Shown in pieces: positions 1 to 40,798 of a DNA stretch of 40,798 nt. Source of the stretch: a virus. The notes under the pieces are model-generated. The model worked only from the letters and a program-made list of their open reading frames with translations, was not told the DNA's origin and ran no database searches. Made by a program: the position numbers and the translations under genes. Each line of letters opens with the position of its first letter. The stretch's first letter is position 1. Location: the IMG/VR virus record IMGVR_UViG_3300021076_000208, positions 1 to 40,798 of that record; one strand, given 5' to 3'.

Positions 1-6
1 ACGCGT

Positions 7-83
<77 letters not shown>

Positions 84-89
84 CTTACA

Positions 90-119
90 GGTTATTTCCT
101 GATTCTTAAGGAGATAACC
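90..119 (+). promoter_or_regulatory. Hairpin sequestering the ribosome site of the first early gene
   Basis: GGTTATTTCC (90-99) pairs with GGAGATAACC (110-119) over 10 bp with a single T-G wobble and a 10-nt loop. The Shine-Dalgarno AAGGAG (108-113) lies mostly inside the 3' arm, 7 nt before the ATG at 121. It could be a translational switch, and it also sits just behind the tRNA CCA, where a 3' trailer would be processed. There is no T-run, so a terminator is unlikely. Confidence 0.65.
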
Positions 120-120
120 G

Positions 121-528
121 ATGCCCATTGCAATTCCCTCCGTTGGAACGCCCGCTTATCGCTACGCCCTCAACTGGACGCCATCTTACAGCCAAAAGCT
201 GGCCTGGCGGCTGAAAAAACTTGCTGCCTGGGTCGCCGAAGTAACCTTCGGATGTTCCCACCGGCACATCACCCTCCCCTTCGACGATCACCAAACCTGC
301 CTGGATTGCGGCGCCACCCGCCTCTACATCTTCAATACCGAGATGTGGCTGGGCGGCGTCACGGATGCCCCGATCTTCATCGGACGCTGGAAAAAGGCCG
401 CTTGCCCCGGAATCGTCAAGCAAATCTCCGCCATCGACGCCGCCAACGCCCTGCGCGCCGAGAATGACCGCCAATGGGCCGCCATGGAAGCCGGCGAAGC
501 AATCGGCGCAGAGGCGGTGCGGGGATGA
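121..528 (+). CDS. Small zinc-ribbon-like protein, first gene of the early operon
   Basis: This 135-residue protein has no function I can name. A Shine-Dalgarno AAGGAG stands 7 nt before the ATG. The N-terminal third is basic and aromatic. A probable zinc site follows at residues 45-63 (C45, H47 or H49, then C60-x2-C63), in the form of a short CxxC ribbon. I associate similar CLDCG-type small proteins with Acidobacteriota, from memory only. The stop overlaps the next start by 4 bp (ATGA), so the two are translationally coupled. As the first gene after attL it is the one most exposed to read-through from tRNA-Val. Confidence 0.75.
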   Translation: MPIAIPSVGTPAYRYALNWTPSYSQKLAWRLKKLAAWVAEVTFGCSHRHITLPFDDHQTCLDCGATRLYIFNTEMWLGGVTDAPIFIGRWKKAACPGIVKQISAIDAANALRAENDRQWAAMEAGEAIGAEAVRG

Positions 529-1154
529 AATACAGCCAGGCACTCAAAGGCATGTGGTGCGGGGCTTCCAAAGAAGAAAGCCGCTACACCCTGCGCGCGG
601 TCTATATCGACGCTGAGAAGAAAGCCGCCGTCGTGACCGATGGCCACTTGCTTGCCGTCATGGATGTTTCCGATCTCCTGGAACCCGAGGAAAAATCCTT
701 CCTCGTCCCGGTCGATGCTCTTCGGGCTGCGGACGCTCTGTTTGTTAAGTTCAAACCCCGCACCGCGAAAGCCAAGGCACCCGATGTTTTCATTCGCGCC
801 GCCGAGGATTCCATCACCGTGTCGGTGGGCGGTTCGCGCCGCGCTCAATCGTTCGACAAGATGCACGGCCAGTTCCCGCAATGGGCTGCGGTGTTTCCGA
901 AAGAAGTTGAGAAGTACACCACTTCTATCTTCCTTTCCGAAGAGTTGCTTCTCTCTCTTGCAAAATCGCTTGCCGGGACCGAGAAGCGGAGCACCGGAAT
1001 CTGCCTCTCGGTCTGCGACGACAAATCGGTCATTCTCGTATCCCGCCAAAGCTCAATCACGAGTGGCCGGAAGAGTTGCGGCCTGCTCATGCCAATGCGC
1101 GACTATTCAGGCGCGAAGGCCACCGCGTTCTGGAATCAGGCGGTGCAAGCATGA
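525..1154 (+). CDS. Two-domain mini sliding clamp (DnaN-like)
   Basis: This 209-residue protein looks like domains 2 and 3 of a bacterial beta clamp without domain 1. The segment AAVVTDGHLLAVMDV (about residues 29-43) matches the domain 2 signature seen as MVSTDGH in the full clamp at 3779-4930. QFPQWAAVFPKE matches the inter-domain FPxxxxVxP segment, and the C terminus GLLMPMRDY matches the terminal VMPMRL of DnaN. Bacterial clamps are about 370 residues with three domains. A two-domain protomer of this size is closer in architecture to PCNA, which closes as a trimer. A role as a replication or transcription clamp is inferred from these matches. The start at 525 is chosen for the ATGA overlap with the gene before. 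Confidence 0.7.
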   Translation: MKYSQALKGMWCGASKEESRYTLRAVYIDAEKKAAVVTDGHLLAVMDVSDLLEPEEKSFLVPVDALRAADALFVKFKPRTAKAKAPDVFIRAAEDSITVSVGGSRRAQSFDKMHGQFPQWAAVFPKEVEKYTTSIFLSEELLLSLAKSLAGTEKRSTGICLSVCDDKSVILVSRQSSITSGRKSCGLLMPMRDYSGAKATAFWNQAVQA

Positions 1155-1543
1155 CCACCGTCCGAGCGCACATCCGCAACGCTTCGCACACCGCCGCCTT
1201 GGGCCGCAATCCGCTTCAAGCCGATCTCCTCGGCGGCCTGAACAACTTCGCGCCGGCCATCTTCGGCGATACCTTCGAGCCGGAAGTGGACGGCGAACGG
1301 CTCACGTCCCAGCAAAAGCGCGTCGATGCCCTGATGGCCGATGGGCAATGGCGCACACTCCCCAAGATCATTGCCGATCTCCGCAAGCTCTACCCCGGCA
1401 CACACTACGGCGAAGCCTCGATCAGCGCCCGGCTGCGGGATATGCGCCGCGTCGGTTGGAAGATCGAGCGCGTCCGCTCCAATCCCACAAGTGGCCTGTA
1501 TTTGTATCGCGCAGTCAAGGTGATGGAAGCGGAGGCCGCGTAA
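1151..1543 (+). CDS. Winged-helix DNA-binding protein
   Basis: A 130-residue protein whose start gives a 4-bp ATGA overlap with the mini-clamp gene. Residues about 50-125 read as a winged helix: LTSQQKRVDALMADGQW, a helix-turn-helix with recognition helix near ASISARLRDMRRVGW, and a wing closing with SGLYLYRAV. This layout is common in small phage early proteins that bind DNA, as regulators or as replication accessories. The specific role is not visible. The stop overlaps the next start by one base (TAATG). Confidence 0.7.
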   Translation: MTTVRAHIRNASHTAALGRNPLQADLLGGLNNFAPAIFGDTFEPEVDGERLTSQQKRVDALMADGQWRTLPKIIADLRKLYPGTHYGEASISARLRDMRRVGWKIERVRSNPTSGLYLYRAVKVMEAEAA

Positions 1544-2085
1544 TGGGAAAACCCAAAAAGATCGCCTTCCAGTTGATTCTTCCCGACGATGTTTCAATCA
1601 TCGACCGGCCTCACGAGTTGCTTGCCGAAGTGAGGGCCGAGAATCACTTCGACACAGCCAAAGCCCGCATCGCCCTGGCATGGAAGAAAGGTTCCAAAGC
1701 CAATTGCGACGGTCATATCGTTCTCGGCTTTCTGATGCGCGCCACCGATCTGCAGCGGGAACTGGTCGATTACGATTTCGTGATTGTCCTCAACAAAGAA
1801 GTGTGGGAGGACCCGGAGTTTACGACCGCGCAAAAGCGGGCGCTGCTCGATCACGAGATGTGCCATGCGGCCCGCGCCTGCGATGGAGACGGGGAGCCGA
1901 GCATCGACACAAAGGGGCGTCCGGTTTGGCGGACACGCGGCCACGACATTGAAGAGTTTGAAGAGATCGTCGCGCGCCACGGATGCTACAAGCGCGACCT
2001 TGAGCGGTTCGCACAGACCATCATCCGCCGCAAGAACAGCCCGCTCCTCGAATCCGATTCCAAGTCGGAGGCCGTCTCATGCTGA
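1543..2085 (+). CDS. Putative phage metallopeptidase
   Basis: A 180-residue protein with a zinc-protease HExxH motif, H104-E-M-C-H108, inside a helix preceded by FTTAQKRALLD. The N-terminal part has beta strands typical of the putative phage metallopeptidase domain (PhageMetallopep, as I recall it). Its substrate is unknown; relatives sit in early operons of many phages. The start at 1543 is the first ATG after the previous stop and overlaps it by one base. Six cysteines are scattered without an obvious second metal site. Confidence 0.75.
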   Translation: MGKPKKIAFQLILPDDVSIIDRPHELLAEVRAENHFDTAKARIALAWKKGSKANCDGHIVLGFLMRATDLQRELVDYDFVIVLNKEVWEDPEFTTAQKRALLDHEMCHAARACDGDGEPSIDTKGRPVWRTRGHDIEEFEEIVARHGCYKRDLERFAQTIIRRKNSPLLESDSKSEAVSC

Positions 2086-2735
2086 TGGTTTCCGAAACAC
2101 CCCGCGTAAAGCGCACCGAGGATAACTTCATCCGCACATTCACGGGCCGTAAGTTTTGGCCGCTCGATCCTCACGCGGACGAGATTTTCATCGAAGACAT
2201 TGCCCACCACCTTTCCAACGAATGCAGATTCAGCGGCGCGACCTATTGCCACTACTCTGTTGCCGATCACAGCCTGCGCGTGAGCAAGGTGGCCGAATCG
2301 AAAGCTCTCCGCCTTCCCTTCGTTGGACCCGACGCACAGGCCCTTCGCATCCACGCGGCCCGCGAGATGGCTTTCTGGGGCCTGTTGCACGATGCCTCAG
2401 AAGCCTACCTCAAAGACATTCCCAGGCCGGTGAAACACGCGCCGGGATTCGGCGAACTCTACCGGGCCGTCGAGCGGATGGTGATGGCCGAGGTAATCAT
2501 CCGGTTCGATCTCAGTCCCATCGAGCCGCCGCTCGTCAAGGTTGCGGATGAAATTCTCTGCTCGACCGAAAAGCGCGACCTGATGACGGACTCCACTTCG
2601 CGGCCAGCCGCAGAGGTTCTGCCCGAAACGATCTTCCCATTGAACGAGCACACTGCGGAGACTGAATTCCTTCGCCGCTTTGAGGCTCTGACAATGGCCC
2701 GCAAAGTAGAGCGGCTGATAAAGGCGGTGGCATAG
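2079..2735 (+). CDS. HD-domain phosphohydrolase
   Basis: A 218-residue protein of the YfbR-like HD family, which removes phosphate from nucleotides. Metal ligands are visible as H64 (VADHS) and the HD pair H104-D105 in GLLHDASEAYLKDIPRPVK, and a later aspartate (VADE) probably completes the site. Phages use such enzymes to shape the deoxynucleotide pool. GGAGG at 2066-2070 stands before the ATG at 2079; a second ATG at 2085 is possible. It overlaps the metallopeptidase gene by 7 bp. A second nucleotide-pool candidate is at 38664-39050. Confidence 0.85.
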   Translation: MLMVSETPRVKRTEDNFIRTFTGRKFWPLDPHADEIFIEDIAHHLSNECRFSGATYCHYSVADHSLRVSKVAESKALRLPFVGPDAQALRIHAAREMAFWGLLHDASEAYLKDIPRPVKHAPGFGELYRAVERMVMAEVIIRFDLSPIEPPLVKVADEILCSTEKRDLMTDSTSRPAAEVLPETIFPLNEHTAETEFLRRFEALTMARKVERLIKAVA

Positions 2736-2917
2736 TGAGCGACCGCGACCGGATGTACGTTGAGTTACTCGCCCATCTTGAGCAGGCCCGCGCGGCCCTT
2801 GGCTCTGTCAATCCGCAGTTCTCCTACTTTCAGCGCCTGGTCAATGCGGCCCATGCCGACGATCAGTTGCTCTTCGACCTTCACCGCCGCGTGGTGAGAG
2901 ATGGATGCTTCCAATGA
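2735..2917 (+). CDS. Small hypothetical protein (GTG start)
   Basis: A 60-residue, mostly helical protein with no motif I recognise. It starts with GTG at 2735, overlapping the previous stop by one base, and its stop overlaps the next ATG by 4 bp. The chain of overlaps on both sides is the main evidence that it is translated. Confidence 0.6.
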   Translation: MSDRDRMYVELLAHLEQARAALGSVNPQFSYFQRLVNAAHADDQLLFDLHRRVVRDGCFQ

Positions 2918-3102
2918 ATCTCTTCGACGATGACACCCTGTTTCCTTTGTTGGTTGCGCTCCTACTCACGGTCGCAATCATGGTTGCCGGCGGATACCTG
3001 CTCTGCTGGCTGAAACATCGCAAGGACCGCAAGGCCGCGCGCGAGATTGCTCAACTTGAACAGCTTTGGAAACTGGGGGAACGCAATGGAATCGCGCGTT
3101 GA
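2914..3102 (+). CDS. Small single-pass membrane protein
   Basis: A 62-residue protein with one clear membrane segment (about residues 9-31, LFPLLVALLLTVAIMVAGGY) followed by a basic stretch HRKDRKAAR, which predicts a short outside N terminus and a cytoplasmic tail. The ATGA overlap fixes the start at 2914; an upstream ATG at 2905 is less likely. The function is unknown. Small early membrane proteins in phages can act in superinfection exclusion, but nothing here proves that. Confidence 0.65.
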   Translation: MNLFDDDTLFPLLVALLLTVAIMVAGGYLLCWLKHRKDRKAAREIAQLEQLWKLGERNGIAR

Positions 3103-3280
3103 CTTGAAGATCTGCGAGGGCTGTGGATGCCTCTGGTATCGCGGCCAGGAAGACGCGGGAGTCTATTGCAAAGCCTGCGAGACCAAGCTGGCCGATTTCC
3201 CCACCCCTGAAAGCCGCAAGCGCCGCGGGCGCCCATCCCGCAAACAGAAGATGCTCCGTGAGATCGAGGCAGAGGCATGA
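3086..3280 (+). CDS. Small zinc-ribbon protein with AT-hook-like tail
   Basis: A 64-residue protein with four metal-binding cysteines arranged C-x2-C (ICEGCGC) and C-x2-C (YCKACE), then a basic tail KRRGRPSRKQK whose GRP core flanked by Arg and Lys is the AT-hook signature. This predicts minor-groove DNA binding. The ATG at 3086 follows GGGGGAACGCA; it lies inside the end of the previous gene in another frame. The stop overlaps the next gene by 4 bp. Confidence 0.65.
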   Translation: MESRVDLKICEGCGCLWYRGQEDAGVYCKACETKLADFPTPESRKRRGRPSRKQKMLREIEAEA

Positions 3281-3741
3281 GCGGCAACCGTGTGAGTCTT
3301 CCCGTTGGCGAAATGCGATTCGAGCAACACTACCCGCGTACCCGCGTTCCGGCCTGCCCGGCGGATGTGTTCTACCTTCGCGCTCACACCCACGGCCTGT
3401 TGCGGCGTTACCTCTATGCGTCGATGCAGCCCTGCCGCATTGCCTGCACACTCGACAGCCCCATCGGGCGCGGGTGGGTTTCAAGGCGCCCGATCCTCAG
3501 CTTTGAAGACGCCATGCTCTTTGTCATCGACATGGAGAAGGTCATCAAGCGCCTGCCATCGCTCGACCGGGACATGCTCACCCGGATTGTGATTCAGGAG
3601 TACACGCAGGCCGAAGCGGCTTGTCTGCTGGGCATGAGCGTTCGCACCATCTCGTACAAGTTTCCCGCGGCCCTGGACCGGCTGACAGAGAAGCTGCTCG
3701 AAGCCGGGCTGCTGATTCTGCCCGAAGAGCAGGCCGCATAA
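3277..3741 (+). CDS. Sigma-70 region-4-like protein, candidate late-gene regulator
   Basis: A 154-residue protein. The C-terminal half (about 85-145) reads as a sigma region 4 helix-turn-helix: LPSLDRDMLTRIVIQEYTQ, then AACLLGMSVRTISYKFPAALDRL. The N-terminal half has no sigma region 2, so it is not a complete sigma factor. Phage proteins of this kind often switch on late genes. It lies at the end of the overlapped block, 37 bp before dnaN. The ATGA overlap sets the start. Confidence 0.65.
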   Translation: MSGNRVSLPVGEMRFEQHYPRTRVPACPADVFYLRAHTHGLLRRYLYASMQPCRIACTLDSPIGRGWVSRRPILSFEDAMLFVIDMEKVIKRLPSLDRDMLTRIVIQEYTQAEAACLLGMSVRTISYKFPAALDRLTEKLLEAGLLILPEEQAA

Positions 3742-3778
3742 CTCAACACCCTCAACCCTCAAAGAAAGGCAAACGGTC

Positions 3779-4930
3779 ATGGAAGCAGTTTTGGAAAAGA
3801 CGGAAGTAGAATCCGCTCCGATGAAAGCGGCGATCAGTCTGGTTCATCTGCAACACGCGCTCAAGGTTGTGGAACCGGCGATCCCGCGCGGCAATGCAAC
3901 AATCCCGGTGTTGCAATCGGTACGCATCGAGCAGTTGCCCGAGGGCCTGGCCATCGAGACCACCGACCTCACACTGGCGATTCGCGCGTTGTGTCCGGAG
4001 ACGAGCGGATTGCCGCGTCCGGTTGTGATCCCGGCGGACAGGTTCCTGAGTTGGGTGAAGCTGTTGGCCGGCGACGATGTGAAACTCAGCGCCACGGACC
4101 GCCGCGCCACGATGCACTGCGGACGCACGAAGGCCACGCTGCCGATTCTCACGGCCTCGGCATGGCCCGATAACCGCATCTTCAAACTGGACAACGAAGG
4201 CATCACGCTCAAGCAGGGCGACCTGGCCCGCGCTCTGCGCTTCGCCTCGATCACGGTTGGCACCGAAGAGCGGTATGCGCTGAACGGTGTGCTCCTGATG
4301 GGCGACGGCACGACGCTGCGGATGGTCTCGACGGACGGCCATTGCATGACGATCTATGCGATGCCCTGCACGGAGAAGATCACGCTGCTCTTGCCCGCGC
4401 GGCTTATCAAAGCTCTGTTGCCGCTGTTGGTTGGCGACGATGACGGCATTGACCTGGCCTTCAATGAATCGATGATCCTGGCCAGCGTGGCCGCCGAGAC
4501 TCCGGTATTTGTGTCATGCCGCAAGATCACCGGGGCCTTTCCAAGCTGGGAGCAAGTGTTGCCGAAAGAGAAGCGGCTCGAAGTGAGCGCCAGTGTGCGC
4601 GACTTCCTGTTGAGCCTTGAGCGTTGCGTGTTGTTGAGCAATGCGGAGACCTCAGCGGTCGCGGTGACCTTCGGCGAACAAATCGTGATCGAGAGTTCCG
4701 ATCCCCAGGCCGGCGAAGCGACGGAGACGGTGGATTGCGTCGGCTCACCGAAAGAGCCGTTGCGGGTGGGCGTGAATGCCGGTTACCTGATTCAACTTCT
4801 CAAGCGCCTGGAAGGCGACGTGCGCATTGCGCTGCCGAAGACGAACCAATCCCCGCTTCTCTTCAAAGCCACGCCGAAGGACGGCGAAACGCTGGATTAC
4901 ATTGTGATGCCGTTGCGGCTGGAGAAGTGA
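3779..4930 (+). CDS. dnaN: DNA polymerase III beta subunit (sliding clamp)
   Basis: At 383 residues this is a full-length, three-domain bacterial beta clamp. Diagnostic segments are ATIPVLQSVRIEQ (domain 1), YALNGVLLM and VSTDGHCMTIYAM (domain 2), FPSWEQVLPKE (start of domain 3) and the terminal YIVMPLRLEK. The clamp encircles DNA and tethers the host polymerase and other partners. The N terminus has an extra 14 residues before MKAAISL, so a start at 3821 is possible, but 3779 has an AAAGAAAGG ribosome site. No phage polymerase is encoded, so the clamp must recruit host enzymes or phage proteins such as the QLNLF protein at 6741-7235. Confidence 0.95.
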   Translation: MEAVLEKTEVESAPMKAAISLVHLQHALKVVEPAIPRGNATIPVLQSVRIEQLPEGLAIETTDLTLAIRALCPETSGLPRPVVIPADRFLSWVKLLAGDDVKLSATDRRATMHCGRTKATLPILTASAWPDNRIFKLDNEGITLKQGDLARALRFASITVGTEERYALNGVLLMGDGTTLRMVSTDGHCMTIYAMPCTEKITLLLPARLIKALLPLLVGDDDGIDLAFNESMILASVAAETPVFVSCRKITGAFPSWEQVLPKEKRLEVSASVRDFLLSLERCVLLSNAETSAVAVTFGEQIVIESSDPQAGEATETVDCVGSPKEPLRVGVNAGYLIQLLKRLEGDVRIALPKTNQSPLLFKATPKDGETLDYIVMPLRLEK

Positions 4931-4931
4931 C

Positions 4932-5558
4932 ATGGGGATCGTTGAAACAAAGGTAGGGCGGCGCTCGCCTGAATATCCCCACGGGAACATCAACCGTTAT
5001 CGACACAGTTGCCGGTGCCTGGCTTGCCGGGTGGGGAATGCGGAGTATCAGCGCGCGCGCCGGGCCGCTCACAAGCTGAATGAGCCGGACCATACGGTGA
5101 GTGCGGAGTTGGCGCAGGAGCATCTGGCCAGTCTCTTCAAAAAGGGAATCGGCCCGAAGGCGGTCGAGGCGGAAAGCGGCGTGATGAAGCGCGTGGTGAC
5201 GCTGATTCGCACCGGGCGTTACCGGCGCATCCGGGAGAGCACCGAGCGCAAGATTCTGGACGTGACCGAAGCCGCGCGGGATAGCGGAACCACGGTGGGC
5301 GGAGCCGATACGGACTGGGCAATCGAAGATCTGCTGCGGCAGGGATTCACGATGGCCGAACTGGCCGCGAAGCTCGGCTATCAGGAGCCGGAGATTCACT
5401 TCTACAAGCGGAAGCGAATCAGCCTTGTGAACGCGCGGCGCGTCGAGCGGCTGTACAGGATGCTGGAACGGGACAGGACGGCCACGTTGCCGCCCCTGCG
5501 CCCCACGAAGCGCGGCCTGTGGCACCAAGGGCGGCAAGAGAGAGCGGAGGCTGCGTAG
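4932..5558 (+). CDS. Helix-turn-helix DNA-binding protein with CxxC N terminus
   Basis: A 208-residue protein. The N-terminal motif PHGNINRYRHSCRCLACR with a C-x-C-x2-C cluster followed by a basic helix resembles small phage and actinobacterial HTH proteins. Two helix-turn-helix-like segments follow: KGIGPKAVEAESGVMKRVVTLI (about 72-93) and QGFTMAELAAKLGYQEPEIHFY (about 137-158). It probably regulates transcription or marks a replication site. It starts one base after dnaN with GGAG 7 nt upstream, and its stop overlaps the next start by one base. Confidence 0.65.
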   Translation: MGIVETKVGRRSPEYPHGNINRYRHSCRCLACRVGNAEYQRARRAAHKLNEPDHTVSAELAQEHLASLFKKGIGPKAVEAESGVMKRVVTLIRTGRYRRIRESTERKILDVTEAARDSGTTVGGADTDWAIEDLLRQGFTMAELAAKLGYQEPEIHFYKRKRISLVNARRVERLYRMLERDRTATLPPLRPTKRGLWHQGRQERAEAA

Positions 5559-6535
5559 TGGCACTCAGGGCCGTACCGGACCATCCAAAATTCGCAAGCC
5601 TCAAAGCCAGAATCGGTCGCCCGAAGTATGTGGCGCTCGGATGTTTGGAAGCAATCTGGCATTTCACAGGGCGGTTCACGCCGCAGGGCAATATCGGCAA
5701 GTATCCGGACCAAGCCATCGAAGCGTGGGTGGAGTGGGATGGTGAACCGGGCGCGCTGATCTCAGGATTGACGGCCTCGGGCTGGCTGAACGATCACCCT
5801 GTTCACCGCATCGTTGTTCACGATTGGGCGCAACACGCTGACAAGGCAACTAAAAATTCTCTACACCGCTCTGGATTGAAATTCTGTGTTCCTGCTGTCC
5901 GTACAAAGAAGAAACGTGTACGTACAGAAATCCCTAGTGAGGGTACGGTATCCCGCCTACCAGTACCAGTACCAGTACCAGAGCCGGAGGCAAAAGCAAA
6001 AGCCGCCGCAAAGGACAAGCCTTTGCAGTTTGCTTTGCCGGAGTGGATTCAGAAGGAAGTTTGGAACGACTTCGAGGAGATGCGCCGGAAGATCAGGGCG
6101 CCGCTCACCGACCGCGCCCGCAAGAACATCGTGGCCGAGCTTGTGAGGCTTGAAGCGATGGGAAATCAGGCCGAGGCGGTTTTGAACCGCAGCATCACGA
6201 ACAGTTGGCGGGGAGTGTTCCCGCTCGATAACGGCGGCGCACAGCGCGCCAACGAGGCAAGCAATGGAGCAAGTAAGCCTAGTCCAGCTAAACAGCGCGT
6301 TGACGCTAATCGAGCAGCCCTCGCGGAGGCTGTTAAGCGACGGGGACTGGATGGAACTGTCAACGCTGGTAGACCAGACGGCGTTGCGGTATCCGAATCA
6401 GGACCTGGCGGAATCGATGGAAGGCTACCTGCAGGACTTCGAGCAAGTGGCCCTGAAATACTCCCTCCCGCGATTCAAGGAAGCGCTCGGTTCGCTACGC
6501 ATCAAGCCGGGACAGACGTTCTTTCCGCGGCCTGA
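5558..6535 (+). CDS. Phage replication initiation protein (O/DnaD-like)
   Basis: A 325-residue protein starting with GTG that overlaps the previous stop by one base. The N-terminal domain (VPDHPKFASLKARIGRPK through HDWAQHADK, about residues 6-100) is the winged-helix type of phage initiators. A PVPVPVPEP linker comes from a hexanucleotide repeat. The second domain (FEEMRRKIRAPLTDRARKNI to WRGVFPLDN) matches the C-terminal region of such proteins. From about residue 270 the sequence loses family character, and it overlaps the next gene for 272 bp in another frame. It probably binds the origin and brings in the loader. Confidence 0.7.
   Translation: MALRAVPDHPKFASLKARIGRPKYVALGCLEAIWHFTGRFTPQGNIGKYPDQAIEAWVEWDGEPGALISGLTASGWLNDHPVHRIVVHDWAQHADKATKNSLHRSGLKFCVPAVRTKKKRVRTEIPSEGTVSRLPVPVPVPEPEAKAKAAAKDKPLQFALPEWIQKEVWNDFEEMRRKIRAPLTDRARKNIVAELVRLEAMGNQAEAVLNRSITNSWRGVFPLDNGGAQRANEASNGASKPSPAKQRVDANRAALAEAVKRRGLDGTVNAGRPDGVAVSESGPGGIDGRLPAGLRASGPEILPPAIQGSARFATHQAGTDVLSAA
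5958..5981 (+). repeat. TACCAG hexamer x4 inside the initiator gene
   Basis: Four perfect TACCAG units in frame encode the alternating Pro-Val linker between the two domains of the initiator. A gain or loss of one unit would change the linker by two residues and keep the frame. Confidence 0.9.
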
Positions 6536-6737
6536 CGAAGTTGCGGCGGAGATCGAAGCCGGCATGGATGCGCGGCGCAGAGCGAGGGAACGGATAACCC
6601 AGGCACAGCGCCGATTGAATGACATTGCGGAGTTTTGGAAGTGGGCGCCGGAGTGGATGGAACGCACCGGCTATGACGAAGAGGAATTACTCAAGCGGTT
6701 TCCGAGTTTCAAGGGAACCAAACCGAGTGAAGGGTAA
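6264..6737 (+). CDS. Candidate helicase loader
   Basis: A 157-residue helical protein directly after the initiator. The central part QDLAESMEGYLQDFEQVALKY, followed by KPGQTFFPRPDEVAAEIEA, resembles the FPxPxEV segment of phage loader-type proteins; this match is moderate. No helicase is encoded, which fits a loader acting on host DnaB. The ATG at 6264 has GAGG 7 nt upstream. Its first 272 bp overlap the initiator gene in another reading frame, and the protein looks genuine across that overlap. Confidence 0.6.
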   Translation: MEQVSLVQLNSALTLIEQPSRRLLSDGDWMELSTLVDQTALRYPNQDLAESMEGYLQDFEQVALKYSLPRFKEALGSLRIKPGQTFFPRPDEVAAEIEAGMDARRRARERITQAQRRLNDIAEFWKWAPEWMERTGYDEEELLKRFPSFKGTKPSEG

Positions 6738-6740
6738 GCG

Positions 6741-7235
6741 ATGGCACAGCAATCCAAGTTAGACGTGAGCAAGTGGCAGGCGGACAGGCCGCATTGGAAT
6801 TACACGCCTGCGATGCAGTTCTATGTTCGGTTCATCCAGGTTGCGCTGATCGATGCGAACTGCGATCTGGCCATCTTTCCGGAATCGCGCGGTGTGCTGC
6901 AGGCCATGCCCGCGCCGGGCGCGAAGCCAACGGACAGGCCCACGGATGCTGCGTTGCTGGCCCGCGATTGGATTGCATGTTCGGAGCCGGGATCGGTATC
7001 CAAGCGCCGGTTCGTGAGCTTCCCGGAGTGCTGTGAGCAGTTGGGGATCGATGCAAACGCCGAGCGCGTGGCGCTGTTGAACGCAATCGATCAGGCCGGG
7101 GACTTTGACAACAATGAGGCGTGGGATCGGCTTGAGGCGGTGAGCGCCACCGAGCCGCAAGACGATGACGAGCCGCTGTTCGAGGCATGGCGCATTGTGC
7201 CCGCGCTCGACCAGTTGAACCTTTTTGCAGCGTGA
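6741..7235 (+). CDS. Early protein with C-terminal clamp-binding motif QLNLF
   Basis: A 164-residue protein with no family I recognise. It ends in LDQLNLFAA. QLNLF at residues 158-162 fits the pentapeptide QL(S/D)LF that docks proteins into the hydrophobic pocket of the beta clamp, and it sits at an accessible C terminus as in many clamp partners. With two clamp-like proteins in the same operon, a clamp partner or adaptor role is a reasonable inference. The middle (AALLARDWIACSEPGSVSKRRF) is helical. It begins 3 bp after the loader candidate. Confidence 0.6.
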   Translation: MAQQSKLDVSKWQADRPHWNYTPAMQFYVRFIQVALIDANCDLAIFPESRGVLQAMPAPGAKPTDRPTDAALLARDWIACSEPGSVSKRRFVSFPECCEQLGIDANAERVALLNAIDQAGDFDNNEAWDRLEAVSATEPQDDDEPLFEAWRIVPALDQLNLFAA

Positions 7236-7244
7236 GGAGATGAA

Positions 7245-7916
7245 GTGAAAGAGAGACCGATCTTATTCAGCGGGCCGATGATTCGCTCGATACGAAGGGA
7301 CGCGAAGACGAACACGCGCCGGGTGATTCAGTATCCGCGCCACACCGGGGCATTCGTTCTTATGGAGATGAATGACGGAACGTATTGGCCTTTCGTGAGC
7401 ATGGACGGAGAATCGACGGACGATGGCCACGGCTGCGAGACGCCGATGAATTGCCCCTACGGACAGACGGGCGACCGGATTTGGGTGAAAGAGACTCACA
7501 TCCGCCGCGGCGATAGAGCGATCTATCGCGCCGATCACGACCCGGTTGAGGCCGCTGGCCTCGGCGGGATGTACGGCGGTTGGACGCCGAGCATCTTCAT
7601 GTTCCGCAAGCATTCGCGCATCACGCTTGAGATCACCAATGTGCGTGTACAGCGCCTGCAAGAAATCAGCGACGAAGACGCGCGGGCCGAAGGCATCGAG
7701 CCGAATTGGTGCGGAGACTTGAGCGGCTGGAACGAACAAGAGCATGGATGGTTTGACTATCTCGCCGGCGAAGACGATCCACCGTGTTACTCACCGCGCG
7801 AAAGTTTCCGCAGTCTTTGGAATTCCATCAACTTCAAGCGCGGTTTCGGTTGGGACACGAATCCGTGGGTGTGGGCGCTGAGCTTCAAGCAGGTTACGGA
7901 GGTTGCAAATGGGTGA
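7245..7916 (+). CDS. ASCH/PUA-like phage protein
   Basis: A 223-residue protein starting at GTG 7245 with GAGGAG upstream. It opens with RPILFSGPMIRSI and continues with TNTRRV, CPYGQTGDRIWVKET, FRKHSRITLEITNVRVQRLQEIS, DARAEGI and ESFRSLWNSIN. These segments make up a widespread phage family with an ASCH-like beta-barrel, a fold that binds modified bases or RNA. Members are often labelled morphogenetic, without proof that I know of. It is coupled by an 8-bp overlap to the Gp37/Gp68 gene. Confidence 0.75.
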   Translation: MKERPILFSGPMIRSIRRDAKTNTRRVIQYPRHTGAFVLMEMNDGTYWPFVSMDGESTDDGHGCETPMNCPYGQTGDRIWVKETHIRRGDRAIYRADHDPVEAAGLGGMYGGWTPSIFMFRKHSRITLEITNVRVQRLQEISDEDARAEGIEPNWCGDLSGWNEQEHGWFDYLAGEDDPPCYSPRESFRSLWNSINFKRGFGWDTNPWVWALSFKQVTEVANG

Positions 7917-8856
7917 AGTAACTAAAATTGCGTGGTGCGATCACACGTTCAACGCATGGATCGGCTGTGAACATGCCTCGCCGGGGTGTTTGCATTGCTA
8001 CGCCGAAGCGCAAAACAAGCTGTGGAACTGGACCGGCGGCGGCTGGGGCGTGAATGCGCCGCGGCGGGTGACGAGCGATTCCAACTGGGCGAAGTTGAGG
8101 GCATGGGACCGCAAGGCAGAACGCGCGGGCGTGATGCGGCGGGTGTTCGTCAACTCGCTGTCAGACACGTTCGATGTGAAAGCGCCTATCGGTGCGCGGG
8201 AACGGCTTTGGAAAGAGATCGAAGCCTGCACACATCTGGAGTTTCTATTGCTCACCAAAAGGCCAGAGAACTGGAAGGCCATGCTGCCTGGCTCGTGGCG
8301 TGAGAAGTGGCCGGCGCGTGTGCGGTTGGGATTCACCGCCGAGGATCAGCAACGGTTCGATGAGCGGTTCAAGTTTGCCGCCGAACTGTTGGGACTGTGC
8401 CGGGAGATCACTCCGTTCTTTTTGAGCTGCGAGCCGATGCTCGGGCCGATTGACCTGCGCGATACGGAGCGGTGGCTGTTGGGTTGGGTGATCTGCGGCG
8501 GCGAGAGCACACCGCTGGCGCGTCCGATGCACCCGGATTGGGCGCGGCGGCTGCGGGATCAATGCGCGGATGCAGGTATCCCGTTTCTATTCAAACAATG
8601 GGGCGAGTGGGCTCCGAAAACCATTTGCCACATTCTCAAGCCTAAGTACGCCGGCAAGCTGATTCAGATGGTCACTTCCGTTTCAAGCAACCGCGAAAAC
8701 GAAGGCCAGATCAGCTATTGGGCGTATCCATCGGAGATCAAAGAGCAGGACTTCGGCCCGCTCGACCGCATGATGCGCGTGGGCAAAGAGAAACCCGAGC
8801 CGCTGTTGGATGGGCGCGAGTGGATGGAGTTTCCGGGGGTCAAGGTCAATGGGTAA
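7909..8856 (+). CDS. Phage Gp37/Gp68 family protein (DUF5131, three-Cys motif)
   Basis: A 315-residue protein of the Gp37/Gp68 (DUF5131) family. The signature is [21 protein letters not shown] then HCYAE, giving C20-x6-C27-x2-C30, a radical-SAM-like iron-sulphur motif. Other family segments are [27 protein letters not shown] and [11 protein letters not shown]. The reaction is not established to my knowledge. GGAGG at 7898-7902 fixes the ATG at 7909. It overlaps both neighbours by 8 bp, so the three genes form a unit that ends in a DNA methyltransferase. Confidence 0.88.
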
Positions 8857-10483
8857 GTCTCGAACGATCATGGCGGCAGACTTGTTCTGTGGCGCCGGCG
8901 GAACTTCGCAAGGGATGCTCATAGCTGCGAACCGAATCAATGCGGACCTTCATTTGCTTGCGATCAACCATTGGCAGGTTGCCATCGACACACACTCGCT
9001 CAACCATCCCGAGGCGCAGAATCTCTGCACGGGCGTGGATGTGGTTGACCCGCTCAAGTTGGTTCCCGGCGGCCGGTTGGACATTCTCTGCGCTTCGCCG
9101 GAATGCACTCACCATTCCGTGGCGCGCGGGGGAAGGCCGTGCAACGATCAGAGCCGCGCATCGGCCTGGCACATCCTGCGCTGGGCACAGGTGCTTTACA
9201 TCGATAACCTCATCATCGAAAACGTGCCTGAGTTCCAAAGCTGGGGACCATTGGGCGCGAACGGAAGGCCGATGAAATCGAAGCGCGGCGAACTCTTTCA
9301 GCAGTTCGTGGCAAGTCTCAAAGCGTTGGGTTACAAGGCGGAATATCGCGTGTTGAATTGCGCAGACTACGGCGCACCCACCACGCGGCGGCGGTTCTTT
9401 CTGATTGCCCGGCGCGGCAACAAAAAGATCGTCTGGCCCGAGCCGACGCATGTGCGGCCTGCGGCGAAAGGCGGTTCGTTGCCGATGTTCGCCGAAACGC
9501 GAAAGCCCTGGAAGACAGCGCGAGAGATCATCAACTGGAAACTGCCTTCGCGCTCGATCTTTGGACGCAAAAAGCCGTTGGCTGAAAAGACGCTTCGCCG
9601 CATCGAAGCCGGACTGCGGAAGTTTTGCGGGATCGATGTTGATCTGAGCAAGTGCGTTGCCGAAGATCTGCGACCGTTCCTGGTAGTGTTCCGCAATAAT
9701 CAGGACGCTGTATCGATTGACGGCCCGGTGCCGACGTTGACAACGATGGGCGCGAACGTGGGACTGGTCGAGCCGTTCATTGTGCAGGCCGGCGGACCGG
9801 AAGGCAAAGGCCGCAACCCGCAGAGCGTCGGACAACCGCTTGCGACGGTGGTCACTGAAAGCCACACGGCGATTGTGGAACCGTTCATCATGCCGCATCC
9901 GCGAGACCATGACCAGCCGCACAGCATCGACGCGCCGATCCGGACTGTGACCGCATCTTCCTGCGATCTATCCCTGGTTGAACCGTTCCTGATGCCTATC
10001 GATCATTCGGGGAGTGGAACCAACGCGGCGCATTCGGTCAACACTCCAGTGGGAACGCTGGTCACGAAAGAGAATCGCGCGCTCGTGACGCCGTACCTCA
10101 TCACCGTCAATCACGGGGAAGGCGATACCACGCGGCGGAGTAGGTCGGTGGATGATCCTCTCGGCACGGTGACGGGAAGCATGGGCGAAGGCGTGTGCGA
10201 ACCATTCCTGATTTCCTACTACGGCGTGATGGGATCGAGCGGCGCGGATGAGCCGGTTCCAACAGTGACAACGAAAGATCGCTTTGCGGTGGTTGAGGCG
10301 CGGCAAGAGAAGTACATGCTCGACATTCGATTCAGGATGTTGCAACCGCGCGAACTGGCCAGGGCGCAGGGATTCCCCGATAGTTACGAATTCACGGGCA
10401 ACCGCGAGGCGGTGGTCAAACAGATCGGGAACGCTGTGCCACCGCCGATGGCCGCGGCGCTGGTTGGGGCGGTGATCGGATAA
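8849..10483 (+). CDS. C5-cytosine DNA methyltransferase with repeat-rich target domain
   Basis: A 544-residue C5-cytosine methyltransferase. Motif I is DLFCGAGG (11-18). The catalytic loop is ASPEC-THHS with Cys86, a phage variant of the usual PCQ. Motif VI is IENVPE (about 123-128) and the QRxRR equivalent is TTRRRFF (178-184). The target-recognition region (about 288-490) holds six imperfect repeats of about 35 residues with the pattern SxDxPxxTVT followed by VEPFxxP. Motifs IX-X appear as [12 protein letters not shown] and [12 protein letters not shown]. No matching endonuclease is present, so it probably protects phage DNA or modifies the host. ATG 8849 overlaps the Gp37/Gp68 gene by 8 bp; ATG 8870 is an alternative. 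Confidence 0.93.
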
Positions 10484-10503
10484 ACCAGACAGGTTCACAA
10501 CGA

Positions 10504-10528
10504 AAGCCCGGCTTCGGTCGGGCTTTTC
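10504..10528 (+). terminator. Intrinsic terminator with UUCG tetraloop, end of the early operon
   Basis: AAGCCCG (10504-10510) pairs with CGGGCTT (10519-10525), extended inward by G-T and C-G pairs to a cTTCGg loop, followed by TTC. It lies 20 bp after the methyltransferase stop. The remaining bases to 10669 hold no gene; TATAAA at 10631-10636 could be a -10 box but lacks a good -35. Confidence 0.88.
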
Positions 10529-10669
10529 TGTGTCTGGAGAGCATTTTGTTAGCGTCAACGAAATGGTTTAGCCCTGTCACGACCATCCAGCCAACGCCGG
10601 GAAGGGAGTAAATCGGGAATTTTCTTACCCTATAAATAGCCTGCCTTTGATTTCAGGGCGTTTAGTTGC

Positions 10670-11902
10670 GTGAAAACCGCTTCGCGTACACATTCTGCAT
10701 ACATGGGCACTCTGAAACCCTTGAAAGTTGCGGATATTGAGGCGTTGAGGCCCAAAGAGCGCCGATACACGGTCTCAGATGGGCGCGGGCTGTGTTTGGA
10801 GATACAGCCGAGCGGAACTTTGAGTTGGCTGTATCGCTACACGCTGGCCGGAAGGCAGGCGAACGTCTACCTGGGCCACTATCCCGCCGTGAATGCTGAG
10901 AAGGCGCGGAAAAAGCGGGATGAGTTGGCCGCGGCCATCGCAAAAGGTGAGTCGCCTGCGGATGTGAAACGCCGCGCGAAGATTGGCAAGCTCAAGAAAT
11001 CAACCGTTAAAGACTTTGGAGAGCGTTACTTGCGCGAGATTGTGGCAGAGGATCGACAAAGCCCTGCCGATGTGCGGCGGTATCTTGAGCGCGACGTGTA
11101 TCCAACGCTGGGACACTTGCCGCTGGCTTCGATTCATGCCGATCACGTTCGGGAGATTGTGTTTGCGCGCAAGGCGAAGGGGCGCAGATCTGCGGCGCTG
11201 GCTATCCGCAACGTAATCAAGCGGATGTGCGATTACGCCATTGTTTGCGGGGTGATCGAGAGCAATCCGGCCCATGCGATTCCGCCGAAGTACATTGCCG
11301 AACAAGTGAAACGCGACCGGGCGCTGAGTGAAGCGGAGATCGGCGTGTTTCTGCGGGCGTTGGATGCGGCGCCGATTGCGAAGCGGTACAAGATCGCTTT
11401 GGAATTGATTCTGTTGACGTTAGTTCGCAAGAGCGCGTTGCGGTTGGCCGATTGGACAGAGTTCGATTTCGGGTTGGGTGAATGGTCGATCCCCAAAGAA
11501 CACGACAAGATGGGCCAGGGCCAGATTGTCTACCTGAGCAGGCAGGCAACGGCGCTGGTTGAGCGCCTGGCAGCGCCCGAAGAGCGCGTTGGATGCGTGT
11601 TGCCTGCGATCAATGGCAAGTGGGCTGCTATCTCCAAAAGCACACTGAATAAACAACTTGCAAGAGTGTCAGTGAGAATACCTCACTTCACTGTTCATGA
11701 CTTGAGACGGACTGCAACCACCCGTTTAAGCGAGATGCACTGGGATGAGAAGTGGATTGAGAAGTGTTTGAACCATAAGACGGCGGGGGTGAAGCGCATC
11801 TACAACCGGGCCGAATACGCCGAGGATCGCAAGCGGATGCTACAGGCATGGGCCGATCATGTTGATTCTTTGCGGGGTTTTCCCGATGTGAGGCAGGTTT
11901 GA
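10670..11902 (+). CDS. P4-type tyrosine integrase (internal, second integrase)
   Basis: A 410-residue tyrosine recombinase of the P4 class. It has the N-terminal DUF4102-like arm-binding domain (RYTVSDGRGLCLEIQPSGT, LGHYPAVNAEKAR), a core-binding domain (SPADVRRYLERDVYPTLG) and a catalytic domain with R253 (LTLVRKSALRL), H343-x2-R346 (VHDLRR), H369 (CLNHKT) and Tyr378 (RIYNRAEY). All key residues are present. The start is uncertain: GTG 10670 or ATG 10703, the latter closer to the family N terminus. Its place between the early and packaging modules, far from both att sites, is odd because another integrase gene lies next to attR. Confidence 0.93.
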   Translation: MKTASRTHSAYMGTLKPLKVADIEALRPKERRYTVSDGRGLCLEIQPSGTLSWLYRYTLAGRQANVYLGHYPAVNAEKARKKRDELAAAIAKGESPADVKRRAKIGKLKKSTVKDFGERYLREIVAEDRQSPADVRRYLERDVYPTLGHLPLASIHADHVREIVFARKAKGRRSAALAIRNVIKRMCDYAIVCGVIESNPAHAIPPKYIAEQVKRDRALSEAEIGVFLRALDAAPIAKRYKIALELILLTLVRKSALRLADWTEFDFGLGEWSIPKEHDKMGQGQIVYLSRQATALVERLAAPEERVGCVLPAINGKWAAISKSTLNKQLARVSVRIPHFTVHDLRRTATTRLSEMHWDEKWIEKCLNHKTAGVKRIYNRAEYAEDRKRMLQAWADHVDSLRGFPDVRQV

Positions 11903-11908
11903 AGTAGA

Positions 11909-11980
11909 GCGCGGCTGCGGTGTGGGCTTGGCTTGCGGGCCTTGCCTCAATACACAGAGTCCCAAACGGGCCAGCCGCGC
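11909..11980 (+). repeat. Inverted repeat after the internal integrase
   Basis: GCGCGGCTG (11909-11917) and CAGCCGCGC (11972-11980) are perfect 9-bp inverted copies about 54 bp apart. The stretch 11903-12168 (266 bp) has no gene. It holds this repeat, the one at 12007-12031, and two GACGCGC copies near 12090-12113. Possible roles are integrase binding, an RNA structure or an origin; none is shown. Confidence 0.5.
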
Positions 11981-12006
11981 ATCTTGAATGGAGGGAATGC
12001 GGAGCG

Positions 12007-12031
12007 TATCTCACTGATGTGATGTGAGATA
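12007..12031. promoter_or_regulatory. 8-bp inverted repeat, operator-like
   Basis: TATCTCAC (12007-12014) and GTGAGATA (12024-12031) are perfect inverted copies around a 9-bp spacer, AT-rich against a GC-rich background. A dimeric repressor site or an RNA hairpin is possible. It lies about 140 bp upstream of the terminase genes and could control late expression. Confidence 0.5.
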
Positions 12032-12168
12032 TAGAGTGAGCAAAGGAAGGGAGTCAGTGTCATTCGGCGGCTTGGGTCCTTCCCGGACCTGACGCGCAGA
12101 GGGTGACGCGCCACCCTTCGTGTGCCCTAGCGACAAACTTTTTAACCCTCATTTCCGTTTCCGCGCCT

Positions 12169-12744
12169 ATGCCGAAGGATGAAAACCCGAAAAACTACTC
12201 CGCATTGCCCGTCACGGACGTTGCGGAGTTACTCGGAGTCACCCCCAGGCAAGTCCGTAACTGGATTGTAGACAAGGGCTTACCGGCTAAGAACGATCCC
12301 CGCGGCAGAATGCTTGACTGGCCCACCACGCTCCAATGGTTCGTAGCCTACCGGATAGCCGAAAACGGCGGAAATGGCGGAAATCGACGCCCCGGAAACG
12401 CCCCTGACGGCTCGGAAATCCCCGAGGAGACCCTCGATCAGGCCATTCTGCGGAAAACCAAGGCCGAAGCCGATTTGAAAGAGCTTCAACTCGCCCGCGA
12501 ACGCTGCGAAGCCGCCGCCATTTCCGATGTGGAGAAGGCCCTGGCCACCGCCAACGCTTCCACCAAGACGCTGATTCAGGCGCTCCCCTCCCGGCTATCC
12601 ACCCAACTCCTCGGGATCGACGACCGCGCCCGCCTCTACGCCATTCTTGAGCGCGAAACCAATGGCCTGCTCGGCAACCTAGCCTCGGTCGGTTCCGTGC
12701 TTGAGGCCAGCCAAAAGAAAGCCGCCGAGGACGAAGAGGAATGA
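12169..12744 (+). CDS. Terminase small subunit (Nu1-like)
   Basis: A 191-residue protein with an N-terminal winged helix (VTDVAELLGVTPRQVRNWIVDKGLP) of the Nu1/gpNu1 type and a long charged helix (about 90-115, QAILRKTKAEADLKELQLAR) for oligomerisation. It recognises phage DNA and hands it to the large subunit. The start at ATG 12169 is preferred; the frame is open back to a GTG at 12103, but that part is not family-like. The stop overlaps the large-subunit start by 4 bp. Confidence 0.85.
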   Translation: MPKDENPKNYSALPVTDVAELLGVTPRQVRNWIVDKGLPAKNDPRGRMLDWPTTLQWFVAYRIAENGGNGGNRRPGNAPDGSEIPEETLDQAILRKTKAEADLKELQLARERCEAAAISDVEKALATANASTKTLIQALPSRLSTQLLGIDDRARLYAILERETNGLLGNLASVGSVLEASQKKAAEDEEE

Positions 12745-14780
12745 CCACCGTCGCGCTCCGTCCCCGCCGCACCTACGAAACCTCACCCGAAGGCGCTGCG
12801 GCCCTCTCAGCCGCCGTCCGGCGCTCTCAGCGCATCTTCCAGCCGCGCCCTCTACTCACCCTCAGCCAATGGGCAGACGAGTACGCCTTCATCCCCAAGG
12901 AATCCGGAGCCTACCCTGGCCGCTTCAACACATCCTTCGCCGAGTACCAGCGCGGCATTCAGGACGCAATCAGCGATCCCGACATTGAAACCGTGGTCAT
13001 GATGCTCCCGGCCCAGTCCGGCAAATCGCAAATCGATCTCAATGCCATCGGCTTCTATTCACACTGGGACCCGTCCCCGATCCTCGTTGTTCAAGCCTCC
13101 GAACGCGAGGCGGAAAAGTTCTCCAAAAACCGCATCGCAAAAATGATTCGCGACACCCCGGTCCTGCGGAAAATCTATCCCAGCCCGCGCGCCCGCGACT
13201 CAGGCAACACTCTTCTCAACAAGGAATTCCTCGGCGGTGTTCTCACCATCACCGGCGCCAACGCCCCGGCGGGCCTGGCCTCGGCTCCCATCCGCGTACT
13301 CATTGCCGACGAAGTTGACCGCTACGGAGAATCCGCCGGCACCGAAGGCGACCCGGTTGACCTGGCTGAAAAGCGCACGACCTCTTTCTGGAACCGGAAA
13401 ATCATTCTCACTTCCACGCCCGGCATCAAACATCTCTCCCGCATCGAAGCCGCCTACGATTCCAGCGACAAGCGGAAGTTCTACGTGCCCTGTCCGCATT
13501 GCGGAGAGTTTCAGGTGTTGGACTGGCGGAACAACTTCAAGTACGAAGTCGAGAAGATTCCCGAAGGTTCCGAAGCCCGCCCGCGCCTGTTGGATTACTA
13601 CTATGTCTGCCTGAACGGCTGTCAGATCGTCGAGCGCGAAAAGTACGAGATGGTGCGCCGCGGTCAATGGCGCGCCACAACCACGAGTCACGACGGCAAG
13701 ACAGCCGGTTTCCAGATGAATGCGCTCTATTCGCCGGTGTTGAGTTGGTCCAAGATCGTCACCGATTGGCTTGCGGTCGGACACAACCGCGAACGATTGA
13801 AGACGTTTGTAAACACCCGCCTCGCTGAAACATGGGAAATCCAAGGAACGGGCGCGGATATGCACGAACTCGAAAAGCGCGAACGCTTCGGCGAACTGTT
13901 GCCCTCGGGCGTTCTCTTCCTCACCGCCGGCGTCGATACCCAGGACAACCGCCTCGAATGCACCGTGTGGGGCTGGGGCATGGATGAGGAGCGGTGGGCC
14001 ATCGAGCACAAGGTATTCGCGGGCGATCCCGGCCTGCCGGAGAGCGATCCCGAAAGCCCGTGGAAAATGCTCCGCGAATACCTGCTTGAGCCGTTCGATC
14101 ATAGCCTCGGTTTTCCCATGCCGATCTCCTGTGTGCTGATCGATTCCGGCGGCCATCACACCCAGCGCGTGTATGACTTTGCCGAACGTCATCGTCTTCG
14201 CAGGTGGTTCGCTATCATTGGCCGCGCCGGGTGGGGAAAGTCACTCGCCAGTTCAGGGACGGAAACCGGACCGAAGAAAATCAAGCTGTACACAGTGGGA
14301 GTGGACACGGCGAAGGAAGACATTTTCACTTCGTTCCGAGGCACGGAGGCGCGCCCCAGCTACTGCCATTTCTCCGCAAGCCTCCCGCCTGAGTTTTTCC
14401 GCCAGCTTACCGCCGAAAAGCTGGTTACCAAAAAGAAAGACTTTGAAACCACCATGGAGTGGGTCAAGACTTCCGAACGCAACGAAGCTCTCGATTGCGC
14501 GGTGTACGCCCGCGCCGCCGTGGTAGTGCTCCGGCCAAACTTCAACAAGATCAAGCGCAACCTCGACCGGCTCGTGAGCCAGCAAGAAGCGCAGAAAAAC
14601 GCCGCGCCTCCGCAGGTTCCGCTCGGTACGCCCGCACCGCCGAAGCCGGAAGAGCCGAAGCCCGCGCCCGCGCAACCCGCCCAACCGAAGCCCGCGCCGC
14701 CGGCGGAAACTGGACGCCCGCGCCCCGCCAACTTCCCCCGCGCCCGTAAACCCGCCGGATTCGTCTCAGGCTGGAAGTAA
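12741..14780 (+). CDS. Terminase large subunit (GpA family)
   Basis: A 679-residue packaging motor and nuclease of the lambda gpA family. Near the N terminus WADEYAFIPKESGAYPGRF is a family hallmark. The ATPase P-loop is PAQSGKS (90-96) and the Walker B region is VLIADEVDRYG (about 185-195). The nuclease domain includes AGVDTQDNRLECTVWGWG. The last 60 residues are a Pro-Ala-Lys-rich tail (PKPEEPKPAPAQPAQPKP) likely to be flexible. It cuts and pumps DNA into the prohead through the portal. Confidence 0.95.
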   Translation: MTTVALRPRRTYETSPEGAAALSAAVRRSQRIFQPRPLLTLSQWADEYAFIPKESGAYPGRFNTSFAEYQRGIQDAISDPDIETVVMMLPAQSGKSQIDLNAIGFYSHWDPSPILVVQASEREAEKFSKNRIAKMIRDTPVLRKIYPSPRARDSGNTLLNKEFLGGVLTITGANAPAGLASAPIRVLIADEVDRYGESAGTEGDPVDLAEKRTTSFWNRKIILTSTPGIKHLSRIEAAYDSSDKRKFYVPCPHCGEFQVLDWRNNFKYEVEKIPEGSEARPRLLDYYYVCLNGCQIVEREKYEMVRRGQWRATTTSHDGKTAGFQMNALYSPVLSWSKIVTDWLAVGHNRERLKTFVNTRLAETWEIQGTGADMHELEKRERFGELLPSGVLFLTAGVDTQDNRLECTVWGWGMDEERWAIEHKVFAGDPGLPESDPESPWKMLREYLLEPFDHSLGFPMPISCVLIDSGGHHTQRVYDFAERHRLRRWFAIIGRAGWGKSLASSGTETGPKKIKLYTVGVDTAKEDIFTSFRGTEARPSYCHFSASLPPEFFRQLTAEKLVTKKKDFETTMEWVKTSERNEALDCAVYARAAVVVLRPNFNKIKRNLDRLVSQQEAQKNAAPPQVPLGTPAPPKPEEPKPAPAQPAQPKPAPPAETGRPRPANFPRARKPAGFVSGWK

Positions 14781-14838
14781 TGCCCGCTAAACCCTCGGTA
14801 ATTGGCGCTAATTTGCCCAACGGACCGACTGTTGAACT

Positions 14839-15450
14839 GTGAGCACCTTTCCTATCGACCTCGACCCGCTTGCCCTGCCGAACCCTCCGCAGAATGAACC
14901 TACGGAGATTCGCGCCGGAGACACCGTGCAGTGGCAGCGCCCCTGCAATGACTACCCGCCGTCGCTGGGATACACGCTCTCTTATGTCCTCGTGAATCGC
15001 TTCGGCAACTTCGCGGTCTCCGGGTCCATGATCGTTCCCGGTTCGCAGAATTATCAGGTCACCGTCCCCGCCGCTGTCACCGCCTCATGGACGCCCGGCT
15101 GGTATCGCTGGCAAGCCTACATCAACGATTCGGCCACGCCGCCCAACCGCTTCACCATCGGCGAAGGCAAGGTCGAAGTCCTGCCCAACCTGCAAACGGC
15201 CACCGGCGGCTTCGATGACCGTGAGCCGGATGAAATCACGCTTGACAACATCAACGCGCTCATTCAGGGCAAAGCAACACAGGACGTGCGCGAATACAAA
15301 GTCTTCGAGCGTGAATTGCAGCGGTACGCCTGGAAAGAACTCCTCGAAGTCAAAGCCGTCTTTGAGCAGCGCGTTCGCGCCCTGCGCATTCGCCGCGGTG
15401 AAACCCAGCCCAGCAAAACCATCGGAGTGAGCTTCGGCTATGGCTATTGA
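14839..15450 (+). CDS. gpW-like head-tail joining protein with beta-rich N-terminal domain
   Basis: A 203-residue protein starting at GTG 14839. The first 130 residues form a beta-rich, Ig-like domain (AGDTVQWQRPCND, SYVLVNRFGNFAVSGSMIVPG, GWYRWQAYIND). The last 70 (DNINALIQGKATQDVREYKVF to LRIRRGETQ) have the helical pattern of gpW-type joining proteins, found here in lambda order between terminase and portal. The added N-terminal domain is unusual for gpW, which is about 68 residues. It overlaps the portal gene by 11 bp. GCGCTAATTT lies 24 bp before the start, as at 27750. Confidence 0.6.
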   Translation: MSTFPIDLDPLALPNPPQNEPTEIRAGDTVQWQRPCNDYPPSLGYTLSYVLVNRFGNFAVSGSMIVPGSQNYQVTVPAAVTASWTPGWYRWQAYINDSATPPNRFTIGEGKVEVLPNLQTATGGFDDREPDEITLDNINALIQGKATQDVREYKVFERELQRYAWKELLEVKAVFEQRVRALRIRRGETQPSKTIGVSFGYGY

Positions 15451-16957
15451 ATCGCTCGATCTCAGGGAAGCCCGCGCCACCGTTGCGGCCAAAGCTCCCA
15501 GCGTAGCGCGGCGCAACTTTGCCGCCGCCCAGGTTGGCCGTCTCACCTTCGATTGGGCAACCTCCATCCTATCGCGCGACCAGAAACTGTGGACCGATCT
15601 CCGCAAACTCCGTTCCCGCGCCCGCGAACTGGCTGACAACGATCCCACTGCGGCAAAGTTCCTTTCGCTCTGTGTCGCCAACGTCATCGGCAAGCACGGC
15701 GTCACCATGCAGCCCAAAGTGCAAAACCTGCGCGGCGGCAAGCTGGCCGATACACTCAACGCTCAAATCAAGGCCGAGTGGAAGCTCTGGCGTCAAAAGG
15801 GAAATTGCACCCTTGACGGCAAACTCAGCTTTGACGAACTCGAACGGCTCCTCATCCGCACCGCCGCCATGGACGGCGAATTCCTCGTGATTCAAAAGGT
15901 GGTCAACAACCCCTGGGGATTCGCGCTGCAGCACATGGATATGGATCAGCTTGACCACACATTCTTCCTCGAACAGACCACCATCGGAACTGAAATCCGC
16001 ATGGGCGTCGAGGTTGACAAGTTCCGCAAGCCGGTCGCTTATCATCTCTGGAATCGCCACCCGAATGAATGGACCTCGCGGCCCATGGATCGTGTGCGCG
16101 TTCCCGCCAACATCGTCTGCCACGCCTATCTTCCCGATTCAGCCCTGCAAACCCGCGGCGTTCCGTGGATGGCCCCGGCCATGTTCCAGATGAACATGCT
16201 CAAGGGCTACATGGAAGCCGAGATCATTGCCGCCCGCGTGGGCGCCTGCCAGATGGGCATCATCTCAGACGATAAGGGCAGCGGCGAATACAAGGGCGAG
16301 GGTATCAATGAAGACGGCACAATCAACATGGAAGCCACGCCTGGCGGCTTCCTTCAAATCGGCGCCAACAAGTTTGACACCTTCAAGCCCGAGCATCCCA
16401 ACACCGCCTTCGGTAACTTCGTCAAGGAAGTCAAGCGCGGTATCGCGTCGAGCCTCGGCGTCTCCTACAACTCGCTTGCCGAAGATCTGGAGAACGTCAA
16501 CTTCTCTTCCATCCGCGCCGGCCTGTTGAACGAGCGCGATATGTGGCGCGTCCGCCAGCGTTGGATGATCGAGGTATTTCACAAGCCCGTATTCCGCGCC
16601 TGGCTAGCCTCGGCTGTTCTTGCGGGCCGCATCGATCTCAGTGTGCGCGACGAAGACGAAGTGGCCGAGCAATGCCACTGGCATCCGCGCGGCTGGCCGT
16701 GGGTCGATCCCGTCAAGGATCAGCAGTCCAACGCCCTCGGCGTACAAAACGGCTTCACCACACGCCAGCGCCTGTTGGGTGAGCAAGGCTACGACCTTGA
16801 AGACACTCTCGCCGAACTCGCAGCCGAAGAGGCGCTGATTCAAAAGTACGGCCTCAAGCTGGGCACCGATGCCAAGGGCGTGGCCGACGCGCCCGAAGAC
16901 GCCAAAGAAGGCGACCAGACCAAAGCCACCGGATCATCCAAGGGCGGCTCGGCCTAA
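15440..16957 (+). CDS. Portal protein (lambda gpB family)
   Basis: A 505-residue portal subunit. RSRARELADNDPTAAKFLSLC near the N terminus, the central HMDMDQLDHTFF and YHLWNRHPNEW segments, and KRGIASSLGVSYNSLAEDLENVNFSSIRAGLLNERD are typical of the lambda portal family. Twelve copies form the ring through which DNA enters and leaves the head. The C terminus is low-complexity and hydrophilic. It starts inside the end of the gpW-like gene. Confidence 0.94.
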   Translation: MAIESLDLREARATVAAKAPSVARRNFAAAQVGRLTFDWATSILSRDQKLWTDLRKLRSRARELADNDPTAAKFLSLCVANVIGKHGVTMQPKVQNLRGGKLADTLNAQIKAEWKLWRQKGNCTLDGKLSFDELERLLIRTAAMDGEFLVIQKVVNNPWGFALQHMDMDQLDHTFFLEQTTIGTEIRMGVEVDKFRKPVAYHLWNRHPNEWTSRPMDRVRVPANIVCHAYLPDSALQTRGVPWMAPAMFQMNMLKGYMEAEIIAARVGACQMGIISDDKGSGEYKGEGINEDGTINMEATPGGFLQIGANKFDTFKPEHPNTAFGNFVKEVKRGIASSLGVSYNSLAEDLENVNFSSIRAGLLNERDMWRVRQRWMIEVFHKPVFRAWLASAVLAGRIDLSVRDEDEVAEQCHWHPRGWPWVDPVKDQQSNALGVQNGFTTRQRLLGEQGYDLEDTLAELAAEEALIQKYGLKLGTDAKGVADAPEDAKEGDQTKATGSSKGGSA

Positions 16958-16976
16958 CCACGAACAAAGGAGACCC

Positions 16977-17840
16977 ATGAAACTGATTCGCATTGTCCTC
17001 ATCACCCTCACGATGCTCTGCCTCTACGCATCGCTCCCCGCGCAAACCGTCACCGTCACCGCGCATTACCTGTCCGATTCGGCGGGCAACCCTGTTACCG
17101 GAATCCTGCATTGGCAGCCCACCCTGGCCAACGGAACCCCCGCATCCTATCGCGTCGGCAGCGGAGGCACGGTTACCTCTCTTCCGGTACAGGTCAACGT
17201 CCGTGCGGGCGCATTCACGCTCACTATTGCCGATACGTCGCTCACAAGCCCGGCCAATATCTGTTTCAAGGTCACACTCTCCACCGTGGCCAATACCTCG
17301 GCGCTCGGTCCCGGTTACAACTGCGTTCAGCCTCACAGCGTGGCCGTAGGGTCTACCGATTGGTGCCAGGCCGGCGTCTGTAACTTCGATGACTACACGC
17401 CCAACCTGCCCGCGCTTCCTATCGCTTACGTCTCACCCGATCTCATGACCGCGTGGAACGTGCAGGCCGCGTCCTACATCGGCGCGGGCAATACCATCAC
17501 CCAGGCCACCCTCACTGACGCCGCCACGGTCACCTTCAACACCGCCGGATCGATGATGAGCGTGGCCACGCTGCCCCTGAGTAATACCGTCTCCACCCGA
17601 ACCATCAACGTCACCGGCCTGGTAACCGGCGCCCGCTTCGGCATTCTCATCAACCCGCAGAACTCCATGACTGTGCAGGTTGCGCAGACGGTCAACTTCG
17701 GCTCGGGTTGCACCTGGAACTTCGCGCCCGGCGCCGTGACCTCCGGAAACGCTCTCAATATCCCGCCATGGACGAACTGGAGTTACTTCGCTTACTTCGT
17801 CTACGACGGAACCAACTGCATCGGTATGGTGCTCGATTGA
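16977..17840 (+). CDS. Secreted beta-rich protein with four-Cys domain (accessory gene)
   Basis: A 287-residue protein with a clear Sec signal peptide: basic MKLIR, hydrophobic IVLITLTMLCLYASL, cleavage site near PAQ-T. Residues about 23-145 form a domain also found at the N terminus of the protein at 33822-36239: DTSLTSPANIC here, DTYLTNPQNLC there, four aligned cysteines (C96, C116, C130, C135) and a CNFDDYTP ending. The rest is beta-rich and adhesin- or fibre-like. Four paired cysteines fit disulphides outside the cytoplasm. AAAGGAG precedes the ATG. It sits between portal and protease-capsid, where accessory genes insert. Function is unknown: surface blocking of other phages or a secreted fibre are options. 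Confidence 0.75.
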   Translation: MKLIRIVLITLTMLCLYASLPAQTVTVTAHYLSDSAGNPVTGILHWQPTLANGTPASYRVGSGGTVTSLPVQVNVRAGAFTLTIADTSLTSPANICFKVTLSTVANTSALGPGYNCVQPHSVAVGSTDWCQAGVCNFDDYTPNLPALPIAYVSPDLMTAWNVQAASYIGAGNTITQATLTDAATVTFNTAGSMMSVATLPLSNTVSTRTINVTGLVTGARFGILINPQNSMTVQVAQTVNFGSGCTWNFAPGAVTSGNALNIPPWTNWSYFAYFVYDGTNCIGMVLD

Positions 17841-18527
17841 ACCATTACTACCAACACGGCGGTATCACCATCTATTGCGGAGATTGCAGAGACGTGTTAG
17901 GGGGGGGGCAACGTCTCTACAGACTTGCTCCTCACCGATCCTCCGTATGGAATCGGCATGGGCCGCAAAGCCCAGCGTCAAGGCCAAGGCGTCAAGCGTC
18001 ACATGACCGGCCTTGTCAAAGGCAAAGCCGTTCTGCCTCGCGACTATGGAGACTACGCCTGGGACGATGCCCCGCCCGACGATGAACTGATCTCCCTGAT
18101 TCGTTCCTGCGCCGCTCATCAAATCATCTTCGGCGGAAACTACTTCGCCCTTCCGCCCTCGAAGTGCTGGCTGGTGTGGGACAAGCTCCGCGGCGATACG
18201 GACTTTGCCGACTGTGAGCTTGCATGGACGAACCTCGATAAGAGCGTCCGCCGCATTGCGTATCGGTGGAACGGATTTCTGGTTGAGCCAGGCAGTAAGG
18301 ATGTGCGAACCCATCCCACGCAAAAGCCTCTCGACGTAATGAAGTGGGCCATCCGTCAAGCGCCGGCAACTTGCCGCTCTGTCCTCGATCCCTTCATGGG
18401 CAGCGGCACAACTCTCGAAGCCGCCAAAGCCCTCGGCCTCTCCGCAATCGGTATCGAGCGCGAAGAGAAGTATTGCGAAATCGCCGCGCGCCGCCTGCAG
18501 CAGGAAGTCATGTACTTCGCGTCATAA
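17837..18527 (+). CDS. DNA N4/N6-adenine-type methyltransferase interrupted at a G9 tract
   Basis: The methyltransferase reads in two frames. It opens at TTG 17837 (TTGA overlap with the gene before) as NHYYQHGGITIYCGDCRDVLGG, then loses frame at nine G residues (17900-17908). The remainder, LLLTDPPYGIG with catalytic DPPY, ending in HPTQKP and DPFMGSGTT (SAM-binding motif I), is in the other frame. Removing one G gives a continuous protein of about 229 residues of the DPPY-first amino-methyltransferase group. It may be phase-variable, a pseudogene, or a homopolymer sequencing error; a shorter product could start at TTG 17925 just before DPPY. No partner nuclease is present. Confidence 0.85.
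17900..17908 (+). repeat. Poly-G tract (9 G) in a methyltransferase gene
   Basis: Nine consecutive G residues lie early in the coding sequence. Eight would restore the frame. Tracts of this kind are classic slippage sites for on/off switching of methyltransferases. Confidence 0.95.
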
Positions 18528-18550
18528 CTGCCACCCGATCTCTGATCTAT

Positions 18551-18579
18551 AAAAAGCCCGCTCAATTTGCGGGCTTTTT
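18551..18579 (+). terminator. Strong intrinsic terminator after the accessory cassette
   Basis: AAAAAGCCCGC (18551-18561) and GCGGGCTTTTT (18569-18579) form a perfect 11-bp stem with a 7-nt loop and a built-in T5. It closes the secreted-protein and methyltransferase cassette, yet lies only 23 bp before the capsid gene start. Confidence 0.92.
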
Positions 18580-18602
18580 CCGTTCCGGCGCAACGTCAAG
18601 TT

Positions 18603-20660
18603 ATGAGCACCGAAAAGAAAATCCCCGCGTCTCTGCCGATCCTTCATCGGGCGGCCACGGTCGAGAGTGTGGATGCTGAGAAACGCACCGTCACCTTCGC
18701 GTTGACCTCTGAGCAGCCCGTCGAGCGCTGGTGGGGTAGTGAGATTCTTGACCACTCTCCCAAGTCCGTCCGGCAGGACCGCCTCAAGCGCGGGATTCCT
18801 CTGCTCTTCGGCCACTCCACCGATCAGCACATTGGCCGCATCGAGAGTTATGGAATCAAGGACGGCAAGCTCAACGTCACCGCCCGCTTCGGTAACTCCG
18901 CCCTGGCCGAAGAGAAGTTCCGCGACGTGCAAGACGGGATTCTCGTGGATGCCTCGGGCGGCTACATCATCCACGAATACGAGCTTGTCAAGAGCGATGA
19001 CAAGGGCAACTCAACGTACCGGATCACCGATTGGGAGCCGGTCGAGGGTTCTCTTGTTCCCATCCCCGCCGATCCCACCGTGGGCATTGGCCGCGAGTTG
19101 GCCGCCGGTACGCCGGTCTATCCCGCGCGCTGCCTCGGCGGTAAGCGTGACGACAATAAGTGCGAGTGCGATTGCCCCGAATGTGAAGACGGCAATTGCG
19201 CGGACTGCAGCGACGAAGACTGCGATGACGAGAACTGCCGATGTGCAGCGTCTCGCAAGTTGAAGACTTCAACCATCAACCCGGCCCAGGCCGAGAATAC
19301 GGAGAAACGTAGCATGACTGTTGAAAATGTGCCCTCCGCTGGTACGCCGGCGGTTGAGGTAGGCAATAACACCGGGATTCTGGCCGAGCGCGCCCGCGTC
19401 AACGAAATCAACGCCCTCGCGTCACGCTATCCCAAGCAGATCACCCGTGAGCAGGCGGAGAAGTTCGTCAACGAAGGCGCCGGGGCCGACGCGGTGCGCC
19501 GCCACGTCCTCGATGCGCAGGTTGCCGATGCCAAGGCCAACGAAGTTCGCAACCTCAACATTGCCGGACTCTCTGACGGCGAAAAGGAAAACTACTCCAT
19601 CCTGCGCGCTCTCAACACCGCAGCCGAGGGCGGCAACTGCTTCGAGTTGGAAGTGAGCCAGGACCTCAGCCGCAAGCTGGGACGCACCGCCCGCCGTGAC
19701 GGTTTCTTTGTTCCCATGGATGTGAAGATGCGGCTGTCCGACAATGAGCGCCAGCAGAACGCGCGGGGCATGTACGGCATGAGCCAGCGCGGCGGCCTCG
19801 ACGCAAACACCGCAGGCAACGGTCTCAACGCCATCTTCACCGAGTACGTGTCCCTCATCGAGTTGCTCCGCAACAAGATGATGGTGCGGGCGCTCGGCGC
19901 GACGGTTCTTTCGGGCCTGTCCGAAACCATCGCATTCCCCAAGCAGGCGTCCGCCGGAACCGCAACCTGGGTGGCCGATAACCCCGGCGCCGACGTTGCC
20001 GATTCCAACCTCACCTTCGCGCAGATCACTATGACTCCCAAGCTCCTGCAGAGTTCCACGAGCTTCTCCCGCAAGCTGCTCTTGCAGTCTTCGGTAGACG
20101 TGGAAGCATTGGTGCGCAATGACCTGATGCAGATTGTCGCCCACGCCATTGACCTGGCGGCCATCGCGGGAACCGGAGCGGCCAACCAGCCCAAGGGCAT
20201 TCTCAATCAGGTTGGCATCGGCTCTGTGGCCACCGGCGGCACGGCGCTGACTTACGCCTCGTTCGTTCTCCAGGAGACGCAGGTCGCCGCGGCCAACGCC
20301 GACATTGGCACCATGGCCTATCTCACCACGGCGGGAATGCGCGGCAAGCTCAAGCAGGTTGCTAAGCTGGCCAACACCCTCGCACTGCCGGTCTGGAACG
20401 ACGGCGAAGTCAACGGATACCGCGCAGAGGTTTCCAATCAGATGCCTATCGTCGGTTCCGCGCCCGCCCTTCACTCCTGCCTCTTCGGCGTGTGGAACCA
20501 GTTGCTCATCGGCGAGTGGGGCGCGCTCGAAGTGATCGTTGACCCCTACCGCTTGAAAAAGCAGGGAATGATCGAAGTCACCACGTTCGACACCTGCGAC
20601 GTGAACGTCCGTCACCCGGAGAGTTTCTCGGCCATCACCGACGCCAACCCGCTCCTGTAA
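18603..20660 (+). CDS. Fused prohead protease and HK97-type major capsid protein
   Basis: One 685-residue chain joins an S78-like prohead protease (about 1-170; candidate catalytic H71 in LLFGHSTD and S118 in VDASGGYI) to an HK97-fold capsid domain (about 240-685; FPKQASAGTATWVADNPGADVADSNLTF split over SETIAFPKQA and WVADNPGADV, then GILNQVGIG and the terminal RHPESFSAITD). Between them is an acidic linker with ten cysteines (177-214). The protease should release the mature capsid protein. The start at 18603 is chosen because the upstream part of the open frame lies in the terminator; no clear Shine-Dalgarno is seen. Confidence 0.93.
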   Translation: MSTEKKIPASLPILHRAATVESVDAEKRTVTFALTSEQPVERWWGSEILDHSPKSVRQDRLKRGIPLLFGHSTDQHIGRIESYGIKDGKLNVTARFGNSALAEEKFRDVQDGILVDASGGYIIHEYELVKSDDKGNSTYRITDWEPVEGSLVPIPADPTVGIGRELAAGTPVYPARCLGGKRDDNKCECDCPECEDGNCADCSDEDCDDENCRCAASRKLKTSTINPAQAENTEKRSMTVENVPSAGTPAVEVGNNTGILAERARVNEINALASRYPKQITREQAEKFVNEGAGADAVRRHVLDAQVADAKANEVRNLNIAGLSDGEKENYSILRALNTAAEGGNCFELEVSQDLSRKLGRTARRDGFFVPMDVKMRLSDNERQQNARGMYGMSQRGGLDANTAGNGLNAIFTEYVSLIELLRNKMMVRALGATVLSGLSETIAFPKQASAGTATWVADNPGADVADSNLTFAQITMTPKLLQSSTSFSRKLLLQSSVDVEALVRNDLMQIVAHAIDLAAIAGTGAANQPKGILNQVGIGSVATGGTALTYASFVLQETQVAAANADIGTMAYLTTAGMRGKLKQVAKLANTLALPVWNDGEVNGYRAEVSNQMPIVGSAPALHSCLFGVWNQLLIGEWGALEVIVDPYRLKKQGMIEVTTFDTCDVNVRHPESFSAITDANPLL

Positions 20661-20701
20661 TCCGAGCGGCTCGACATACAACCCGCAACAATGCACAACA
20701 C

Positions 20702-20741
20702 GCCTTGCGCCGCATCTCAAACCGGGGATGCGGCGCAAGGC
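20702..20741 (+). promoter_or_regulatory. Perfect 15-bp hairpin after the capsid gene
   Basis: GCCTTGCGCCGCATC (20702-20716) and GATGCGGCGCAAGGC (20727-20741) are perfect inverted copies around a 10-nt loop. No T-run follows (TTAACCC), so it is more likely an mRNA stabiliser or processing site at the 3' end of the capsid message than a full terminator. Confidence 0.85.
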
Positions 20742-20765
20742 TTAACCCAAAGGAAAGAGGTTTCC

Positions 20766-20957
20766 ATGCCCGTCGAGTTTATCAAGGTAACGCCTGGCAA
20801 GACGGCTCACGTCCGCATCTTGGACTCCACCCGTCTCATGGGCCAGCATGTCGATACAGGCAGCGTGATCGAGGTTACCGAGGAAGACGCCCGCGCCCTC
20901 ATCATGGCCCACAAGGCGGAGTTCTACGTCGCGCCGGTTTCGGCGAAGGGGAAGTAA
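20766..20957 (+). CDS. Small head-region hypothetical protein
   Basis: A 63-residue protein with an SH3-like beta pattern (VTPGKTAHVRILDSTRLMGQHVDTGSVIEVTEEDARALI). Phages often have a short protein of this sort after the capsid gene, with possible roles in head decoration or head completion; the role here is not shown. AAGGAAAGAGG precedes ATG 20766. Confidence 0.65.
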   Translation: MPVEFIKVTPGKTAHVRILDSTRLMGQHVDTGSVIEVTEEDARALIMAHKAEFYVAPVSAKGK

Positions 20958-21290
20958 GTGGCCTTTGGCGATCAGGACCTCCCGGTATTCTTCGCTGACT
21001 TCGGTGTGCCCGTCGCATGGAACGGCGGCACTCTCTCCGGAGTGATCGATGTGTACAGCGATGTGTTTCACCACGGAGACGGCCCTGGCAGCTTCGAGAA
21101 GGTTGAGTACATCCTGCACATCCCGCAACCGGCCAACGGAGGCCCCAAACCCTTCGACACCGTTTCCATTGCCGACAATGGCAACCTGCCCGCCGGTTTC
21201 GTCGCGGGCGATTACACCGTCAAGGCGCTCGTCCCCAACCACGATCCGTCCCTCATGGAAATCATCCTGAAAGGCCCGATCACGTCATGA
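20958..21290 (+). CDS. Head-tail joining protein candidate
   Basis: A 110-residue beta-rich protein starting at GTG 20958 directly after the previous stop, with AAGGGG upstream. FGDQDLPVFFADFGVPVAWNGGTLSGVID is typical of small phage head-tail attachment (FII-like) proteins, which close the head and connect the tail. The stop overlaps an ATG at 21287. Confidence 0.65.
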   Translation: MAFGDQDLPVFFADFGVPVAWNGGTLSGVIDVYSDVFHHGDGPGSFEKVEYILHIPQPANGGPKPFDTVSIADNGNLPAGFVAGDYTVKALVPNHDPSLMEIILKGPITS

Positions 21291-21529
21291 GCAAAACCAA
21301 CCGGGGTCCCCAACGACAGGTCTTCGTCGGTGGGGTGGTAACCACCAATCCGTTTCTCTTAACCGACAGAATGTTGCGCCCGACAAAGGAAGCCAACTAT
21401 GAGCAAGAGTGTCAACTCCGTAACACTGCTGGGGAACATCGGCCAGCCGCCCGAATCCAGAACGCTGCAGAATGGAACGTCAGTGACGACGGTCTCCATG
21501 GCAACCAACGAGAGAATCAAGCGCGGTGA
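21287..21529 (+). CDS. Doubtful small ORF before ssb
   Basis: An 80-residue frame begins with an ATGA overlap (21287), but its second half runs through the ssb gene in another frame and looks like a shadow. Only the first 35 residues (KTNRGPQRQVFVGGVVTTNPF) could be independent. GGTGGTAACCACC at about 21335-21347 can form a small hairpin. I list it because of the start overlap; it may simply be a leader for ssb. Confidence 0.25.
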   Translation: MSKTNRGPQRQVFVGGVVTTNPFLLTDRMLRPTKEANYEQECQLRNTAGEHRPAARIQNAAEWNVSDDGLHGNQRENQAR

Positions 21530-21779
21530 CACCTGGGCCGATCACACCGAGTGGCACTCCGTCACTTTCTTCGGCAAGCTCTCTGACGTAGCCAAGCAAT
21601 ACCTGCACAAAGGCTCCATGCTGCTCGTAACTGGTCGCCTGCGCACGTCAAGCTGGGAAGACGATCACCAAGTCAAGCGGTGGAAGACAACCATCATCGC
21701 CAATGAACTGATCCTGCTCGACAAGCCAACCAACGCCCAGCCCGCCGTTCCCGACGATGCGTACAGCGAGGCGTTCTGA
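21399..21779 (+). CDS. ssb: Single-stranded DNA-binding protein
   Basis: A 126-residue OB-fold SSB. NSVTLLGNIGQPPESRTLQNG, VSMATNERIK, EWHSVTFFGKLSDVAKQYLHKGSMLLVTGRLRT are characteristic. The linker is short and the tip is acidic, ending in DDAYSEAF, a looser form of the DDDIPF peptide that recruits partners. An AAAGGAAG site lies upstream of ATG 21399. It is unusual to find ssb among head-tail connector genes, far from the replication operon. Confidence 0.93.
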   Translation: MSKSVNSVTLLGNIGQPPESRTLQNGTSVTTVSMATNERIKRGDTWADHTEWHSVTFFGKLSDVAKQYLHKGSMLLVTGRLRTSSWEDDHQVKRWKTTIIANELILLDKPTNAQPAVPDDAYSEAF

Positions 21780-21916
21780 TGAGCTTCGCTGATCGTCTCA
21801 TCATCTTCGTTGGCATCTGCGTTGCAGCCATCGAAAGCCGCAAGCGCCTGCGCGTCAAGCTATCCGTGATCTCGGCAGGCGCCCGCGAGTGCTTCGGAAA
21901 GGCCCGGTGGCTCTGA
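21779..21916 (+). CDS. 45-residue membrane-type microprotein
   Basis: ATG 21779 overlaps the ssb stop (TGATG), and the stop TGA 21914-21916 overlaps the next start (TGATG), so it is coupled on both sides. The product begins MSFADRLIIFVGICVAAIES, a hydrophobic helix, then a basic segment RKRLRVK. The function is unknown; lying in the connector block, it may be a small structural or membrane protein. Confidence 0.6.
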   Translation: MSFADRLIIFVGICVAAIESRKRLRVKLSVISAGARECFGKARWL

Positions 21917-22374
21917 TGGCCGGTAAAGTCGCAATCTGGACGCAAGCGGCCACGGCCATCCTTGCTGCGCTCAACGCAACAGGTTCGCCGGCGGCTGCAT
22001 GGCGCGCCCGCTTCGAGATGGTAGGCGCATCGGAAACCGCCTTCAATCTCTTCCCGACGAAGATCGATTGCAAGTATGCCGACGCCGCGCACGATTCGGT
22101 CAACATCGATGCCACCTTCACTGTCCGTGCTTATGTGGCCGCAACCAACAATGTTGACCTGGCCGCCGATCCGCTGGTGGTGTGGGCATGGACGCAGATC
22201 TGCCATGACCCCACGTTGGGTGGCCTCGTCAGTGACACGTACATCGATAACATCGAGATCGGTTACGTCGATAAGTCGAATTCCGATCAGGTTTGCGTGG
22301 ATGTTACGGTGCGTGTTGAAGTGGCAGTAGGAAGAAACGACCCAACGGTCAACAAGACTTATCTGGCCTCGTAG
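21916..22374 (+). CDS. Tail terminator / tail completion protein candidate
   Basis: A 152-residue protein with a pattern seen in phage tail-end proteins: a helical N terminus (TQAATAILAALNATGSPAAAWRAR) and a beta-rich core (DSVNIDATFTVRAYVAA, DNIEIGYVDKSNSDQVCVDVTVRVEVAVGRND). It stands directly before the tail tube genes, where the terminator ring protein is expected. The start is fixed by the TGATG overlap. Confidence 0.6.
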   Translation: MAGKVAIWTQAATAILAALNATGSPAAAWRARFEMVGASETAFNLFPTKIDCKYADAAHDSVNIDATFTVRAYVAATNNVDLAADPLVVWAWTQICHDPTLGGLVSDTYIDNIEIGYVDKSNSDQVCVDVTVRVEVAVGRNDPTVNKTYLAS

Positions 22375-22392
22375 GGCCTGGAGGAATTTGAA

Positions 22393-22821
22393 ATGCCCGT
22401 CATCACTCCCATTAAGTTGCAGGGATACAAAGCCCAGTTGGGCTACATGAATGTGACCCTCCAGATCGTCGCGGGCCTCAAGGAAGTGGATGGAGCTTTC
22501 AAGGCCGAGGAACTGGATTCCACCGATCACGGCGGCTCGGGATGGAAAAACCGCATGGCCGGGCTGCTCGACTTCGAGGGCACCGCCAAGCTCGATTACA
22601 TCGCGGGCGATACCTCGCAGGAGTATCTGCTCAATGCCATCCTCAACCGGACCCCGCTGGCCATCACCCTTTTCCCGTTCCAGGGCACCGGCTCGGGCGT
22701 CGATTCCTACAACGGCTCGGTCATCATCACCGATTTCAAGTGGGACGGAAAGAACAACGATCTCCAGGGCGTAAGCATCTCGCTCAAGGGAGCCGGCGCT
22801 TTCACCTTCACCGCGCAGTAA
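22393..22821 (+). CDS. Tail tube protein, short paralogue
   Basis: A 142-residue major tail tube protein: KLQGYKAQLGY, then GLKEVDGAFKAEELDSTDHGG, LDYIAGDTSQEYLL and DFKWDGKNNDLQGVSISLKG. Hexamers stack to form the tail tube around the tape measure. GGAGG precedes the ATG. The gene at 22876 repeats almost the whole sequence with an inserted domain. Confidence 0.85.
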   Translation: MPVITPIKLQGYKAQLGYMNVTLQIVAGLKEVDGAFKAEELDSTDHGGSGWKNRMAGLLDFEGTAKLDYIAGDTSQEYLLNAILNRTPLAITLFPFQGTGSGVDSYNGSVIITDFKWDGKNNDLQGVSISLKGAGAFTFTAQ

Positions 22822-22831
22822 GTAACAGGGC

Positions 22832-22859
22832 TCCCGCAGATGGGTCCATATCTGTGGGA
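22832..22859 (+). promoter_or_regulatory. 10-bp hairpin between the two tail tube genes
   Basis: TCCCGCAGAT (22832-22841) pairs with ATCTGTGGGA (22850-22859), one G-T wobble, 8-nt loop, no T-run. It may lower read-through or protect the upstream mRNA and so set the ratio of the two tube proteins. AAGGAG for the next gene follows a few bases later. Confidence 0.75.
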
Positions 22860-22875
22860 TGTTTAAGGAGACACT

Positions 22876-23529
22876 GTGACCCCGACGAAACTGCAAGGCT
22901 ACAAAGCGCAGCTTGGCTATGCCGCCGCCAACGTGGCCATCACCGCCGCAACCAACGCCAACCCCACCGTGCTCACCATTGCCGGTGTGGGTACTGGCTT
23001 GTCGGCAAGCAATCTTGTCCTGCTCGTCATCACCGGCTTTACCGGATCGTGGGCGCCGCTCAACGGTGTGCAGGTCACCGCAACCATCGTCTCCAATAAC
23101 ACCTGTTCGGTTGCCGTCAACGCCACCGCCTTCGGAGCCATCACCGGAACGCCCCTGGCCGCTATCATGACCACCGTCGCGGGCCTCAAGGAGCTTGACG
23201 GCGCATTCAAGGCCGAAGAATTGGACGCCACCGATCACGGCGGCGGCGGCTGGAAGAGCCGTATGCCCGGCCTGCTCGACTTCGAGTCCACCGCGAAGCT
23301 CGATTACATCGCGGGCGACACGACTCAGGAGTATCTGCTCGGCGCAATCCTCTCTCGAACCGCGTTGACCATCACGCTCTTCCCACAGCAGGTTGACACG
23401 TCCGGCTGTGACTCCTACGTCGGTTCTGTCATCATGACCGACTTCAAGTGGGACGGAAAGAACAACGACCTGCAGGGCGTCAGTATCTCGCTCAAGGGCG
23501 CAGGCGCCTTCTCCGTCGTCACTCAGTAA
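22876..23529 (+). CDS. Tail tube protein, long paralogue with inserted domain
   Basis: A 217-residue paralogue of the preceding gene, starting at GTG 22876 with AAGGAG upstream. The first 15 residues and residues from about 99 to the end are roughly 80% identical to the short form by eye. About 80 residues of beta-rich Ala-Thr-Val sequence (TVLTIAGVGTGLSASNLVL and VQVTATIVSNNTCSVAVNATA) are inserted after KAQLGY. The insert probably projects from the tube surface like the Ig domain of lambda gpV, though here it is N-terminal. Confidence 0.85.
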   Translation: MTPTKLQGYKAQLGYAAANVAITAATNANPTVLTIAGVGTGLSASNLVLLVITGFTGSWAPLNGVQVTATIVSNNTCSVAVNATAFGAITGTPLAAIMTTVAGLKELDGAFKAEELDATDHGGGGWKSRMPGLLDFESTAKLDYIAGDTTQEYLLGAILSRTALTITLFPQQVDTSGCDSYVGSVIMTDFKWDGKNNDLQGVSISLKGAGAFSVVTQ

Positions 23530-23580
23530 ATTTCAAGGGCGCTGCCGTGTTCATTGCCTTCGCGCGGCAGCTTTGAGGGA

Positions 23581-23613
23581 GGGCCGGTCTCGGGGGAGAT
23601 CGGCCCATTTTTT
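23581..23613 (+). terminator. Intrinsic terminator after the tail tube genes
   Basis: GGGCCGGTCTC (23581-23591) pairs with GAGATCGGCCC (23596-23606), 11 bp with one G-T wobble and a GGGG loop, followed by ATTTTTT. It would separate highly expressed tube genes from the tail assembly genes. Confidence 0.9.
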
Positions 23614-23615
23614 CA

Positions 23616-23640
23616 ACTGACAACTGTCCACTGACAACTG
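23616..23640 (+). repeat. ACTGACAACTG direct repeat
   Basis: Two perfect 11-bp copies (23616-23626 and 23630-23640) separated by TCC stand between the terminator and the tail chaperone gene. Similar ACTGACAACTG strings are, from memory, common intergenic filler in Acidobacteriota and some other bacteria, so this may be host-type repeat DNA. Confidence 0.85.
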
Positions 23641-23648
23641 AGGTAAAT

Positions 23649-24044
23649 ATGGGTTCCGTAGTGATCTTCAAAAAGCCGATCTTCGTTGACTTCGACCGTC
23701 GCCGCCAACTGGCCTTCAACCTGAATACCGAAATCCTCATCCGCAACGCCGGCGGAAAAGACAGCAGCCTGTGGGAGACGATTGCGGAAACACAGGACCC
23801 CGAGACCGGCAAGATTCAGCGCACTCTCGACGTGAATGTCGAGAACCTTCGCCTCTACCTGTGGGCCGCGCTGCAAGACGACGCCACGCGCCGCAATGAG
23901 ACGTTGACCGTCGAAGACGTGGGCGCGCTGCTTACCCGCCGCAAGTGGGTCACCCAGGCCGTGCTGGCCATCACCGAGGCGCTCAATCAGTATTACGGAG
24001 ACGATCCCGCGGGGGAAACGCCCGCCCCAGCCGTAAGCGCGTAG
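23649..24044 (+). CDS. Tail assembly chaperone (gpG-like)
   Basis: A 131-residue protein just before the tape measure region: VVIFKKPIFVDFDRRRQLAFNLNTE, VNVENLRLYLWAALQDD and TRRKWVTQAVLAITEALNQYYG. This is the usual profile of the first chaperone, which coats the tape measure during tail assembly. GAGGTAAAT precedes the ATG. It is followed in the -1 frame by the second chaperone domain. Confidence 0.7.
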   Translation: MGSVVIFKKPIFVDFDRRRQLAFNLNTEILIRNAGGKDSSLWETIAETQDPETGKIQRTLDVNVENLRLYLWAALQDDATRRNETLTVEDVGALLTRRKWVTQAVLAITEALNQYYGDDPAGETPAPAVSA

Positions 24045-24430
24045 GCTCGGGGCAGAAAGCGCGCAAGGCTTCAAAGCCATGGACGTGGGAAGACGCCTTC
24101 CGCATCGTCTGCGGCGAGATGGGCCTTGCGCCCTCTGAGTTCTACCGGCTTCTCTACAGCGAATTGGTGCTCATCCTGCGAGGCAATAGGGAATGCGCCG
24201 AGAGGGAAGCGCGCCGCGCTCATGCGGAGTCCGCCTGGCTCGGCCACCTGATTCTGCTGCCCTACACGCCCAAGGGCGAAAAGCCGCTCACACCCAAACA
24301 GTTGCTGGCCCGGCCCACAAAGAAACGCAAGTCGAAGGCCATGGCCTTCCCCGATTCCGACAGCGCCGCAAGAGCATTCTTCGCCGCACACAAGGCAAAA
24401 TCAAATCAGGTGGTGACCGATGGCAAGTAA
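23945..24430 (+). CDS. Second tail chaperone domain (gpT-like), -1 frame
   Basis: The conserved part starts near 24074 (PWTWEDAFRIVCGEMGLAPSEFYRL) and runs to 24430; the sequence from GTG 23945 to about 24050 overlaps the gpG-like gene and looks like a shadow. No good start lies between, so a lambda-like -1 frameshift making a G-T fusion is the simplest reading. The nearest slippery stretch is G5A3 at 24011-24018, but no canonical heptamer is in phase. It overlaps the tape measure start by 11 bp. Confidence 0.6.
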   Translation: MGHPGRAGHHRGAQSVLRRRSRGGNARPSRKRVGSGQKARKASKPWTWEDAFRIVCGEMGLAPSEFYRLLYSELVLILRGNRECAEREARRAHAESAWLGHLILLPYTPKGEKPLTPKQLLARPTKKRKSKAMAFPDSDSAARAFFAAHKAKSNQVVTDGK

Positions 24431-26519
24431 AGGCGGCGTGATCGTTGTAGTCTCCGGAGAAGACAAAACCGGCGAAGTATTCAACGCGGTCAAAAAGCAT
24501 CTCGACGAAACGCGGGACAAAGCGAAAGAGACTTCCGATTCCCTCGGCGACATTGGCAAGCTACTCGAGAGCGGCCTGCAAACCGCCGGTATCGCCATTG
24601 GACTCCGAGAGATCGTTGGCGGCTTCAAAGAGATGGTTGCTTCTACAATGGAAGCTGGCGTACAAATCGGCCATCTCTCTCAGCAAACCGGGATCTCGGT
24701 TCAGAATCTTTCCATACTCAAATACGCCGCGCAGTCCACCGGAGTTGACTTCGAGGTATTAACCCGCGGCTTCAAAAAACTCGCCGTCACTACCTATGAA
24801 GCTGACAACGGAAACAAAAAGGCCGCTGCAGGCTTCAATCAACTCGGAATCTCTGTGGCTCAATTGAGAGCCAAGGGCGACGATATGTACGGCGTCCTGT
24901 CTCTGGTGGCTGACAAGTTCCATGAGATGCCAGATGGGATTGTTAAGAGCGATACCGCGGCAAAGATATTCGGTGCGCGGATGGGTTCCGAACTGATACC
25001 CGTGCTCGATTCCCTCGGCGGCAAGTTGGAAGAGCAAAAGGCCGAGGCTGAATCCCTCGGACTCGTGTGGGATAAGTCCGGTATTGCCAAGATGGAAGAG
25101 ATGCACAAGGCAGTAACCGGGATGAAGGGAGCTTTTGCGGGTCTCGCTCTTGAGATCACGTCTTCACTTGCGCCCGCGTTGACAAAACTCGCCGAGGATG
25201 CCTCGGGGTTTATTCAAATGATGCGCCTTTCGCCGGGCCAAACGATGAAGGGAATGTATGGCGCCGCGCTACAACAGATGTTTGGATCGGCTGGGCCGGG
25301 GTTGGATATTGAACTTGACGCCGCTGCCAAACTCGTGGAACTCCAAAAGGCCGCCCATTCAGCCCCCAGCGATGCGGGCGTGAAAAAGGCTGGTACTGTG
25401 CCAACGGGCGAAGGTGGCTCTGGAGGCACTTCTCCTCGCACGGTGGCCGCGCAGAGGACGTTGGATGATAGTCTGCGCCAGCTTGCCGATGCGGGGGCCA
25501 AACTAGATGAGACCCGCGCCCGCGTTCATGCCCAAACCATGATTTCCATTCTCGATGAGATGCACAAGCAGGGCCTCGTTTCCGAAGCCGACTATCTCAC
25601 CCAAAAAGCGACCTATCAGAACGCGGCCTTCGACGCCGAGCGCACCAAACTTATGTCTGAGCGAACAGCCCTCACCGATCAGATGAACACCCTTGCATCC
25701 GGCGAAGCCAAGACGGGCAAGGATCGCATCGAGACAGAATCGAAGCTCAATGCCCTACAAGCAAAGAACCTTGAGATCGAGGGCAGGCTGGTGGAGTTGG
25801 ATGCCAAGCGCGCGACCTTCGCGCGTCAGATAGCGGACGCCTACGCCGCCGAGATGGCAAAGCCGATTGACACGTCGGGACTCGACAAGGCGCCGGATAT
25901 TAGCGGCATATTCGGTTCGCAGCATCCCGATGTGAAACTGGCCAGGTGGACCACCGACGATACGAAGGAAGCCAAAGGCGAAGCGGAGAAATTCGCGCAC
26001 GGCGTCTTCGATCCTCTATTCAATATGTCCGAGCGGTGGGATCAGAAATGGAAGCAGATGCGGTCCAACCTGCTCAACGACCTGGGGCAGGCAGCGGAAG
26101 GACAACTCTTCGGCGCGCTCTTCGGGGATTCCTCTGGTAGCGGCGGAAGAGGCTTGGATGGGTCGAAAGGCACACCTAAAGGTCATGGCGGGTTGCTCAG
26201 TGACGGCCTGGGGCTGCTCGGCGGCCTCTTTCAACACAAGGGCGCGGGCACAACCTCAAACGGAGGACTCGGCTCGGGCGCGGGCACAATCGCCAGTGCC
26301 GCGGCTTCGGCAATGCAGATGGGCGGGGGGGATGCTGCGGGCGGTTCCGGCGGCATTCAGGTGGTTCTCAATAATCAGGGTTCGCCCATGCAGGTCAGTC
26401 AGACGCAACAGTCCGGAGGCGACGGCGGGGAGCAACAGGTCATTCAGATCATGCTCAAGCAACTTGAAACCAATGGCCCGGTCGCCCAGGGAATCGCGGG
26501 CCTCATGATGCTCGCCTAA
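24420..26519 (+). CDS. Tail tape measure protein
   Basis: A 699-residue protein with a coiled-coil N terminus (NAVKKHLDETRDKAKETSDSL), a membrane-prone stretch (GLQTAGIAIGLREIVGGF), tape-measure repeats such as HLSQQTGISVQNLSILKYAAQ and IFGARMGSELIPVLDSLGG, more coiled coil (about 380-470) and a glycine-rich C-terminal region (GSGGRGLDGSKGTPKGHGG). It sets tail length and helps DNA entry. The ATG lies inside the end of the chaperone frame. Confidence 0.92.
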   Translation: MASKGGVIVVVSGEDKTGEVFNAVKKHLDETRDKAKETSDSLGDIGKLLESGLQTAGIAIGLREIVGGFKEMVASTMEAGVQIGHLSQQTGISVQNLSILKYAAQSTGVDFEVLTRGFKKLAVTTYEADNGNKKAAAGFNQLGISVAQLRAKGDDMYGVLSLVADKFHEMPDGIVKSDTAAKIFGARMGSELIPVLDSLGGKLEEQKAEAESLGLVWDKSGIAKMEEMHKAVTGMKGAFAGLALEITSSLAPALTKLAEDASGFIQMMRLSPGQTMKGMYGAALQQMFGSAGPGLDIELDAAAKLVELQKAAHSAPSDAGVKKAGTVPTGEGGSGGTSPRTVAAQRTLDDSLRQLADAGAKLDETRARVHAQTMISILDEMHKQGLVSEADYLTQKATYQNAAFDAERTKLMSERTALTDQMNTLASGEAKTGKDRIETESKLNALQAKNLEIEGRLVELDAKRATFARQIADAYAAEMAKPIDTSGLDKAPDISGIFGSQHPDVKLARWTTDDTKEAKGEAEKFAHGVFDPLFNMSERWDQKWKQMRSNLLNDLGQAAEGQLFGALFGDSSGSGGRGLDGSKGTPKGHGGLLSDGLGLLGGLFQHKGAGTTSNGGLGSGAGTIASAAASAMQMGGGDAAGGSGGIQVVLNNQGSPMQVSQTQQSGGDGGEQQVIQIMLKQLETNGPVAQGIAGLMMLA

Positions 26520-26522
26520 CAG

Positions 26523-26939
26523 TCACCACACGTTCACCCTGATAGTCTCGACGCGGTATGTCCATTTGCCGCGCGGGGCCGACTCCATCATCTCGAACGG
26601 ATAATCTGTGTGCGGTGGAATGTTGGTCGTGCTTGCCGGCCAGAAATCCGAAGAGAACGCAACGGTGCCATCGCTATTGAACGCGGTCCATTTGAGTTGC
26701 ACTCCAGCGGCGGATGCGCAATGGCTTGTTACGATGCCCGTGAGTTTCGCTTCCTCGTATTCGGTATTCGCCTTGGTTTTCGATAGCGAGAAATCGTCGG
26801 CAGTGCAGGATGATGGACCTGTGTCTCTGTGGGTTTGTGCTGATGGCTGGCGCGATGAGCCACTGACCATCACACCAATCAGCGCGAAGGCAAGTATAAG
26901 AATTGCAACGACTCCAAAACCCTTGAGTAGGCAGCCCAT
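26523..26939 (-). CDS. Membrane-anchored FxLYD-like protein (reversed accessory gene)
   Basis: A 138-residue protein read against the tail operon. An N-terminal anchor (FGVVAILILAFALIGVMVSG) is followed by a Ser/Gln-rich linker and a small beta domain with C-x~27-C spacing. Its pattern (DFSLSKTKANTEYEEAKLTG, LKWTAFNSDGTVAFSSDFWP, IPPHTDYPFEM) resembles FxLYD-type extracytoplasmic domains. GGGAGAA precedes the ATG at 26939. An exported, membrane-held protein expressed from a prophage is a candidate for lysogenic conversion or superinfection exclusion. Confidence 0.65.
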   Translation of the reverse strand: MGCLLKGFGVVAILILAFALIGVMVSGSSRQPSAQTHRDTGPSSCTADDFSLSKTKANTEYEEAKLTGIVTSHCASAAGVQLKWTAFNSDGTVAFSSDFWPASTTNIPPHTDYPFEMMESAPRGKWTYRVETIRVNVW

Positions 26940-26987
26940 ACGTTCTCCCTGCAATATGCGACCGCAGTCTACCACACCCGCCATCCG

Positions 26988-27704
26988 TCAAGATGTGATT
27001 CGCAGCCCCTTTGCCATAATGGAACGCCAGGTCTCTTGCCATAGTTCCGGGAAAGCCGCCCGAACCGCCGTCTCCACTTCCTGCTGCATCTCAAGCCGTG
27101 GTTTGATGTGACCTTCGGGGATGAGCAGATAGAACGGGTAAGCCTCCCGATCTGTCATGTACCTGCCCATGATCGCCTTGTGGCCGTCCCGAATATCCTG
27201 AACAAAGAAGATGAACCCATGCACGATCCGTTGGTTGCGCAGCGCAATCTGGCCTTTCTTGCGCGTGATTGCCGTGTAGCGGCCTCCCACTGCTCCCAAC
27301 AGGTTGCGCGGCCTAAGTTCCACCGGGATCGCGCCTGGGGCCATCTGACGAAGATAGCGCGTAGGCACAGCTAGGTATTCATGACCGCCGTGGGGAACTT
27401 TCTCACCGCCCTCTTCCTGGGGAAGCAAATAATCCGGCGCGCCGGTCGAGCGGTTCGCGGTATCGGTGTGAACATCGGCCTCAATCACCGCGCCATTCTT
27501 GCTGGCCGGCTTGATGCGAATGCCCTGCCGGGTGAAGTTATTGCGTAGGGTGAACTTCGCCCCGAGGCCCTCTTGCACCTTCCCCTGCCCCACTTTGGCG
27601 CATCCCGTCAACGTCTTCGCCAGCGCGAACGGGATCTGCCGCTTTTGTAAATCGTCCAGACCAGCCACCGCCGCTGACACGTCCACCGTTGCCTTGAGTT
27701 CCAT
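26988..27704 (-). CDS. Reversed gene, minor tail (gpZ-like) or unknown phage protein
   Basis: A 238-residue protein on the minus strand within a plus-strand tail operon. Segments such as LKATVDVSAAVAGLDDLQKR, PFALAKTLTGCAKVGQGKVQ, APDYLLPQEEGGEKVPHGG, YLAVPTRYLRQM and FVQDIRDGHKAIMGRY give a profile seen in phage tail or virion morphogenesis proteins (prophage minor tail Z type), but I am not certain. The downstream membrane protein follows after 48 bp, so the two form a short operon. The reversal is odd for a structural protein. Confidence 0.5.
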   Translation of the reverse strand: MELKATVDVSAAVAGLDDLQKRQIPFALAKTLTGCAKVGQGKVQEGLGAKFTLRNNFTRQGIRIKPASKNGAVIEADVHTDTANRSTGAPDYLLPQEEGGEKVPHGGHEYLAVPTRYLRQMAPGAIPVELRPRNLLGAVGGRYTAITRKKGQIALRNQRIVHGFIFFVQDIRDGHKAIMGRYMTDREAYPFYLLIPEGHIKPRLEMQQEVETAVRAAFPELWQETWRSIMAKGLRITS

Positions 27705-27749
27705 CTCTCTACTTTGCGCTAATTTTCACAAGCGCCGCATGGTTGAGTT

Positions 27750-28694
27750 ATGGCCACGTTCCCGCTCGTCTTCCCATCACTCTCGCGCCAACCTTCGATG
27801 GATTCCTCGAAGAGTACCGAGGATGACACGATCCGCGATCCGATGGAAAGCGGCGATGTGGCCACAAGACCCCGCGGAACACGCGCCCGCGATACCTGGA
27901 AAGTCAACGTCCGCAACCTGGTCGCCGAAGACAAGCGCGTCCTCGATTACTTCCAGCGCGTCACGGCGGCGCGCGGCTCCAATAGCTTTCTCTTTCCGAA
28001 TCTCCTGCCCAATGGGAGCTTCGAGTTTCCCGCGCCCAGTGCCGCGTTTCTTGCCTTCGGCTGGTATCAGGGCAGCGCGCCCGCGGCGGCTCTCCCTGTC
28101 TCTCTTGCAACTGCCGGGTTGGAAGACGGCCTGCAGGCGCTCTGCTTTGGCACCACGGCGGGCCAGGTGCTCACCGCCAATCAATCCGTCGTCGCCGAGG
28201 TAGACAGCAACGTGACGACGCCCTGTACGCCCGGCGAGACCTATCTCTTTCATGCCCGCGTCAAGCCCACCAAAGGTTCGCTGGCCAGCGCCGCCACACT
28301 GTGGGGATCGGCGGCTATGTTCACCTATGACGCCAACGGCAACCAATCCTCTCTGAACGGATCGGGCAACGGCTTCAATACCTCGGTTGCCGGATGGCAG
28401 GATTACTTCACTACCTTCACCATCCCCGCCGGCGCGGTCTCATTCCAGGTGCGGCTGCTCGGCCATCTCACCGGACCCGGTTCAGGAACCATCACCCTCG
28501 ACGGCTCCGCTTCAATCCTCATGGACGAAGTAGCCTGCGCCTTACTGACCCCGGTTCAGTATTACGGGCGCATGGCGGGCAGCGATTGCCTTCCGCGTCC
28601 CGTCCGCTTCACCAAACTCCCGGAGTTCTCTGACATTGGTTACGGCGGCGGGCAGAAAGTCTACGGCGTCAACTTTGAATTGACGGAGGTATAG
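27750..28694 (+). CDS. Minor tail protein (gpM position) with inserted carbohydrate-binding-like domain
   Basis: A 314-residue protein. The first 75 residues (ATFPLVFPSLSRQPSMDSS, DTWKVNVRNLVAEDKRVLDYF) and the last 50 (YYGRMAGSDCLPRPVRFTK, KVYGVNFELTEV) look like one tail-tip protein. About 185 residues in between begin NLLPNGSFEFPAP and have the jelly-roll pattern of carbohydrate-binding modules (FGWYQGS, AGWQDYFTTFTIPAGAVSFQVRL). The insert may bind host surface sugars. GCGCTAATTT lies 24 bp before the start, as at 14839. No strong Shine-Dalgarno. Confidence 0.65.
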   Translation: MATFPLVFPSLSRQPSMDSSKSTEDDTIRDPMESGDVATRPRGTRARDTWKVNVRNLVAEDKRVLDYFQRVTAARGSNSFLFPNLLPNGSFEFPAPSAAFLAFGWYQGSAPAAALPVSLATAGLEDGLQALCFGTTAGQVLTANQSVVAEVDSNVTTPCTPGETYLFHARVKPTKGSLASAATLWGSAAMFTYDANGNQSSLNGSGNGFNTSVAGWQDYFTTFTIPAGAVSFQVRLLGHLTGPGSGTITLDGSASILMDEVACALLTPVQYYGRMAGSDCLPRPVRFTKLPEFSDIGYGGGQKVYGVNFELTEV

Positions 28695-28695
28695 C

Positions 28696-29361
28696 GTGGC
28701 CGCCGGTTACTCTCCCATGGCCGTTCTCTCTCTAGCGGCCCAGCGTGACAAGTCCAAGCTCGCATCCGGAGATGCGTGGATTCTGCTGCTCGACATTATC
28801 TGGAGTGGACAGCATTTTCGCCTGGCCCGCAACGTCGATCCCATCACCTTCGACGCCGGGGACGGCAACGGCCCGCAGACTTACCAGCCCTTCAACTTTG
28901 AACTCTCCGTCGAAGAGCCGGGTGGCGCGCAACTGCCCACCATGATCCTGCGCGCGTCGAATACCATGCGCATTCTGCAAGGCATCATCGAGCAGTACGC
29001 CGGCGTGGTGGGGGCCACGGCCAATATCTACGTCTACAATACCGCGCATCCCGCCGGGGAACCCGACCTTGCCATCACGAGCACGGTGATGAAGACAACC
29101 TGCACGGCGACGGTGGCCACGCTATCGCTCTCCGCTCCGTCTCCCATGCGCCAACTCTTCCCGCGCTTTCTCTACCGCGCCAATTTCTGCATGTGGGTCT
29201 CGAAGTACAAGGGCGCGCAATGCCTCTACTCCGGCGCGCTGAATAACTGCGACGGCACCTACAACGGCGCCAACGGATGCGTGGTTCACAACAACGCCAC
29301 CCGCTTCGGCGGCTTCCCAGGCATCGGAACCAACGGTATTGTGCTGGCGGCGCAGAACTAA
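28696..29361 (+). CDS. Minor tail protein L-like
   Basis: A 221-residue tail-tip protein starting at GTG 28696 with GGAGG upstream. The N-terminal domain (YSPMAVLSLAAQRD, ITFDAGDGNGPQTYQPFNFEL) and its place between M-like and K-like genes fit gpL. Four cysteines near the end (C165, C176, C185, C195) match the cluster that holds an iron-sulphur centre in lambda gpL. It would form the ring that joins tail tube to central fibre. Confidence 0.8.
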   Translation: MAAGYSPMAVLSLAAQRDKSKLASGDAWILLLDIIWSGQHFRLARNVDPITFDAGDGNGPQTYQPFNFELSVEEPGGAQLPTMILRASNTMRILQGIIEQYAGVVGATANIYVYNTAHPAGEPDLAITSTVMKTTCTATVATLSLSAPSPMRQLFPRFLYRANFCMWVSKYKGAQCLYSGALNNCDGTYNGANGCVVHNNATRFGGFPGIGTNGIVLAAQN

Positions 29362-29772
29362 ATGAAGACGCTGCCTGCATCCCTCTGGCTTGACTTGCTC
29401 GGCAAACCCTTTCGTAAAGGCGCGCGCGGTCCCGACGCTTATGACTGTGTGGGCCTTCTCTTAGAGGTCGAGCGCCGCATGGGTTATCCGATCCCCGCAT
29501 GGGGAAGCCACGCGCGTGAGCTTGTTCCCGCCATGGCTTGCTGGGAGCCGGTCACCGATCCTCAACCCGGCGACGGCATTCTCATCCACTCAGTCGATCC
29601 GGAGTGGCACGTTGCCGTTGTCTGCGGCGATAACTACATGATCCACGCGCACCCCGATTGCGGACAGGTAGTAAGAGAGCGGTATAACTCCTTTCCATGG
29701 CAAGCTCGGATTGAGGGCTTCTATCGATGGAAAGCTGCGAATACACAGGCGAATACACAGGCGAAGAGTTAG
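29362..29772 (+). CDS. NlpC/P60 tail-tip peptidase (gpK-like)
   Basis: A 136-residue NlpC/P60 cysteine peptidase. Catalytic Cys29 is in AYDCVGLLLEV, His83 in EWHVAVV, and a third polar residue is likely His95 in MIHAH. In the virion it cuts peptidoglycan during DNA entry or trims tail proteins. The ATG follows the previous stop directly. The last 46 bp overlap the J-like gene in another frame, over a 12-bp tandem repeat (29739-29762). Confidence 0.88.
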   Translation: MKTLPASLWLDLLGKPFRKGARGPDAYDCVGLLLEVERRMGYPIPAWGSHARELVPAMACWEPVTDPQPGDGILIHSVDPEWHVAVVCGDNYMIHAHPDCGQVVRERYNSFPWQARIEGFYRWKAANTQANTQAKS

Positions 29773-32700
29773 ACCGCGCTCTCGCCAACGTCTCGATTGT
29801 TGAAGCTGTACAGCCCGCAGCCGCCGCCCTCGACGTAGCGCATTTTCTCACCACGCGCCCCGTTCGCATCATCGAAAACCGCAATCCCTTTCGCCTCGAA
29901 GAGCGGCGCGTCTTCGACCTTTCTCCGTTTGACAATGAGAGCCTCGGCGCCATCGTCACCCGCGCTGGTCTCAACCCCGAAGAGTACGAGTGCAGCCTCA
30001 ACGGCGAACGCATCGCAGACAGCGAGATATGGTGTACCGCCGTAAAGCCGGGGCAGGAGATCGTCCTGTTCATTCGCGTGGCGGGCGGAAGCTTCGGCAA
30101 AGAGATGATGGGCCTGCTGATCGTGCTGGCCGGCGCGGTTGCGGGCTTGCTCACTGCAGGCGCCGCGCTCTTCGCATTCCCCGCGCTGATCGGCGCGCTG
30201 GGCGCATCCGGCGTCACGGCTCTCTTCGCCACCGCTGCGATGGTTGGCTCATCGCTCTTGAGTTGGGCGCTCTCTCCCGGAATGCCGGGGCCGGGGCAAT
30301 ACTCCACAACCTACGATCCCACCGGGCCGAAGGGCCTTGCGCAGCCCGGCGTCCCGATCTCCAAGGGTTACGGGAAGTTCAGTTGGTGCGGTAATGTCAT
30401 CTCGTCTTACGTCAACTTCGACGGCAAAGACGCCTATATCAACGTGCTCACTTGCTACGGATGGGGACCGGCGGCAAGCGTCTCCAATCCGCGCATCAAC
30501 CTAAAGCCCATCGGCAGCTTCCAGAATTGCAGCTATCAGGTGCGCCTGGGCACGAACGATCAGACGCCCATCGACGGCTTTGACCGCACCGTCAACGGCT
30601 ATCCGCAGGAAGTCGATCTGCTCGTCTACGGTGGCCCGGTCGTTGTCCCCGGAACCGGAACCAACATTCAGGGCCTCGACATTACCGTCAAGTTCCCCAG
30701 CGGCCTCTACCGCGTCACGAACGACGGCAACTATGTTCCACTCAAGTTCATTTACCAGATTCAGGTTGCTCCCCACGGCACATCGAATTGGTTCTCGCCC
30801 ATGTTCCCCAAAGACACCGAGACGATTGCCATCACGCACACGAACGGTACGCAGACCTGGCCGAACTGGGTTGTGATTCCTACCGATCGCTTCGCAGGCA
30901 GCGGCGTTGTCTACGACGAAGACGTGAGCGGCAACAATCATAAGCCCGGCGATCCTTGGACCGGAACGCAGACCGTGACCGTTGTCAACATGGACAGTTC
31001 AACTTCGTCCACTTCCGCAACCTTCACCGGAGAGTGGCAACCTTGCGACCCGAACATGAATCAGGTGCGCGTCCTCAATTGGACCGAAGGTTACCGCGTT
31101 GTGGAGAACGACACGCTCTCTCCCATCTTCGACACCGTGAGCGTCTACGGCCTTGCGCCGGGCCAATGGGATGTGAAGGTTCAAAAGATCGGCTACTGCC
31201 AGGACAACAACAATAATGTCATCTACGCCGACTCCACCGATGCGCAGCACGTCTGTGACGGATGGCTGTGGAACATCAATGAGATTTTCTGGTCGAACCT
31301 CTCTTACCCGAACATGATCCTCGTTGGCGTCAAGGCTCTCGCCACTTCGCAGATGAGCGGCGCCGATATTCAGGTGATGGTCGATATTGTCCATGACATA
31401 GGCGTCGATACAGCCATCCCTCCGCAACTGGCGGCCTACGAGCATGACAACCCGGCCATCGTCGCCTATGACGTGCTCTACAACCCCACTTACGGCGCAG
31501 CCAAACCGCTTGCCAATATCGACGTACCCGCGCTGCAGGCATGGGCGGATTTCAACGACGAACTGGTCACGAATCAGGATGGAACCCAGGTGCGTCGGCA
31601 CATCTTCGGCGGCGTCTTCGATCAGACCGGGGATGTGTGGAAGACGTTGCAAACCATCGGCAACATGAGCCGCGCGTCCGTCTATGCGATAGGCAACAAC
31701 TACACGGTCATCATCGACGGCCCTGCCGATCCCGTTCAACTCTTCACCGTTGGCAACACCACGAAGGACAGCTTCCAGGAGATGTGGCTGGCCCTCGATG
31801 ACCGCTGCACTCTGATCGAATGCGACTTCGCCGATGCGGCCCGCGATTTCCGCATGGACCTTCCCGTCTCCGTCATGACCGCTGCGGACATCAACTCCGG
31901 CCTGCAGCCGAAGGTAACGCGCACACGGCTCATTGGATGCACGAGCCGCGATCAGGCGTGGCGCTGGTCCTACTACCAACTCATGAGCACCAAGCTCACC
32001 CTGCGCACCATTCAGATCACCGCGCCCATCGAGGCCGTCTGCTGCCGTCGCGGTTCGGTGATTGCCGTACAATCCGATGTGACGCAATGGGCGGTGGGTG
32101 GCCGTGTGCAATCCGGATCGACCCTCAACACGCTTGCCGTCGAACGAACGGATATTGTGTTCGCGCCCTCTGCCGGTTGGACTGTAAGTGTGCAGCATCC
32201 CGTGATTCAGCGCGGCACGGCGACCATCTCTTCGGTGATCGGGCTGGTGGTTGGCATGAACGCGGCTCTGCCCGCCGGGCGCATCGTCAAGGCGGTTGGC
32301 CCCGATGGCACGGAGTACATCGTCACCGGCTACAGCGGCTCGGCGATCACGCTCTCGGCCCCGCCCGCCACGCTTGCCTACGGCCAGGTAGTCACGCTCT
32401 ACGATCTCAACGTGATCGACAATCTCGACGTGACCGCGGTTGCCATCACGCCCGCATCCGGCAACGGGTCGGGCGGCTCCGTCCTCACTGTTGCGGGCCA
32501 GTTCTCCGCTATCCCCACGCAAGACAGCGCCTGGGCTTACGGTCAGAGCGCGGGCTATCAACCGGCGAAGCTCTTCCGCGTTGTGGGCGTCCGCAGGTCG
32601 GGCGAGTTCCACTTCGAGATCGGCGCGCTTGAGTACAACTCCATCTGCTACGAGGATGTTGTCCCGAATTACGGCGCGATTGTTGGCGTTCCCAACTCGA

Positions 32701-33776
32701 CCCCGGCAATCACCAATCTCAGTCTTACCGAGCAGTTTCAGAACGGCACATTGACCGGCTCTTCCAACTCCGCCGTTGTGGCCGTGGGCTGGATGAACGG
32801 CAACACCGCCGTGGGCGCGAAGGTTGAAGTGCTTGCGGGCACGAATGGCACATGGACGAGCATCGGGAACATTCAAGGCCAGGGCTGCACCTTTGTCGGC
32901 TACATCGGTACAACCTATCAGGTGCGTGTCACCGGCTTCGATTGGCAGGGCAACCTGCTCGGCACTCCGGTCACCGCATCGATCACGGTTGTGGCGTCAA
33001 GTAATGCGCCCGCCAACGTCACCGGGTTCAGCGGGCTGCTGGCCAACGGCGGCACTACGGTTCTCAGTTGGACCGCGGTTGCAGGGGCCGATCACTACGA
33101 GATTCGCTACACGCTCAACCCAGCCTCATCCACTTGGATAACCTCCGAAGTGTTGTGGGACGGGACAGGAACCACTTGGACGGATACCACCGTCCGCACC
33201 GGCGTCTACATGATCGTTGCTGTCAGTTCGCTGGCTACCGGGAGCGTCGAGAGCGTCACGCCGTCCACTTGGCAATTCGCATCCACCGGCGTCGGCATCA
33301 ACCCCAACTCCATTGCTCCCACTTCGGTGGTGTGGGCAATGAACGGTGTAAGCGTCACGTCGAGCGGCGGAACATTCACTTCAATCTCACCGTATGGCGG
33401 CGGCATCAACCGTTCGGGCGCGTGGATAAACATACCGAATGTCTCCATGCAACTCAATTTCGCCGCGAGTCTGGCCGCCAATACGAGTTACTTCATCTAC
33501 TTCTACCTGGATACCAACCTCAACATGCAGACGCCGAATGCGGCAACGGGGTCGGGCGCCAACTCTCCCGAGCCGGGATCGCACAACCCGATTCTCTTTT
33601 ACGGATCGTCCGTCGCTCCGCTCGGCAACCTTGGAATGCTCGACGTGGGATACAACAATGCTCATGCTTCGACCGCCCTGGAAAATGGCTTGTTGGCGTG
33701 GTACTACACCTTCACCACCGACGCTTCGGGCCATGTGAGTAACCCTGAGTTGCTAAGTCAGTGCATCTCTCTTTAA
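29727..33776 (+). CDS. Central tail fibre / host specificity protein J with fused I-like domain
   Basis: A 1349-residue protein. An N-terminal beta-grasp-like region (about 40-115) resembles gpI. One or two membrane-type helices follow (MMGLLIVLAGAVAGLLTAG, about 125-175), typical of gpI/J junctions. The long middle (KGYGKFSWCGNVISSYV, FGGVFDQTGDVWKTLQTIGNMSRAS) is the J core, and the C terminus holds fibronectin-like domains (NVTGFSGLLANGGTTVLSWT) and a receptor-binding end. It recognises the host and opens the way for DNA. Confidence 0.92.
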   Translation: MESCEYTGEYTGEELDRALANVSIVEAVQPAAAALDVAHFLTTRPVRIIENRNPFRLEERRVFDLSPFDNESLGAIVTRAGLNPEEYECSLNGERIADSEIWCTAVKPGQEIVLFIRVAGGSFGKEMMGLLIVLAGAVAGLLTAGAALFAFPALIGALGASGVTALFATAAMVGSSLLSWALSPGMPGPGQYSTTYDPTGPKGLAQPGVPISKGYGKFSWCGNVISSYVNFDGKDAYINVLTCYGWGPAASVSNPRINLKPIGSFQNCSYQVRLGTNDQTPIDGFDRTVNGYPQEVDLLVYGGPVVVPGTGTNIQGLDITVKFPSGLYRVTNDGNYVPLKFIYQIQVAPHGTSNWFSPMFPKDTETIAITHTNGTQTWPNWVVIPTDRFAGSGVVYDEDVSGNNHKPGDPWTGTQTVTVVNMDSSTSSTSATFTGEWQPCDPNMNQVRVLNWTEGYRVVENDTLSPIFDTVSVYGLAPGQWDVKVQKIGYCQDNNNNVIYADSTDAQHVCDGWLWNINEIFWSNLSYPNMILVGVKALATSQMSGADIQVMVDIVHDIGVDTAIPPQLAAYEHDNPAIVAYDVLYNPTYGAAKPLANIDVPALQAWADFNDELVTNQDGTQVRRHIFGGVFDQTGDVWKTLQTIGNMSRASVYAIGNNYTVIIDGPADPVQLFTVGNTTKDSFQEMWLALDDRCTLIECDFADAARDFRMDLPVSVMTAADINSGLQPKVTRTRLIGCTSRDQAWRWSYYQLMSTKLTLRTIQITAPIEAVCCRRGSVIAVQSDVTQWAVGGRVQSGSTLNTLAVERTDIVFAPSAGWTVSVQHPVIQRGTATISSVIGLVVGMNAALPAGRIVKAVGPDGTEYIVTGYSGSAITLSAPPATLAYGQVVTLYDLNVIDNLDVTAVAITPASGNGSGGSVLTVAGQFSAIPTQDSAWAYGQSAGYQPAKLFRVVGVRRSGEFHFEIGALEYNSICYEDVVPNYGAIVGVPNSTPAITNLSLTEQFQNGTLTGSSNSAVVAVGWMNGNTAVGAKVEVLAGTNGTWTSIGNIQGQGCTFVGYIGTTYQVRVTGFDWQGNLLGTPVTASITVVASSNAPANVTGFSGLLANGGTTVLSWTAVAGADHYEIRYTLNPASSTWITSEVLWDGTGTTWTDTTVRTGVYMIVAVSSLATGSVESVTPSTWQFASTGVGINPNSIAPTSVVWAMNGVSVTSSGGTFTSISPYGGGINRSGAWINIPNVSMQLNFAASLAANTSYFIYFYLDTNLNMQTPNAATGSGANSPEPGSHNPILFYGSSVAPLGNLGMLDVGYNNAHASTALENGLLAWYYTFTTDASGHVSNPELLSQCISL

Positions 33777-33821
33777 CGGGTGTGTTAGCGCGGTTCTTGC
33801 GTTTCATCCGATGCTTGGATT

Positions 33822-36239
33822 ATGGGACTGCGCAAACTACTTCTCTCTCTCGGATGCGCGCTGGCGTGTTTCGCCGCTGGCGCGCAGACCGTCAATCTAA
33901 CCGCATGGAACACGAAGACGCTCTCCGGAAAAACCTTCACCGGAAAGCTCTGCATCGTCCCCACGAACAACAGCGGCGCGGTCATCAACTTCCAGTACGG
34001 TCTCGGCGGACAGGGCACGACGAATCAAGTCTGCTTTCAGGTCACCGCCGGCGTCTTGCAATCGGGCGTCACCGTTCCCGATACATACCTCACCAATCCG
34101 CAGAACCTTTGTCTGAATGCGCAACTGATCGACCCCACGCAATCTCCGCAGTGGCCGTCGAAGTCCGTGGTAGGGACGTTCCCTTGTCTGCAGCCCGCAA
34201 GCAGCGGCCAAAGCTGGTGCTCCACAACCGGCGGCGTCACAACATGTGACCTCGATAACTACGCGCCCGTCGCGCAGGGCCTTATCGTGCAGCAGACCGG
34301 CATTCAAGGGCCAATCGGACCGCCGGGCGCGAACGGAGGATTGCCGGGCGCCGTGGATATGAGCACTCTGATTGGCGCTGACTTTGGAGCAAACCTCACC
34401 GTCTGTCTGGCCGCTATCAATTCCACGTATGGCGGAATCTGTGAAGGCCGCGGCCTGGGTACAACGGCGCAGAGCATAGCCTCTCCCGTGACCATCTCGA
34501 CGCCCAACACAGTTATCAATCTTCCATGCGCAACCATCACCACGGCCCAGCAGATCGTCGTGGCGCCGGGCGTCCGCAACGTCACCATCCACGGATGCGC
34601 CTTTGAGGGTGGCTCGAACGCCAACGGGACGGCGGGTGGAACGGTCCTGGTCTACACGGGCAACGGCGCTGCAATCCAGGTCGGCGACACAACCTACGCG
34701 CAGAACACGATGGGTTTTCACATCGACAATGTGAACCTCAACACGGCTTCGGCGGGAACATCGGCCACCGGCCTCGCGTTCTACCGCACACAAGAGATCG
34801 ACGCCCGCAATCTCTACCTCAACGGAAATCAGTTGGCCAGCCAGACGGGTATCTATCTCGACGGCACGGGCAATTACACGGGCGGCTCTTTTGACTCAGA
34901 CACGCTCAACGGCTTCGGAGCGGGCGTGTATATGACCGGGCATCTCTCCGGCTCTGTGGCGGGCGATTTCACGAATGCCAGCACATTCACGCGGTTGCAT
35001 ATCGTCTGTCCCACATCGGGCGGTAATCCGATCAGCGGAACCTACGGCGTGAACGTGGTGGCCGGCGACGGCAACACCTGGAACGGCGGAGACGTTGAGA
35101 ACTGCTCGACGATGTTTCACCTGGGCGCGAACGCGGTGAATAACACGATCCTCGGCCTGCGCAATGAGCAGTCCACCATCCAATATCAGGCGGACTCAGG
35201 ATCGAGCTTCAACGCCGTCTTCACCGGCGGAACATTCTTCACTGGCGCCCTGATCGACAACGGCAGCCGCAACAGTTTTTGGGACGCCTTCCATCGCACC
35301 GTGAATGGAGTGAAGGGAGACTGGTATGCAAGCCAGGCCGACGTATCGATCACCGATCACGAGCGGCTTGGAACCGGAACCGGCAATGAGCGCGGGCGGG
35401 AAACCGAAATCCAGACCGACTATGGATACCGATGGATACACGGTTTCACCGACGCCACCGCCGGAGAGCAATTCTGGCACGTCAAAGATCTGCTCAACAA
35501 TCTAGACAGGTTCAACGCCGGCCAGATGAACAACGGGCAATCCTCCACCAACAATCAGACCGTCATCAACTCCGCCGGAACCGGCGGTATCGTCATCAAT
35601 GGCTCGACCAACGCGGGAACCGGCGGCGTCATCGTCAACAGCGGCGGCGCCACGCCCGCTGAAATCTACTTCATTGACAACGCCGGAAACGTGAGCGCGT
35701 GGGGCCAACTCAACTTCTACAGCGGCTCGACTGAGACTTGGCAATGGGAGTGTCAGAGCCTCACGACCTGCCAACTGCGCAACGCGAACGCCACAACTCC
35801 TATGTCGCCCTTCATCGCTTACACGAACGGCGGCACAGAGATCGACAGCCAGGCCGCGACCGCGGTGGTCGTAAACAACCACGCCACCGCCGGCACGGGC
35901 GGCTTCATCGTCTACGAAGGCGGCGCAAACTACAACACCGCGGCTTTCAGCGTGAGTTCGGCAGGCAACGCGACGATGACAAACAACGCAGTGGTCGGCA
36001 ACCACTTGAATCAAGCTGCGACCAAGGATTTCAGCGGAACATGCGCCATGACCAGCGGAACAACCTGCACGGTTGCGATGAATCACTCATGGACCTCCAC
36101 GCCGGACTGCCACGCCAACCCCATCGGCTCCACGCCCTACTATGCCAGCTACTCAGTGAGCAGCAACAACGTCACGCTCACGGCCAACACGTCGAACTCC
36201 GCTACATGGTCAGTGACCTGCATCGGCAACCCGAACTAA
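33822..36239 (+). CDS. Exported beta-helix fibre-like protein with collagen-like segment
   Basis: An 805-residue protein. It begins with a Sec signal peptide (MGLRK, then LLLSLGCALACFAA, cut near AGA-QT). Residues about 22-150 are the four-cysteine domain shared with 16977-17840 (C97, C122, C133, C142). A short collagen-like segment GIQGPIGPPGANGGLPG (160-176) and a long right-handed beta-helix-like region (repeated N-x-T and G-rich turns, about 185-600) follow, as in phage tailspikes and polysaccharide lyases. The C terminus has four cysteines. Position after J fits a tail fibre, but a signal peptide does not fit cytoplasmic tail assembly. No Shine-Dalgarno is obvious. Confidence 0.75.
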   Translation: MGLRKLLLSLGCALACFAAGAQTVNLTAWNTKTLSGKTFTGKLCIVPTNNSGAVINFQYGLGGQGTTNQVCFQVTAGVLQSGVTVPDTYLTNPQNLCLNAQLIDPTQSPQWPSKSVVGTFPCLQPASSGQSWCSTTGGVTTCDLDNYAPVAQGLIVQQTGIQGPIGPPGANGGLPGAVDMSTLIGADFGANLTVCLAAINSTYGGICEGRGLGTTAQSIASPVTISTPNTVINLPCATITTAQQIVVAPGVRNVTIHGCAFEGGSNANGTAGGTVLVYTGNGAAIQVGDTTYAQNTMGFHIDNVNLNTASAGTSATGLAFYRTQEIDARNLYLNGNQLASQTGIYLDGTGNYTGGSFDSDTLNGFGAGVYMTGHLSGSVAGDFTNASTFTRLHIVCPTSGGNPISGTYGVNVVAGDGNTWNGGDVENCSTMFHLGANAVNNTILGLRNEQSTIQYQADSGSSFNAVFTGGTFFTGALIDNGSRNSFWDAFHRTVNGVKGDWYASQADVSITDHERLGTGTGNERGRETEIQTDYGYRWIHGFTDATAGEQFWHVKDLLNNLDRFNAGQMNNGQSSTNNQTVINSAGTGGIVINGSTNAGTGGVIVNSGGATPAEIYFIDNAGNVSAWGQLNFYSGSTETWQWECQSLTTCQLRNANATTPMSPFIAYTNGGTEIDSQAATAVVVNNHATAGTGGFIVYEGGANYNTAAFSVSSAGNATMTNNAVVGNHLNQAATKDFSGTCAMTSGTTCTVAMNHSWTSTPDCHANPIGSTPYYASYSVSSNNVTLTANTSNSATWSVTCIGNPN

Positions 36240-36280
36240 TTGCTCGGATTCATCGACCCGGTACACGGTGAAGGTATGAC

Positions 36281-36310
36281 GGCTAGTAACTAGCCCTTTC
36301 GTCGCGACGA
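36281..36310. promoter_or_regulatory. Two adjacent palindromes
   Basis: GGCTAG-TAA-CTAGCC (36281-36295) is followed four bases later by TCGTCGCGACGA (36299-36310), a perfect 12-bp palindrome. Both lie in the 95-bp gap before the lysis-region genes. They may be operators or a small terminator. GGAGGAAAGA for the next gene follows. Confidence 0.6.
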
Positions 36311-36334
36311 TAACAACCAACCGGAGGAAAGAAT

Positions 36335-36667
36335 ATGAGCTTGCAGGCAATCGGAAATTTCTTCAAGAAGATCGGGGTGGACATTAAGAAGGTCATTACC
36401 TACCTTCCCACCCTGGAAGTGAAGTTCACCAAGGCTGTGAAGGACGCGCAGAGCGACACCGCCGAAACCATCACCACGGGGAAGCCGTTCATCTCCGCTG
36501 TTGCCGTGGCCTCGGCGAACATCGCAGCCGCCGCTGCACAGAAGGGCCTCAACTGGCAGAACGATACCGCTGCGGTGGCATCGGTCGAAGCCGCATTCAA
36601 ACTGTGGCCGGCCTTTTGGGCGGCAATCGAGAAGGAAGGCTCGGACATTACCGGCGATTTGAAGTAA
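36335..36667 (+). CDS. Hypothetical protein at the start of the lysis region
   Basis: A 110-residue protein with an amphipathic N terminus (MSLQAIGNFFKKIGVDIKKVI) and a moderately hydrophobic helix (FISAVAVASANIAAAAAQKG, about 50-70). It is followed by a terminator. I do not recognise the family. A holin-related role is possible because of position, but the helix is weak as a membrane segment. GGAGGAAAG precedes the ATG at 36335. Confidence 0.6.
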   Translation: MSLQAIGNFFKKIGVDIKKVITYLPTLEVKFTKAVKDAQSDTAETITTGKPFISAVAVASANIAAAAAQKGLNWQNDTAAVASVEAAFKLWPAFWAAIEKEGSDITGDLK

Positions 36668-36686
36668 CTCGATCTCAGTAGTCAGA

Positions 36687-36711
36687 AAAGCCCCGTGAAT
36701 AGCGGGGCTTT
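36687..36711 (+). terminator. Intrinsic terminator
   Basis: AAAGCCCCG (36687-36695) pairs with CGGGGCTTT (36703-36711) over 9 bp with a 7-nt loop. The T-run is short (TTTACT). It stands 20 bp after the preceding stop. Confidence 0.85.
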
Positions 36712-36748
36712 ACTGTCTGCGGTAATAGTGGACTCAGGGAGCCACGCC

Positions 36749-37042
36749 ATGTCTTTCGATGACACCACCGCCATCCATGAACTGACGAACGAAGTGCGCG
36801 GAATGCGCGGTGATCTTCGCGACACACTTACCAAGCTGTTCGGAGACGCCACCGCAGAAAACTCGCATGGCCGCGTTCCACGCCTGGAAATGCAGGTTGA
36901 CGATCACGAGAAACGCATCGATACCCTCGAAACCCTGAAACAGCGCGGGGCTGGCGCGTGGTGGGTGATTCTGCGCATTGCCGCCGTAGTGACCGTCTGC
37001 GCCGATCTGCTCTATCACATCTCTGAAATAGTGAGGCACTGA
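36749..37042 (+). CDS. Holin candidate (coiled coil plus C-terminal membrane helix)
   Basis: A 97-residue protein. A coiled-coil-like N-terminal region (TAIHELTNEVRGMRGDLRD, RLEMQVDDHEKRIDTLETL) is followed by one membrane helix (AWWVILRIAAVVTVCADLLY, about 70-90). This is the layout of XhlA-type membrane lysis proteins, and the lysozyme gene is nearby. The start at 36749 is taken because the earlier open frame lies in the terminator. The stop overlaps the next gene by one base. Confidence 0.6.
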   Translation: MSFDDTTAIHELTNEVRGMRGDLRDTLTKLFGDATAENSHGRVPRLEMQVDDHEKRIDTLETLKQRGAGAWWVILRIAAVVTVCADLLYHISEIVRH

Positions 37043-38172
37043 TGGCCCCGCAAACGATTCCTATCAGCAAACAGAAGCAGATTGCTCGGCTCGTGGCCGA
37101 TGGCCTCTCGGATCGCGCCATAGGCCGTCGCCTGGGCATCCACAACACGACGGTTCTCAAGTACCGGACCGCGCCCGCGAAGCCCGCGCCGAAGTCCCCC
37201 GAAGAGTTGGAAGCGGACATTCACAAGCGCCTGCGCCAGGCTCCGCTCACGGTAGACGATCTGGCCGAAATGATGGGTATGACTGCGCCCTCAATCCGGC
37301 GCGCGGTGGGCCGCATGAAAGAGCGCGGCGTCCTGCTTGCCGAGCATCCCGGCGGCGTCTTCGAGGCTGTATCCACCGTCAACCTTGCACCGGGCCGCTT
37401 CGAGATCAAAGGCAACCCGCGCGATGAATGGACGCATATCTTCGGCGTCACGTCGGACAATCACCTATGTAGCAAATACGCGCGGCTCGACGTGCTCAAT
37501 GCGGCTTACGATCACTTCGAGCGCCGGGGTATCACCCACGTCTTCAACGCCGGCAACTGGGTGGACGGCGAAGCCCGCTTCAACAAAACCGAACTCCTCA
37601 CGGCGCCGGGCATGGACAATCAGCTTGACTACCTGATCGACAAGTTCCCCGTGCGCAAGGGCATCACAACTCACTTTATTGCGGGCGACGATCACGAGGG
37701 ATGGTACGCGCAACGCGAAGGCATCGAGATCGGGCGCTATCTCGAAAGCCGCGCCACGGCTGCGGGCCGCAACGATCTTCATTACCTCGGCTATGCCGAG
37801 TGCGACGTTGCTCTCAAATGCGGTTCTGGGGCCGCTGTGGCCCGCGTGGTGCATCCGGGCGGCGGCTCGGCCTATGCCATCTCCTACACCGACCAGAAGC
37901 GCGTGGAGAGCTATCAGGGCGGCGAGAAACCCCAGCTTGAGATCGTTGGCCACTACCACAAATTCAATTACGGTTTCCCGCGCGAAGTTCACACCGTGCA
38001 GGCCGGGTGTACCTGCGATCAGAGTCTCTTCATGCGCAAGAAGCGCCTGCAGGCGCACGTCGGCTTTGTCGAGTTGCGCATCAAGCAGGACTCCGCCGGC
38101 GTCATTACCCGCTTCGGCGTCGAGTGGTTCCCATTCTTCGACCGCGGCTACTACGAAAAGAGGTACAAGTGA
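37042..38172 (+). CDS. HTH-calcineurin-like metallophosphatase fusion
   Basis: A 376-residue protein. Residues 8-42 form a Hin-like helix-turn-helix (LVADGLSDRAIGRRLGIHNTT), residues about 55-112 a winged helix (LTVDDLAEMMGMTAPSIRRAVG), and the rest a metallophosphatase with D139-x-H141 (SDNH), GN-x2-D (AGNWVDG), GDDHE (216-219) and GHYH motifs. The second ligand is Asn (GN) rather than the usual Asp of GD. Domain order suggests an enzyme directed to DNA, for example a nuclease or phosphatase. It is coupled to both neighbours, and lies inside the lysis genes, which is unexpected. Confidence 0.85.
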   Translation: MAPQTIPISKQKQIARLVADGLSDRAIGRRLGIHNTTVLKYRTAPAKPAPKSPEELEADIHKRLRQAPLTVDDLAEMMGMTAPSIRRAVGRMKERGVLLAEHPGGVFEAVSTVNLAPGRFEIKGNPRDEWTHIFGVTSDNHLCSKYARLDVLNAAYDHFERRGITHVFNAGNWVDGEARFNKTELLTAPGMDNQLDYLIDKFPVRKGITTHFIAGDDHEGWYAQREGIEIGRYLESRATAAGRNDLHYLGYAECDVALKCGSGAAVARVVHPGGGSAYAISYTDQKRVESYQGGEKPQLEIVGHYHKFNYGFPREVHTVQAGCTCDQSLFMRKKRLQAHVGFVELRIKQDSAGVITRFGVEWFPFFDRGYYEKRYK

Positions 38173-38621
38173 ACTCGCTCCAATTCAGCGCCGCCGGGCT
38201 TGCTCTTCTCAAGTTCTCCGAAGGATTCCGCGCCGCAACCTATCTCGACGTGGCCGGAATCCCCACCATCGGTTACGGCCATCGCATCATGCCGGGTGAG
38301 AAGTTCCCGCTCGGCGTTACCGAGACCGAAGCATCGGGCATTCTATCCGCCGATGTGATCTCCGCCGAGAAGGCCGTCCTGCGCCTGGTCCGTGTACCGC
38401 TCACGCAAGGCCAGTTCGATGCGCTGGTTGACTTCACATACAACCTGGGCGCCGGGAAGCTCGGGGCCTCGACACTGTTGACCGATCTCAACTCCGGCCA
38501 GTACAGCTCGGCGGCTCTGCAGTTGCTCCGCTGGGATCACTCCGGATCGAGACAACTCGCAGCCCTCACCGCCCGGCGCAAAGCGGAGTTCGCGCTCTGG
38601 CAGGGCAGCGCCGCGGCCTGA
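38169..38621 (+). CDS. Endolysin, GH24 (T4-type) lysozyme
   Basis: A 150-residue muramidase with the catalytic triad E18-x8-D27-x5-T33 (FSEGFRAATYLDVAGIPTIGYGHR spans it). VDFTYNLGAG and RRKAEF are further family segments. It cuts the glycan backbone of the cell wall at the end of infection. No signal peptide or SAR anchor is present, so it needs a holin. It starts at GTG 38169 (GTGA overlap with the metallophosphatase stop). Confidence 0.93.
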   Translation: MNSLQFSAAGLALLKFSEGFRAATYLDVAGIPTIGYGHRIMPGEKFPLGVTETEASGILSADVISAEKAVLRLVRVPLTQGQFDALVDFTYNLGAGKLGASTLLTDLNSGQYSSAALQLLRWDHSGSRQLAALTARRKAEFALWQGSAAA

Positions 38622-38663
38622 TTTCTTTTCAATCGATCACGCACCAAAACCAAAAGGAGAAGT

Positions 38664-39050
38664 ATGCCCGCAGATTGCAAGACAGAGAAAGCTGTCTTTG
38701 AGGACGGCAGTACACGGTCCGTCCTCAAAGAGCGGTACGATTTAATCCCGAAAGTCGCCATGGACGCCCTCGCGCGCCGGTTGGCGTTGGGCGCCAAAAC
38801 GCATGGCGAGAACAACTGGCGGTGCGGTGGCACTGAGTTCCGCAAGGCAAGCATCAACCACCTGATGCGCCATTTGCTTGACTACATCGAACACGGCAAC
38901 GCCAACGATGACAACACGGCAGCGATCATCTGCAATGCCGCGTTCCTGTGTCACTTTGAGGCCAAAGACCCGTTCGCGGGCTGCGATCCTGTCAACGATA
39001 CACCGCCCGAACCGCCGCCTCCGTCGAACCGGAGACAGCGCGCGCGTTGA
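38664..39050 (+). CDS. dATP/dGTP diphosphohydrolase-like protein
   Basis: A 128-residue protein with RYDLIPKVAMDALARRLALGAKTHGENNW, then FRKASINHLMRHLLDYIEHG and DDNTAAIICNAAFLCHFE. The combination of RYDLIP, G-x-NW, H-x2-RH and a helical D/N-rich end matches the dATP/dGTP diphosphohydrolase N-terminal family (MazG-like all-alpha). Such proteins trim deoxynucleotide pools. AAGGAG precedes the ATG. Its last 59 bp overlap the 3' end of the integrase on the other strand. Confidence 0.75.
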   Translation: MPADCKTEKAVFEDGSTRSVLKERYDLIPKVAMDALARRLALGAKTHGENNWRCGGTEFRKASINHLMRHLLDYIEHGNANDDNTAAIICNAAFLCHFEAKDPFAGCDPVNDTPPEPPPPSNRRQRAR

Positions 39051-40281
39051 GAACCGCGGCGGTGATGGTGCGCTTTCTCGGCTTCGGCTCGATGGCCAAC
39101 ACCGCCGCATACTTCACCCGCGTCCGCTGATGCGCGTAATACTCCATCATCTTGCGTCCGACGTGCCCGGCGATTGCGATCACAGTCTCCGGGTTCACGT
39201 CGTTTTCGAGCAGCCGCGTGATGCAATGGTGCCTCAAGTCATGCGGCTTGAGATCGACGAACCCCGTCGCCTTCCGCAGCTTATCCCAACTCTTTCTGAG
39301 CCACGACCGTGACGCGGGCCGCGTGGGATCGAACTTGTTGCGCAGTTCACGAAACGGAAACAGGTAGTGTTCCGGTTCGCAGGCTCCCAGCTTGAGCGCC
39401 CGCTTGAAGCATTCTTCCACTGCATATTTCGCTTGCGCGTTCAACGGAACCTTCCTCGCCCGGTGACCGTTTTTCACGCTGTCTTCGGGAACATAGATCT
39501 CGCTGATTCCTTCGGCGCTCAGGAAGAGATTCTTGAGCCGCAGGCCGCGCAACTCAAGCCCAGCCGCCGATGTGTTGTTCGTGATGCAGGCGACCCAGTA
39601 CGCCAGCGAAGCCTCGGGGTGGCGGGATGCCACGTCGAACAGCCGCTCCTCTTCGTCTTCGGTGAGCACGGTGCGCGGCGACCATTGCTTCACCGAAAGC
39701 GGGAAGTAGAACGGGCGCACGTTCTGCCACAACCGGCAATGCGTAAGCATCTGGCCCACTACGCTGATCTCATGGTTCACAAGCATGTTCCCGGCCTTGC
39801 GCTTCCAGGGGTGCATCTCCTGGCCGCGCACACGGACCACGTTCGCAAGCCGGGCGATCTGGTAACCGCGGATGTGACCCGGCGTAATATCGCAAAGCCG
39901 CAGCGCGCCGAAGAATTTCAGGAGCGCATCGAGGTTTCCCTGAGTCGCGTCATGCGCCCGCGGCTTGAGGCTGGTGGACTGCCGTCTGAGATTCATCCAA
40001 TAAACGGCGGCATCCCGGAATAACATGGTGGCGAAGTCTACATCGACGCCTTGCAGGGCTTCGTCCTGCGCGATGCAGGCCGGGCAGTTGACGTGATCGA
40101 TGGTGTGCTGATCGGCGAATTCCAGTTCGGAGGCCGCGAAGGGCGTCCGTTCTACACGCGCACCGAGGCGGCGTGGCATCTCCAGGATAGGCAACGGCTC
40201 TCCAAGGGCAGAACTGGGTAATTCGATCAGTGAAGCAAGATCGTGCGAAGTTTCATTTTGAAATTTTTGTGGCTCAAACAT
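38992..40281 (-). CDS. Tyrosine integrase next to attR
   Basis: A 429-residue tyrosine recombinase starting at ATG 40281 with GGAG upstream; the open frame extends to 40347. A C-x2-C pair (66-69) lies in the N-terminal part. The catalytic domain shows K270 or nearby (DSVKNGHRARKVPL), H347-x2-R350 (PHDLRHH), H373 (AGHVGRKMM) and Tyr381/382 (MMEYYAHQ). The place of the first catalytic arginine (NNTSAAGLELRGL) appears to hold Ala240, with Arg245 nearby. Position beside attR makes it the likely enzyme for this prophage. Confidence 0.9.
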   Translation of the reverse strand: MFEPQKFQNETSHDLASLIELPSSALGEPLPILEMPRRLGARVERTPFAASELEFADQHTIDHVNCPACIAQDEALQGVDVDFATMLFRDAAVYWMNLRRQSTSLKPRAHDATQGNLDALLKFFGALRLCDITPGHIRGYQIARLANVVRVRGQEMHPWKRKAGNMLVNHEISVVGQMLTHCRLWQNVRPFYFPLSVKQWSPRTVLTEDEEERLFDVASRHPEASLAYWVACITNNTSAAGLELRGLRLKNLFLSAEGISEIYVPEDSVKNGHRARKVPLNAQAKYAVEECFKRALKLGACEPEHYLFPFRELRNKFDPTRPASRSWLRKSWDKLRKATGFVDLKPHDLRHHCITRLLENDVNPETVIAIAGHVGRKMMEYYAHQRTRVKYAAVLAIEPKPRKRTITAAVLNARAVSGSTEAAVRAVYR

Positions 40282-40347
40282 AATCGCTCCGTTCCATTTC
40301 GGCTCGTGATGCTGCGCACGTCTTATGCGTCTGGGGTCATCGATCAT

Positions 40348-40365
40348 ACGTATAGATGACGTATA
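40348..40365. promoter_or_regulatory. Operator-like ACGTATA direct repeat between integrase and RHH gene
   Basis: ACGTATA occurs at 40348-40354 and 40359-40365, 11 bp apart, one helical turn, as ribbon-helix-helix dimers prefer. It overlaps the -35 side of the RHH promoter and a possible minus-strand -10 TATGAT (40348-40343) for the integrase. Confidence 0.6.
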
Positions 40366-40382
40366 AGTGAGTGTTGTATACT
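40356..40382 (+). promoter_or_regulatory. Candidate promoter for the RHH gene (and early operon in the circle)
   Basis: A -10 TATACT (40377-40382, one mismatch to consensus) has a weak -35 ATGACG (40356-40361) 15 bp upstream. The ATG at 40420 follows 37 bp later. The spacer is short, so this is tentative. Confidence 0.45.
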
Positions 40383-40419
40383 CCTAAACGACTGATTCCT
40401 GAGCCGTTATCCTTCTCTT

Positions 40420-40593
40420 ATGGCTCTCAAACGCATTCAAGTGGGGTTCGCACCGGCGCAACTCAAGGTCCTGGAAAAGCTCTCAACAAAGCTCGGTCTG
40501 GACATAACGAACACGATCCGATATTGCGTCTCGCGAATCGCCGAGCAGGAGAGCATCGGGCGCGACCGGCCCGGCAGAACGGGCGGAACATAA
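40420..40593 (+). CDS. Ribbon-helix-helix (CopG/Arc-type) regulator
   Basis: A 57-residue protein: strand LKRIQVGFAP (3-12), helix AQLKVLEKLSTKLGLD (13-28), turn, helix ITNTIRYCVSRIAEQE (29-44), then a basic glycine-rich tail RDRPGRTGGT. This is a standard RHH fold with the strand that reads the DNA major groove. It lies divergent from the integrase with operator-like repeats between, so it probably controls both. It may replace the missing cI-type repressor. No toxin partner is adjacent. Confidence 0.75.
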   Translation: MALKRIQVGFAPAQLKVLEKLSTKLGLDITNTIRYCVSRIAEQESIGRDRPGRTGGT

Positions 40594-40724
40594 TTCCGCG
40601 CAACGGGGAACCAAGAAAGTAATTATTTGTATCCGCCGTCACATACGCCACATTACCGTGGTGTAGAGTGGATTCAACGCCAAACGTAATAAGCAACAGC
40701 AAATAATCTGCAAGTGGTAGGGCT

Positions 40725-40760
40725 TTAGAACGCCTGCCGATTCTGGTTAGAGCGCCTGCC
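40725..40760 (+). repeat. Imperfect direct repeat beside attR
   Basis: TTAGAACGCCTGCC (40725-40738) repeats as TTAGAGCGCCTGCC (40747-40760), 13 of 14 bases, 22 bp apart. With AGTGGTAG just before, it looks like a decayed tRNA 5' half or an extra core site in attP. The gap 40594-40743 otherwise holds no gene; integrase arm sites are possible but not identified. Confidence 0.6.
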
Positions 40761-40798
40761 TTACAAGCAGGATGTCCGGGGTTCGAGTCCCTGACCGC
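40744..40798 (+). repeat. attR core and host tRNA-Val 3' end
   Basis: The 49-bp copy of attL ends at 40792 and continues into GACCGC, which pairs perfectly with the 5' acceptor strand GCGGT of the tRNA at 9-13. This is therefore the original host 3' end, displaced by integration. The window stops inside the acceptor stem. Confidence 0.92.

Follow-up and report, generated by a model that had tools for sequence, protein, structure and literature searches.

A Putative Pocket-Only Derivative of the Bacterial Sliding Clamp Encoded in a Prophage and in a Wider Phage Family

The Mini-Clamp Gene and Its Prophage

The DNA analyzed here, referred to as the window, comprises positions 1 to 40,798 of the IMG/VR virus record IMGVR_UViG_3300021076_000208. 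A 33-bp stretch of tRNA-Val sequence is directly repeated at its two ends (positions 23-55 and 40744-40776), so that the window looks like an entire prophage inserted at tRNA-Val; it also has two integrase-like genes (10670-11902, plus strand; 38992-40347, minus strand). Close to its left end, a plus-strand gene at 525-1154 starts with ATG at 525 and has its stop codon end at 1154, encoding the 209 residues that the original prediction gave it. This protein, here called the mini-clamp, belongs to the phage family phrog_3007 and corresponds to domain 2 and the second half of domain 3 of the sliding clamp DnaN. Its gene overlaps both neighbors by ATGA, at the stop codon of an upstream gene without assigned function (121-528, plus strand, 135 residues) and at the start codon of a downstream gene (1151-1543, plus strand, 130 residues, phrog_25381) that forms the right border of the mini-clamp cassette. 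These overlaps place the gene in a tight operon, in which translation is probably coupled. The full-length clamp expected 2.6 kb downstream is indeed there (3779-4930, plus strand, 383 residues) and scores 148 bits against TIGR00663, above the cut-off of 137.65. A recent duplication of this adjacent dnaN was considered as the source of the mini-clamp and is not supported, as the two proteins share 28% identity over 113 residues and phrog_3007 matches the mini-clamp better.

Further downstream, a 164-residue protein (6741-7235, plus strand) ends in the clamp-binding motif (CBM) QLNLF (residues 158-162; 7212-7226, plus strand). It is the sole QLxLF among the 33 proteins of the window, where 0.10 would be expected. 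The protein has no match in Pfam, PHROG, NCBIfam or PADLOC; homologs with 77, 53, and 52% identity (in L116/L117, L118, and L119, respectively) end in QLALF, QIALF, and QLTMF, all of which follow the canonical pattern of the motif. By its motif it is a candidate client of the phage DnaN and/or the mini-clamp.

Comparison with the mini-clamp gene of a sister phage (L001, 492-1121) gave 58 synonymous and 16 non-synonymous changes and a dN/dS of 0.062, indicating purifying selection, and none of the 14 substitutions that separate the two proteins touches a residue of the clamp-binding pocket described below. Since the dS of 0.55 in this gene exceeds that of its neighbors (0-0.21, with none in the directly upstream gene), the mini-clamp gene was probably swapped by recombination. 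A sister prophage fragment, L116, shares with the window the tRNA-Val, the first gene, the 130-residue protein gene, a dNMPase, DnaN (54% identity), an O-like replication protein and the 164-residue protein. At positions 158-1000 of L116 the homolog of the 121-528 gene abuts the 130-residue protein gene by ATGA, leaving a clean empty site and no mini-clamp. The mini-clamp gene thus behaves as an accessory cassette. Since L116 has the operon without the mini-clamp, the full-length clamp and its neighbors do not need it, and since the 164-residue protein is likewise present there, this protein more likely serves the phage or host DnaN, while it could also bind the mini-clamp.

Homology to DnaN and Domain Architecture

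The three segments that had been singled out as DnaN-like, TDGH, FPQW-x4-FP, and GLLMPMR, are all present in the 209-residue protein, and profile searches against DnaN families show a homology to DnaN that goes beyond chance. The mini-clamp matches phrog_3007 with an E-value of 3e-15 (residues 5-194 on profile positions 8-187 of 190), the phage clamps of phrog_947 with 6e-8, TIGR00663 with 3e-6 (26.6 bits, short of the curated cut-off of 137.65) and the Pfam family DNA_pol3_beta_2 with 0.002, under the gathering score. A profile built from 39 relatives retrieves the E. coli beta clamp with an E-value of about 1e-32.

A DnaN protomer consists of six half-domain repeats and a PCNA protomer of four. 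The mini-clamp has three, both in the alignment and in the AlphaFold model, and thus neither the three domains of DnaN nor the four half-repeats of PCNA and gp45. The proposed correspondence to domains 2 and 3 held for domain 2, although its first strand is shortened, and only for the second half of domain 3. The first half-repeat of domain 2 (residues 1-52; 525-680, plus strand; D2a 22.8 bits) contains R20, L23, T38, G40, and H41, equivalent to E. coli R152, L155, T172, G174, and H175, and the second (residues 53-126; 681-902, plus strand; D2b 11.9 bits) contains P118 and V123, equivalent to P242 and V247. The lone half-repeat of domain 3 (residues 127-193; 903-1103, plus strand) ends in LLMPMR, the counterpart of V360-R365, and completes the pocket. 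It is followed by a C-terminal tail with a predicted helix at residues 196-208 (1104-1151, plus strand) that DnaN does not have. The window protein shares with a subset of mini-clamps (those of L014, L015, L018-L021, L089, and L097) a C-terminal tail in which a [PDF]xW-like motif recurs about 10 residues past MPxR.

The same architecture is found throughout the family. When module HMMs built from 11 full-length clamps were run on 45 mini-clamps, both halves of domain 2 were detected in all 45 and domain 1 in a single one, whereas the first half of domain 3 was never detected, with no score above 10 bits. The last module scored better as the second half of domain 3 in 44 of the 45, and a second independent test agrees. 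When mini-clamps are aligned with full-length clamps, two parts are absent, domain 1 and the block that lies between FPxW and the last repeat; correspondingly, the phrog_947 match of several relatives reaches about position 249 of the profile and resumes at about 314. The last module of the window protein, taken by itself, gives a weak signal (4.6 bits as the second half of domain 3 vs. -0.8), and its assignment therefore leans partly on the family. In a local alignment, the family profile had extended into the first half of domain 3 of E. coli beta; the half-domain HMMs decided in favor of the second half. With domain 2, the second half of domain 3 and the MPxR end, the window protein has the architecture of phrog_3007.

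The structure prediction of the monomer proposed at the outset supports a clamp fold (AlphaFold, pLDDT 83.9, pTM 0.80). The model consists of three repeats, each of a helix and three strands, and one further helix at the C-terminus. A relative from Shigella phage EP23 (gp08) is predicted with a pLDDT of 94.9 and a pTM of 0.90, and its model also lacks the second domain-2 repeat's helix; an inner, DNA-side helix is likewise lost in a large subgroup of mini-clamps. The top PDB matches listed by Foldseek for both models are exclusively DnaN clamps, in alignments of about 254 columns for 209 residues, which is consistent with a deleted block.

Retention of the Pocket and Loss of the Ring Interface

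In E. coli beta, the pocket that binds QLxLF motifs is formed by R152, L155, T172, G174, H175, R176, L177, P242, R246, V247, N320, Y323, V344, V360, and M362-R365 (PMC11139829). These residues fall within the segments that the mini-clamps retain. Among 39 mini-clamps, the columns conserved at 90% or more are R20, Y21, L23, T38, G40, H41, G115, P118, M189, and P190 (window numbering), and eight of these ten are pocket residues. Mean conservation is 3.31 in the pocket and 1.57 elsewhere (Mann-Whitney p 1.8e-8), and identity to E. coli beta averages 76% over the family in the pocket compared to 21% in the remainder, a contrast similar to that found in full-length clamps. By sequence, the window protein, too, retains the CBM-binding residues characteristic of DnaN: 12 of 18 pocket residues are identical to those of E. 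coli, the same number as in the DnaN of the phage itself. Its subsite I is intact except for R176 to L and R246 to A, with a leucine at V360, and its subsite II is weakened by N320 to S, Y323 to L, and V344 to K. The sampled full-length clamps are all acidic (pI 4.95-5.5) and the mini-clamps have a median pI of 8.3; this shift to a basic charge may matter for the choice of partners.

The faces that close the ring are a different matter. The E. coli dimer contacts involve I78, F106, R103, and K74/R96/R105 in domain 1 and I272, L273, and E298-E304 in domain 3 (PMC11139829), and all of these map to segments missing from the mini-clamps, which thus do not have the dimer interface residues of a DnaN. 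The DNA-contacting residues of domain 1 are also absent, and other DNA contacts are altered. Among 43 mini-clamp-bearing virus records, a full-length clamp was found only in the sister of the window phage (phrog_947 matched nothing in three of the 43, and several are fragments). Because the ring faces are missing, mini-clamp and full-length clamp rarely occur together, and L116 has the clamp alone, rings are unlikely, be they homo-oligomeric or mixed. Two of the three roles originally proposed, a homotrimeric ring and a mixed ring with DnaN, are therefore not borne out.

Family, Naming, and Distribution

The window protein is, as judged from sequence comparisons, a divergent member of a known and misnamed phage family that we reread as a pocket-only clamp. 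Searches with the Bcep781 protein (E up to 1) gave phrog_3007 relatives in at least 287 phage records, and an alignment query of IMG/VR gave 437 matches, of which the fetched ones form 42 clusters at 75%. Identity of the window protein to family members other than that of the sister phage is about 15-29%. Members are present in the E. coli K-12 phages rolling and TheodorHerzl, a scan of a genome collection gave one relative only, in a Pseudomonas contig, and no plasmid homologs were found. The window protein and that of L017 form a group outside the main clade, on long branches, but the tree test did not reject a single clade (p-AU 0.30), so that the mini-clamps may have had one or two origins.

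Phrog_3007 is labeled a RusA-like Holliday junction resolvase, a label that has also spread to phage annotations, including RefSeq records. The searches gave no support for RusA in the mini-clamp, as DNA_pol3_beta_2 is the sole Pfam match at E ≤ 1 and NCBIfam gives only dnaN; the label appears to be an error. Some records come closer, since the note on Bcep781 gp15 reads "DNA Pol III b subunit fragment" and the member from Serratia phage Eta is annotated "putative beta-clamp protein". No paper on the phrog_3007 mini-clamps was found in the literature searched, which covered few subscription journals, so that earlier work may exist. Gp48 of mycobacteriophage Waterfoul, a protein called a sliding clamp subunit, is toxic upon overexpression (PMC11797047).

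The genomic surroundings of the relatives vary. Some lie beside PolA and helicase genes, others beside cII and a replication initiator or beside an O-like initiator, DnaB or lambda P, and in EP23, Bcep781, and PSDA-2 the gene is single or one of a pair, opposite to the head genes. The first 190 of the 415 positions of phrog_12450 match the mini-clamp encoded in L009 (4992-5567). Phrog_12450 is possibly a mini-clamp fused to another half, which could reveal its function.

Proposed Role and Alternative Explanations

We infer that the mini-clamp derives from the beta clamp, of which it keeps the pocket but not the ability to form a ring, and that it acts as a soluble CBM-binding decoy and competes for the clients of the clamp, a reading to which we assign a probability of roughly 0.5. 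Domain 2 and the C-terminal strand of domain 3 still enclose the cleft in which QLxLF motifs would dock. Most likely soluble and made early, and probably monomeric, the protein would bind CBM-carrying proteins off DNA in competition with the clamp rings of the host (and of the phage), and clients drawn away in this manner could include the delta subunit of the clamp loader, DNA polymerases, and Hda. The affinity of the delta subunit for a monomeric mutant of beta is about 50 times that for the dimer (PMC11139829), so that a monomeric pocket could plausibly compete well. A decoy for clamp partners was the third of the roles first proposed and fits best among them, the pocket being what evolution kept. 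Several points speak against it. The window protein has a weakened subsite II and has lost two arginines; some phages with a mini-clamp have lambda-type O/P replication and need the polymerase III holoenzyme of the host, so that a broad decoy would be harmful; and several mini-clamps are located in replication modules, which equally suits an adaptor. Such an adaptor would hold a CBM protein (host polymerase III, the clamp loader or the 164-residue QLNLF protein of the phage) in the pocket and a phage replication protein on another surface, serving as a tether in the phage replisome. The relatives next to PolA, helicase, O-like initiator, DnaB or lambda P genes agree with this, as does the window phage with its own CBM protein and an O-like replication protein close by. 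However, neighborhoods vary, with the gene alone or paired in three of the phages named above, the CBM is rare in proteins encoded next to the mini-clamps of relatives (a linked CBM protein as a general rule was rejected on these neighborhoods), and L116 lacks a mini-clamp even though DnaN, the O-like protein, and the CBM protein are all encoded there. We regard the adaptor as a tentative second choice and the decoy as more likely.

The remaining explanations are all improbable, to different degrees. SocB and RipA, the latter part of RipAB of the Rosmer toxin-antitoxin family, target the hydrophobic pocket of DnaN (PMC12795458), and a mini-clamp carried as an accessory cassette might soak up host toxins or defenses of this type that attack the clamp pocket; PADLOC found no defense-system match for the mini-clamp or five other small proteins of the window, and we consider such a sponge unlikely. 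Little different in its chances, and if anything slightly less favored, is a true miniature clamp that forms a homo-oligomeric ring through a new interface, e.g., of four protomers. The fold is that of a clamp and the arithmetic would fit, four times three giving the 12 half-repeats of a normal ring, but none of the relatives tested has the known ring faces, the EP23 model is devoid of a domain-2 repeat helix that lies on the DNA side in known clamps, and DNA-contact residues of E. coli domain 1 are absent and others changed. It is still harder to maintain that the mini-clamp enters a mixed ring with, or poisons, the DnaN of its own phage: both genes are encoded 2.6 kb apart in the window, but only one of the 43 mini-clamp-bearing records, that of the sister phage, shows a full-length clamp, L116 has the clamp and no mini-clamp, and the faces that contact the ring are gone. 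The least credible explanation is a functionless, decaying relic of a clamp gene, which the short and divergent sequence might suggest. The excess of synonymous over non-synonymous changes (58 vs. 16) and the dN/dS of 0.06 disfavor decay, dozens of divergent phages share the architecture, and the fold of the EP23 protein is predicted with high confidence. Of all these readings, the decoy remains the one we prefer.

Relation to Known Systems and Significance

The window protein is of the same length class and architecture as the other phrog_3007 members (Bcep781 gp15, EP23 gp08 and that of Eta), but it is more divergent, weaker in subsite II and accompanied by a full-length clamp. With DnaN (TIGR00663, phrog_947) it has domain 2, the C-terminal strand, and the CBM pocket in common, whereas it lacks domain 1, the first half of domain 3, and the ring interface. 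E. coli beta*, a shorter dnaN product that is reportedly made after UV, is said to be without domain 1 and to have domain 3 in full. Both thus lack domain 1, but the mini-clamp has half of domain 3 and a gene of its own. PCNA and T4 gp45 are two-domain clamps with four half-repeats and a ring interface; like these, the mini-clamp has fewer than three domains, but it contains three half-repeats and no recognizable interface. Twort Gp168, SocB, and RipA disable clamps by binding to them (PMC11139829, PMC12795458). The mini-clamp would likewise disturb clamp function, but by mimicking the clamp and binding its clients.

If this is true, hundreds of phage genes annotated as a RusA-like resolvase or as a DNA polymerase III beta subunit would not encode a nuclease or a functional clamp, but the docking pocket of the clamp in soluble form. 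The family would then represent a naturally occurring and genetically encoded competitor for the clamp interactome, which is itself targeted in antibiotic research, and would offer a means of asking which clamp clients a phage must control.
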